Source of the DNA: Candidatus Woesebacteria bacterium
GTDB taxonomy: Bacteria; Patescibacteriota; Microgenomatia; Woykebacterales; 2-01-FULL-43-14
Reading direction: 5' to 3'
NCBI GenBank assembly: GCA_020060105.1
Contig: JAGVAV010000006.1
Span: forward strand, 1-38,505
Length of the DNA: 38,505 nucleotides
Part shown: in pieces, positions 1 to 38,505 of the stretch
Layout of the letters: each line of letters opens with the position of its first letter
Position numbering within the stretch: position 1 is the stretch's first letter
Program-made: the position numbers and the translations under genes
The notes under the pieces: model-generated
Databases searched by the model: none
What the model saw: the letters and a program-made list of their open reading frames with translations, nothing else
Told to the model about the DNA's origin: nothing

Positions 1-93
1 GATAGTTACCTTCACTACTACAACTATGATAGATTACATTTAGGACTTAAGCTTCAAACACCTATCGATTTTGTTGCAAAGGTGCTGAACTAA
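1..93 (+). CDS. Transposase C-terminal fragment (DDE/rve type), 5' end outside window
   Basis: Frame 1 is open from the first base to TAA at 91-93 and encodes 30 residues. They include YYNYDRLHLGL followed by TPIDF, the pattern at the end of integrase-core (rve) transposases of the IS3/IS481 kind (Y-N-x-x-R-x-H-x-x-L, then T-P). The catalytic D-D-E residues would lie upstream, outside the window, so activity cannot be judged. No inverted repeat end is evident in the next 50 bases. Because another transposase tail closes the opposite end of the window, this is probably where a metagenomic contig broke. Family level is a moderate-confidence call from a short fragment. Confidence 0.7.
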   Translation, partial: DSYLHYYNYDRLHLGLKLQTPIDFVAKVLN

Positions 94-142
94 TTACGAC
101 ATTTAAGCCATTGATCCTGAAGCTTGATCATAAAGGAATCAA

Positions 143-170
143 GTAGGGGCGTATTGCAATACGCCCCTAC
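143..170. repeat. 28-bp perfect palindrome (REP/MITE-like)
   Basis: GTAGGGGCGTATTG is followed directly by its exact reverse complement, giving a 14+14 bp palindrome with no spacer. GC-rich palindromes with a GTAGGGGC edge are common dispersed intergenic elements in many bacteria. No T-tract follows on either strand, so it does not look like a terminator. No second copy is seen in this window. The rest of 94-280 has no gene I can support. Confidence 0.7.
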
Positions 171-280
171 ATCGGGACAGAGCGATCAGCTATTTTTATT
201 TTAATGAAGCTAAAGAGGAACGAAGGGCGAAAAAAAGGGCATTAAAAAGGCCTTTATAGAGTATCTTTTGTCTCCGCGGT

Positions 281-316
281 ATAAAAAATGGTTCAACCCT
301 TAAAGATTGAACCATT
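281..316 (-). terminator. Rho-independent terminator of the 165-aa hypothetical gene
   Basis: A perfect 10-bp stem (287-296 with 307-316, AATGGTTCAA and its complement) has a 10-nt loop and on the minus strand is followed by TTTTTAT. It starts 10 bases after the stop codon of the minus-strand gene at 326-823. Confidence 0.8.
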
Positions 317-325
317 AATCTCTTC

Positions 326-823
326 CTAACCGGTGCCTTCTACCCTTTCGATCTCTAAGCCAACCTTGGTTGCCCAGTTTATGAAAATCACCAGAATGGT
401 AACTACTTGAAGGGGGTCACTTACGTTGTTCGTCCGATACTTCCCTCCAATCTTTAAAGCTTCTGGAAGAGGGGTTTCCCAAGCCAAACAAGCCTCCTGG
501 CCCGTGACTCGAATAAGCCTTAGGCCGACTTCTAGGTCAAATTCCACGGTTCCTCTGGGCGGAATCATGTTCTCCATGCCCCAGCTAGTGAAGGTATTTT
601 TCCACCACTTCTGATACCTTTCATCAGGCGTCAGCATCACCTCTTGGGCAAGTAACAAAGGCAGCTCTTTTGAATATCCCTTTCCAGGCGCCAAGTTACG
701 GGCAACTAGGCTCGCCGTCTTCACAAACAACGGCGTAACTTCAATGCAAAAGTTGCATTGAGGAGGCGTAACCAAGAGATTCGGGTAAAGGTCTTTGACC
801 ACCCAATGAACTGGGCGCAGCAT
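326..823 (-). CDS. Hypothetical protein, 165 aa
   Basis: Function not recognised. The start is set at ATG 823-821 because GGAGGGG lies 5 bases upstream (829-835). A longer reading from GTG 862 would overlap the promoter. The gene is a self-contained unit: promoter at 853-881, Shine-Dalgarno, coding region, then a perfect terminator at 281-316. The protein is soluble in appearance, Trp- and Pro-containing, with no signal peptide or membrane segment. A CxxC-like pair (PPQCNFCIEV) near residue 25 could bind metal, but no partner pair is obvious. It follows a non-coding RNA candidate transcribed in the same direction, whose terminator ends just before this promoter. It resembles other monocistronic accessory genes of the window in having a strong SD, unlike several core genes. 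Confidence 0.7.
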   Translation of the reverse strand: MLRPVHWVVKDLYPNLLVTPPQCNFCIEVTPLFVKTASLVARNLAPGKGYSKELPLLLAQEVMLTPDERYQKWWKNTFTSWGMENMIPPRGTVEFDLEVGLRLIRVTGQEACLAWETPLPEALKIGGKYRTNNVSDPLQVVTILVIFINWATKVGLEIERVEGTG

Positions 824-852
824 CTCTCCCCTCCGACTAGAAATATGCCCTA

Positions 853-881
853 GTTTTATCACGGCCGGGTAACCTTGTCAA
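853..881 (-). promoter_or_regulatory. Promoter of the 165-aa hypothetical gene
   Basis: On the minus strand TTGACA (876-881) is separated by exactly 17 bases from TAAAAC (853-858). The predicted RNA start is about 25 bases before ATG 823, leaving room for the Shine-Dalgarno site. The -35 box begins immediately after the T-tract of the upstream ncRNA terminator. Confidence 0.7.
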
Positions 882-887
882 GAAAAT

Positions 888-1193
888 GAAAAAGGGAGAA
901 GCAAAAAGTCTTTTCAAACTGTTGCTTCTCCCAAGTAAGGCCCTTGTCCCATCTCTGAAACAAGCCTCATCTCGCAGCCGTTGGTACGAAGGACATCAGG
1001 CCAAAAGGTTCGTACTCAGTCCTCGGCTTCACCTCTTGCGCCGGAGGTTAAGTCGATAGCTTTTCAGAACCCCGAGCACCAACCTTTACACCGCCCCTCC
1101 ACTGATACCGGCCGGTAATTCCATCTTGCTGATAGTCTGTGCTTTCAACTACCAGCGTGGCAGCGGAAGTTTGGTGATCCTTCCCCAACGGCT
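888..1193 (-). ncRNA. Candidate structured ncRNA, about 305 nt, own promoter and terminator
   Basis: A minus-strand transcription unit runs from a consensus promoter (1200-1228) to a strong terminator: 11-bp perfect stem GGGAGAAGCAA (894-904 with 922-932), then TTTTTCATTTTC. Near the 5' end AGCCGTTGG is complementary to CCAACGGCT near the 3' end, forming a long-range closing helix. Inside are further hairpins, such as GTACGAA/TTCGTAC, CTGGTAGT/ACTATCAG and CTTGTTTC/GGGACAAG. No good open reading frame with an SD lies on this strand. I could not match the conserved cores of RNase P RNA, tmRNA, SRP RNA or 6S RNA, so the class is unknown. Confidence 0.6.
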
Positions 1194-1199
1194 AAGACT

Positions 1200-1228
1200 A
1201 TTAAACTACACTAGCACAGCCTTGTCAA
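1200..1228 (-). promoter_or_regulatory. Promoter of the 305-nt ncRNA candidate
   Basis: TTGACA (1223-1228) and TTTAAT (1200-1205) on the minus strand with 17-bp spacing. It lies 31 bases beyond the stop of the HAD gene, which therefore has no separate terminator visible. Confidence 0.7.
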
Positions 1229-1258
1229 TCCATAGCCTAAACCTTTCCGTAAACAATG

Positions 1259-2065
1259 TTAAAGGCCTGTTTTTAACAACTTTTTCATCAAATCCACTAC
1301 CGCCTTGAAAGTCTTATCTTTCGTCATCAGATCGAAATCCTCACTCTTTTCTTTCCCCAGCTCGTCATTAATCAAGATTCTCAAAACATTCTCTTCCCCT
1401 TCGACCATTAAAGCGTCTTGAAGACTATCCCCGATCAAAATAGCATTTGGCCTCTCTATTTTTATTTTGAGGATCTCTTCTAGACCCTTCTCTTTTTTAT
1501 TTAGCGGGTGAACAAGGGATTCCCTCTCCCAGCTTTTCAGGTAACCGTTGTCAGAAAAAATCAGCTGAGTCGAAATCACCTTTGAAGGGCAAAGGGTATG
1601 CTTTTGGCACCAAAGCTCGATGATGTTTTTTAGCCCGGCGGAGATAATCAGAACAGGAACCCTCTCCCTCTCGCAAACCTCAAACAGCTCTTTGACAAAG
1701 GGCCGGATTGGCATCCTTTCGCAAACGCCGGAATCAATATCTTCCCATTTTAATTGACTTTCAACGTAAAGCTGAAGAGTCCTTTCCCACCAGGTTAAAG
1801 CCTCGATCAAGGTCATCTCCCCGCTGACTTCTCGCGGCCGGTAAAAATCAAACATTTCCTGATACTTTCCCTGAAAATCGGGGTGAAGATGACGGCGCAA
1901 GAGTCCCCAGCTGGTCGCCACTTCCCCAAAGCTGTTTTTCCATTCCGTCATCGTCCGGTCAAAATCCAACACCAGGTGAAGTTTCCCCGAGCCTCCTTGG
2001 GCAAATAAACTAAATTTCTTAAGAAGTCTTTCTTTATCTTGATAATGAAAATCGCGCAGTTTCAT
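1259..2065 (-). CDS. HAD-superfamily pyrimidine 5'-nucleotidase-like protein (UMPH-1/cN-III type)
   Basis: Predicted Mg-dependent cytosolic phosphatase that would dephosphorylate pyrimidine nucleoside monophosphates. HAD motif I is DFDRTMT (nucleophile and acid/base Asp pair, about residue 36), motif II is IISAG, and motif IV is GDSLQDALM. The D-F-D-x-T-x-T form and overall length (268 aa; UMPH-1 members are ~280-330) fit the UMPH-1 family. ATG 2065 is preferred over TTG 2071. It is the last gene of the thyA-DHFR-dUTPase-TS-like cluster, which fits a nucleotide-pool role. A terminator-like hairpin with T-tract ends directly at its start codon, so its expression may be attenuated. The substrate is inferred from family and neighbours. 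Confidence 0.7.
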   Translation of the reverse strand: MKLRDFHYQDKERLLKKFSLFAQGGSGKLHLVLDFDRTMTEWKNSFGEVATSWGLLRRHLHPDFQGKYQEMFDFYRPREVSGEMTLIEALTWWERTLQLYVESQLKWEDIDSGVCERMPIRPFVKELFEVCERERVPVLIISAGLKNIIELWCQKHTLCPSKVISTQLIFSDNGYLKSWERESLVHPLNKKEKGLEEILKIKIERPNAILIGDSLQDALMVEGEENVLRILINDELGKEKSEDFDLMTKDKTFKAVVDLMKKLLKTGL

Positions 2066-2118
2066 AAACAAAAAGGCACCCTTAAGAAAGTCAGGCTTAG
2101 CTAACTTCCCGGATGCCT
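2066..2118 (-). terminator. Terminator or attenuator between TS-like and HAD genes
   Basis: On the minus strand AGGCATCC (2111-2118) can pair with GGGTGCCT (2074-2081; one G-U pair), followed by TTTTTGTTT running straight into ATG 2065. The stem begins at the stop codon of the TS-like gene. It may end the operon or allow conditional read-through into the HAD gene. No separate promoter for the HAD gene is obvious. Confidence 0.6.
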
Positions 2119-3181
2119 AAACGAAGGACTGCCACCTCTCCCAGGCGTAGTCGATTTTCGCCCGGTAGATTGGCGAGGTTAATCTTTTCTCAATGTCTTC
2201 AACCTTCGGATCATAGCCGTCGGTGACGAAAAACAGCCAGCTTCTGATGTCGGCCTGGTTAATTTGATGATTCTTGGCTTCCCCACCTTCAACGTGATAA
2301 TAGATGTCGTTGGCGTAAATGACCATTCTCCTCAGAGGCAAGCCAGTTTCCCGGCTAGCCAGAAGGCCCCATTCCCGATCGTGGGAAATGTCTAGTTGCG
2401 TCCCTCCTAGCGCGTCCATCGCCCGGTGAAGGTGAAGGGAAATCAAACCAACCGGATTACCAACCTCGTCAAATTCTGCGTAGAGCTGGTAGTTCTGATA
2501 AACCGGCACCCCTCCGGCCATACCGCTGTGGTCAATGTGTTCGTAGGTGAAAGAGGGGATGATCGCCCGGCGAGAAGCGGGGGCTTTCTTAATCTCTTCA
2601 ATGACCGAAAGCAGAGTATCCCGGCGCTGACTTTGAAGCTCCCACTCCAGAACCTGGGGATTTTTCAAGTAAAAGTCCAGCAGTCTCTTTCCTTTCCAGG
2701 CTAAGACCGCCAGAATATTTTCCGGGTGATAAAGCTGGTAGGTTCGCCTCAGAAGATCCAGCAGTTCTGTCTTATCCTGAAAATTAACCTCTTGGTAACC
2801 CAGTTTTCGGAAAAGCTCGGTCACTCCTTTGACGTGGCCCCAACCCCCATCATAGTAGCGCGACCGCCAGGCGTATTTGTAAGGATAAACATCCGTTCCT
2901 TCTTGAAACGCTTCGGGAGGCTGATTGGTTTCTTTACGAACGAAATTGTCCTGATACCACTCGTCATCAGCCTGGCGCCAATAAGGGTAATCGTCCTCCC
3001 CGGCCAAAGGATCGGTAATGATCATGACCGCCCCTTTGATCGAGTGAATCGGCCCTCTTTGACTCAAGTAATGCCGACCGTCATTTTTTATCGCTGCCCA
3101 AACCGCTCTTAAGACCTCCCCGGGGGTGCGTCCTTCGAAGATAAAACCCACTTCGCGGTTAGCGGCTAAGACCTTCGCCAT
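2117..3181 (-). CDS. Thymidylate-synthase-fold protein lacking the catalytic Cys
   Basis: The C-terminal half (residues ~200-300) follows the thymidylate synthase/dCMP hydroxymethylase fold: SRRAII (phosphate-binding Arg pair 204-205), PVYQNYQLY (active-site loop), HRAMD (Arg253, Asp256) and a YANDIYYH segment equivalent to the GDxHxY region. In the active-site loop the invariant Pro-Cys is Pro226-Val227, so the normal covalent attack on C6 is impossible. The residue aligned with E. coli Asn177 is Asp264. The N-terminal ~190 residues are longer than in ThyA. It overlaps the dUTPase-like gene by 23 bases and is translationally coupled. It may be an enzyme with altered chemistry or a non-catalytic partner of the ThyA-like protein. 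Family membership is fairly secure; function is unknown. Confidence 0.7.
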   Translation of the reverse strand: MAKVLAANREVGFIFEGRTPGEVLRAVWAAIKNDGRHYLSQRGPIHSIKGAVMIITDPLAGEDDYPYWRQADDEWYQDNFVRKETNQPPEAFQEGTDVYPYKYAWRSRYYDGGWGHVKGVTELFRKLGYQEVNFQDKTELLDLLRRTYQLYHPENILAVLAWKGKRLLDFYLKNPQVLEWELQSQRRDTLLSVIEEIKKAPASRRAIIPSFTYEHIDHSGMAGGVPVYQNYQLYAEFDEVGNPVGLISLHLHRAMDALGGTQLDISHDREWGLLASRETGLPLRRMVIYANDIYYHVEGGEAKNHQINQADIRSWLFFVTDGYDPKVEDIEKRLTSPIYRAKIDYAWERWQSFV

Positions 3182-3842
3182 TCTCCTTCCTTTCCAAAGA
3201 GTATTTCTCCTTTAATTTCTTTATTTCCCCCTTAACGATCAGTTCTTCTTCAACTTTTCTTTTTTCTCTTAGCCTGCCGACGATCAAATCTTTTTTATGC
3301 CAACGGCTTTGAACAACGTCAATGGACTGATTTAAGGGATAAAAAACCAGCTGGCAAAACCGTTCACCGGGATAAAGCCTAATCACCTGGCTGGTCGTGT
3401 TGTTGGTGACCGGAATCAAAAGCCGTCCTTCATAACCGGCGTCGATAATCCCGGTCAGATCCACCGACAGGCCTTTTCGGTTGATTGAAGAACGCGGATA
3501 CAAGACGGCCATCAAATCGTCGGGGATAGAAACTTCTTCCAGAGAAGTGGCCACGACCGATTCTTTGGGTAAGAGATCAAAAAATTGCTTATGTTCCAGC
3601 TCGAAAATGTCAAACTTCTCCCCATCGTCTAGGTAATCAATCATGAAGGCTTCCCGTCCCCTTTCGGTCATTCGCCATAGCTTGGGAACCATAAAGGTGT
3701 AACCGAGGCGCAAATCCACCGAGTGAGACTGAAGCTGGAGAGAATCAATCGAAGGTTCAAATTTTAATCTTCCTTCTTTTAGGTAATCTAAAATCTGTTT
3801 CTTGACTAAAACTGTCGAACTAACCCGGTTAAGGCTACTCAT
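3159..3842 (-). CDS. dUTPase/dCTP deaminase family protein, probably dUTP pyrophosphatase
   Basis: Jelly-roll trimeric nucleotide hydrolase that would act on deoxyuridine or deoxycytidine triphosphate and supply dUMP. Visible motifs are HSVDLRLG (~40-47), PRSSINRKGL (~116-125, phosphate-binding Arg-Ser-Ser), GIIDAGYEG (131-139, Asp134 and Tyr137) and PGERFCQLVF (158-167). In dCTP deaminases the general base is a Glu ten residues after the motif Asp (E. coli Glu138). Here that position is Pro144, which argues against deamination and for dUTPase activity. A glycine-rich fifth dUTPase motif is not obvious; the tail is Lys/Glu-rich. The start overlaps the DHFR stop by 8 bases, and its own end overlaps the TS-like start by 23. 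Confidence 0.75.
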   Translation of the reverse strand: MSSLNRVSSTVLVKKQILDYLKEGRLKFEPSIDSLQLQSHSVDLRLGYTFMVPKLWRMTERGREAFMIDYLDDGEKFDIFELEHKQFFDLLPKESVVATSLEEVSIPDDLMAVLYPRSSINRKGLSVDLTGIIDAGYEGRLLIPVTNNTTSQVIRLYPGERFCQLVFYPLNQSIDVVQSRWHKKDLIVGRLREKRKVEEELIVKGEIKKLKEKYSLERKENGEGLSR

Positions 3843-4347
3843 AGTTAATTTTATACCTCAAATGAAGACTATTTTTATTTAGTTTCCGACACGCTAATAA
3901 AGAACAGTTGATATTATAAAACTTTTCGTTGAAGTTGGGAACCCCTTGCCCGAATATTAAAGGCTCCAGGGTCAGCCAGAGTTCGTCAAGCAGTTTTTCT
4001 CTCAAAAAGCAGCTGTAAACCTGACCCCCTCCGGCGACAAATATTTTCTGAAAACCCCTTTCTTTCAGATTGGAAATAATCGTTTGAGGCTTCGCGTTGG
4101 TAAATTCTAAGACTTCGGCCGTACTTTGATACTCCTCCGACCGGGAAGTTAAAACAAGGTTGAGCCGCCCCGGCAAGGGCTTTTTGAGGGTTCTATAGGT
4201 CTTGGCTCCGATAATGATCACTCCACCCTTCTTGGTTTCCTGAGCGAAAAGCTCTTTATCTTCCGGGGAAGTCCAATTTATCAATTCCCCGTTTTCCCGG
4301 GCGATAAAACCATCAAGAGTGTGGGCGACAATAGCGATTACTTTCAT
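3835..4347 (-). CDS. folA: Dihydrofolate reductase family protein
   Basis: Predicted NADPH-dependent reduction of dihydrofolate, regenerating folate oxidised by thymidylate synthase. Motifs: an N-terminal VIAIVAHTLDGFIARENG strand-loop, NWTSPED (Trp to Asp spacing of five as in E. coli Trp22-Asp27), IIIGAKTYRTL, and the nucleotide-binding GGGQVY loop. Length of 170 aa is usual. ATG 4347 lies one base beyond the ThyA stop and is preferred to TTG 4359, so the two are coupled. Physical coupling to the ThyA-like enzyme implies that at least one TS-family member in the operon oxidises the folate cofactor, as methylation does and hydroxymethylation does not. RibD C-terminal-domain reductases are relatives, but the W-x4-D motif favours DHFR. 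Confidence 0.8.
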   Translation of the reverse strand: MKVIAIVAHTLDGFIARENGELINWTSPEDKELFAQETKKGGVIIIGAKTYRTLKKPLPGRLNLVLTSRSEEYQSTAEVLEFTNAKPQTIISNLKERGFQKIFVAGGGQVYSCFLREKLLDELWLTLEPLIFGQGVPNFNEKFYNINCSLLACRKLNKNSLHLRYKINYE

Positions 4348-4348
4348 C

Positions 4349-5185
4349 TTAAAGAACAATCTGCAAACCTTTTATTGAGCCTAAAGGATGATACTGAGAC
4401 TCGATTTGCTCAATAATCTCGTTAACAAGTTTTTCATCCCCTTTTTTGGCTCTTTCATAAGAGTCTCTGCCTAGGCTAATTTCCACTTTCGGATGATCAT
4501 TCTGACGGCTAATGATTTCTCGAGCCGCCTCATAGTGAATGTCGTAAATATGGGCGTTGGAAATGGTATGGGTGTATTTGCCTACGCCCACGCCAAGCCG
4601 GGCCGCCAAGATTCTTTGAAGAAGAGCAAATCCGGCGCTGTCATGGGGGCAGCCTAAGATCATGTCGTTGGAGCGAATCACATTATGCAAATTCAATTTC
4701 CCCCCGATAATGTTGACGGTAAAAGTGTAAGGGCAGGGGTTGTTGGCTCTTTTAAAAGTCACGCTTAACCCATCACTTGCCTGATCCCAGGTCACGACCA
4801 CCCCATGCCGGGAAGAAGGGTCTTTTTCCAAAAGTTTGACCAAAAGCTCAATCTGGTCCCGGCCGAAGTGACGGCGCCAGCGGTAACCGTAAGCGGTCGT
4901 GACCACCCCGTCGACGTTGGCAAAATCGTCCCAAATCCGGGTAAATTTATTTAAAAATTCACTCGGCCGGCGGCTGCCGGTCAAAAACCAAATCTGCTCG
5001 GCGACAAAGAGTTTGACGGGGATTTTGCGCAAAGTTAAAAGAGGAAAACCTTCATCACCTTCGACCTCAATCGTCTTTCCCGGCAAAGCTCTAACCGCGT
5101 GTTTAGTTCTTTCGTTTAGTTCTTCCACGCCTTTTTCCATGATTTCTTGAAGGATTTTCCGATACTGGCGGTCAAACTCAGTCAT
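4349..5185 (-). CDS. thyA: Thymidylate synthase family enzyme with Asp at the dUMP-selecting Asn position
   Basis: Complete TS/dCMP hydroxymethylase fold of 278 aa. Catalytic Cys is Cys151 in NNPCPYTF. Arg171 and Asp174 (RSNDMILG), His212 and Tyr214 (NAHIYDIH) match E. coli Arg166, Asp169, His207 and Tyr209 at identical spacing. Trp85, Glu63 and Arg26 equivalents are also present. The residue 31 positions after the Cys, Asn177 in E. coli, is Asp182 (PHDSAGF). The second Arg of the phosphate-binding pair (E. coli Arg127) is His127. Asn-to-Asp at this position is the hallmark of T4 dCMP hydroxymethylase and turns TS toward dCMP. It is the first gene of the operon, with a promoter ending six bases before ATG. 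Annotated as ThyA by fold; the true substrate (dUMP or dCMP) is open. Confidence 0.85.
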   Translation of the reverse strand: MTEFDRQYRKILQEIMEKGVEELNERTKHAVRALPGKTIEVEGDEGFPLLTLRKIPVKLFVAEQIWFLTGSRRPSEFLNKFTRIWDDFANVDGVVTTAYGYRWRRHFGRDQIELLVKLLEKDPSSRHGVVVTWDQASDGLSVTFKRANNPCPYTFTVNIIGGKLNLHNVIRSNDMILGCPHDSAGFALLQRILAARLGVGVGKYTHTISNAHIYDIHYEAAREIISRQNDHPKVEISLGRDSYERAKKGDEKLVNEIIEQIESQYHPLGSIKGLQIVL

Positions 5186-5191
5186 AGGTAA

Positions 5192-5220
5192 AACGTACCA
5201 TTTAGGCTTCTTCTTGTCAA
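5192..5220 (-). promoter_or_regulatory. Promoter of the thyA operon, leaderless
   Basis: Minus strand TTGACA (5215-5220), 17-bp spacer, TACGTT (5192-5197), then six bases and ATG at 5185. Transcription would start at or next to the A of the start codon; no Shine-Dalgarno site is present. Divergent from the VIT promoter 20 bases away. Confidence 0.75.
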
Positions 5221-5240
5221 GAAAACTCTTCCCCTATTCA

Positions 5241-5270
5241 TTGACAACCTCTTTCCCACTCTGAAATAAT
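5241..5270 (+). promoter_or_regulatory. Promoter of the VIT-family gene, leaderless
   Basis: TTGACA (5241-5246), 18-bp spacer, AATAAT (5265-5270), then seven bases to ATG 5278. An in-frame ATG at 5269 overlaps the -10 box and could not be in this transcript, so ATG 5278 is taken as the start. Confidence 0.7.
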
Positions 5271-5277
5271 GAAACAA

Positions 5278-6054
5278 ATGGCAACGGATTTAGAAGAAAG
5301 CTTTCAGAAAAAGGCCCAACTCCTAAACTTACCCGAAAACGAGGAGTACAAAAAACTGGAAGATATTTACCATCGGCGAAATATCGGCCCTTACGTGGGC
5401 GATATGGTTTTTGGGGCCAACGACGGCATCATCACCACCTTCGCCATTGTCGCCGGTTCCGTCGGAGCTTCCTTATCTCCCAGCGTCATTCTCATTCTCG
5501 GTTTTGCCAATATCGTCGCTGATGGACTCTCCATGGGCGTGGGGAATTATCTCGGGGTCAAATCCGACCGAGATTATCAAAAAGAGCAGCGGAAAAAAGA
5601 AGCTTGGGAAATTGAAAATTTGGTCGATATCGAAACGGAAGAGATTCGGGAAATCTTTCGCCAGAAGGGTTTCCAAGGACAAGATCTCGAAAGAGCCACT
5701 CAAATCGTCACTTCGAACAAAGAAGTTTGGATCGAAACAATGATGCGAGACGAGTTGGGAATCGTCGAAGAAACCCAAGAAGATCCAGCCAAGCATGGCT
5801 TGGCCACCTTCACTGCTTTTATCGCCGCCGGTCTGATTCCTTTAGTTCCCTTTTTCCTCCCTATCGGAGGAGCTTCGCCTTTTGCAGTTTCGATCCTTCT
5901 TACCGGTCTCACTCTATTTACCGTCGGAGCGCTAAGAAGCAAAATCACCGTGGTTAGCTGGTGGCGGGGAGGGTTAGAAATTCTTTTGATGGGCGGACTG
6001 GCCGCCGTCGCCGCTTATTTCATCGGCGATTTCCTCGAAAGCCTGATTAGATAG
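5278..6054 (+). CDS. VIT1/CCC1-family iron/manganese transporter
   Basis: Membrane protein of 258 aa that would move Fe2+ or Mn2+ across the cytoplasmic membrane. The VIT signature is clear: a GDMVFGANDGIITTFAIVAG segment (first helix with metal/proton-coupling Asp), then a helix with NIVADGLSMGVGNYLG. A charged cytoplasmic region follows (EQRKKEAWEIEN to RDELGIVEE, the metal-binding Glu/Asp domain of VIT proteins), then three helices after residue ~170. A short soluble N-terminus precedes the first helix. A hairpin (6061-6069 with 6082-6090) follows the stop but lacks a T-tract. The last 81 bases overlap the convergent SppA gene. Confidence 0.85.
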   Translation: MATDLEESFQKKAQLLNLPENEEYKKLEDIYHRRNIGPYVGDMVFGANDGIITTFAIVAGSVGASLSPSVILILGFANIVADGLSMGVGNYLGVKSDRDYQKEQRKKEAWEIENLVDIETEEIREIFRQKGFQGQDLERATQIVTSNKEVWIETMMRDELGIVEETQEDPAKHGLATFTAFIAAGLIPLVPFFLPIGGASPFAVSILLTGLTLFTVGALRSKITVVSWWRGGLEILLMGGLAAVAAYFIGDFLESLIR

Positions 6055-7029
6055 ACTTATCCTGGGGTGCCAATATAAGGCCACCCCAGGGGTGGCGGTG
6101 GCGGCAAGTGGTAGTAACCAAAGAGGACCGCGGAACGGTTGACCTGAGGCGAGAGAATCCATTATGGCCGAACCGGGAAAGAATCGGTTTAAGAAAAGGC
6201 GAGGGATTGGAATTTTCATCTCATAATGATCCAGTCTTTCTTTTCCTGGCTCAATGCCTGAAAGAGCCAGGGCAACTTCCTTAGCCTTTTCAAAACCCCC
6301 CAATTCATCGACTAAGCCTAGCTGCTTGGCTTGTTCTCCAGTAAAAACCCTTCCGTCACTAAACTCTCTCGCCTTCTCAATTTCAATTCTCCTTCTCTCG
6401 CTGACCACCTGGATAAATTGATCGTGAACGTTAGCCACTAACTGCTCTAACAATCGCTTCTCTTCCTCGGTCATTTCTTTGGCAAAAGAAAGAATATCTT
6501 TATACTTGCCGGCTTTAACTGTCTTCACCCCTACGCCAATTTTTTCAAACAAGTTTTTCACCTCTAACCCCTGGACCAAAACGCCAATCGAACCGGTTAG
6601 AGTCCCGGGATTGGCGACAACCTTATCGGCCGCCATAGCCACGTATAAGCCGCCGCTGGCCCCCACATCTTCCAGCAAAGCGACTACCTTTACCCCTTTT
6701 TCTCTCACTCTCCTGATCAAATCGTAGATTTCTTGGGCCGCCGCAACCGATCCTCCCGGACTGTTAATCCTTAGGATCAAGGCTGAAGGACGAAGATAGC
6801 TTATTCGCTCAAGGGAACCAGTCACAAAGTCAAAAAGGGAAAAATCCTTTTCGCTGTAACTAAAGGCTCCGCTAAGAGGCAAGACCGCCACGGTTCCTAA
6901 CTGCCGGTGGCGAACCAGAAAAGTGAAAAATCGAAACAAGTTAAAAATAAACCGCAGAAGAAGCGGAAAGAAGGTCAAAATCAGTATAAGACTGAGTAGT
7001 AACCAGACTAAATTTTCAAAATTAAGCAT
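5974..7029 (-). CDS. sppA: Signal peptide peptidase SppA (S49 family)
   Basis: Membrane-anchored serine/lysine protease that cleaves leftover signal peptides. One N-terminal hydrophobic segment (residues ~5-38) precedes an S49 domain: RINSPGGS (87-94), nucleophile Ser125 in GASGG, and Lys177 in AGKYKD. The Ser-to-Lys spacing of 52 equals that of B. subtilis SppA. SDGRVFTGEQA and LGLVDELGG are further family motifs. At 351 aa it is the short bacterial form, with a C-terminal extension of about 60 residues after the core. The last 27 codons are antisense to the VIT gene. It is the final gene of the M23-DehI-DUF362-SppA operon, beginning nine bases after the DUF362 stop without an SD. Confidence 0.9.
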   Translation of the reverse strand: MLNFENLVWLLLSLILILTFFPLLLRFIFNLFRFFTFLVRHRQLGTVAVLPLSGAFSYSEKDFSLFDFVTGSLERISYLRPSALILRINSPGGSVAAAQEIYDLIRRVREKGVKVVALLEDVGASGGLYVAMAADKVVANPGTLTGSIGVLVQGLEVKNLFEKIGVGVKTVKAGKYKDILSFAKEMTEEEKRLLEQLVANVHDQFIQVVSERRRIEIEKAREFSDGRVFTGEQAKQLGLVDELGGFEKAKEVALALSGIEPGKERLDHYEMKIPIPRLFLNRFFPGSAIMDSLASGQPFRGPLWLLPLAATATPGVALYWHPRISLSNQAFEEIADEISGDGGQSAHQKNF

Positions 7030-7038
7030 AATATATTC

Positions 7039-7935
7039 TCACTTTGCCGCCCAGTAATAACTTTCCCCGGCAAATCTCTTCGGTAACTTAAATCTTCGAA
7101 AAAAGACGCTCTCCGGGGCCAGGCCGACGATATTAAGCGCGTCTAAGTCAACGGGGCCATGGCCGTCTTGGTGCAAATACCACAGATGGGCCACCCGGGA
7201 GGGATCAACCCCCATTAACCAGCAAGCGAGGCTATCAATGGCCATCTGATTATAAGAAGCGCAAAATACTCCCAGATCAACCGCCTCTCCGTCAATTGGC
7301 CCTTCTCCCTCCATCGCCGGCAGGCCATCCAGCAAACAAAGGTCAAAGCGCACCAAGTTTGCCAAATCAGCGACTGCCTCTTGTGCTCCCTGCCAGCCTC
7401 GGTGCAGAGCGAGCCGAGGCTTACCGTAAACTTTCGTCGGGGTCAAACCGATGGTATTTTTCGCCGTTAGAGAAACGATTGCTTCACTATGAGTCTTAAT
7501 CTTAGCAATAGAAATAATCGCGTCCATCTCTTCTAAAAGCGTTGGCAGAAAGTATTCGTGATGAAGACGATAATTTTCTATTTCATACGGAGCATACTCA
7601 AAGTCGTCAAAGTCGATCAGTTGGACCTGGGGGTACTTCTCTAAAACCTCATAACCTCCCGCTTCAAAGCTCTCCCAGGCGGTGTTTCCCCCTGGGCACT
7701 CCCCGACGTAAACCTTTTTTGCCCCCGCCTCGCAAACCAAGTCAACCACGGACTTAATAATTCTCACTCCCGTTACTGCCGGGTGCCCGGAAGGGCGAGG
7801 AACGGTCAAATTAGGCTTGATCAAAACGGTTCCTCCCGGCTTAATGGAAGCCGGCAAACCGCCTAAAAGCTTAATCGCTTCTTTAAATGGATCGTCGTGT
7901 TCTTTGGCCAAAACAAGGGAAACTCTTGGCTTCAT
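7039..7935 (-). CDS. DUF362 domain protein
   Basis: 298-aa protein of the DUF362 family, whose biochemical function is not established; some members carry ferredoxin domains. Family features visible are VLIKPNLT near residue 40, TGVRIIKSVVDLVCEAGAKKVYVGE, IISIAKIKTHSEAIVSLTAKNTIG and DLCLLDGLPAMEGEGP. No CxxCxxC cluster is present, so this is the stand-alone domain without Fe-S centres. No signal peptide. ATG 7935 overlaps the stop of the DehI-like gene by 4 bases (ATGA), so translation is coupled. Domain call is confident; role is not. Confidence 0.85.
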   Translation of the reverse strand: MKPRVSLVLAKEHDDPFKEAIKLLGGLPASIKPGGTVLIKPNLTVPRPSGHPAVTGVRIIKSVVDLVCEAGAKKVYVGECPGGNTAWESFEAGGYEVLEKYPQVQLIDFDDFEYAPYEIENYRLHHEYFLPTLLEEMDAIISIAKIKTHSEAIVSLTAKNTIGLTPTKVYGKPRLALHRGWQGAQEAVADLANLVRFDLCLLDGLPAMEGEGPIDGEAVDLGVFCASYNQMAIDSLACWLMGVDPSRVAHLWYLHQDGHGPVDLDALNIVGLAPESVFFRRFKLPKRFAGESYYWAAK

Positions 7936-8759
7936 ACCACTGCTCTATCTAAAGCGACTTTGAAGGCCGACAAATTTAACAACGAAGTTAAAAAAACCGG
8001 CTGTAATTCTTTAACCGTTTTTTCCGCCTCCTCCAAGTCCTCTTTCGATAAGCCCACCCGATAAGGCAAACTCCGGGCCAGGTTGGAGGTTAACAGATAA
8101 ACTCTTTCTTTTTCCTTACGGTACTCTCCTGTTTCGGTAAAAGGCCTCAAATCGCTCCAAGCGACAATTAAATAATCGGGCCAGTTAGCTAAAGCCCGAT
8201 AAGGGTCATCAACCATCGGCAAGGCCAGGGAAGTCTGAATATCTTCGTAAGTTTCGGCCACCGGCTTGGTGCTTTCGGGGGGAACCAGCCGGATAAACTC
8301 TTCCCGATAAGGACTTTTTTCCTCAAGTAACTCTTTGTCCGTTTCCCTTCCCCCAACGCTTTCTCCCTCCAATAACCTTTCTAAAGCCGTGTTAATTAAC
8401 AAAAGCTTTGGGGTTAAATAAAGATAAAAGTTTAGGATTTCATCAATGTCGTCAAGATCCGCCCGAAGGATTAAGGGTTTTTCCTCAACGATCGAGGGAA
8501 AATAATCGTAAGGACGATATATTTTCGCCATTCCCTCTATTCCTTCCTGTTTGATTAACTGAGAATCCTTGGCAAATCCTTCGCTTTCAACGTTTGTTTT
8601 AATATGCTCCCAAATGAGCCTAAAGCTCTTTGGCCTGGAGGCCAAAGATTTGAATAAAACCCCGACGTCAAAGGCCCCAAGAGCTTCTTTGATTTCCAAA
8701 TAAATTTTTTTTATCTCCTCCGAAGCATCCTTTTCCTCAATCAACTTTAGAGACGTCAT
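7932..8759 (-). CDS. DehI-like (halocarboxylic acid dehydrogenase-fold) protein
   Basis: 275-aa largely helical protein resembling the DehI family. The repeat unit IKEALGAFDVGVLFKSLASRPKSFRLIW (written in parts: IKEALGAF, VLFKSLASRPKSF, RLIWEHIK) near residue 30 is echoed at ~185-215 by ETYEDIQTSLALPMVDDPYR and YLIVAWSDLRP. DehI removes halide from 2-haloacids, but most distant homologues have no proven activity, so a dehalogenase function is not claimed. ATG 8759 lies one base after the M23 stop; a longer reading to 8822 would be inside the M23 gene. Coupled to DUF362 downstream by an ATGA overlap. No signal peptide. Confidence 0.65.
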   Translation of the reverse strand: MTSLKLIEEKDASEEIKKIYLEIKEALGAFDVGVLFKSLASRPKSFRLIWEHIKTNVESEGFAKDSQLIKQEGIEGMAKIYRPYDYFPSIVEEKPLILRADLDDIDEILNFYLYLTPKLLLINTALERLLEGESVGGRETDKELLEEKSPYREEFIRLVPPESTKPVAETYEDIQTSLALPMVDDPYRALANWPDYLIVAWSDLRPFTETGEYRKEKERVYLLTSNLARSLPYRVGLSKEDLEEAEKTVKELQPVFLTSLLNLSAFKVALDRAVV

Positions 8760-8760
8760 T

Positions 8761-9528
8761 TCAAGGCAACACCTTTCTCGGGTCAATCGCCACCCCGTTT
8801 TGATAAACTTCCAGATGAACATGAGGCCCGGTAGTTCGGCCGGTCAGGCCGATTGTTCCTAAGACGCTTCCTTTGTCCAACCTTCCCCCCTCGGAAACGT
8901 TGATTTTATCTAAGTGCGCGTAAAGGGATTTAAAGCCTCCCCCGTGGTTAATCACGACAACGTTACCCAGCGCCCCGTGGTGCCTGGCTGTTTTCTCCAC
9001 GACCCCCGCTTCGATTGGCCGAATTTCGGTCCCAAAGCGCTGGGCAATGTCGATCGCTTTATGATAATTAGCAAAACCCTGAGTCAGTCTTCCTTGAACC
9101 GGCCAGTTAAACTGCCCGGGGGAAAGATTGACTTCAACTTGTTTTGATAATAAGCTGCCTAAACTTTGACTAGTTCCTGAATTAAAATTATCAAATACCT
9201 GGGAAAAATTAATTTTACTCGAAACTATCAAACCGATTTCGACTAGATCCGATTCCTTTTTTGCCTCAGCCGGTTGGGAAAAGGGGACTTTTAAGTCCGG
9301 AAAGTTCCAAACTTTATTAAGGCTTTCCGGCACTTCTTCCAAAGGTGGTTTAAATATGGAGATAAAACCGATTCCTCCTAAAAGCAGTAAAGAAAAAAGA
9401 ATCATCGAAAGCGACTTAAAAACCATTCCTATTACGGTTAAAGGATCGCTTCGCCAAAGGTATTGGGGATACTTTTTCATGACGTTGTTTTTTGGTATTG
9501 GGTACCGCCGACGAGTGATTAATCTCAT
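8761..9528 (-). CDS. Membrane-anchored M23 (LytM-type) peptidoglycan endopeptidase
   Basis: 255-aa zinc metallopeptidase predicted to cut peptide cross-links of peptidoglycan outside the membrane. A single hydrophobic anchor spans residues ~36-58; a linker follows, then a complete M23 domain from ~140. Zinc and catalytic residues: His156 and Asp160 (HKAID), His205 (YAHLD), and His236/His238 (GPHVHLE). The order is the canonical one, in contrast to the M23 protein at 15557-16720. ATG 9480 is an alternative start; no SD precedes either. First gene of a four-gene minus-strand operon with one base to the next gene. Confidence 0.88.
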   Translation of the reverse strand: MRLITRRRYPIPKNNVMKKYPQYLWRSDPLTVIGMVFKSLSMILFSLLLLGGIGFISIFKPPLEEVPESLNKVWNFPDLKVPFSQPAEAKKESDLVEIGLIVSSKINFSQVFDNFNSGTSQSLGSLLSKQVEVNLSPGQFNWPVQGRLTQGFANYHKAIDIAQRFGTEIRPIEAGVVEKTARHHGALGNVVVINHGGGFKSLYAHLDKINVSEGGRLDKGSVLGTIGLTGRTTGPHVHLEVYQNGVAIDPRKVLP

Positions 9529-9640
9529 AGCTTTTGATAGAGGCAGAGGATAAACAAATTTGGCAAGGGGATGTTAACACAGAAAATCTTAGGAGGGAAT
9601 AAACTGACATAGGATTGCTTGAGCCAACTAAATGATCAAA

Positions 9641-9765
9641 GAAAAACGATCCCTTAATTCCACCCGTAAACGAACGGAAAATTGGGATCGTTTTTCTTCC
9701 TAAGCAAACCAACCTTGGCTGGCTTTCTTAGGAAAAAGGGGGCTCCGACATATGTCGGAGGGGTG
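9641..9765 (-). terminator. Three consecutive hairpins after the MYG1-like gene
   Basis: Reading along the minus strand: a perfect palindrome CTCCGACATATGTCGGAG (9743-9760) followed by CCCCCTTTTTCC is a clear terminator. Next is a hairpin with CCTAAG/CTTAGG ends (9699-9732). Last is a 13-bp perfect stem GAAAAACGATCCC (9641-9653 with 9684-9696) with T-rich flanks on both strands. Tandem or bidirectional termination is the simplest reading. The rest of 9529-9824 holds no gene I can support. Confidence 0.65.
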
Positions 9766-9824
9766 AGAGCTTCACCACAACTTCCTCGCGGAAGTCCCCT
9801 AAATTAGGCCTAGGACGTTTGGTT

Positions 9825-10949
9825 TTACTTGTACTGTTCGGCCCGAACCCCTCGACAGCGCCAAAGTCCGTAATCATACCAGGGACACTGATTCCGCCGA
9901 TTTGACTGACAATGACGCTCTCGGCAGCGGGGCGCTCGAAGAGGCTCATAGCTACCAGAAGATAAAGCCAAGACTACCAGCTCTGTTACTTTTTGTAGGC
10001 TTAGACTGGTTGGCTCTACCTTCGCCGTGCGGCTGCCGTTAAGAATAAAGTTAGGCATGCAGTGCCACTTCTTGGTCCCTACTCCTCCTTCCTCTTCCAG
10101 CTTTCTCCAAAGAAGCTTCAGAGGAATGGTTTCCAAAACACTCGCCAGGGAACTTTCTGCCCTCATCTCTTCCAGCCTGATTATTCGCCGGATCTCCCGA
10201 GGGTCTAATTGGTAGTACGGATTGAGAGATATCTGAATATTTCCACTCGATCTTCGCTGAATAACCACCGCTGCCTGACAACCAAGCCTAGAACGAGCAA
10301 AGGCCGAGACAGATTCACCATCAGACTCGATCGAAACCACCTTCAGAATACGACTACCTAAAGTAACTTCCTGGATTACCGCCTTCTGGTGAAATTCCTC
10401 TCTGGCTTCTGTCTGAAAACCCATCTGATGAGCGAGCTCTCCGTCAATCAAATCAAAAACCCATTCGACTAGTTTACTCGGGTTTTCCTTGTATCGCTCA
10501 CCCTGACGTTTGACTATAGCCGCCAGATCGTACCGATCATTAGACCCTTCTTCGTCTTCTTTCGCGACGTAATTTAGCAACTTTTCCCATCTGGGGTCGC
10601 TCCGAACCCCTAAGTAGTTAGCTACCAAGGTTGCAGCGCAAATCCCAGGCTCACGCTTACCTTTCAAGGGATGCTCATCAAAACGGCCTCCTCCAACACC
10701 AACAAGGATAATCCCCTGCTCAAGGAGTAATTTTTCTTGCCTGATATGATAGACCTGGCGATCTTCAACGTAGAATATCGTCGCCGAGCTAACCCCTGGA
10801 AACTTCTCCTCCCCTTCAATCATTAGTAATCGAGCGGCCACTAGGTCATCTAAATGGGGCCTAAGGTGCACACCGATCTTCCACTTGATTTGCCGCCTGT
10901 CCAGATCCTCTTCATACCAACTGCTATGGAAATCGCCTCGAAAAACCAC
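9825..10949 (-). CDS. MYG1-related (COG4286-like) predicted metal-dependent hydrolase
   Basis: 374-aa protein. The N-terminal region has HLRPHLDDLVAARLL and, ~50 residues on, GVGGGRFDEHP. These match the paired metal-ligand motifs (H-x-D-D and G-G-x-x-D-x-H) of the MYG1/DHH-like group, whose characterised members are 3'-5' RNA exonucleases. The C-terminal ~200 residues are less clear and end in a Cys/Arg-rich tail (CRERHCQSNRRNQCPW). GTG 10949 is chosen: AGGAGG lies 7 bases upstream, and the longer frame from GTG 11057 overlaps the promoter. It has its own promoter, a hairpin-bearing leader and a terminator. Nuclease activity is inferred from family only. Confidence 0.6.
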   Translation of the reverse strand: MVFRGDFHSSWYEEDLDRRQIKWKIGVHLRPHLDDLVAARLLMIEGEEKFPGVSSATIFYVEDRQVYHIRQEKLLLEQGIILVGVGGGRFDEHPLKGKREPGICAATLVANYLGVRSDPRWEKLLNYVAKEDEEGSNDRYDLAAIVKRQGERYKENPSKLVEWVFDLIDGELAHQMGFQTEAREEFHQKAVIQEVTLGSRILKVVSIESDGESVSAFARSRLGCQAAVVIQRRSSGNIQISLNPYYQLDPREIRRIIRLEEMRAESSLASVLETIPLKLLWRKLEEEGGVGTKKWHCMPNFILNGSRTAKVEPTSLSLQKVTELVVLALSSGSYEPLRAPRCRERHCQSNRRNQCPWYDYGLWRCRGVRAEQYK

Positions 10950-10956
10950 GATCTCT

Positions 10957-11054
10957 CCTCCTAGAGGTGGCTTGTTAGCCACTAAGAATAAAGTAAGTGT
11001 GCCGTTCTCCTTTGAGAACAAGTCAATTATATCACTCAGCCATCCTTCCGTCAA
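10957..11054 (-). promoter_or_regulatory. Promoter and structured leader of the MYG1-like gene
   Basis: TTGACG (11049-11054), 17 bases, TATAAT (11026-11031) on the minus strand. The ~70-nt leader contains two perfect 6-bp hairpins: GTTCTC-AAAG-GAGAAC (11004-11019) and GTGGCT-AACA-AGCCAC (10967-10982). AGGAGG (10957-10962) follows. The second hairpin ends four bases before the SD and could tune ribosome access. Confidence 0.7.
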
Positions 11055-11079
11055 CACTATAGGTCCCAGTTAGTACTAC

Positions 11080-11120
11080 GAAAAGAAAAGACCGCTCACT
11101 TTTATCTTTAGTAAGCGGTC
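11080..11120 (-). terminator. Rho-independent terminator after the 119-aa hypothetical gene
   Basis: GACCGCTTACT pairs with AGTGAGCGGTC (11090-11100 with 11110-11120, one wobble) and is followed on the minus strand by CTTTTCTTTT. Confidence 0.8.
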
Positions 11121-11135
11121 AAATCGACTCCTTCG

Positions 11136-11495
11136 TTACTCCGGAAGGATAACTTCAATCTTGTAGCTGGCCCCGAGATCAAGAGAAAAGTCACTGCTGC
11201 AAAGGCCATCCTCAAAGCTCGCCACAGCCACCAAAGTCTTGCCAAAACCCCGCAAGGAGAAAAGCGCAAGTTTACAACCCCTAAGTTCCCCTGGCCTGAA
11301 AAAAGCTGGGTGGGCAAAAAACCGGCATCTCACTTCTCTCTCCTCCTCCCAACCTCGCCTAACCTTCTCAGGTGGTTTCCTGAGAGGAGCAAGAACTAGG
11401 AGAAAAGGCGTCGTTTCTGGACTGCCTACCCAACTGTCGCCACCCCATCTAACTTTGATTATGGCGTTGTGTACATGGTTTCGGAGGGTTTCCAT
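11136..11495 (-). CDS. Hypothetical protein, 119 aa
   Basis: Not recognised. Basic, Arg- and Pro-containing protein without signal peptide or membrane helix; the C-terminal half looks beta-rich (KLALFSLRG, TLVAVASF, YKIEVILPE). Start taken at ATG 11495, 16 bases after the stop of the upstream two-helix membrane protein; AGGA abuts the ATG, so translation is probably coupled. The open frame extends to 11633, but that part lies over the neighbouring gene. Followed by a good terminator, so the two genes form a bicistronic unit from the promoter at 11815-11843. Confidence 0.55.
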   Translation of the reverse strand: METLRNHVHNAIIKVRWGGDSWVGSPETTPFLLVLAPLRKPPEKVRRGWEEEREVRCRFFAHPAFFRPGELRGCKLALFSLRGFGKTLVAVASFEDGLCSSDFSLDLGASYKIEVILPE

Positions 11496-11511
11496 TCCTA
11501 ACGTTTGAGAG

Positions 11512-11793
11512 CTACTGGTTAACACCTTTCCACTCCTTTCTCTCCGGATCTTTCTTTTCTGACTCAACCTCACTTCCCCGCTGCTTCGTAGTCTCTGGGG
11601 GAAGAGTGAACACCCACATGAGTATTGCGGCAAGAGCTATCACCACAAGAAATTCTTGGAAACGGGCGTTAAAAACCTCCTTGCCTACCCCGGCGCTTTT
11701 TAACCAAGGAACAGCGACTAAGACAAAAAACAGCAAGAAACAAGACAAAACGGCAGTGAGCTTGTTTAATAACCTCACTGTCTTTCCCTCCAT
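11512..11793 (-). CDS. Small two-helix membrane protein, 93 aa
   Basis: Not recognised. Two hydrophobic segments (residues ~12-32, containing CFLLFFVLVAVPW, and ~46-63, FLVVIALAAILMWVF) are separated by a short polar loop. A charged C-terminal tail follows (KKDPERKEWKG). ATG 11793 is preceded by AGGAAAG at a good distance and by a consensus promoter. It is the first gene of a two-gene unit with the 119-aa hypothetical protein. Confidence 0.65.
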   Translation of the reverse strand: MEGKTVRLLNKLTAVLSCFLLFFVLVAVPWLKSAGVGKEVFNARFQEFLVVIALAAILMWVFTLPPETTKQRGSEVESEKKDPERKEWKGVNQ

Positions 11794-11814
11794 TCTTTCC
11801 TAAAAGTTTATCCG

Positions 11815-11843
11815 ATTATACGCTTATAAAGCTTGGGTTGCAA
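11815..11843 (-). promoter_or_regulatory. Promoter of the two-gene membrane protein unit
   Basis: TTGCAA (11838-11843), 17 bases, TATAAT (11815-11820) on the minus strand, 21 bases before ATG 11793. Confidence 0.75.
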
Positions 11844-11950
11844 CTTTCTGCGCTAGCGTAACTATTACATCTTGCTCTACAAATTGACAAATTCTGCCGA
11901 TCGGTACCTTTTGTCACCAAACTCTTGTGGTTTCTTGACTGATAATAGAT

Positions 11951-11982
11951 AAGCCCCTTACGTTGGTAAACATAAGGGGCTT
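11951..11982 (-). terminator. Hairpin terminator after the 92-aa hypothetical gene
   Basis: Perfect 10-bp stem AAGCCCCTTA/TAAGGGGCTT with a 12-nt loop, starting 17 bases past the stop at 12000. The T-tract is weak (TTATCTATTAT). Confidence 0.6.
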
Positions 11983-11999
11983 GAAAACCGGTAAGAGTC

Positions 12000-12278
12000 T
12001 TAGACGGGCAATGGAACCTCTTTCCACAAGTCTGGTATTCCCGCCGCATTGCATCCCGCCTCGCGACTGAAAACGTCAAAGTTGTTAGCCGAAGACTCAA
12101 AAGCGACTCTAGCAGCCGGATAGCCGCCGCTAGGAAATCCCGGACCGTAGACGTACCCAAAGTAGAAACCGTCCGCTTTACTTCGCATCTCGCCTTTAGT
12201 CAAAAAAGGCTTAGGATGTGAAAACCTCACTTCCCCTTCAACCTTTCCGTCAACGACCAAGATAGCGGTGTATCTCAC
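12000..12278 (-). CDS. Hypothetical protein, 92 aa
   Basis: Not recognised. Mixed alpha/beta composition with a Gly/Tyr/Pro-rich middle (GFYFGYVYGPGFPSGGYP). GTG 12278 is favoured because AGGGAGG lies five bases upstream; GTG 12299, seven codons earlier, is the alternative. Preceded by an extended -10 promoter (TGG-TATAAT, 12332-12340) and followed by a hairpin terminator, so it is a monocistronic unit like several others here. No signal peptide. Confidence 0.6.
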   Translation of the reverse strand: MRYTAILVVDGKVEGEVRFSHPKPFLTKGEMRSKADGFYFGYVYGPGFPSGGYPAARVAFESSANNFDVFSREAGCNAAGIPDLWKEVPLPV

Positions 12279-12331
12279 CGAATCCTCCCTTTCTTCCACT
12301 AATTTATCCCTTATGTCTTCTTCCTTCGTTA

Positions 12332-12340
12332 ATTATACCA
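12332..12340 (-). promoter_or_regulatory. Extended -10 promoter of the 92-aa hypothetical gene
   Basis: TGGTATAAT on the minus strand (TATAAT at 12332-12337). A -35 match is weak (TTTCAT, 17 bases upstream). Confidence 0.6.
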
Positions 12341-12411
12341 AACGCTTGCCAGGTATGAAACTATGGGTTTCAAAACCCAAAAGTTTCTGTTCGCCCAAGC
12401 CCTAAATATGA

Positions 12412-12417
12412 TAAAAT
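12412..12417 (+). promoter_or_regulatory. -10 element of prfB, leaderless spacing
   Basis: TAAAAT ends seven bases before ATG 12425, and an overlapping TATGAT (12407-12412) is a second candidate. No convincing -35 and no Shine-Dalgarno site. A small hairpin (12365-12379, TGGGTT/AACCCA) lies upstream between the divergent genes. Confidence 0.5.
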
Positions 12418-12424
12418 AAATTTT

Positions 12425-13543
12425 ATGGATGAACTTAAGGAACAACTTAAACAATTAAAAATTCGGGTGGACCAGCTTGCTCAAAGGATCAACCTTGAGG
12501 AAAAGCGCCGCCAAATCAGAGAGCTCGAAGCGCAGTCTTTAAAGGAAAACTTCTGGGCCGATTCCTCACGCGCTCAAAAAGTCATGCAAGAAATTTCCAC
12601 CCTTCAGAAAGAGCTCCGGGATTTGGAAGATCTTCAAGCGAGAATCCAAAACGCCCTAGAAATCGCCGATTTAGTCACCGGCAAGCAACCCCACCCGGGC
12701 AGCGAAGAAGTGGAAATTATGGAAATGCGGGAAGAGCTGGAAAAAGAATTTGGCGAAATTTCCAAGCAGTTAGAAAAACTTGAACTCACTCTTTTCTTAA
12801 ATGAACCTTATGACAAAGCCAACGCTATTCTTTCGGTTCACGCCGGTCAAGGCGGAACCGAAGCAATGGACTGGGCCCAAATGCTTCTGAGAATGTATTT
12901 GCGCTACGCCGAAAATAAAGGCTGGAAAACCCAACTGATTGAAGAAAGCCGCGGCGAAGAAGCGGGAATTAAGTCCGCCACTATTCAAATCGAGGGTTTA
13001 AACTCTTACGGGTATCTGAAAGGTGAAGCCGGCGCCCATCGGTTGGTCCGCCAGTCCCCTTTCAACGCTGACAACCTTCGCCAAACTTCTTTTGCGAATG
13101 TGGAAATCCTGCCGGAAATAGAAAACGCGGCCGAAGTCAACGTCCGGCCGGAAGAAATTGAAATGGAAGCCTATCGATCTTCCGGAGCGGGCGGACAAAA
13201 CGTCAACAAAGTCAATACCGCCGTCAGGCTAAAGCACCTTCCCACCGGAATCGTGGTCACTTGCCAGTCTGAACGAAGCCAGCTGCAAAATCGAGAAAAC
13301 GCCCTAAAAATTCTTCTTGGGAAATTGGCCCAAATCGAAGAAGAAAAAAGAAAAGCCCAGGAAAAGTCCCTTAAAGGCGAACACAAAGTGGCCGGCTGGG
13401 GCAATCAAATCCGCTCTTATGTTCTTCATCCCTACCATATGGTAAAAGACTTAAGAACGGAATACGAGACCTCGGATACAGAAGGAGTCTTAGACGGAAA
13501 TCTGGACGGGTTTATCGAAGCCGAACTAAAATTCTTAACGTAA
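12425..13543 (+). CDS. prfB: Peptide chain release factor 2
   Basis: Class I release factor that recognises UGA and UAA and triggers peptide release. Present are the stop-codon reading tripeptide SPF (in RQSPFNADN) typical of RF2 rather than the PxT of RF1, and the catalytic GGQ in GAGGQNVNK. An N-terminal coiled coil spans residues 1-110. Length of 372 aa is normal. The gene is in one frame from ATG to stop, so the programmed frameshift of many prfB genes is absent. It opens the prfB-ftsE-ftsX-hydrolase cluster, a conserved order in many bacteria. Its presence agrees with TGA being used as stop in this genome. Confidence 0.95.
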
Positions 13544-13573
13544 AATAAAAAATACAACTTTTAATTTAGTTAT

Positions 13574-13604
13574 CTGGTAAGTAGCTACCAGCTTGTGATA
13601 TAAT
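13574..13604 (+). promoter_or_regulatory. ftsE promoter with upstream inverted repeat
   Basis: Extended -10 TGATATAAT (13596-13604). An inverted repeat CTGGTA-6-TACCAG (13574-13591) covers the -35 region and may be an operator or the end of prfB. The ~40-nt leader carries a GAGG 6 bases before ATG 13652. Confidence 0.6.
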
Positions 13605-13651
13605 GACTTACGTAAATTATTGTTATCTTAATTTATATCCCGAGGCCTGCC

Positions 13652-14329
13652 ATGATTAATTTCCAACAAGTAACCAAAAGGTATGCTAACGGTACCACCG
13701 CGGTGGTTGATATTGATTTGGAAGTTCCCGACCGGCAGTTCCTTTTCATCGTCGGTCCTTCCGGAGCCGGAAAGTCCACTTTGCTTAAACTAATCATCCG
13801 GGAAGAGGTCCCCAGCGAAGGGAAAGTCTTCGTCGACAAGTGGGATGTCACAAAGCTGCCCGGTCGAAAAGTCCCCCACCTTCGCCGCCAAATCGGAACA
13901 GTTTTTCAAGACTTTAAGCTTCTCCCTAAAAAGACCGTTTTTGAAAACGTCGCCTTTGCCTTAGAAATCATCGGCCGAACCTCCAAAGAAATTAAAGAAG
14001 TCACAGAAGAAGTTCTGGAACTAGTCGGATTAAAGGATCAAAGGAATCTCTTTCCCAATCAAATTTCAGGCGGAGAAGCCCAAAGAGTGGCCATCGCTCG
14101 AGCCATTGTTCAAAAACCCCCCTTCGTGTTGGCCGACGAACCGACCGGAAATCTCGACGCGAAAAGCGCCTGGGAAATCATGGCTATTTTGCAAAAACTT
14201 AACGAACTCGGAACCACGGTCATTATGGCGACTCACAATATCGATATCGTTCAAACCCTGCCTCACCGGATGGTTGAAATTGAACATGGGAGAATAATCA
14301 AAGATTCGGAGTTAAAAACTAAAAATTGA
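13652..14329 (+). CDS. ftsE: Cell division ATPase FtsE
   Basis: ATP-binding subunit of the FtsEX complex, which couples ATP hydrolysis in the cytoplasm to activation of peptidoglycan hydrolases outside. Walker A GPSGAGKST (~36-44), Q-loop VFQDFKLLP, ABC signature ISGGEAQRVAIARA, Walker B VLADEPTGNLD and switch His in MATHN are all intact. 225 aa is typical. It is followed by ftsX after 80 bases and by a coiled-coil M23 protein, the expected extracellular partner. Confidence 0.95.
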   Translation: MINFQQVTKRYANGTTAVVDIDLEVPDRQFLFIVGPSGAGKSTLLKLIIREEVPSEGKVFVDKWDVTKLPGRKVPHLRRQIGTVFQDFKLLPKKTVFENVAFALEIIGRTSKEIKEVTEEVLELVGLKDQRNLFPNQISGGEAQRVAIARAIVQKPPFVLADEPTGNLDAKSAWEIMAILQKLNELGTTVIMATHNIDIVQTLPHRMVEIEHGRIIKDSELKTKN

Positions 14330-14409
14330 CTAATGAACAACGATTAAAGAATTCATTAATCCTTAATCTTTAATCAAAAGGCTTTAACTTTTAATGCTGA
14401 GGGCGTTTT

Positions 14410-15294
14410 ATGTTTATCACTCTTTTAAGATTAATAAAAACCACTTTCCAAAGGATTGTCCGCAGTCCTTACCACGTGATCGCGGCAACCTTTGTCCTTT
14501 TCTTATCTTTTTTTGTCACCGCCGCTTTTGTTCTTATCATGCTTGGGTCAAATGTTATCTTAAAACATTTTGAATCCAAGCCTCAAGTCACGGCTTTCTT
14601 TAAAGACGATACTAATCTCGCTCAGGTAGAGGAGTTAAAGAAAGTGCTTTCCAATACTGGTTACCTGGCCAATGCCAAGTATGTTTCTAAAGAAGAGGCT
14701 TTAAAAATTTACAAAGAACAAAATAAAGACGAACCAATCCTTTTGGAAATGGTCACCGCCGATATGCTCCCTGCCTCTCTGGAAGTTTTCGCCACGGACA
14801 TTAAATACCTGCCAAATCTAGCCGAGATTCTCACCAAGGAAAACAGCGTTGAGGAAGTTATTTACCAAAAAGACATTGTCAGCAATCTCACCAATTGGAC
14901 CAACACCATCCGAAACTTAGGGGTAATCGTTATTGCCTTTTTGTTTGTCACTTCTTTGCTAATCACTCTCGTCGTGATCGGTCTCAACATTTCTGTTTAT
15001 AAGGACGAGATTGAAATCATGCGCTTAGTTGGGGCTTCTTCCAGTTACATCCGAATTCCCTTCATTTTTGAAGGGATGCTTTACGGAGTCTTAGGCGCAG
15101 GACTGGCTGTTTCAACTATTTGGCTCCTCCTAGGTTATTTGGAGCCGGTCATTAAGGAACTTTTCAGCGGAATTCCCCTCTTGCCCGTTTCTAATGATTT
15201 GATGCTCTTGATCCTTGGAGGAGAAGCCCTCACCGGAGTACTCCTTGGTTTTATCAGCGCGGTCATCGCCACCTGGAAGTACCTAAAGGTCTAA
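14410..15294 (+). CDS. ftsX: Cell division permease-like protein FtsX
   Basis: Membrane partner of FtsE. The topology is the FtsX one: first helix at ~22-48, an extracellular domain ~50-170 (containing KPQVTAFFKDD and a YVSKEEAL segment), then three helices in the C-terminal FtsX domain. The conserved EIEIMRLVGAS motif lies between helices two and three. 294 aa, normal length. The 80-base gap after ftsE contains AT-rich repeated sequence related to that at 36160-36200. The extracellular domain would contact the coiled coil of the M23 protein encoded next. Confidence 0.93.
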   Translation: MFITLLRLIKTTFQRIVRSPYHVIAATFVLFLSFFVTAAFVLIMLGSNVILKHFESKPQVTAFFKDDTNLAQVEELKKVLSNTGYLANAKYVSKEEALKIYKEQNKDEPILLEMVTADMLPASLEVFATDIKYLPNLAEILTKENSVEEVIYQKDIVSNLTNWTNTIRNLGVIVIAFLFVTSLLITLVVIGLNISVYKDEIEIMRLVGASSSYIRIPFIFEGMLYGVLGAGLAVSTIWLLLGYLEPVIKELFSGIPLLPVSNDLMLLILGGEALTGVLLGFISAVIATWKYLKV

Positions 15295-15337
15295 ATAGTT
15301 AAAAGTTTAAAGTGCAAAATTCAAAGTTAGTCAGGAC

Positions 15338-15499
15338 TTGCGCACCTGTATTAACCCAAAGCTTGCCCTCGACTCCGATCAGGAAACGGGGTACGTAAGG
15401 ACTATGGATACCGATACTTTTAACTTGCGGTTTCAACAAGAACTGATTCCTTTAGGTTTTCGCTTCGAGGTCAAGGGTTCCAACTTACCGGGAATCTAG
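15338..15499 (+). CDS. Possible small ORF or gene remnant, 53 aa
   Basis: The gap between ftsX and the M23 gene is open in one frame from a stop at ~15310 to TAG 15497-15499. The translation looks protein-like: NPKLALDSDQETGYVRTMD then TFNLRFQQELIPLGFRFE. The only starts are TTG 15338 or ATG 15404 (31 aa), neither with a good SD. It is not recognised. It could be a decayed gene or a short peptide; an insertion at this spot would agree with the repeat sequences around it. Confidence 0.3.
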   Translation: MRTCINPKLALDSDQETGYVRTMDTDTFNLRFQQELIPLGFRFEVKGSNLPGI

Positions 15500-15502
15500 A
15501 AA

Positions 15503-15536
15503 GAATCCTTTATGTGGATTCCCAGTCAAGCTGGGA
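15503..15536. repeat. Double inverted repeat upstream of the M23 gene
   Basis: GAATCC-7-GGATTC (15503-15521) overlaps TCCCAG-5-CTGGGA (15520-15536). The form resembles dispersed palindromic repeats of the GGATTCCC...GGGAATG type in many genomes. It lies 20 bases before the start of the M23 gene and could equally be part of its leader. Confidence 0.45.
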
Positions 15537-15556
15537 TGGCATTTGAACTTTATCGC

Positions 15557-16720
15557 ATGCTAAAAAGAATTTTAGTCCTTCTGACCATCTTTGCCCTCTT
15601 AAGTAGCGTTTCCAACGTCAGCGCTTCGCTTTATGACGAGCTGAAAAGCAACCTTGATGAGCAGGAAAGGTTAAAGGGGTTAATCAAGGAAACCCAGCAA
15701 AAAGAAAGAACTCTCGCCTCACAAATTTCCTACATGAATAATCAAATGCGCCTCACCCAACTGCGCATTGAAGAAGCGGAAACCAAAATCAAACAATTAG
15801 GCGAACAAATCGAACAGCTCAACGGAGATATCGGTCTTCTTTCGGAAAAAGTTCTTCGACTCGAAGAATCGCGAAATCAAATCGCCACCATTTCCGCCCA
15901 ACGGGTCCGGGCCAGCCATGAATCAAGCTACGTTCAGCCTTTTGAGTATCTTCTTGACAGCCGTGGCTTCGGCAACCTTATCACCAAGTTCCACTATCTT
16001 AGCGTCGTCCGCCAGCAGGATGTCCGATTATTAAAACAAATGAAAGAAACTCAAGAAAGCTATTTGGAGCAAAAACAGCTTCTTTCGGATAAAAAAGTTC
16101 AGGTCGAAAACCTCAGAGGCCAAGTCACCAAAGAAAAGGCTAATTTGGAATATCGAAAAAAAGAGTTAGCCATACAGAAAAAAGATAAAGAAAACTTGCT
16201 TTCCATTACCAAAAACGACGAAGCCAATTACCAACGCTTGTTAGAGCAAATACAAAACGAGTTTCGATCGATCCAAAACGCTCTGGCTAGCCAGGGGACA
16301 AAGATCGGTTCCGTCAAAAAGGGAGATAAAATCGCCATTGAAGGAAATAACGGCTGCGTCTGGCCAAAGCCGACTCCCCAAGACCCCACGGCCGGAAGCC
16401 ATCTTCACTTCGGCCTAAGAGTAAACGGCAAAGCGGTTGATCCAATTCCCTACCTTAATTCAGGGGAGCTGGGTTGGCCTCAAGTCAACCCAATCATCAC
16501 CCAGGGGTTTGGCGAAAATTATAGTCTTTACATGAGTCTCTTCGGTATTCCTGGACACGACGCAATCGATATGACAGTCGAATATGGCGCCCCCATTTTT
16601 GCCGCCGCGGACGGAGAGGCGATGCTCTACACGGACCCTGGGTGCGGTTCCGGACCCGGGAAGGGGCTGATCATCGATCACGGCAACGGCATGAAAACCA
16701 TTTACTGGCACATCCAATAA
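15557..16720 (+). CDS. EnvC/PcsB-like coiled-coil protein with an apparently circularly permuted M23 domain
   Basis: Secreted 387-aa protein, the likely FtsEX-controlled hydrolase or activator. Signal peptide ~1-24 (LLTIFALLSSVSNVSA), then a long coiled coil ~25-245. In a normal LytM domain HxxxD comes first and HxH last. Here the HxH half comes first (GSVKKGDKIAIEGNNG, then His282/His284 in SHLHFG, NGKAVDPIPYL). It is followed by the first half (ITQGFG, His334-Asp338 in HDAID, APIFAAADG, IIDHGNG), and the protein stops just after His385 in YWHIQ. All four zinc/catalytic positions are thus present but in swapped order. ATG 15557 gives a clean signal peptide and is preferred to ATG 15512. Confidence 0.8.
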   Translation: MLKRILVLLTIFALLSSVSNVSASLYDELKSNLDEQERLKGLIKETQQKERTLASQISYMNNQMRLTQLRIEEAETKIKQLGEQIEQLNGDIGLLSEKVLRLEESRNQIATISAQRVRASHESSYVQPFEYLLDSRGFGNLITKFHYLSVVRQQDVRLLKQMKETQESYLEQKQLLSDKKVQVENLRGQVTKEKANLEYRKKELAIQKKDKENLLSITKNDEANYQRLLEQIQNEFRSIQNALASQGTKIGSVKKGDKIAIEGNNGCVWPKPTPQDPTAGSHLHFGLRVNGKAVDPIPYLNSGELGWPQVNPIITQGFGENYSLYMSLFGIPGHDAIDMTVEYGAPIFAAADGEAMLYTDPGCGSGPGKGLIIDHGNGMKTIYWHIQ

Positions 16721-16739
16721 ATAAAGAAAACTTAGGCTT

Positions 16740-17885
16740 ATGAAGTTCTTAACCACCTTCATCTTAATAATTTCGGTTTTTTTAACTTTCCCTCAAAACG
16801 TCTTTGGCCAAGACGGACAAGATAATCCTGGGGGTGAGAAAAAATATGAGGGGGTAGTGAAAAAAATCGTTGAAGAAGGTTTGCTGGAAATTACCCCGGA
16901 AATCGGCCAACCTTACCAGAAAATAGAAGTGGAGATCACCAGCGGAGATCTCAAAGGTCAAGTCGTCACGGCTGAGCAAGGCGGAATGCTGATCACCAAC
17001 GAAGTTCAGAAGGTCAAAGTCGGCGATCAACTCATTCTCTCTAAAGTTGAAAAAATCGACGGAACGGTCAGATTTTACGTGGCGGACTTTATTCGCCGAA
17101 CCCCGCTTTACCTTCTGGGTCTGGCTTTCATCGCCGCGGTAATTGCCGTTGGCGGCTTTCGGGGCCTCTCTTCACTAATCGGTTTAGCGGTTTCTTTTGT
17201 CGTCTTACTTAAGTTTATCCTGCCAAAAGTTCTTGAGGGAGAAAATCCGGTTTTAGTTGCGATTATCGGTTCTTTCTTGATTATGCTCACCACTCTTTAT
17301 CTGGCTCACGGTTTAAATCGAAAAACCACCGCCGCGGTCCTAGGAACTACCCTCAGTTTGATCCTCACCGGTCTTGGAGCCTGGTATTTTGTCGATCTGG
17401 CCCAACTTTCCGGAATGGCTTCGGAGGAAGCGGGCTTTTTAAGCGTTTTACCAGGAGTAAATTTAAATTTACAGGGCCTGCTCCTAGGAGGGATTATTAT
17501 TGGCGCCTTAGGGGTTCTGGATGATATCACCGTCAGCCAATCAGCGATAGTTTTTGAACTTCATCAAGCGAACAAAAGTCTTTCCTGGCTGGAACTTTAT
17601 CGACGGGGAATCCGCGTCGGCCGAGATCATATCGCCTCTATGGTCAACACGCTGTTTTTGGCTTACGCCGGAGCGTCCTTGCCTTTAATGGTTTTGTTTA
17701 CCGCTTCTGGCGGCGAACCTTTCACGGCCGTCATCAACCGAGAAATCATCGCCAGCGAGATCGTTCGCACTTTGGTAGGAAGCCTTGGCCTTATCGCCGC
17801 AGTTCCTATTACCACCGCCTTCGCCGCCGTCTTTACCAAGGTCAAACTGACGGATTTTAAACTAAAAACCGATCTAGTCCGTTGA
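16740..17885 (+). CDS. YibE/F family membrane protein
   Basis: 381-aa protein with a signal peptide (cleavage near VFGQD), an extracellular beta-rich domain to ~125, and about seven or eight transmembrane helices. The YibE/F hallmark GALGVLDDITVSQ is present, followed by RRGIRVGRDHIASMVNTLFLAYAG. The family's function is not established; a transport role has been suggested from its topology. It begins 20 bases after the M23 gene and is probably cotranscribed with the ftsEX cluster. Its stop is 3 bases from the stop of the convergent MEMO gene. Confidence 0.85.
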   Translation: MKFLTTFILIISVFLTFPQNVFGQDGQDNPGGEKKYEGVVKKIVEEGLLEITPEIGQPYQKIEVEITSGDLKGQVVTAEQGGMLITNEVQKVKVGDQLILSKVEKIDGTVRFYVADFIRRTPLYLLGLAFIAAVIAVGGFRGLSSLIGLAVSFVVLLKFILPKVLEGENPVLVAIIGSFLIMLTTLYLAHGLNRKTTAAVLGTTLSLILTGLGAWYFVDLAQLSGMASEEAGFLSVLPGVNLNLQGLLLGGIIIGALGVLDDITVSQSAIVFELHQANKSLSWLELYRRGIRVGRDHIASMVNTLFLAYAGASLPLMVLFTASGGEPFTAVINREIIASEIVRTLVGSLGLIAAVPITTAFAAVFTKVKLTDFKLKTDLVR

Positions 17886-17887
17886 AT

Positions 17888-18826
17888 TTAATAATAGGCA
17901 ATCGAAAAATAACTTGTCGTGGGGACAGAGTCGTCTTTTAACATTTCTCCGGAGTTAATGTGGTCAAAAATTTCTAAGTTTGTCGTTTCCTGACGCTGCA
18001 TGAGCATTAACAAAGTGGCAATTGAAGAGGGGGAGTCTAAATACTCCGAGTTTAAGGTGAAAATTTTTGGGTAATTAAAACTTTTCACCGCCGCCAAACT
18101 CACCTCATCTTTCTCCCTGGCTTCTGAAGAGGTCAGGTAGTGGGAAAAATCAACACTGGCGATTATCACTGTTTCCAAGTTAAGCCATTCCTGCAAAGAT
18201 TTAACCAAACCTTCCACCTCGGTTAAAGACATTTTGTTACTTAATACCAACGGCACAACCTTTGACCCCGGCAAATAGTACTTCAGAAAAGGCATCAGCC
18301 CCGCCACTGAATGTTCATTCGCCAAAACCTCCTCATCAATCTTAGCTTGACTCTGGTTAACTAAAGCCTCAACCACCTCTTCCTCCGGCTCAACTCTGCC
18401 GAAGGGAGTTTCCCAAAGGTAGCGGCTAGTTAAAACCGGATAGCTTCCACTTTCCAAGTGGTTTGGCCCGAGAAGAACGACCGTTTTTGGCTTTTGGAAA
18501 GAAATTTTTTGGAAAAAGCGAGCGATTATCTCCGTCGGTAAAAGGTGATGGGGAACCACCCCTCCCGCCACTAGATAAGGTAATCTTTCTCTTTCTTTTT
18601 TGGCCTTAGCCACGCCCTGAAAAAACAACTCTTCTTCTAAGAAATTCATCGGGTGAGCAGGCCCTTCGGCCGAAACAAGCGGTAGTTTGGTTATGGAAAC
18701 TGGTAAAGTCAGGCCAAAATTTTTCGAAGAAGTCCGATTTGAAGAATGAGTCGTCAAAGATAAGAGCCAAAGTATCAACAAAATTTGGAAAGTTAAGGCA
18801 ATTAACCAAAAAACAGGTTTTCTCAT
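17888..18826 (-). CDS. MEMO-family protein (AmmeMemoRadiSam system protein B type) with membrane anchor
   Basis: 312 aa. An N-terminal hydrophobic segment (~7-24) puts the domain outside the membrane, unusual for the mostly cytoplasmic MEMO family. Conserved family segments are GGVVPHHLLP, VVLLGPNH, LANEHSVAGLMPFLKYY and ASVDFSHY, giving a His cluster like the metal site of MEMO1 and of extradiol dioxygenases. The usual radical-SAM and AMMECR1 partners are not in the window. It lies 21 bases after the alpha-2-macroglobulin gene and is likely cotranscribed. The substrate is unknown. Confidence 0.8.
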   Translation of the reverse strand: MRKPVFWLIALTFQILLILWLLSLTTHSSNRTSSKNFGLTLPVSITKLPLVSAEGPAHPMNFLEEELFFQGVAKAKKERERLPYLVAGGVVPHHLLPTEIIARFFQKISFQKPKTVVLLGPNHLESGSYPVLTSRYLWETPFGRVEPEEEVVEALVNQSQAKIDEEVLANEHSVAGLMPFLKYYLPGSKVVPLVLSNKMSLTEVEGLVKSLQEWLNLETVIIASVDFSHYLTSSEAREKDEVSLAAVKSFNYPKIFTLNSEYLDSPSSIATLLMLMQRQETTNLEIFDHINSGEMLKDDSVPTTSYFSIAYY

Positions 18827-18847
18827 GAAAGTTTAAAAATAATGGAC

Positions 18848-21800
18848 CTAAGGAGGCGAGTTTTTCGGCGACTCGACTGTTTCTTTAGCAGATCTTTTTC
18901 CAAACCATTTCTTAACCTTCGTCAAATTAATGACTCCCTTTTTATTTAGCAAGATCATTAAAGCAATCAGTCCCGCCAAGACCGCCACGACAATTAAAAT
19001 CAGTTGGCTAGAATCGCCTTCATAATATTTTTTCACCTCGGGGGAATTATCCTCGTAACCCATCTCCTCTGGAACAAACTCAGATTCTGAGGTCACCCGC
19101 AGCACCCGCGGCTGAGTCCGGGCGTAAACCTCCGGAGAATACATCAGGGAAGCAATCGCTGGAGGAACGAGAAAGTTTCCGGCGCTGATGACTCGGGCCC
19201 GATAGGTGTAAACATGCTCCCCCGGGCCAAGGCGGTAAAGAGAAAGAACCACTCCGTTTTGAGTAATTTCTCGGTCACTTATTCCATAGGAATAATAATA
19301 GTTGTAAACTCTTTGGTCGGATTGTTCATTTTTGAAAGACTCATTGATTGGCACCAAACCCGCGGGAAGTTGATCTTCAACCACTCCGTAGTTCTCCTCT
19401 GTCTCAAGCCCGCTAACCACCAATCTAACCGTGACCACTTCCCCAACCGTCAAGGAATAACCCCAACCTTTTTCACTCAGATATTCTCTTCGAATCTCTA
19501 GCCCCTGGCTAACCGGCGGCGAGTCTCGATTGGTTAAAAAGTCATCAACGATTAAAGTCGAATAAATCTGACCCTCGCCCGATTTAGCGATTGTAATTTT
19601 TGAACCGTTAGGCTTTATTTGATCAGCCTTAATGATAATATCTTCAATCATTTGTTTCGGGGAATTAACCTTTCCCTGACCAATTTCCTTCTCGTCCAGT
19701 AAAACCTTATAGGTATAACTGGGCGTAGTTTCCTTTCCCGTCTTGGCAAAGTCCACCACCGCTCTGATTGCCTGAACCGTCGAAAAGGTATTTGACCAAT
19801 AACTTGACTTTCGATTTTGGCTTAAACTACGAGCCGCTTTCACCGCCATCTCTCTTTCTTGACCGCTAAGAATAACGGCCCGCAAAGCTAAAGCGGTTGT
19901 CGCATTTTCCGAGCCGAAACGTTCTCTTGGGCCTTTTTCCCAATAAATCCCTTCCCCTTGGGTTTTAGCCCGAGAAAGAAGCTCGGAAAGATAATTGGTC
20001 GAAGGATTCTTATCTCCGTTAAGAATGTTTTTCATCACCTCGTAGGCTAAGGTATCGGTCGAGATGTTACTTACTTCTGCCAGTTTCCATTTCCCTTTCT
20101 CTGAGCCTAGCAAGGTTAGAGCGTAAGCTCTGACCACTTTTTCCTCGTCTTTGTACTCTCGGTTGTCTTTGATTGAGTAATCATAGTAGCGATCTCTTTC
20201 TAAATATCTTTGGGCTCTACTTAAAATTCCCTCCTCAACGCTGATTCCCACCTTTTTGGCCTCAAGCAAGTACTCAACCACGTAAGCGGTCACGAAAGAA
20301 TCGGGATTACCGCTCGACCACCACGACCAACCCCCGTCGCTATGCTGCAGAGTGGAAAGCCTTTGAACTCCTTTTCTGATCATCTCGTCCAAATCTTTCC
20401 CTTCTAAAACTTGGGCGAAAAGTTCCGGATTAGCCTTGGCGATTATCGCCGGAACGAATCGGCTGGTCGTTTGTTCAACACAACCGTAAGGATAATCGAC
20501 AAGGTACTCCATCGCCTTGGGTAAAGTTCCCAGTAAGGTGGGGGCTAAAGAAAGAGTCACTTTCGACTTCCCAGGATGGCTGTCGGAAGCCAAGCTGAAA
20601 GAAAAAATCTTATCCCCTTCGCTTACCTGAGCTTTTCGGTCATTGTACCCAAACGCCCAGACGGGAATTTCCTGGGTGATCGTATCGGCTACCTTGGGGT
20701 CATCTTTGGCCCGAGCCGAAAAAGTCATCTTCGCCTTTTCATTTTCCTTGTTTGGCAGGACCGGCCAGTAAAACTGCTGTCTTTCTTTTGACTTGATCAG
20801 AACTCCGGAGTAAGTGGCGTTTCGAACTTCCCCGGAATCAAATCTTAGATCCACGTCAAAGACGTGGTCGGATTCCGTAAAGTTATGAACCAAGGCGGAA
20901 AGAGTTAGTTCATCACCCTCTCGGAGTATGTTTGGCAGAATCGGCCGCACAACCAAGTCTTTGGTCACCCTCACCTCTTCAACCGTTTGACCGACCATCG
21001 TTTCTGAATTAGCCCCCACCGCGGAGATTAACCAGGTCGTTAGATTATCCGGCAACTTAAAGCTCACCTTGGCCTGGCCCAGCGCGTTAGTCTTGACCGA
21101 AGGGTTCCAGTAAGGCGCGTCGCTAAAATGATCCCGGTCGCTGATCCCCTCGCCATCGCCACCCCCTCCTCCTTCCGCCACCGGAACGATGATCCCCTCC
21201 AAAGAATGGGCCCATTGGGTATTGTTGTAACGCTCAGACCAAAACCGGTCGAAAATCTTTCCTAAACCGCTGTCGGTTAACTCAAACAAGGCTTTGTCCA
21301 CCACCCAAACGGCCACCTCCGCCGAAACGGGGTTTCCGTAGAGGTCGGTCGTTTTTACCTGAATTTCAACATTGTCTCCCGGACCGAAAACCTTTTGACT
21401 GGGAGTTAGACTAAGAATTAGCTTCCTACTTTCGGTTGAGACAATCACTTTGACTTCATGATGATTGAAAGCGGTTTCGGAGAAACTGGCCGCTTCGGCA
21501 AAGACGTTGGGCATATCCGTCTCGAGTAAGGTTACTTCCACTTCTCCGGTGTAACCGTTTAAGCGAACAACCTGATAACGATGCACCTGATCCCTTTCTA
21601 GAGAGAGGAAAACGTCCCGGTCGGCAAGATCGGAAGAAAGGCTGAATTTAGCTTTTTCTCCGGGTAAATACTGTTCCTTATCAGTGCTAATGGTTAACCC
21701 GCTGTTTTGATTGCCAAAGTAATAAGGTTTGTTTTCTTTCGCCACCCAAAAGTAAAATTCGCGGCTGACCTTGTTGCCCAGGCTGTCATTGCCGCTAACG

Positions 21801-23683
21801 CTAAATTTGTACGAACCAGACTTTGAGGCCGTCAAAGTAAAGGTGGCGTTCCCGGAAGAATCAGTTTGGGCAAACAAATTGGGCAAGTCTTCTTCCTCTT
21901 TTTGATAAGAAGGATACTTTTGACCCGGCTCAAGATAGGAAACCCACTCTTCCCGCCTCACGCTGGCCGTCAAAGAGACGCTGTCAACCTTACCGCCTAA
22001 TCGCGGCACTAAAACTAAGGGCAAAGAAAGAGTTTGACCGACGCTAGAGCCGTAGGTATAGTTTTTCCGATAAATACTGTAGTCGCCCTGGTAAACTAAA
22101 ACATTTTTTCGGGCAAAAGAAGTGTTGCCGAAAGAATCATCTAACGTCGCTTCCATTGAAAATACCTGGCTTCTATTTCTTTGGGAAGGAATTTTTAATT
22201 TTAACTTGACCTCCGCTTCTCCCTTTTCATCTAAAATCACGCTCCCCCCTTCCACCTCCGTTCCGTACCAGTAGCGATAACGGTAACTGTCATCAAGAGC
22301 GTAAGACTGGCTAGCCAAGTAACTATATTCATAAAAATCGCTGGCGTAAATTTTATAAGAGACTTGCTGGTCAGATAAAGGCTGACCGGAGAAATACTGC
22401 CCGGAGATTTTGAAGGTGTTTTCGTCCCCGTTAATCACCTCTGCAGAGGAGGCTTCAACATTGATAAAGTGTTCTGGCTTTCGATAAAAGGCCACCTGAA
22501 AACTAATCGTGTCGCTCCCCCACCAATCCGAAGAAGAAGCCACTTTGGGAACACTCACCTGAAGGTGATACGAACCGGTTGAAACAGTGTCGGGGAGCTG
22601 ATAGTCTCCATAAATTGTTCCCTCAGAGGTAATTTGAAAGCTTTTTTCAAAAATCGAGTTCTTCTCATCCCAATTTCGGTAAATTTTGACGTTCGCGGTT
22701 CCCTTAGGGATGCTGTAGCGAGCGTCGTCATCATCTCTCAGAATAGCTTTGAAATGAACCGTGTCACCCGGACGGTAAAGAGGCCGATCGGTAAGGACAA
22801 AGTAGCGGGCCTGCTTATTTTTGGGCTGAAAAGAACGGTAATTGTAATCGTAATTAAGGCGATGCATGTTGATCGGGATCATCGCCCGCTCTTCGCCTAG
22901 GGAAACCAAGGCAATATCGGCCTCGCCGGAAAGCGGAGTGGTCGCGATTCCTTCTTGGTTGAACACGGCCGAAGAAAGAACTTTAGGACTGTTTAGAAGG
23001 CTATAAACTCTCACTTCCCCTTCGGTAATACTCCGGCGGGTTTTAAAGTTTTGCCCCCAGAAAATAAATTCGTCGTTTCCCTCCTTAACCAAGGCTCCCA
23101 CCTCGGAACGAATAACCAAAGACTCACTGCTAACTTCGTTTGACTTAGCCCGCAAAAACCAAATCCCCGTTCCTTCAACTGGCAAGAGAAGCTTTGAACC
23201 TTTCCCCCACTCTGAGACGACCTGATGATCAACCGTCGCCACATACTGAAAACGACTCACGTCCAGATTTTTCTTGATCTGTTTATTTTTCTCATCGTGG
23301 GTCAAGTAATCTAGCAAAGCCTCTTCATCGGCCTTATAGATCTCAATTTTTACTTCATCGGAAACATTGTAACCTTCAACGCTGATTGCCGGTTCGTCCG
23401 AAGAGGCCAAAGGAATGACTCCGCCGCTGCTGTAACCCTCAAGATTGCTAAAGTAAAGCCGAGGGTTTTCTCCCCAGTAATTGTATTGGCCAAGAACTTT
23501 ATCGTTTCCTTCGGGGAGGCTTTTTGGAGTCTCTTTTTCTCTCGCTTGGGTCAAAAAAGGCAAACGGCTCGAAAATCCGGAAGAATAAATAAAGGAAAAA
23601 AGAAGCAATAAACCTATTAAGACTGGAGCAGTCTTTGGAGAAAGAAGACGGGTAATTCGTTTGAGGAGTCGGCAGGTTTTCAT
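18848..23683 (-). CDS. Alpha-2-macroglobulin family protein, 1611 aa, with thioester motif
   Basis: Large envelope-bound protein that would trap proteases. An N-terminal hydrophobic anchor (~18-38) precedes several macroglobulin beta domains. The MG2-type segment FVLTDRPLYRPGDTVHFKA and a Gly-rich bait-like stretch (EGGGGGDGEG) are clear. The thioester Cys is Cys1068 with Gln1071 (YGCVEQ), in an alpha/alpha toroid domain (LQHSDGGWSWW). The C-terminus has a second transmembrane helix (~1570-1592) and a basic cytoplasmic tail. Membrane anchors at both ends are unlike the usual lipoprotein form. No pbpC partner is adjacent; an exported MEMO protein is. A consensus promoter lies upstream (23713-23741). 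Confidence 0.92.
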   Translation of the reverse strand: MKTCRLLKRITRLLSPKTAPVLIGLLLLFSFIYSSGFSSRLPFLTQAREKETPKSLPEGNDKVLGQYNYWGENPRLYFSNLEGYSSGGVIPLASSDEPAISVEGYNVSDEVKIEIYKADEEALLDYLTHDEKNKQIKKNLDVSRFQYVATVDHQVVSEWGKGSKLLLPVEGTGIWFLRAKSNEVSSESLVIRSEVGALVKEGNDEFIFWGQNFKTRRSITEGEVRVYSLLNSPKVLSSAVFNQEGIATTPLSGEADIALVSLGEERAMIPINMHRLNYDYNYRSFQPKNKQARYFVLTDRPLYRPGDTVHFKAILRDDDDARYSIPKGTANVKIYRNWDEKNSIFEKSFQITSEGTIYGDYQLPDTVSTGSYHLQVSVPKVASSSDWWGSDTISFQVAFYRKPEHFINVEASSAEVINGDENTFKISGQYFSGQPLSDQQVSYKIYASDFYEYSYLASQSYALDDSYRYRYWYGTEVEGGSVILDEKGEAEVKLKLKIPSQRNRSQVFSMEATLDDSFGNTSFARKNVLVYQGDYSIYRKNYTYGSSVGQTLSLPLVLVPRLGGKVDSVSLTASVRREEWVSYLEPGQKYPSYQKEEEDLPNLFAQTDSSGNATFTLTASKSGSYKFSVSGNDSLGNKVSREFYFWVAKENKPYYFGNQNSGLTISTDKEQYLPGEKAKFSLSSDLADRDVFLSLERDQVHRYQVVRLNGYTGEVEVTLLETDMPNVFAEAASFSETAFNHHEVKVIVSTESRKLILSLTPSQKVFGPGDNVEIQVKTTDLYGNPVSAEVAVWVVDKALFELTDSGLGKIFDRFWSERYNNTQWAHSLEGIIVPVAEGGGGGDGEGISDRDHFSDAPYWNPSVKTNALGQAKVSFKLPDNLTTWLISAVGANSETMVGQTVEEVRVTKDLVVRPILPNILREGDELTLSALVHNFTESDHVFDVDLRFDSGEVRNATYSGVLIKSKERQQFYWPVLPNKENEKAKMTFSARAKDDPKVADTITQEIPVWAFGYNDRKAQVSEGDKIFSFSLASDSHPGKSKVTLSLAPTLLGTLPKAMEYLVDYPYGCVEQTTSRFVPAIIAKANPELFAQVLEGKDLDEMIRKGVQRLSTLQHSDGGWSWWSSGNPDSFVTAYVVEYLLEAKKVGISVEEGILSRAQRYLERDRYYDYSIKDNREYKDEEKVVRAYALTLLGSEKGKWKLAEVSNISTDTLAYEVMKNILNGDKNPSTNYLSELLSRAKTQGEGIYWEKGPRERFGSENATTALALRAVILSGQEREMAVKAARSLSQNRKSSYWSNTFSTVQAIRAVVDFAKTGKETTPSYTYKVLLDEKEIGQGKVNSPKQMIEDIIIKADQIKPNGSKITIAKSGEGQIYSTLIVDDFLTNRDSPPVSQGLEIRREYLSEKGWGYSLTVGEVVTVRLVVSGLETEENYGVVEDQLPAGLVPINESFKNEQSDQRVYNYYYSYGISDREITQNGVVLSLYRLGPGEHVYTYRARVISAGNFLVPPAIASLMYSPEVYARTQPRVLRVTSESEFVPEEMGYEDNSPEVKKYYEGDSSQLILIVVAVLAGLIALMILLNKKGVINLTKVKKWFGKRSAKETVESPKNSPP

Positions 23684-23712
23684 TAATCTATTCCCTAGTG
23701 TTTACTAGAAAA

Positions 23713-23741
23713 AGCTTAACACGACTGCTTGGTTGTGTCAA
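23713..23741 (-). promoter_or_regulatory. Promoter of the alpha-2-macroglobulin gene
   Basis: TTGACA (23736-23741), 17 bases, TAAGCT (23713-23718) on the minus strand. The short leader has CTAGT-AAAC-ACTAG (23694-23707) and AGGGAA before ATG 23683. The same TTGACA-17-TAAGCT pair drives the ncRNA at 23985-24434. Confidence 0.7.
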
Positions 23742-23751
23742 TGCTTGGCTG

Positions 23752-23780
23752 TAGACTTAGGAAAAGCAAAACTGTACAAT
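23752..23780 (+). promoter_or_regulatory. Promoter of the 32-aa membrane peptide gene
   Basis: TAGACT (23752-23757), 17 bases, TACAAT (23775-23780), divergent from the alpha-2-macroglobulin promoter. Confidence 0.5.
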
Positions 23781-23809
23781 TTGGTCTTGAGGGCAAAAAT
23801 GGAGGGCAT

Positions 23810-23908
23810 GTGGAAGAAATTTTTTCCGTTCCAAATCTTTATTGGGGCCTACTCGCCGCTTTAGTAACCTTTAGCGTCGCTTACTGGCTCAAAATCATCC
23901 GCGACTAA
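23810..23908 (+). CDS. Small single-helix membrane protein, 32 aa
   Basis: GTG 23810 has GGAGG four bases upstream and a plausible promoter. The peptide is MEEIFSVPN, then a hydrophobic segment (YWGLLAALVTFSVAYWL), then a basic end (KIIRD): a typical small single-pass membrane protein. It is not recognised. It is divergent from the alpha-2-macroglobulin gene and is followed after 16 bases by the first copy of the 37-bp repeat. Confidence 0.55.
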   Translation: MEEIFSVPNLYWGLLAALVTFSVAYWLKIIRD

Positions 23909-23924
23909 CAAGACCAGACAACTA

Positions 23925-23961
23925 GACACCCCCGGGGTGTCCGCCTATTGGCACAGTAGGA
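23925..23961. repeat. 37-bp direct repeat, copy 1
   Basis: Identical to 24521-24557. It opens with the hairpin GACACCCC-C-GGGGTGTC and continues CGCCTATTGGCACAGTAGGA. The two copies flank the ncRNA candidate at 23985-24434. Confidence 0.85.
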
Positions 23962-23984
23962 AATTTATGGGGTAACGAACTAGA

Positions 23985-24434
23985 GAAAAGAAAAAGGCGG
24001 TGAGATTAGATTTTTCGAAAACCTATCGTCACCGCCCATGAATGTTCTCGTGGGTAGAGTCAACCCCACCAAACTCTACCCCCGCTTGGAGCTGATGCCT
24101 CACCTTGCGCACGGGTCAAGCATCGGGATCTTGAGAGATTTTTAGCTGGATCACTAGGGTAGCGCTATTTCCCTAGCGTTCAGGTTAGCAGGGTTCCGCT
24201 CCTAAAAAGCCCCACTGCCATCTCTCACCACAACTGGGAGTCCCAGTTTTAAGCTCGGCCATCCAAGCAGATGGACGTAGTGGCAATGACTGCAAGGATT
24301 TAACGCCTTAAACGACCACTTTACCAGCCACTCACCGCGAGCCACTCTCAAGTATAGGGTTACCTGAAAAACTGCCTTGTTTGGACAAGACAGCCTCACA
24401 GATAACCCCAGTGGAGTTAATTTTTCAAAGAACA
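23985..24434 (-). ncRNA. Candidate structured ncRNA, about 450 nt, own promoter and terminator
   Basis: The minus-strand unit starts after TTGACA-17-TAAGCT (24441-24469) and ends with GGCGGTGA/TCACCGCC (24029-24036 with 23996-24003) plus TTTTTCTTTT. The sequence is rich in hairpins: GGGTTATCTG/CAGGTAACCC enclosing CTGTCTTG/CAAGGCAG, CTGGGACTCCCAG, CTAGGG/CCCTAG, GATGC/GCATC, and a 9-bp GGGTAGAGT/ACTCTACCC. An 82-residue open frame exists (24202-24450), but its start lies upstream of the predicted RNA start and has no SD, so I treat it as fortuitous. The conserved cores of tmRNA, RNase P RNA and SRP RNA were not found. Class unknown. Confidence 0.6.
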
Positions 24435-24440
24435 AGCAGG

Positions 24441-24469
24441 AGCTTAACATAAAACTAAAAACTTGTCAA
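24441..24469 (-). promoter_or_regulatory. Promoter of the 450-nt ncRNA candidate
   Basis: TTGACA (24464-24469), 17 bases, TAAGCT (24441-24446) on the minus strand. Confidence 0.7.
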
Positions 24470-24520
24470 TCAGACAACTAATCAAACATATAAGACAAGA
24501 ACCGGAACCGGACACAACCG

Positions 24521-24557
24521 GACACCCCCGGGGTGTCCGCCTATTGGCACAGTAGGA
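24521..24557. repeat. 37-bp direct repeat, copy 2
   Basis: Exact copy of 23925-23961. Here the flanks extend the hairpin to 10 bp (CGGACACCCC-C-GGGGTGTCCG). It ends 15 bases before the -35 box of the 720-aa surface protein gene. Confidence 0.85.
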
Positions 24558-24572
24558 GCATGAAGTAAGGGG

Positions 24573-24602
24573 TTGACAAATTTCGTCCCTTGGCAGTAAG
24601 AT
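24573..24602 (+). promoter_or_regulatory. Promoter of the LPXTG-like surface protein gene, leaderless
   Basis: TTGACA (24573-24578), 18 bases, TAAGAT (24597-24602), then six bases and ATG 24609. No Shine-Dalgarno site. Confidence 0.75.
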
Positions 24603-24608
24603 AAAGCC

Positions 24609-26771
24609 ATGCTGCCTAAACGACTTATAATGATCACTACTTTTTTCCTTCTTTTCCTTTTCTTCTCTAGTCCAGTTTCAGCCGAAAACCTTCTTCAAAA
24701 CCCAGATTTTGAATCCTCTAGCGGTAACCTATTGGAATCGTGGGCTGATTGGGGCGGTGATTTAGAGGCCACTTCTTCCCCGATTCTCTCTGGCAACCAT
24801 TCGGCGATGTTTACCAGTAGCGGCTCGGCTGTCACCAAATATTTTTATCAAACCGTTCCGATCATCTCTTCAGCAAACTACTCTTTTTCCGCCTTCACCT
24901 TGAAAAACGAGGCTACAGGTTCAGTTTACTTAAGAATTAGCTGGTATGAATCGGCTGTTGGAAGTGGTAGCGCAATTTCTAACAGCGATAGCAAACTGCT
25001 TTCCGGAGAAGTTCCTAGTTTCCAAGAAATCTTGATTCAATCTGTCCGCGCTCCGGAAAACGCCAACTCGGCTAAAGTCAAGCTGATGTTAAAACCCGAA
25101 ACTACGGCAACCGTCGCTGCCTATTTCGATAACGTTACCTTTCAACTTATTCCTCCAGAGGATGAGGAAGATGGAGACGAAGGGACACAAGAACCAGAAG
25201 AAACCGAAGAACCCCAAGAAGACCCCAAAACTCAACCAACCGAGCCAGAGCCACCGCCCGAAAAACCCCTCTCAGTTTCCTTTTCCCACCCTCCAACTGC
25301 CCAAGTTAATACTCCTTTCGAGATCGCTATCAACGTAGAATTAGCTCTTCCTAATACCGACTATCAAGTTAAATCCCTAATCGGCTCAACCCCAACCTCA
25401 TCTGGGGGAAGCATTTACAACCCCGGTAACGATAGTTGGCCGGTTTGGAACAGTCCTTGGGACAAATTCCCCACTCTAACCACCGACGCGAGCGGCTCTG
25501 CCTCTTGTGTTTTTAAAGTAAAGTCATCCGAAAAAGCTACCGAAGGTCCTCATTACATTCGAATTCGCCTACTCCAACAAGGAAAGGATGATTCCATTAC
25601 TTCTGAACCTCAGAGTATCCATCTTACCGAACCCCCTTCCGCTGAAGAAAACGTGGCCACGGAAGAGGCAACCGCAACCGCCCCACTTTCAATCAACTTC
25701 GCCTTGCCTGAAGAGGTTTCTTTGGGTGAAGAATTTGAAATTGAGATTGAAGTAACCAACGCTGAACCCTCAACCGTCTACCATCTTAAATTTTTGGCCG
25801 GACCGGATGAAGGTAAACTTACCAAAGGCCAGACTTTTAACGCCAACAACTCCCCGCCTGATAACTGGCTTTCCAACTCCGACCATTGGGGAAAATTTCC
25901 CAAGTTCTTCACTGATCAAAAAGGCTTCTGGTCCGGTAAAATAAAGGCTCGCCTAAGCGAAACCGCGGAACCCGGAAGTTACTTTACCGCCATAAGAATT
26001 AGAAAGGAAAATGAAAGCAGATACTACGATTCGGTAACTTACCTTCTAAAAGCGATTACCTTCCCCGAAGAAGGAAAGGTTCTTGGTCAGGCTTTAATCT
26101 CAATCGCTTTCGCCCGAGAGCAACCAGATGAAACTGAAGTTTCCGTTGAAGGGGTAGTTACCGCTCCGCCTGATCTCCTGGGAAAAGGAACTTTTTACAT
26201 TCAAGATGAAACCGGCGGGATAATGATCAGAATACCTTCCAAAGCCAGTCTCGCTTTATCTTTAGGGGATCGGGTAACAGTTCAAGGCCAGATGGGTTCT
26301 TCAAGGGGAGAGCGTTACTTAGACGTCGGGGTAATCTCAGAAATTAACGTTCTTACCCGAGCCTCTCCGCCTGAACCAAAAGTCGTTCAGACTAGTCAAA
26401 TCCAGCAAGATTATGAAGGCCAATTAGTGACCATCAAAGGAAAGGTGGTGGAAACAAAAGGAAACACTTTTTACCTTGACGACGGTTCGGGAAAGGCTAA
26501 GGTTTACATTAAAAAATCCGCCGAAATTAAGAAACCGAAAATGAAAGTTGGCCAGATGGTCCAAGTCATTGGAGTGGTTAGTCAATATGAAAATTCCCAA
26601 ATCTCAGATCCTGGTTATCGGCTTTTGCCTAGATATGATTCCGACATTAAGATCTTACCCCTCACGGGAGGAAACCTCCCTTTTGGAATCCCTTTCCTTT
26701 TTCTTGGTCTGGGGTTAAGGGCAGCGCTAATTAAGGCCAAAGACTTTAGGCAACGACCGCTTGATCGTTGA
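24609..26771 (+). CDS. Secreted multidomain surface protein with LPLTG C-terminal sorting-like signal, 720 aa
   Basis: Signal peptide 1-25 (cleavage near PVSAEN). Residues ~26-175 look like a carbohydrate-binding-module-type jelly roll (LLQNPDFESSSGN start, FDNVTFQL end). A Pro/Glu/Thr-rich acidic linker follows (~178-222). Then come two related domains (~223-340 and ~352-480), each with a W-x-K-F-P then T-D-x-x-G core, an internal duplication. Two OB-fold-like domains (~500-580 and ~595-675, e.g. GTFYIQDETGGIMI and NTFYLDDGSGKAKVYI) precede LPLTG at 683-687, a hydrophobic stretch and a basic tail. This matches a sortase substrate, though no sortase is in the window. Exact function unknown; likely cell-surface binding. 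Confidence 0.75.
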   Translation: MLPKRLIMITTFFLLFLFFSSPVSAENLLQNPDFESSSGNLLESWADWGGDLEATSSPILSGNHSAMFTSSGSAVTKYFYQTVPIISSANYSFSAFTLKNEATGSVYLRISWYESAVGSGSAISNSDSKLLSGEVPSFQEILIQSVRAPENANSAKVKLMLKPETTATVAAYFDNVTFQLIPPEDEEDGDEGTQEPEETEEPQEDPKTQPTEPEPPPEKPLSVSFSHPPTAQVNTPFEIAINVELALPNTDYQVKSLIGSTPTSSGGSIYNPGNDSWPVWNSPWDKFPTLTTDASGSASCVFKVKSSEKATEGPHYIRIRLLQQGKDDSITSEPQSIHLTEPPSAEENVATEEATATAPLSINFALPEEVSLGEEFEIEIEVTNAEPSTVYHLKFLAGPDEGKLTKGQTFNANNSPPDNWLSNSDHWGKFPKFFTDQKGFWSGKIKARLSETAEPGSYFTAIRIRKENESRYYDSVTYLLKAITFPEEGKVLGQALISIAFAREQPDETEVSVEGVVTAPPDLLGKGTFYIQDETGGIMIRIPSKASLALSLGDRVTVQGQMGSSRGERYLDVGVISEINVLTRASPPEPKVVQTSQIQQDYEGQLVTIKGKVVETKGNTFYLDDGSGKAKVYIKKSAEIKKPKMKVGQMVQVIGVVSQYENSQISDPGYRLLPRYDSDIKILPLTGGNLPFGIPFLFLGLGLRAALIKAKDFRQRPLDR

Positions 26772-26789
26772 AGAAAAATCACATATAAT
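26761..26789 (+). promoter_or_regulatory. Promoter of the cohesin-dockerin gene
   Basis: TTGATC (26761-26766), 17 bases, TATAAT (26784-26789). The -35 box overlaps the end of the preceding gene. The leader is ~40 nt without an SD. Confidence 0.7.
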
Positions 26790-26837
26790 TTAGAAAGAGT
26801 AAAGACTTTTAAGAATAAAAATGTTTTCTTTACATTT

Positions 26838-27938
26838 ATGATTAACAAAAAGGTATTTTTACTGTTTACGCTTTTCTTCTTTGCCTTTGCCGCTGGTGTT
26901 AAAATCGTTACCTCAAACAATTTTCCTTTCAAAGTCGAATCTAACCCTAGCCTAGTCATCCTCTCCTCTTCCTTAGGTTTTATTTTCATCATCATGTTTT
27001 TACTGAAAAAAATTACCGGCCATGAGGGTAACCTTAGTCTCGAAAGTCAATCAAATACGGCCACGAAAAAACTTCATTTCCACCACCTTCTTCATTGGGC
27101 CATGCTGGCCGTCACGGTAATTATTTTCGCCACCGGATTAAGAGTCGAGTTTCAAGAAAAAGCCTCCCCCTCCGAAGCTAATCAAACCTCGACTCTCTCC
27201 TTAACTCCTTCCACTGGAAACATTGCGCTCAATGCCTCCTTTTCAATTCAAATAACTGTCGACACTGGGGGAGAGAAGACTAACGCCGTCTCAGCAGTTC
27301 TTACCTACCCTTCCGATAAACTAACTGTTGAGGGAATAAGTTACGAATCTTCTTCTTTCAATATCCCGGCTGGCGAAACAATCGATGAAGGTCAAATTGA
27401 AATTATCCGAGGCAGCCTCACCGATATCAGCGGCCAGGTTAACTTGGCGACCCTAAATTTCAAGGGGAAGTCCTTAGGCGAAGCAATCTTGAATTTCGCC
27501 TCCGGCTCAGCAATTCTTCGTTCTGCTGACAGCACCGATTCTCTAAATCTTGAGGCAAGCACTGGAGGAACGTACCAGGTCAGCCAAACTTCTCCCAGCT
27601 CTTCAGGCACCCAAACAACAACTGTCCAAAACCCCACCCCGACAGAAACCGTCACCACCCCGGTTGAAGAGGCGGTTGAAGTCCAAGCCGTTGAGCAAAC
27701 CCAACCTACCTCTGATTCCCAAGAAACTCCAGCGACTTCGACACCCACGCCAGTTACCTCCGCTGGGGGCGATTTTAATTCGGACGGCGCCATCAACGTC
27801 TTTGATCTTTCAATTTTCCTAAAAAAGTTAGCCGCCACAACCGCTGATTTAACCGCTGATTTAACCGCCGATTTAAACGGGGATGGAAAGGTCACCGAGG
27901 CTGATTTAGCCGCTCTTGTGGAAAAATGGCCCAAATGA
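26838..27938 (+). CDS. Membrane protein with both a cohesin-like and a dockerin-like domain
   Basis: 366 aa. Three hydrophobic helices (~5-25, 36-56, 84-103) are followed by a cohesin-like beta domain ~115-245 (starting LSLTPSTGNIALNASF, with AVLTYPSDKL and INLATLNF-type strands). A Thr/Pro/Gln linker follows, then a type I dockerin-like pair of calcium loops: GDFNSDGAINVFD and DLNGDGKVTEAD. Cohesin binds dockerin, so having both in one chain suggests polymer or array formation. Three 12-bp repeats sit between the two calcium loops. It follows the LPXTG-like protein with its own promoter and overlaps VanZ by 4 bases. Confidence 0.78.
   Translation: MINKKVFLLFTLFFFAFAAGVKIVTSNNFPFKVESNPSLVILSSSLGFIFIIMFLLKKITGHEGNLSLESQSNTATKKLHFHHLLHWAMLAVTVIIFATGLRVEFQEKASPSEANQTSTLSLTPSTGNIALNASFSIQITVDTGGEKTNAVSAVLTYPSDKLTVEGISYESSSFNIPAGETIDEGQIEIIRGSLTDISGQVNLATLNFKGKSLGEAILNFASGSAILRSADSTDSLNLEASTGGTYQVSQTSPSSSGTQTTTVQNPTPTETVTTPVEEAVEVQAVEQTQPTSDSQETPATSTPTPVTSAGGDFNSDGAINVFDLSIFLKKLAATTADLTADLTADLNGDGKVTEADLAALVEKWPK
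27840..27875 (+). repeat. Three 12-bp tandem repeats inside the dockerin linker
   Basis: ACCGCTGATTTA occurs twice and a third time with one change (ACCGCCGATTTA), encoding T-A-D-L three times between the two calcium-binding loops. Slippage here would change linker length by four residues without a frameshift. Confidence 0.85.
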
Positions 27939-28315
27939 AAAGTCTCAAGTCGTTTCTTTATCTCTGGCTGCCCCCACTGGCTTGGATGAGCCTAATTTTT
28001 TTCCTCTCCAATATTCCTAAGCTGGAAGCCACTTCCGAGCCAACCGGCAACTTCCTGACTCGAAAGGCAGCTCACCTTTTTGTCTTTGCCGTGCTATTTA
28101 TCCTTATCTTTCGGGCTTTCCGATACCAAAGAGACAAATTAGTGCTTGCTTTCACGTTAACCGTGTTATACGCTATTAGTGACGAGATCCATCAGACTTT
28201 TGTTCCCTTGCGGGAAGGAAAAGCGGAGGATATCGTGGTTGACGCGATCGGCGCTCTTTTAGGTTATCTGTTCCTGAAGGTTCCAAAACCAAGACTTAAA
28301 GGAGAGAAAGGTTGA
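27935..28315 (+). CDS. VanZ-like family membrane protein
   Basis: 126-aa protein with four transmembrane helices and the VanZ pattern: SNIPKL after helix one, RKAAHLFVFAVLF (conserved His), and SDEIHQTFVPLREGKAEDIVVDAIGALLG (conserved D-E-x-H-Q-x-F and D-x-x-x-D-x-x-G). The role of stand-alone VanZ proteins is not settled; VanZ itself raises teicoplanin resistance, and the family is linked to the envelope. ATG 27935 overlaps the upstream stop (ATGA); ATG 27926 is an alternative. Confidence 0.88.
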   Translation: MKSLKSFLYLWLPPLAWMSLIFFLSNIPKLEATSEPTGNFLTRKAAHLFVFAVLFILIFRAFRYQRDKLVLAFTLTVLYAISDEIHQTFVPLREGKAEDIVVDAIGALLGYLFLKVPKPRLKGEKG

Positions 28316-28590
28316 AGAAAGTAGAAATCTCCCAGTCTCCCCTCGGTTTCTACGTTGTAGGGGGTGACTTCCGGCGGGAAGTAGCCACAGCAGAGTGGCA
28401 TCATGCAACCATGGTCGAAGGTGGAAGCCAATCGCAACACGAAAACTGCGTTAAGGACTGCTGCCGTTTTCGAAATCACTGCCCGGCCGCCAGCACTAAA
28501 CCATCAATCGGGGAGATCATAAATCAGCCCTCTCTTCTCTAAAAGCACTACTAGTCGCCTCAAAAATCAAAGGAGGCGACTTTCCTTTTT
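28316..28590 (+). ncRNA. Possible structured RNA between vanZ and tsaE (alternatively a 76-aa ORF)
   Basis: ATCTCCC near 28326 can pair with GGGGAGAT near 28510, enclosing ACTTCC-GGCG-GGAAGT and GCCAC-6-GTGGC hairpins; a strong terminator closes the stretch. No promoter of its own is evident, so it could be the 3' part of the surface-protein transcript. The same DNA is open as a 76-residue frame from TTG 28312 with GGAGAG upstream (Cys/His-containing, unrecognised), overlapping the VanZ stop. I cannot decide between the two from sequence alone. Confidence 0.35.
28553..28590 (+). terminator. Rho-independent terminator upstream of tsaE
   Basis: Perfect 9-bp stem AGTCGCCTC/GAGGCGACT (28553-28561 with 28573-28581) followed by TTCCTTTTT. 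Confidence 0.85.
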
Positions 28591-28610
28591 CCAGATAGTT
28601 CTGGTAAACT
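28591..28610 (+). promoter_or_regulatory. tsaE promoter, leaderless, with inverted repeat
   Basis: Extended -10 TGGTAAACT (28602-28610), then six bases to ATG 28617. CCAGA-TAGT-TCTGG (28591-28604) overlaps its upstream edge. No SD. Confidence 0.6.
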
Positions 28611-28616
28611 CTACTT

Positions 28617-29039
28617 ATGATTTTCATTTCTCAGTCAGAAGAGGAAACCAAAGAATATGCTCGGGAGTTTGCCCACAGGCTCAAGGGCGGAGAAGTCCTA
28701 GCCCTGATCGGTAACTTAGGCAGCGGTAAAACCACCTTCACTCAAGGTCTGGCGGAGGGGTTAGGCATCAAGCAGAGAATCCTTTCCCCCACCTTTGTTT
28801 TGATGCGCTCTTACCCCTTTCAGAAAGGCAAAAAACGCCTGACTCTCTACCACATCGATCTTTACCGCCTCGAAAAGCCTGAGGAAGCTAAGGCCTTGGG
28901 CCTAGAGGAGATTTGGTCTGAGCCAAAAAACATCGTCTTAATCGAATGGGCGGAAAAAATAAAAGAATTACTTCCTAAAAAAACCATTCGAATCGAGTTT
29001 GAGTATCTGGACGAAAACGTCCGCAAAATCATCGATTAA
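28617..29039 (+). CDS. tsaE: tRNA threonylcarbamoyladenosine biosynthesis ATPase TsaE
   Basis: 140-aa P-loop ATPase required with TsaB and TsaD to place t6A at position 37 of ANN-decoding tRNAs. Walker A is GNLGSGKTTF (~32-41); switch and nucleotide elements include SPTFVLMRSY and YHIDLYRL; the Walker-B-like VLIEWAEK is near residue 110. Length is typical. The ATG follows a leaderless-type promoter. A short TsaB-like gene is also in this window (34017-34295); TsaD and TsaC are not. Confidence 0.93.
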   Translation: MIFISQSEEETKEYAREFAHRLKGGEVLALIGNLGSGKTTFTQGLAEGLGIKQRILSPTFVLMRSYPFQKGKKRLTLYHIDLYRLEKPEEAKALGLEEIWSEPKNIVLIEWAEKIKELLPKKTIRIEFEYLDENVRKIID

Positions 29040-29078
29040 TATATTTTTAATCCAGGGTTAGAATATCTAGAGAGTTCA

Positions 29079-29102
29079 TGATATACTTGTTCCTAGAACA
29101 AG
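29079..29102 (+). promoter_or_regulatory. Extended -10 promoter with inverted repeat at the RNA start
   Basis: TGATATACT (29079-29087) is followed immediately by CTTGTTC-CTA-GAACAAG (29086-29102), an exact 7-bp inverted repeat at the expected transcription start. This is an operator-like position; a 5' stem-loop is the alternative. The leader to ATG 29180 is ~85 nt and has two purine-rich SD-like sites. Confidence 0.55.
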
Positions 29103-29179
29103 GAGGGAAGGTTTTGACTGACTGAAATAGGAGATGATCAAAAATTGCAAAAGTTTTTATTTTTAAAGGAGGAACTTTT

Positions 29180-29503
29180 ATGGTCAAAGTTGACAAACAG
29201 ACCTTAAAACAAATTTTAGAAAGTGAATTAAACTACCAAGATTACGAGGCAGATCTTTTTCTAAGGGACTTTCCGGAAACTATCCATGACCCGCTAGAGA
29301 AAGCCTACAATCAGTGGTTAACCGACCGAACAGTAAGTGAAGAGCCAGTTGAGGGACTTCTAATAACAAACGTTATGAAAAATCGCCAAACCCATTTTTT
29401 AATGGCTCTAAGAGAGATAAACAGGTTATTTGATGAAGGCGTAACTGATGATCAACGAGCCTTAATAAAATCAACTCTCCAAAAGGCGATCGTTACAGCT
29501 TAA
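29180..29503 (+). CDS. Hypothetical protein, 107 aa
   Basis: Not recognised. Acidic, helix-rich cytoplasmic protein without Cys; no signal peptide. ATG 29180 has AAAGGAGG at good distance, one of the strongest SD sites in the window. It has its own promoter region with an operator-like inverted repeat and an ~85-nt leader, followed by 200 non-coding bases. The monocistronic cassette layout matches other unknown genes here. Confidence 0.65.
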   Translation: MVKVDKQTLKQILESELNYQDYEADLFLRDFPETIHDPLEKAYNQWLTDRTVSEEPVEGLLITNVMKNRQTHFLMALREINRLFDEGVTDDQRALIKSTLQKAIVTA

Positions 29504-29562
29504 GACAACTTCTAACACCGGGGGTTGGAAAATAACCATTGAAAAATCAAAAACAATAAACA

Positions 29563-29600
29563 GGGGTAGTCAACACTCACTAGTGTCCACTGTTGATCCC
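29563..29600 (+). terminator. Hairpin after the 107-aa gene
   Basis: TCAACA (29570-29575) pairs with TGTTGA (29591-29596), reinforced by GGG/CCC flanks, and CACTAGTG forms an inner palindrome. Only a weak T-rich stretch follows, so termination is uncertain. The rest of 29504-29660 shows nothing else. Confidence 0.4.
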
Positions 29601-29660
29601 TCACTTTAATTGAACTGTCAATCTTTTTTACCCTCCCCAAAACCCAAACCAACTATAGGC

Positions 29661-29689
29661 TTGCTTTTCTGTGAAGAAGGGAGTATAAT
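29661..29689 (+). promoter_or_regulatory. Promoter of the small membrane protein/acyltransferase-like pair
   Basis: TTGCTT (29661-29666), 17 bases, TATAAT (29684-29689). Confidence 0.75.
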
Positions 29690-29723
29690 GTAGACACAAT
29701 CTATTAACGTAATGGAGGGGAGA

Positions 29724-29909
29724 GTGAGCACATTTGAAATTCAATTGACAGCCTCCGATTTCTGGGCGATCAATGGATGGGTCGCCACGGCCCTCGAGGT
29801 CTATCAGAGACTACCGGATGTCTCTCTGGTGATGGGCGCCCTGGTGCTGATTGTAGGCGCGTTTTTCCTCGGTAACAAGAGGAAAAACACCAATCAAACG
29901 GCTTTGTAA
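29724..29909 (+). CDS. Small single-pass membrane protein, 61 aa
   Basis: Not recognised. GTG 29724 is chosen because GGAGG lies five bases upstream; ATG 29712 would put the SD inside the gene. The N-terminal ~35 residues are amphipathic and Trp-containing (SDFWAINGWVATALEVY). One transmembrane helix follows (SLVMGALVLIVGAFFLG), then a basic tail (NKRKN). It lies 12 bases before the GNAT-like gene in the same operon and could be its membrane partner. Confidence 0.6.
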   Translation: MSTFEIQLTASDFWAINGWVATALEVYQRLPDVSLVMGALVLIVGAFFLGNKRKNTNQTAL

Positions 29910-29921
29910 CAAGGAGGAGAA

Positions 29922-30590
29922 ATGAGCGTTCTGGTCCGGGTACCAAAAGACATCAAGGAAGTAACGGATGCCCTCCAGATCGTCGAGAACCTTTACCAGG
30001 AGAGGGGTTATGTTAAAAGGTTCCTCGAAAGCAACAACCCCTTTCTGTTCTTCACGGTTTACGTCGAAGACGTTCTCTGTGGGGGCGGGGCACTCATCTA
30101 CCCTACCGCTGGCACCAAAAGATTCCCCACCGAGGAATACTTCCAGTTCGATCTATCCAAGGCCACGGGCCTAAGGATCGATCGTCGTCATGTCGTGGAA
30201 CTAGGAAGACTAGGCCTTACTGATCCCACGCCAGACAAAATTGCCCTTAAGGCCTGGTTTGTTGCCTGTTGGCGATATGCCTGCCAACACGGTATTAAGT
30301 GGGCATGCTTTTCCCTAAAGCCGTGGTTATTCCGATATTTATCGGAAAGACTGAAAATCCCGATCCACCAAATTCCAAACGTAGTTCCCCAGCCAAGGTT
30401 CATCCCAGAGGAGTATAGCGGATATTTCCTAAATAGCAATCCTGCTCCGTACGCCGCGTACCTCGTCACAAAAGAAATCCAGAAACGCATGCAGGAGCTA
30501 GAAAGGGAAATATCCGGAGGTGCGATTATCGAAATAAACGGCCAGACTCCAAGGACAATTGAGCTCAAGAAGCAAGTAATTGTCCCCTAG
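29922..30590 (+). CDS. GNAT-fold protein resembling acyl-homoserine-lactone/N-acyl-amino-acid synthases
   Basis: 222-aa protein. The central stretch RRHVVELGRLGLTD, then ALKAWFVACWRYACQHGIKWACFSLKPWLFRYL, follows the LuxI/FeeM-like pattern: a conserved E-x-x-R-x-x-V/L strand, a helix, then a strand with an aromatic substrate wall. An N-terminal FTVYVEDVLCGGGALI hairpin fits the first GNAT strands. Function is inferred: it may transfer an acyl group, but the match is to fold rather than specific subfamily. AAGGAGG precedes ATG 29922. It is cotranscribed with the 61-aa membrane protein, ends in a strong terminator and lies directly upstream of a histidine kinase gene. Confidence 0.5.
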   Translation: MSVLVRVPKDIKEVTDALQIVENLYQERGYVKRFLESNNPFLFFTVYVEDVLCGGGALIYPTAGTKRFPTEEYFQFDLSKATGLRIDRRHVVELGRLGLTDPTPDKIALKAWFVACWRYACQHGIKWACFSLKPWLFRYLSERLKIPIHQIPNVVPQPRFIPEEYSGYFLNSNPAPYAAYLVTKEIQKRMQELEREISGGAIIEINGQTPRTIELKKQVIVP

Positions 30591-30608
30591 GAGAGAACAA
30601 CCGCCGTA

Positions 30609-30640
30609 AAAAAGCCAGGAACTAAAAAGCCTGGCTTTTT
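30609..30640 (+). terminator. Rho-independent terminator after the GNAT-like gene
   Basis: Perfect 11-bp stem AAAAAGCCAGG/CCTGGCTTTTT (30609-30619 with 30630-30640), ending in a T-run. Confidence 0.88.
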
Positions 30641-30655
30641 AATTTCCTTAGAAAA

Positions 30656-30664
30656 TGATATACT
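30656..30664 (+). promoter_or_regulatory. Extended -10 promoter of the histidine kinase gene
   Basis: TGATATACT, placed 17 bases before ATG 30682. It overlaps the in-frame ATG at 30655, which is therefore unlikely to be the start. Confidence 0.55.
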
Positions 30665-30681
30665 TTAACAAGAGGCTTGCT

Positions 30682-32886
30682 ATGACTTTTGCAACTGTCC
30701 TGTTAGTTCTATCAATTATTTTTAACTCGGCATTGGCCTTCCTTGTTTATTCTCAAAACAAAAAGAGTAGTGTAAATAAATCCTTCAGTATTTTGACTCT
30801 TGGTCTTGTTGGTTGGTCAATTTCCATCTTCCTCACGGTACAAACATCTGATACTTTTTTTGGAAAACTCGCCTTTGCTTTTGGCTCAATTATTCCAGCT
30901 TCTTATCTACACTTCGCACTATTGTTCCCCCAAACCAAAGCCAAACCTAAAGTTCTTTTAATTTATTTACCAGCAATGATATTTGCCTTAATGTCCTTCA
31001 TCGATAATCTAATGTTTGAAGGAATAGAAATTGTCCATGGAGGCATTCAAACTGAAAGAGGATTTATTTATCCAATCTTCACTATATATGTTATTACTTA
31101 TATTGTCCTGCTAAGTACAATTCTTATAAGAAATTTTATTCGCTCTAAAGGGTTACCCAAAACCCAACTTGGATATCTCCTATTAGGTTTGCTGTTAACA
31201 ACACTGTCAGTGATATCTACTAACCTGCTCTTGCCTATATTTGGTTTCTATCAATTTAATGGTATCGGACCGGCCTCTGCCCTATTTTTCTCTGCCTTTA
31301 CCACCTACGCCATTGTTAAACACCGGCTCATGGACATCCGATTGGTCGTCGCTAGAACAATCGCTTACTCCTTACTCCTTCTCATCATTACCGGTTCTTA
31401 TGCCTTATCAATGCTGGCCTTTAGCTCTTACTTTTTTCAAGGCTCTCTTCAAGGAAACCAACTCTTTTTCTCCACAATCTTGACAATCATTGTCGCTTTC
31501 ACCTTCCAGCCTCTCCGGCGAACTTTGGAACATGCTACTGACAAAATCTTCTTTAAGGGCATGTATGATTCCCACCAGCTTTTGGCCAAGATGAGTCACA
31601 TTATGGCCACCACCTTACTGGTAGACGTTCTCACGAAAGAGGTTCTTCACGAGCTAACCAAGCAGATGAGAATCAGCCGAGGAGCTTTTATTCTCGTGAA
31701 TAAAGGGGAAGTGATTTTGGTTGAAACGGAAGGGTATGATAAACCGCCGGGCTTTACCCAGCGGCAGATCTTTGCCTTGGAAGCGGCAGGCAAAACCTTA
31801 GTTTTTGAAGAAATGGGGGACGGAACGCTTAAAGACACCTTAAGAAAAATGGACATTACTATCTCCATTCCTCTTAAAACCAGTGAAAAAGAAATTGGTT
31901 TACTACTCTTAGGCGAAAAACTTTCTGGAGAAATCTATTCCGACCAAGATATCAAAGTCCTCGAGATTTTAGCCCCCGAGGTTTCGGTAGCCATCCAAAA
32001 TACCCTTTCTTACGAAGAAATCCGAAAATTTAACGTGACTTTAAAGATTGAAGTAGAAAGAGCGACAAGGAAACTGCGCGACGCCAACGAAAGACTTAAA
32101 GAAATGGACAGACTCAAAGATGAATTTGTCTCCATCGCCTCTCACGAACTGCGCACCCCGATGACAGCGATCAAAAGTTATCTCTGGTTAATCCTTCACA
32201 AATCAGTGAAACTTGACGAAAAAATCCAAAGGTACCTTGATCGGGCTTACACCAGCTCCGATCGAATGATCGCCCTCATTAATGATCTGTTAAATGTTTC
32301 CCGAATCGAAAGCGGCCGGATCCAGCTGGAACCCAAACCAACTAAATTAAACGACATCGTCGAAGAAACTCTCGCCGAGATCATGCCTAAAGCCAGCGAA
32401 AAGTCACTCCAATTAACTTTTGTTAAGCCAAAGGGAGATCCTTTCGTCATGGTTGATCCCCAACGTTTCCCAGAAATCATCACTAATTTCGTGGGTAATT
32501 CGATCAAATTCACTCCCCCCAACGGCAAGATCACCGTTGCCGCCAGAGTGATAAAAGATAAAGTTCAAGTCGACGTGACCGATACGGGAGTAGGCATCTC
32601 TAAGGAAGATCAATCGAAGCTCTTTCAAAAATTCGGCCGCCTGGATAATTCATATAAAGCCATCGCCACCAACGGAGGTAGCGGTTTAGGGCTTTACATC
32701 ACGAAGAATTTGATTGAACTGCAAGGCGGTAAAGTCTGGGTGGATTCCGAAGTCGATAAAGGAGCCACTTTCAGCTTTACTGTTCCTCTAGCAAAAGAAT
32801 CGGAAATCAAAAAGGCGCATCGAGAAGAAGATAAACCGCTTGAGGGAGTCTACGTTAACGAAAAGGCCATCACAACTAAAAAATAA
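30682..32886 (+). CDS. Membrane sensor histidine kinase with 7TM-type N-terminus, GAF-like and HisKA/HATPase domains
   Basis: 734-aa kinase. Several hydrophobic helices fill residues ~1-270 (the 7TM sensor type of histidine kinases). A GAF-like domain follows (~295-425, ending LEILAPEVSVAIQNTL), then a coiled coil, then HisKA with the phospho-acceptor His488 in ASHELRTPMTAI. The HATPase shows an N-box (NFVGNSIKFTP), G1 (DTGVGISKED), an F-box (FQKFGR) and G2 (GGSGLGLYI). ATG 30682 with AGAGG upstream is preferred to ATG 30655, which lies on the -10 box. No complete response regulator is adjacent. The ligand is unknown; the neighbouring acyltransferase-like gene is suggestive only. Confidence 0.88.
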   Translation: MTFATVLLVLSIIFNSALAFLVYSQNKKSSVNKSFSILTLGLVGWSISIFLTVQTSDTFFGKLAFAFGSIIPASYLHFALLFPQTKAKPKVLLIYLPAMIFALMSFIDNLMFEGIEIVHGGIQTERGFIYPIFTIYVITYIVLLSTILIRNFIRSKGLPKTQLGYLLLGLLLTTLSVISTNLLLPIFGFYQFNGIGPASALFFSAFTTYAIVKHRLMDIRLVVARTIAYSLLLLIITGSYALSMLAFSSYFFQGSLQGNQLFFSTILTIIVAFTFQPLRRTLEHATDKIFFKGMYDSHQLLAKMSHIMATTLLVDVLTKEVLHELTKQMRISRGAFILVNKGEVILVETEGYDKPPGFTQRQIFALEAAGKTLVFEEMGDGTLKDTLRKMDITISIPLKTSEKEIGLLLLGEKLSGEIYSDQDIKVLEILAPEVSVAIQNTLSYEEIRKFNVTLKIEVERATRKLRDANERLKEMDRLKDEFVSIASHELRTPMTAIKSYLWLILHKSVKLDEKIQRYLDRAYTSSDRMIALINDLLNVSRIESGRIQLEPKPTKLNDIVEETLAEIMPKASEKSLQLTFVKPKGDPFVMVDPQRFPEIITNFVGNSIKFTPPNGKITVAARVIKDKVQVDVTDTGVGISKEDQSKLFQKFGRLDNSYKAIATNGGSGLGLYITKNLIELQGGKVWVDSEVDKGATFSFTVPLAKESEIKKAHREEDKPLEGVYVNEKAITTKK

Positions 32887-32894
32887 ACATACCT

Positions 32895-33935
32895 TTAGTG
32901 AGAAAGGGCCGGCTGTCTTTCGCCGTACTGCTTCAAGTAATAATCCTGATACTGGCCAGATTTGACCCTCTTCCACCAATCCTGATTTTCCCGATACCAA
33001 GAAACGGTTTTTTGCAAATAAGTTTGAAAATCATAAAGGGGCTTCCAGCCTAGTTCCTGATTAATTTTACCCCAGTCAATTACGTATTTAAAATCATGCC
33101 CGGGGCGATCCTTAACAAATTCAACGGATGGCTCAAAGTCCTTACCGAGAATCTGGCAAATCATTTTTACCACTTCCAAATTCGTCACCTGCGTGCTCAT
33201 TCCACCCACGCAATAACTTTCTCCCACCTTTCCCTTTCTCAAAACCAGGTCAACCGCCTTAACGTGATCCTCCACATACAGCCAATCCCGAGACTGGCGC
33301 CCCGAACCATAGATGGGAACCTTCTTTCCTTCCAAAAGATTGGTAATAGCTAAAGGAATCAGCTTTTCAGGGAAATGATACGGGCCGTAATTATTGGAAC
33401 AGTTGGTAATGGTAACTGGCAAACCTAAGGAGATATGATACGCCCGAACCAAATGATCAGAAGCAGCTTTACTGGCCGAGTAAGGGCTGCGGGGAGCGTA
33501 GGGAGAGTCTTCCTTAAACTTTCGGTTTTCTCCCTCTTCAATCGCCCCAAACACCTCGTCGGTGGAGATGTGGTGAAACCTTCTTACCTGATTTTTCAGA
33601 GCGGCGTCTAGTAAAATTTGAGTCCCCAAGACATTCGTTTTGACAAAGACGCTTGATTCTAAAATCGATCGATCAACATGGCTTTCGGCGGCAAAGTGAA
33701 CAACCACCTCGAACTTTTCTTTCTGAAAAAGATCATTCACCAGGGCTGAGTCAACAATGTCTCCTTTAACAAAACGGTAATTTTCGTTTCCCTCCAAACC
33801 CTTTAGACTTTCTAAGTTGCCCGCGTAGGTTAACTTATCCAAATTAAAAACTACATCTTCGGGATAATTGCTCAACCAGTAGCGAATAAAGTTGGCTCCG
33901 ATAAAACCGGCCCCGCCGGTCACCAGCAGTTTCAT
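32895..33935 (-). CDS. rfbB: dTDP-glucose 4,6-dehydratase
   Basis: NAD-dependent extended SDR that converts dTDP-glucose to dTDP-4-keto-6-deoxyglucose, the gateway to rhamnose and other deoxysugars of surface polysaccharide. The N-terminal nucleotide loop is GGAGFIG, with HFAAESHVDRSI, STDEVFGAI (catalytic Thr-Asp-Glu) and YSASK (Tyr and Lys). The C-terminal sugar-nucleotide region includes PGHDFKYVID. 346 aa, normal. AAAGGAG precedes ATG 33935. The other dTDP-rhamnose genes are not adjacent. Its stop is 8 bases from that of the convergent kinase gene. Confidence 0.95.
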   Translation of the reverse strand: MKLLVTGGAGFIGANFIRYWLSNYPEDVVFNLDKLTYAGNLESLKGLEGNENYRFVKGDIVDSALVNDLFQKEKFEVVVHFAAESHVDRSILESSVFVKTNVLGTQILLDAALKNQVRRFHHISTDEVFGAIEEGENRKFKEDSPYAPRSPYSASKAASDHLVRAYHISLGLPVTITNCSNNYGPYHFPEKLIPLAITNLLEGKKVPIYGSGRQSRDWLYVEDHVKAVDLVLRKGKVGESYCVGGMSTQVTNLEVVKMICQILGKDFEPSVEFVKDRPGHDFKYVIDWGKINQELGWKPLYDFQTYLQKTVSWYRENQDWWKRVKSGQYQDYYLKQYGERQPALSH

Positions 33936-34016
33936 TTTGACTCCTTTGAAAATTAAATAAAAATTGCTATGATATTTTTATATTATATTCTATCTAAAGA
34001 CCAAAGGCAATTAAGC

Positions 34017-34295
34017 ATGGTTAAACTTTTTTTAGATACTCATGTCAGCAAAAAAGCAAAGGTTATTATTTATCAAAACAGCAAAATTTTAGCTCAGGTT
34101 CAGGAAAAAGAGCCTTTGAAAGCCGTTACTAAAGCTTTACAAAAGGCTGATCTTAAACTCGAAAATCTTGATAAAATCGAAGCTCATCCCGGCCCAGGCT
34201 CTTTTACTGGGCTGCGAGTAGGAGCGGCGGTAGTCAACGTTTTAAATTTTGCTTTAGGAAGAAAAGAATCCGTTCAACCAAGATATGAAAATTAA
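34017..34295 (+). CDS. tsaB: Short TsaB-like protein (t6A synthesis), 92 aa
   Basis: The ASKHA-fold signature of TsaB is clear: MVKLFLDTH at the N-terminus and EAHPGPGSFTGLRVGAAVVN at ~60-79. Most TsaB proteins are ~220 residues; this one stops after the first subdomain. Either a minimal form specialised in binding TsaD or a truncated gene is possible. The reading continues cleanly into an 11-base overlap with the next gene, and no downstream frame resumes TsaB, so a reduced form is favoured. ATG 34017 is chosen over 33969 because it begins the conserved strand. Divergent from rfbB. Confidence 0.65.
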   Translation: MVKLFLDTHVSKKAKVIIYQNSKILAQVQEKEPLKAVTKALQKADLKLENLDKIEAHPGPGSFTGLRVGAAVVNVLNFALGRKESVQPRYEN

Positions 34296-34734
34296 TCGGA
34301 GTTCTATGCAAGATTTTGCCCTTAGAAAGAAAAGAGGTAGAGGCCAGAAAGTTTTGATGGCCACCATCTTGGGGGTTATCGCGATTATCGTTGTTTGGCG
34401 TTTCGCTCTTTCAGAGAGGTTTGAGGGTAAAACCGAGAAAAGTCAAACTAAAGATGAGCAAAGCACTCAAAGCGCTCTTCCCAATCAGCTTACCCCTCAG
34501 GACATCTCCACCATTTCCGGGGTGATCAGCACGCAAGGTCCACTATGGCTGGAAAGAGACCACGGAGTCAAAACGGCCGGCCTCAAAATAATTTCCTCGC
34601 CCACTCTAGACGGTCAAATCGCTTACGCCCCCATCCGAGTAGAAACGGAAGAAAAGGAAACTAAAAATTTTGTCGTTTTGATGATTAAAGAAGGAAATTT
34701 TTGGCGGATAATGACCGTTAAAGACATTAACTAA
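34285..34734 (+). CDS. Membrane-anchored hypothetical protein, 149 aa
   Basis: Not recognised. A basic N-terminus (RKKRGRGQK) precedes one transmembrane helix (~24-42, MATILGVIAIIVVWRFAL). A polar Ser/Thr/Gln linker follows, then an extracellular beta-rich domain of ~85 residues (GPLWLERD, GQIAYAPIRVET, FVVLMIKEGNFWRIMTVK), similar in outline to small NTF2-like or SH3-like folds but unassigned. It overlaps the TsaB-like gene by 11 bases, so the two are coupled. ATG 34306 is an alternative start. Confidence 0.65.
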   Translation: MKINRSSMQDFALRKKRGRGQKVLMATILGVIAIIVVWRFALSERFEGKTEKSQTKDEQSTQSALPNQLTPQDISTISGVISTQGPLWLERDHGVKTAGLKIISSPTLDGQIAYAPIRVETEEKETKNFVVLMIKEGNFWRIMTVKDIN

Positions 34735-34770
34735 AAAAAGCCCCGTAGAAATCAATTCATCTCTACGGGG
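34733..34770 (-). terminator. Terminator of the receiver-like gene, overlapping its stop codon
   Basis: CCCCGTAGA pairs with TCTACGGGG (34741-34749 with 34762-34770) and is followed on the minus strand by CTTTTTTTA. The stop codon of the minus-strand gene lies in the loop, so the coding end forms part of the hairpin. Confidence 0.8.
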
Positions 34771-35162
34771 ACCGCCGGCAAAGATCGCCAAATAAGTTCT
34801 TGCAATTCAGTAAGTCCGTAAACTCCTTGAAGAAATCCACAGCACTCGCCTTGAAGAAAGTCGCTCAGCTGATCGAAATCGTCTACTTGAAGCAGGATTG
34901 GCCCTTGGTAACCCAACTTTCTTATCTGATCAATTAGCCTTTCCGGATTTCCCTGAATATTTAAATCAATTAGGAAAAAAAGCACACTCCCTGTAAATCC
35001 AGACCTCCGGCGAAAATAATTCATCACTTCCTTAGCGCTTCGGAAAAGATGAACTTGATCTTTTTTTCTTGCTGGCTTATCTCTCATCTCAATCTCTAGA
35101 GCCAGCTGTAAAACCTCTCCCAATTCCGGATCACCCTCCACAATCACAATCTCCCGCTTCAT
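34752..35162 (-). CDS. Degenerate response-regulator receiver-like protein, 136 aa
   Basis: Layout of a stand-alone CheY-like domain: IVIVEGDPELGEVLQLAL (acidic pocket, one Asp) and FLIDLNIQGNPERLI (phospho-acceptor Asp near residue 68), then a GPILLQVDD strand. The Thr/Ser normally ending that strand is Gln and the invariant Lys-Pro of the next strand is missing (VYGLTELQEL). Phosphotransfer switching is therefore doubtful, and it may act as a pseudo-receiver. A strong SD (GGAGGGAGG) precedes ATG 35162. Family assignment rests on pattern only. Confidence 0.55.
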   Translation of the reverse strand: MKREIVIVEGDPELGEVLQLALEIEMRDKPARKKDQVHLFRSAKEVMNYFRRRSGFTGSVLFFLIDLNIQGNPERLIDQIRKLGYQGPILLQVDDFDQLSDFLQGECCGFLQGVYGLTELQELIWRSLPAVPVEMN

Positions 35163-35211
35163 TAACCTCCCTCCTTGACTTGGTTGCTAGGCTAAGAATA
35201 AAGTTACCATT

Positions 35212-36036
35212 TTAACGAAGGAAAGTCAAACTGATGATTAATAAACCTAAGACAACTCGGTACCAAACAAAAACCTTGTAACTATGGTTCTGAATAAAAG
35301 CCAAAAGATACTTAATCGCCAACCAGCCAGAAATAGCCGCCACCGCCGTTCCCAAAACAAAACCCCAAGCCTCACCAGGGGGCAAACCGGAACCTATAAT
35401 ATCTTTTAGTTTAAAGACACTTGCTCCGGCAACCACCGGAGTTGCGAGAATAAAGGAAAATCGGGCCGCCGTGACTTTATCCAAACCTTGCCAGAGACCA
35501 GCCGTGATCGTTGCTCCTGAGCGGGAAACACCGGGGATCAAAGCAGTAGCCTGAGCAAGCCCAATCAGCAAGGCGTCCCGCCAGCGAATTTGGGCCATCG
35601 TTTTATCTTGGCGGGCCCGTTTTTCCCCCCACCAAAGAAGCATTCCCACGCCAATTAGGGTAAAAGCGGTAATTAAGGGCGATCGAAGAACCGTTTCAAT
35701 GTAATCATCAAATAAAAGCCCTAAGAATCCGGCCGGAATCGAGCCAATGATTAACATCAGAAATAAACGGCTATCAGGATCTGCCCCTAAACTCCGGCTA
35801 CCACAAAACGCTTTTTTAAAAAAAGTTCTAGTGATTCGCCAAAGATCTTGCCAGAAATAACCCACCACCGCCAAAAAGGTGCCGAAATGCAGTGCCACGT
35901 CAAAGGTGAGCTTATGGTCATATTCTTCCCAACCTAAAATCCAAGGAACGACAATCAAATGACCAGACGAAGATATGGGCAAGAATTCCGTTAAACCTTG
36001 TAAGATTCCTAAAGAAACCGCTTGAAAAAGGTCCAT
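35212..36036 (-). CDS. uppP: Undecaprenyl-diphosphate phosphatase
   Basis: Integral membrane enzyme that recycles the lipid carrier of peptidoglycan and polysaccharide synthesis. The two BacA/UppP motifs are intact: GLTEFLPISSSGHLIV (~15-30) and PGVSRSGAT (~170). About eight transmembrane helices over 274 aa, the normal length. AAGGAG precedes ATG 36036. The upstream 200 bases hold repeats and presumably its promoter. Overproduction of this family gives bacitracin resistance. Confidence 0.95.
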   Translation of the reverse strand: MDLFQAVSLGILQGLTEFLPISSSGHLIVVPWILGWEEYDHKLTFDVALHFGTFLAVVGYFWQDLWRITRTFFKKAFCGSRSLGADPDSRLFLMLIIGSIPAGFLGLLFDDYIETVLRSPLITAFTLIGVGMLLWWGEKRARQDKTMAQIRWRDALLIGLAQATALIPGVSRSGATITAGLWQGLDKVTAARFSFILATPVVAGASVFKLKDIIGSGLPPGEAWGFVLGTAVAAISGWLAIKYLLAFIQNHSYKVFVWYRVVLGLLIISLTFLR

Positions 36037-36059
36037 AAACTCCTTATTGATTGAAATCT

Positions 36060-36240
36060 CAAACGTCTGAGACGAGAGATTACTTGATTAAAGATTAATG
36101 TCTTCCCCGTTAGCCCGAGGGGCATTTTAAACTTCGTTCGAAAGGACTATTTCTTCTCTCTTTAATCATTAATCGTTATTCATTAATCAGATTTTAAAGT
36201 TTTGATCTAGGTTTTGCCTTTTGCATTTTGCTCTTTGCGC
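36060..36240. repeat. AT-rich dispersed repeat region between uppP and the methyltransferase
   Basis: The minus strand of ~36165-36190 (TTAATGAATAACGATTAATG) closely matches 14330-14350 after ftsE. A second stretch (36210-36240, GCAAAATGCAAAAGG) resembles 15305-15325. A CCCCG/GAGGGG hairpin lies near 36106-36123. No gene is evident here. Confidence 0.45.
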
Positions 36241-36894
36241 CTAGTTTCTTTCTTTTCCATAAAAAATCACGTTACTACTATTGGTCGCCCCCGGAAAGGC
36301 GAGAATTTCGATTCGGTCAAAAAACTTTTCTAGATAATCAGCGTACTTTTTGATCTCCTCCGCCTCATGGTCACTAATAATCCGGTTAAAGATTACCACC
36401 CCATTTTTCTTTAATACTTTTGTCAGGTTTTGATAAAATTCCTCTTTCTGGCATTGACTTGGTGTTTCTCCCCAACGGAAGGTGTCGACGCAAACCAAAT
36501 CATATTTTTCCCCGGAATAATTAACATAGCTGGCTGCATCGTCAATAATAATTTTAACATTATCTTCCGTCAGACCAAAATATTTCTTGGCAACATCAGC
36601 GATTACAGGATCAATTTCGACGGCGTCGATGGAAACTGGGCCAAATTTTTGGGTCAGTAGTTTGACCATTGTCCCGGCTCCCAAACCCAAAATCAAAACC
36701 TCTCCTAAACCGCCGTCGGGTGGGTCAAATTCGGCAAAAGCGTCCCAATAGCCGCCACTTTTACCGTTTTTTCCTAAGCTTTTAGATTGAATAAAGCCCC
36801 CGACGATTAATTGGCGCTCGCCGTTAGACTCGGTCACCTTGATCTCACCGCTAAAAGGGGACTGGGTTTCAAAAATTACTTTAGGATAAAACAT
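36241..36894 (-). CDS. Spermidine synthase-like methyltransferase-fold protein
   Basis: 217-aa Rossmann-fold protein of the spermidine/spermine synthase superfamily. The cofactor motif is ILGLGAGTMVKLL (~68-80), the adenosine-binding acidic strand is IDAVEIDPVIADVAKKYF, and the next motif is IIIDDAASYV. The catalytic region reads YDLVCVDTFRWGETPS, where true spermidine synthases have D-x-x-D-P-x-x-P. The absence of that exact motif makes polyamine synthesis uncertain; an S-adenosylmethionine-dependent methyltransferase is as likely. No speD is nearby. Confidence 0.7.
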   Translation of the reverse strand: MFYPKVIFETQSPFSGEIKVTESNGERQLIVGGFIQSKSLGKNGKSGGYWDAFAEFDPPDGGLGEVLILGLGAGTMVKLLTQKFGPVSIDAVEIDPVIADVAKKYFGLTEDNVKIIIDDAASYVNYSGEKYDLVCVDTFRWGETPSQCQKEEFYQNLTKVLKKNGVVIFNRIISDHEAEEIKKYADYLEKFFDRIEILAFPGATNSSNVIFYGKERN

Positions 36895-36922
36895 GACAAT
36901 AAAACCAGAGTAAAACCCTCTC

Positions 36923-37116
36923 CGTCATTTCGAGTAAAGTCCAACGTAGCTTAAGCGAAGTTGGGCGAAGCGAGAAACCCAGCGCTAAGGTAAAATAATT
37001 TCTTTACGCCCCGCCTTCGGCGTGGCTAGCCCACCTCCGTTGGCTTGCCTCGATTTGATCGGGGCTGAAGGATCTTACCCTCCATAGCTTTCAACGTCGG
37101 AGGGTTTGAAATGACG
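36923..37116. mobile_element. MITE-like element with CGTCATTTC termini
   Basis: A 194-bp non-coding stretch begins CGTCATTTCGAG and ends GAAATGACG, a 9-bp terminal inverted repeat. Internal GCGAAGCGAGAAACCC and GC-rich inverted segments resemble the dispersed GTCATTTCGAGCGAAGCGAG elements of many bacteria. No transposase is inside. It sits between the methyltransferase and serS genes, ending 8 bases from the serS stop. Confidence 0.6.
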
Positions 37117-37123
37117 AGAAGTA

Positions 37124-38368
37124 CTATTTGGGAACAATGACCTTCTTCCCAACGTAGTGTTGTAAAATTTCCGGCACCCCAACTGAGCCGTCTTTCTGTT
37201 GGTAGTTTTCTAGTATGGCGACTAGGGTTCGGCCAATCGCCGAGGCTGTGTCATTAACCGTATGGACCAACTCCGTTTTTCCCTCCTTAGTCTTATAACG
37301 CGTGTTAAAGCGGCGAGCCTGATAGTCAGTCGCGTTTGAGGCCGACATCAATTCCCGATAAGTTTTTTGGCTGGGAATCCAAGCCTCGACATCGTAGGTC
37401 TTGGCGGCCACCGTGCCTAAATCACCGCTACATAAAGCCACCACCCGATAAGGAATCTCAAGCTTTCGCAGAAGCCATTCGTTATTTTCGACTGTCTTTT
37501 CTAACTGACTATAAGAGTCTTGAGGTTTGGTAAAAATAAACTGCTCGATCTTATCAAACTGGTGAACTCTGATGATTCCCCGAACATCTCGGCCGTAAGA
37601 GCCTGCCTCGGTTCGAAAACTGGTTGAATACCCGGCGTACTTGAGAGGCAGTTTTTCTTCAGCAATCGTTTCTTCAGCGTGCATGGCGGAAAGAGGATGT
37701 TCGGCCGTTCCGGCTAAATAAAGCTCCTCGCCTTCCAACTTGTAATGGCCAGCTCTGGAACCAGGAAAATAGCCCGCTCCCCACATCACTTTTTCCTTAA
37801 CGAGAGCCGGAGGAATTACCGGCTGAAAACCCTGTCCGATCAAAAATTTCAGCACGAGTTCGACTAAGCCAAACTGCATTAAAACTGCCTCGTTTTTCAA
37901 AATTCCCATTCTTGGTCCGGCAATTTCCGCCGCGGTTTCCAAATCTAAAAGATCAAGTCTTTTGCCAATTTCAAGATGATCCAAAGGCTCAAAGTCAAAC
38001 TTCTTCGGCTCGCCCCACCGTCGAATCTCTTGGTTATCTGATTCATCCCGACCTTCCGGGACATCTGGGCCGATCATGTTTGGCAGCCAGGAAAGCTTTT
38101 CCTCCAACTGCTTTCCCACCCCGTCTAATTGAAGCTCAACCGTTTTAATCTCTTCTTTGACTCTCTTTCCCTGTTCTATCGTTTCTGGGCTAGGCTTAAG
38201 AGACGAAATTTTATTCCTTTCCGTCCTCAACTCTTCAGTTTTCTTCAGCAAAATTCGGCGATCTTCGTCTAATTGAAGAATAGGGGAAAGATCTATCTCC
38301 TTACCACGTAGCTTGAGCATTTTTTTGACTTCTGGAGTATGTTCGCGAACGAATTTAATGTCTAACAT
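37124..38368 (-). CDS. serS: Seryl-tRNA synthetase
   Basis: Class II aminoacyl-tRNA synthetase, 414 aa. The N-terminal coiled-coil arm that binds the long variable arm of tRNA-Ser spans ~25-105. Motif 2 is SFRTEAGSYGRDVRGIIRVHQF, shown here in part as FRTEAGSYGRD plus RVHQFDKIEQ. The serine pocket has GTAEHPLSAMH (bacterial TSE loop equivalent) and ELMSASNATDYQARR; motif 3 is NDTASAIGRTLVAILEN. All core residues look intact. ATG 38368 follows an extended -10 box at leaderless spacing. Confidence 0.95.
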   Translation of the reverse strand: MLDIKFVREHTPEVKKMLKLRGKEIDLSPILQLDEDRRILLKKTEELRTERNKISSLKPSPETIEQGKRVKEEIKTVELQLDGVGKQLEEKLSWLPNMIGPDVPEGRDESDNQEIRRWGEPKKFDFEPLDHLEIGKRLDLLDLETAAEIAGPRMGILKNEAVLMQFGLVELVLKFLIGQGFQPVIPPALVKEKVMWGAGYFPGSRAGHYKLEGEELYLAGTAEHPLSAMHAEETIAEEKLPLKYAGYSTSFRTEAGSYGRDVRGIIRVHQFDKIEQFIFTKPQDSYSQLEKTVENNEWLLRKLEIPYRVVALCSGDLGTVAAKTYDVEAWIPSQKTYRELMSASNATDYQARRFNTRYKTKEGKTELVHTVNDTASAIGRTLVAILENYQQKDGSVGVPEILQHYVGKKVIVPK

Positions 38369-38375
38369 GATTGAA

Positions 38376-38384
38376 ATTATAGCA
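38376..38384 (-). promoter_or_regulatory. serS promoter, extended -10, leaderless
   Basis: TGCTATAAT on the minus strand (TATAAT at 38376-38381), then seven bases to ATG 38368. No SD and no clear -35. Confidence 0.75.
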
Positions 38385-38418
38385 CTCCTGAAAAAACAAA
38401 TCTAGGCTTTGTCCTGGA

Positions 38419-38505
38419 TCAGTACTTTTGAGACAATCCTCCTTTTAAGTAACACTGATAAGGTGACTGGTATTTAAGTGATTGGTGCGGTCTAACATTA
38501 TTGTA
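38419..38505 (-). CDS. Transposase C-terminal fragment (IS3/IS481 type), 5' end outside window
   Basis: The minus strand is open from the last base of the window to TGA 38421-38419 and encodes YNNVRPHQSLKY followed by SPYQCYLKGG. Y-N-x-x-R-P-H-x-x-L followed by x-P is the standard end of IS3/IS481-type integrase-core transposases. It differs from the fragment at 1-93, so two different elements flank the window. It lies just upstream of the serS promoter in the same orientation. Confidence 0.75.
   Translation of the reverse strand, partial: YNNVRPHQSLKYQSPYQCYLKGGLSQKY

Follow-up and report, generated by a model that had tools for sequence, protein, structure and literature searches.

Cells are described as making thymidylate de novo by methylating dUMP with ThyA or ThyX. 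The window analysed here, a stretch of 38,505 nucleotides (positions 1 to 38,505 of contig JAGVAV010000006.1) from a Candidatus Woesebacteria bacterium, encodes a ThyA-family protein that carries aspartate where dUMP-specific thymidylate synthases (TS) have asparagine, which raises the question of which nucleotide this enzyme methylates. We posit that it is probably a folate-dependent dCMP methylase serving thymidylate synthesis, whose product would be deaminated to dTMP.

Identity of the ThyA-family enzyme

The gene (4349-5185, minus strand) is an intact open reading frame with an ATG start and encodes 278 amino acids. Its product matches PF00303 (6.3e-51, above the curated cut-off) and solved ThyA structures, and its AlphaFold2 model (mean pLDDT 91.5) has the ThyA fold and matches ThyA structures as well. 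With canonical ThyA it shares the fold and the active-site Cys, Arg, Glu, His and Tyr. As the first-pass annotation of this DNA had read them, Cys151, Arg171, Asp174, His212 and Tyr214 align without gaps and at a constant offset of five with E. coli Cys146, Arg166, Asp169, His207 and Tyr209. The same offset, ungapped between Cys151 and Tyr214, places Asp182 (codon 4640-4642, minus strand, by direct reading and alignment) at the site of E. coli Asn177, which governs base specificity. The codons of the nucleophile Cys151 and of Pro152, at the E. coli His147 site, occupy 4730-4735 (minus strand; assigned from residue alignments, with site 147 treated in PMC8670742). His127 had been pointed out at the second phosphate-binding Arg site; the position is right, but His or Gln is usual there within the Asp-type clade and three of four Asn-type Patescibacteria ThyA in the residue table sample also have no Arg, so that it is no special mark of this enzyme. 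Three features had escaped the first-pass annotation: the minus-strand orientation of the gene, the absence of the dCTP-deaminase glutamate from the DCD-like neighbour, and a second TS-like gene, without cysteine, at 2117-3181.

In the genome of origin (1.09 Mb, 40 contigs, 97.9% complete) this protein is the sole ThyA-family match over threshold, and a profile search of the genome found no ThyX; the genome-wide absences reported below likewise rest on profile searches. A phage or prophage origin was considered and rejected. A scan of viral contigs gave no close relative and the gene cluster recurs in many Patescibacteria, and we therefore take the gene to be chromosomal.

Distribution and phylogeny of the Asp-type clade

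A scan of species genomes yielded 34 relatives with 51-77% identity, distributed over many lineages of Patescibacteria (Daviesbacteria, Amesbacteria, Harrisonbacteria, Colwellbacteria, Jacksonbacteria, Moranbacteria, Uhrbacteria, Falkowbacteria, Kerfeldbacteria, Portnoybacteria and Gracilibacteria among them) and one bin labelled Ktedonobacteria (Chloroflexota). The nearest named relatives belong to Candidatus Daviesbacteria (73-77%). All 35 proteins, the window enzyme included, have Asp at the E. coli 177 site and none the Asn of dUMP-specific thymidylate synthases; a Pro-His-Asp ('PHD') motif is found in every relative, and Cys151 is invariant across the clade. Since Asp182 is invariant in 34 relatives from so many patescibacterial lineages and the Ktedonobacteria-labelled bin, chance or sequencing error is excluded as its cause. 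The other TS-like proteins of the same class that were inspected, namely 25 ThyA (about 280-360 aa) and two longer proteins (about 520 aa), all carry Asn. This division, with Asp fixed in one set and Asn kept in the other, argues for dCMP as the substrate of the Asp-type enzymes.

The first-pass annotation had asked whether homologues with Asp form a clade. In our tree the patescibacterial Asp proteins do group together (SH-aLRT 84), apart from the phage Asp proteins (support 100) and from the Asn proteins (94). The two Asp groups lie next to each other in the tree, but their joining is weakly supported (69).

The two proteins of about 520 aa, from other Patescibacteria (L029 and L032; Asn at 177; RSQDMVHGWPRN), constitute a third TS type, and open frames of about 480-590 aa in further genomes, including one of the window's own family (G001), match as well. 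The Ktedonobacteria-labelled bin (L041/G100, 4.8 Mb) contains an Asp-type TS together with a protein resembling c20, described below; it reflects either transfer to Chloroflexota or a mis-binned patescibacterial contig.

Active site and base specificity

Asp177 is not the only departure from canonical ThyA. His147 is changed to Pro, Leu143 to Asn and Trp83 to Phe in all relatives, and Gln165 is replaced throughout the clade, with Ile or Val at that site (E. coli numbering). According to PMC8670742, replacement of Asn177 by Asp redirects TS to dCMP with 5-methyl-dCMP as product, which agrees with the first-pass statement that such mutants favour dCMP. In the same study, positions 177 and 147 were the best separators of TS from phage contigs with modified and unmodified cytosine. 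These two results support the dCMP methylase reading. The engineered N177D/N229D enzymes, for which PMC8670742 reports dCMP methylase activity, carry the same substitution; here it occurs in nature, throughout a clade and alongside other changes in the active site. The CMP hydroxymethylase MilA has the ThyA fold and an Asp for the cytosine base as well (PMC5175136), but the window clade keeps Ser172 and Arg126, as deoxyribonucleotide enzymes do, whereas MilA carries Ala and Lys at these positions, which select the ribose.

The closest phage enzymes, those of RcRudolph (Rhodobacter), 83-24 (Achromobacter), DoCa5 (Xanthomonas), PaMx74 (Pseudomonas) and Tedan (Ruegeria), share the set Asn143/Pro147/Asp177/Phe83; position 165 is Ile, Val or Leu in all five. 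Stenotrophomonas phages AXL1 and DLP4 have the same TS motifs. All of these phage genes adjoin a dCMP deaminase gene, mostly with DHFR and pyrophosphohydrolase genes close by. The joint change of residues 147, 143 and 83 in the Asp clade, and the recurrence of the same set in phage enzymes encoded beside dCMP deaminases, further suggest that the window enzyme acts on dCMP.

A new route to thymidylate has been reported for cells infected with phage Xp12. AXL1 and Xp12 both belong to the genus Bosavirus (PMC11946847). In Xp12-infected cells a dCMP methyltransferase activity has been described (PMC8543423), the phage DNA contains 100% 5mC (PMC7653180), and the Xp12 deaminase reportedly converts 5mdCTP to dTTP (PMC12088426). 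This precedent supports methylation of dCMP by the window enzyme, which has Asn143, Pro147 and Asp177 in common with the TS of AXL1, DLP4, PaMx74 and DoCa5 (Mesyanzhinovviridae, Bradleyvirinae), relatives that stand in here for Xp12. Many members of the window clade, like these phages, have a deaminase-like gene and a DHFR-like gene as neighbours. There are also differences. Identity of the phage enzymes to the window TS is only about 35-38%; the TS of the window clade is encoded in cellular chromosomes, nearly always as the only TS; and the proposed pyrophosphatase partner in the Asp-type bacteria is a DCD-like protein. The deaminase-like partner is present in the genomes of 29 of the 34 relatives and absent from the window genome.

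Gene neighbourhood and co-occurrence

Four genes follow the window TS on its 3' side in the same direction. The first (3835-4359, minus strand; PF00186 4.9e-19, PF01872 4.4e-18) encodes a DHFR/RibD-fold reductase, which is a neighbour in most relatives and which we propose as the folate recycling partner; its true start is probably an internal ATG. It is followed by a DCD/dUTPase-superfamily protein (3159-3842, minus strand; PF22769 4.6e-31), by the divergent TS-like protein c20 and, beside the cluster, by a UMPH-1-type HAD hydrolase resembling pyrimidine 5'-nucleotidases (1259-2071, minus strand; PF05822 6e-29), which is not conserved beside TS in relatives. Among the clustered TS loci, including the window, neighbours were DHFR-like in 27, DCD-like in 28, of a mixed thymidylate kinase/dUTPase cluster in 21, and in 20 a zinc dCMP-deaminase-like protein (c4); a dUTPase lies beside TS in many Asp-type genomes.

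The DCD-like protein was rejected as a dCTP deaminase because the catalytic glutamate, Glu138 of E. coli dCTP deaminase, is absent: in the alignment its Pro144 pairs with the Ala of the E138A structure 1xs4. It may instead be a dCTP and/or dUTP pyrophosphatase. The Pro form is also found across the Asp clade, whereas in Asn-type Patescibacteria the highest-scoring DCDs retain the Glu. No Glu-type dCTP deaminase was seen in the Asp-type sequences inspected, which had only the Pro form, sometimes with a dUTPase; any cytosine deamination in these genomes would therefore fall at the monophosphate level. Known dCMP deaminases accept 5-methyl-dCMP (PMC12088426); this, and the lack of a Glu-type form in those sequences, favour the dCMP methylase reading.

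The c4 protein has HxE and CxxC motifs and extra conserved cysteines; among solved structures, deoxycytidylate deaminases score best against it. It was present in 29 of the 34 Asp-type genomes and, scored at comparable strength, in none of 45 other Patescibacteria (0/27 Asn-type and 0/18 further genomes; Fisher p ~1e-16, with lineages that do not count as independent cases). Among 240 evenly sampled Patescibacteria, Asp-type TS occurred in seven genomes and c4 in six, the same ones minus the window's (6/7 against 0/233 of the others). The two genes are on different contigs in G130 and G331 and about 14 kb apart in G167, so that their link is not merely physical. This co-occurrence fits a pathway that needs a deaminase, whichever of TS and deaminase acts first. 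ThyX was absent from all 34 Asp-type genomes in profile searches, a second canonical ThyA was found in one of them (G121), and the mixed Ktedonobacteria-labelled bin had a weak second TS match that is c20-like. In nearly all of its genomes the Asp-type TS is thus the only thymidylate synthase found, which together with the presence of c4 argues for dCMP methylation as their source of thymidylate. The co-occurrence with a monophosphate-deaminase-like protein also adds to the clade-wide Asp, the changed residue 147 and the same signature in Xp12-related phages in backing the suggestion that dCMP is the substrate.

The route to dTMP by way of deamination, an unusual one that had been raised at first pass, fits most relatives but not yet the window genome, which has no recognisable deaminase: a profile search for PF00383, the deaminase family, found none in this genome nor in that of L036, and only a weak 132-aa match in that of L035.

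In Uhrbacteria (L046:9381-10292, L047:9369-10280, L050 and L055) the deaminase of the operon carries, fused at its C-terminus, a domain resembling nucleoside 2-deoxyribosyltransferases (PF05014; match shown for L047). In Colwellbacteria locus L038 (G097:C13:41163-41536) the deaminase beside TS appears to be divided between two frames, which may reflect a frameshift or a pseudogene.

Proposed route and alternative explanations

We infer substrate, product and order of steps from the observed residues, clade, gene set and co-occurrence. The Glu-less DCD-like protein would hydrolyse dCTP, and perhaps dUTP too, to the monophosphate. TS would bind dCMP through Asp182, its Cys151 adding to C6, and would transfer and reduce the methylene group of CH2-THF to yield 5-methyl-dCMP and dihydrofolate. 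DHFR would then recycle the folate, c4 would deaminate 5-methyl-dCMP to dTMP, and thymidylate kinase would act on the dTMP.

The main alternative is an ordinary dUMP-methylating TS that tolerates Asp and receives dUMP from dCMP deaminated by c4, or from dUTP by way of the DCD-like protein or a dUTPase. The gene set counts against dCMP methylation here, as it equally fits dCMP to dUMP to dTMP: dCMP deaminase, dUTPase, TS, DHFR and thymidylate kinase are the classical set, the dUTPase neighbours suit a dUMP user, and the authors of the AXL1 study read the phage gene cluster in this way (PMC9206674). The window and L036 genomes, in which PF00383 was not detected, point in the same direction, since the window genome could obtain dUMP from dUTP, and the support of only 69 for the grouping with phages is a further point against dCMP methylation. 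On the other side, Asp together with Pro147 marks enzymes that act on dCMP (PMC8670742), Asp179 of T4 dCMP hydroxymethylase is the determinant for dCMP versus dUMP (PMC6400193), and an Asp invariant throughout the clade would be difficult to understand if Asn just served dUMP better. We therefore favour the dCMP methylase over an Asp-tolerant dUMP enzyme, and consider the latter possible but on the whole unlikely.

An enzyme of dual specificity, using dCMP and dUMP at useful rates, would give dTMP by either order of methylation and deamination. It would account for the dUTPase neighbours, the coupling to a deaminase and the life of the window genome without a recognisable one, but PMC8670742 reports the effect of Asn to Asp as a shift of preference to dCMP, and we regard dual specificity as very unlikely.

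Least probable of all is that the enzyme hydroxymethylates dCMP or makes a modified DNA base, as in T4 or Xp12 phage DNA: T4 gp42 shares Asp at 177 (as the first-pass annotation had stated and our residue table bears out), the Cys nucleophile and the ThyA fold, and part of the Asp clade has Thr or Ser two residues before the catalytic Tyr, but the hydroxymethylase signature, an Asp or Glu at the third position ahead of the Cys (PMC6400193), is replaced by Asn148, invariant in 25 aligned members, the T4 D145N mutant is inactive and forms no product (PMC6400193), the linkage to DHFR points to methylation, and most of these genomes have no other TS for dTMP. Of the two reactions first suggested for the window enzyme, methylation of dCMP is thus favoured and hydroxymethylation unlikely, and the argument that a coupled DHFR favours methylation is strengthened by Asn148. 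The suggestion of a modified DNA base found no support, the enzyme being nearly always the sole dTMP-making candidate in these genomes.

A cysteine-free TS-like protein in the same cluster

The product of 2117-3181 (minus strand), c20, is a divergent, cysteine-free TS-like protein (354 aa) in which Asp occupies the Asn177 column. Its PF00303 match (1e-4) is below the cut-off, and its relation to the TS family comes from hhalign (95%). The cysteine is missing in five of six members (the window protein, L035:9512-10534, L036:9550-10620, L134, L177:2181-3209 and L178:6055-7080), and a QLD motif is conserved at the Asn177 column. Carriers include the window genome, those of L035 and L036, and the Ktedonobacteria-labelled bin. 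It occurred in four of the five Asp-type genomes without c4 and in none of the 29 with c4.

In G171 (L177) the c20 gene is flanked by DHFR and serine hydroxymethyltransferase, as though it encoded the thymidylate-cycle enzyme, and neither c4 nor an Asp-type TS was found in that genome at the threshold used. In G130 c20 adjoins the Asp-type TS in divergent orientation and precedes thymidylate kinase; c4 is elsewhere in the genome. These positions suggest that c20 has a part in the thymidylate cycle. Strict mutual exclusion of c4 and c20, with c20 as a simple replacement of the deaminase, was rejected, as G130 has both and G171 has c20 without either partner. The AlphaFold model of c20 is poor (pLDDT 54); its matches to TS N229D with dCMP, to MilA and to an FAD-dependent dCMP hydroxylase may serve as a lead only.

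Implications

If these Patescibacteria do methylate dCMP, they would be, to our knowledge, the first cells with an Xp12-type route as their sole source of dTMP. This would also explain the clade-wide 'wrong' specificity residue, an unusual deaminase that hardly occurs without this TS and the lost dCTP-deaminase glutamate of the neighbour, and 'thymidylate synthase' annotations in widespread uncultured bacteria would name the wrong substrate. In its most far-reaching form, our proposal would mean that whole bacterial lineages make all of their thymine by dCMP methylation and deamination of 5-methyl-dCMP, never through dUMP, with c20 as the deaminase in the window lineage; deamination by c20 would then be new chemistry for the thymidylate synthase fold, and we consider this form distinctly doubtful. 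A search covering the open-access literature found no paper on a dCMP-methylating TS in Patescibacteria.

Elsewhere in the window, two further genes encode large proteins: a 1611-aa protein resembling alpha-2-macroglobulin, which matches bait-region and TED domains (18848-23683, minus strand), and a 743-aa histidine kinase with matches to an N-terminal 7TM sensor region and a GAF domain (30655-32886, plus strand).
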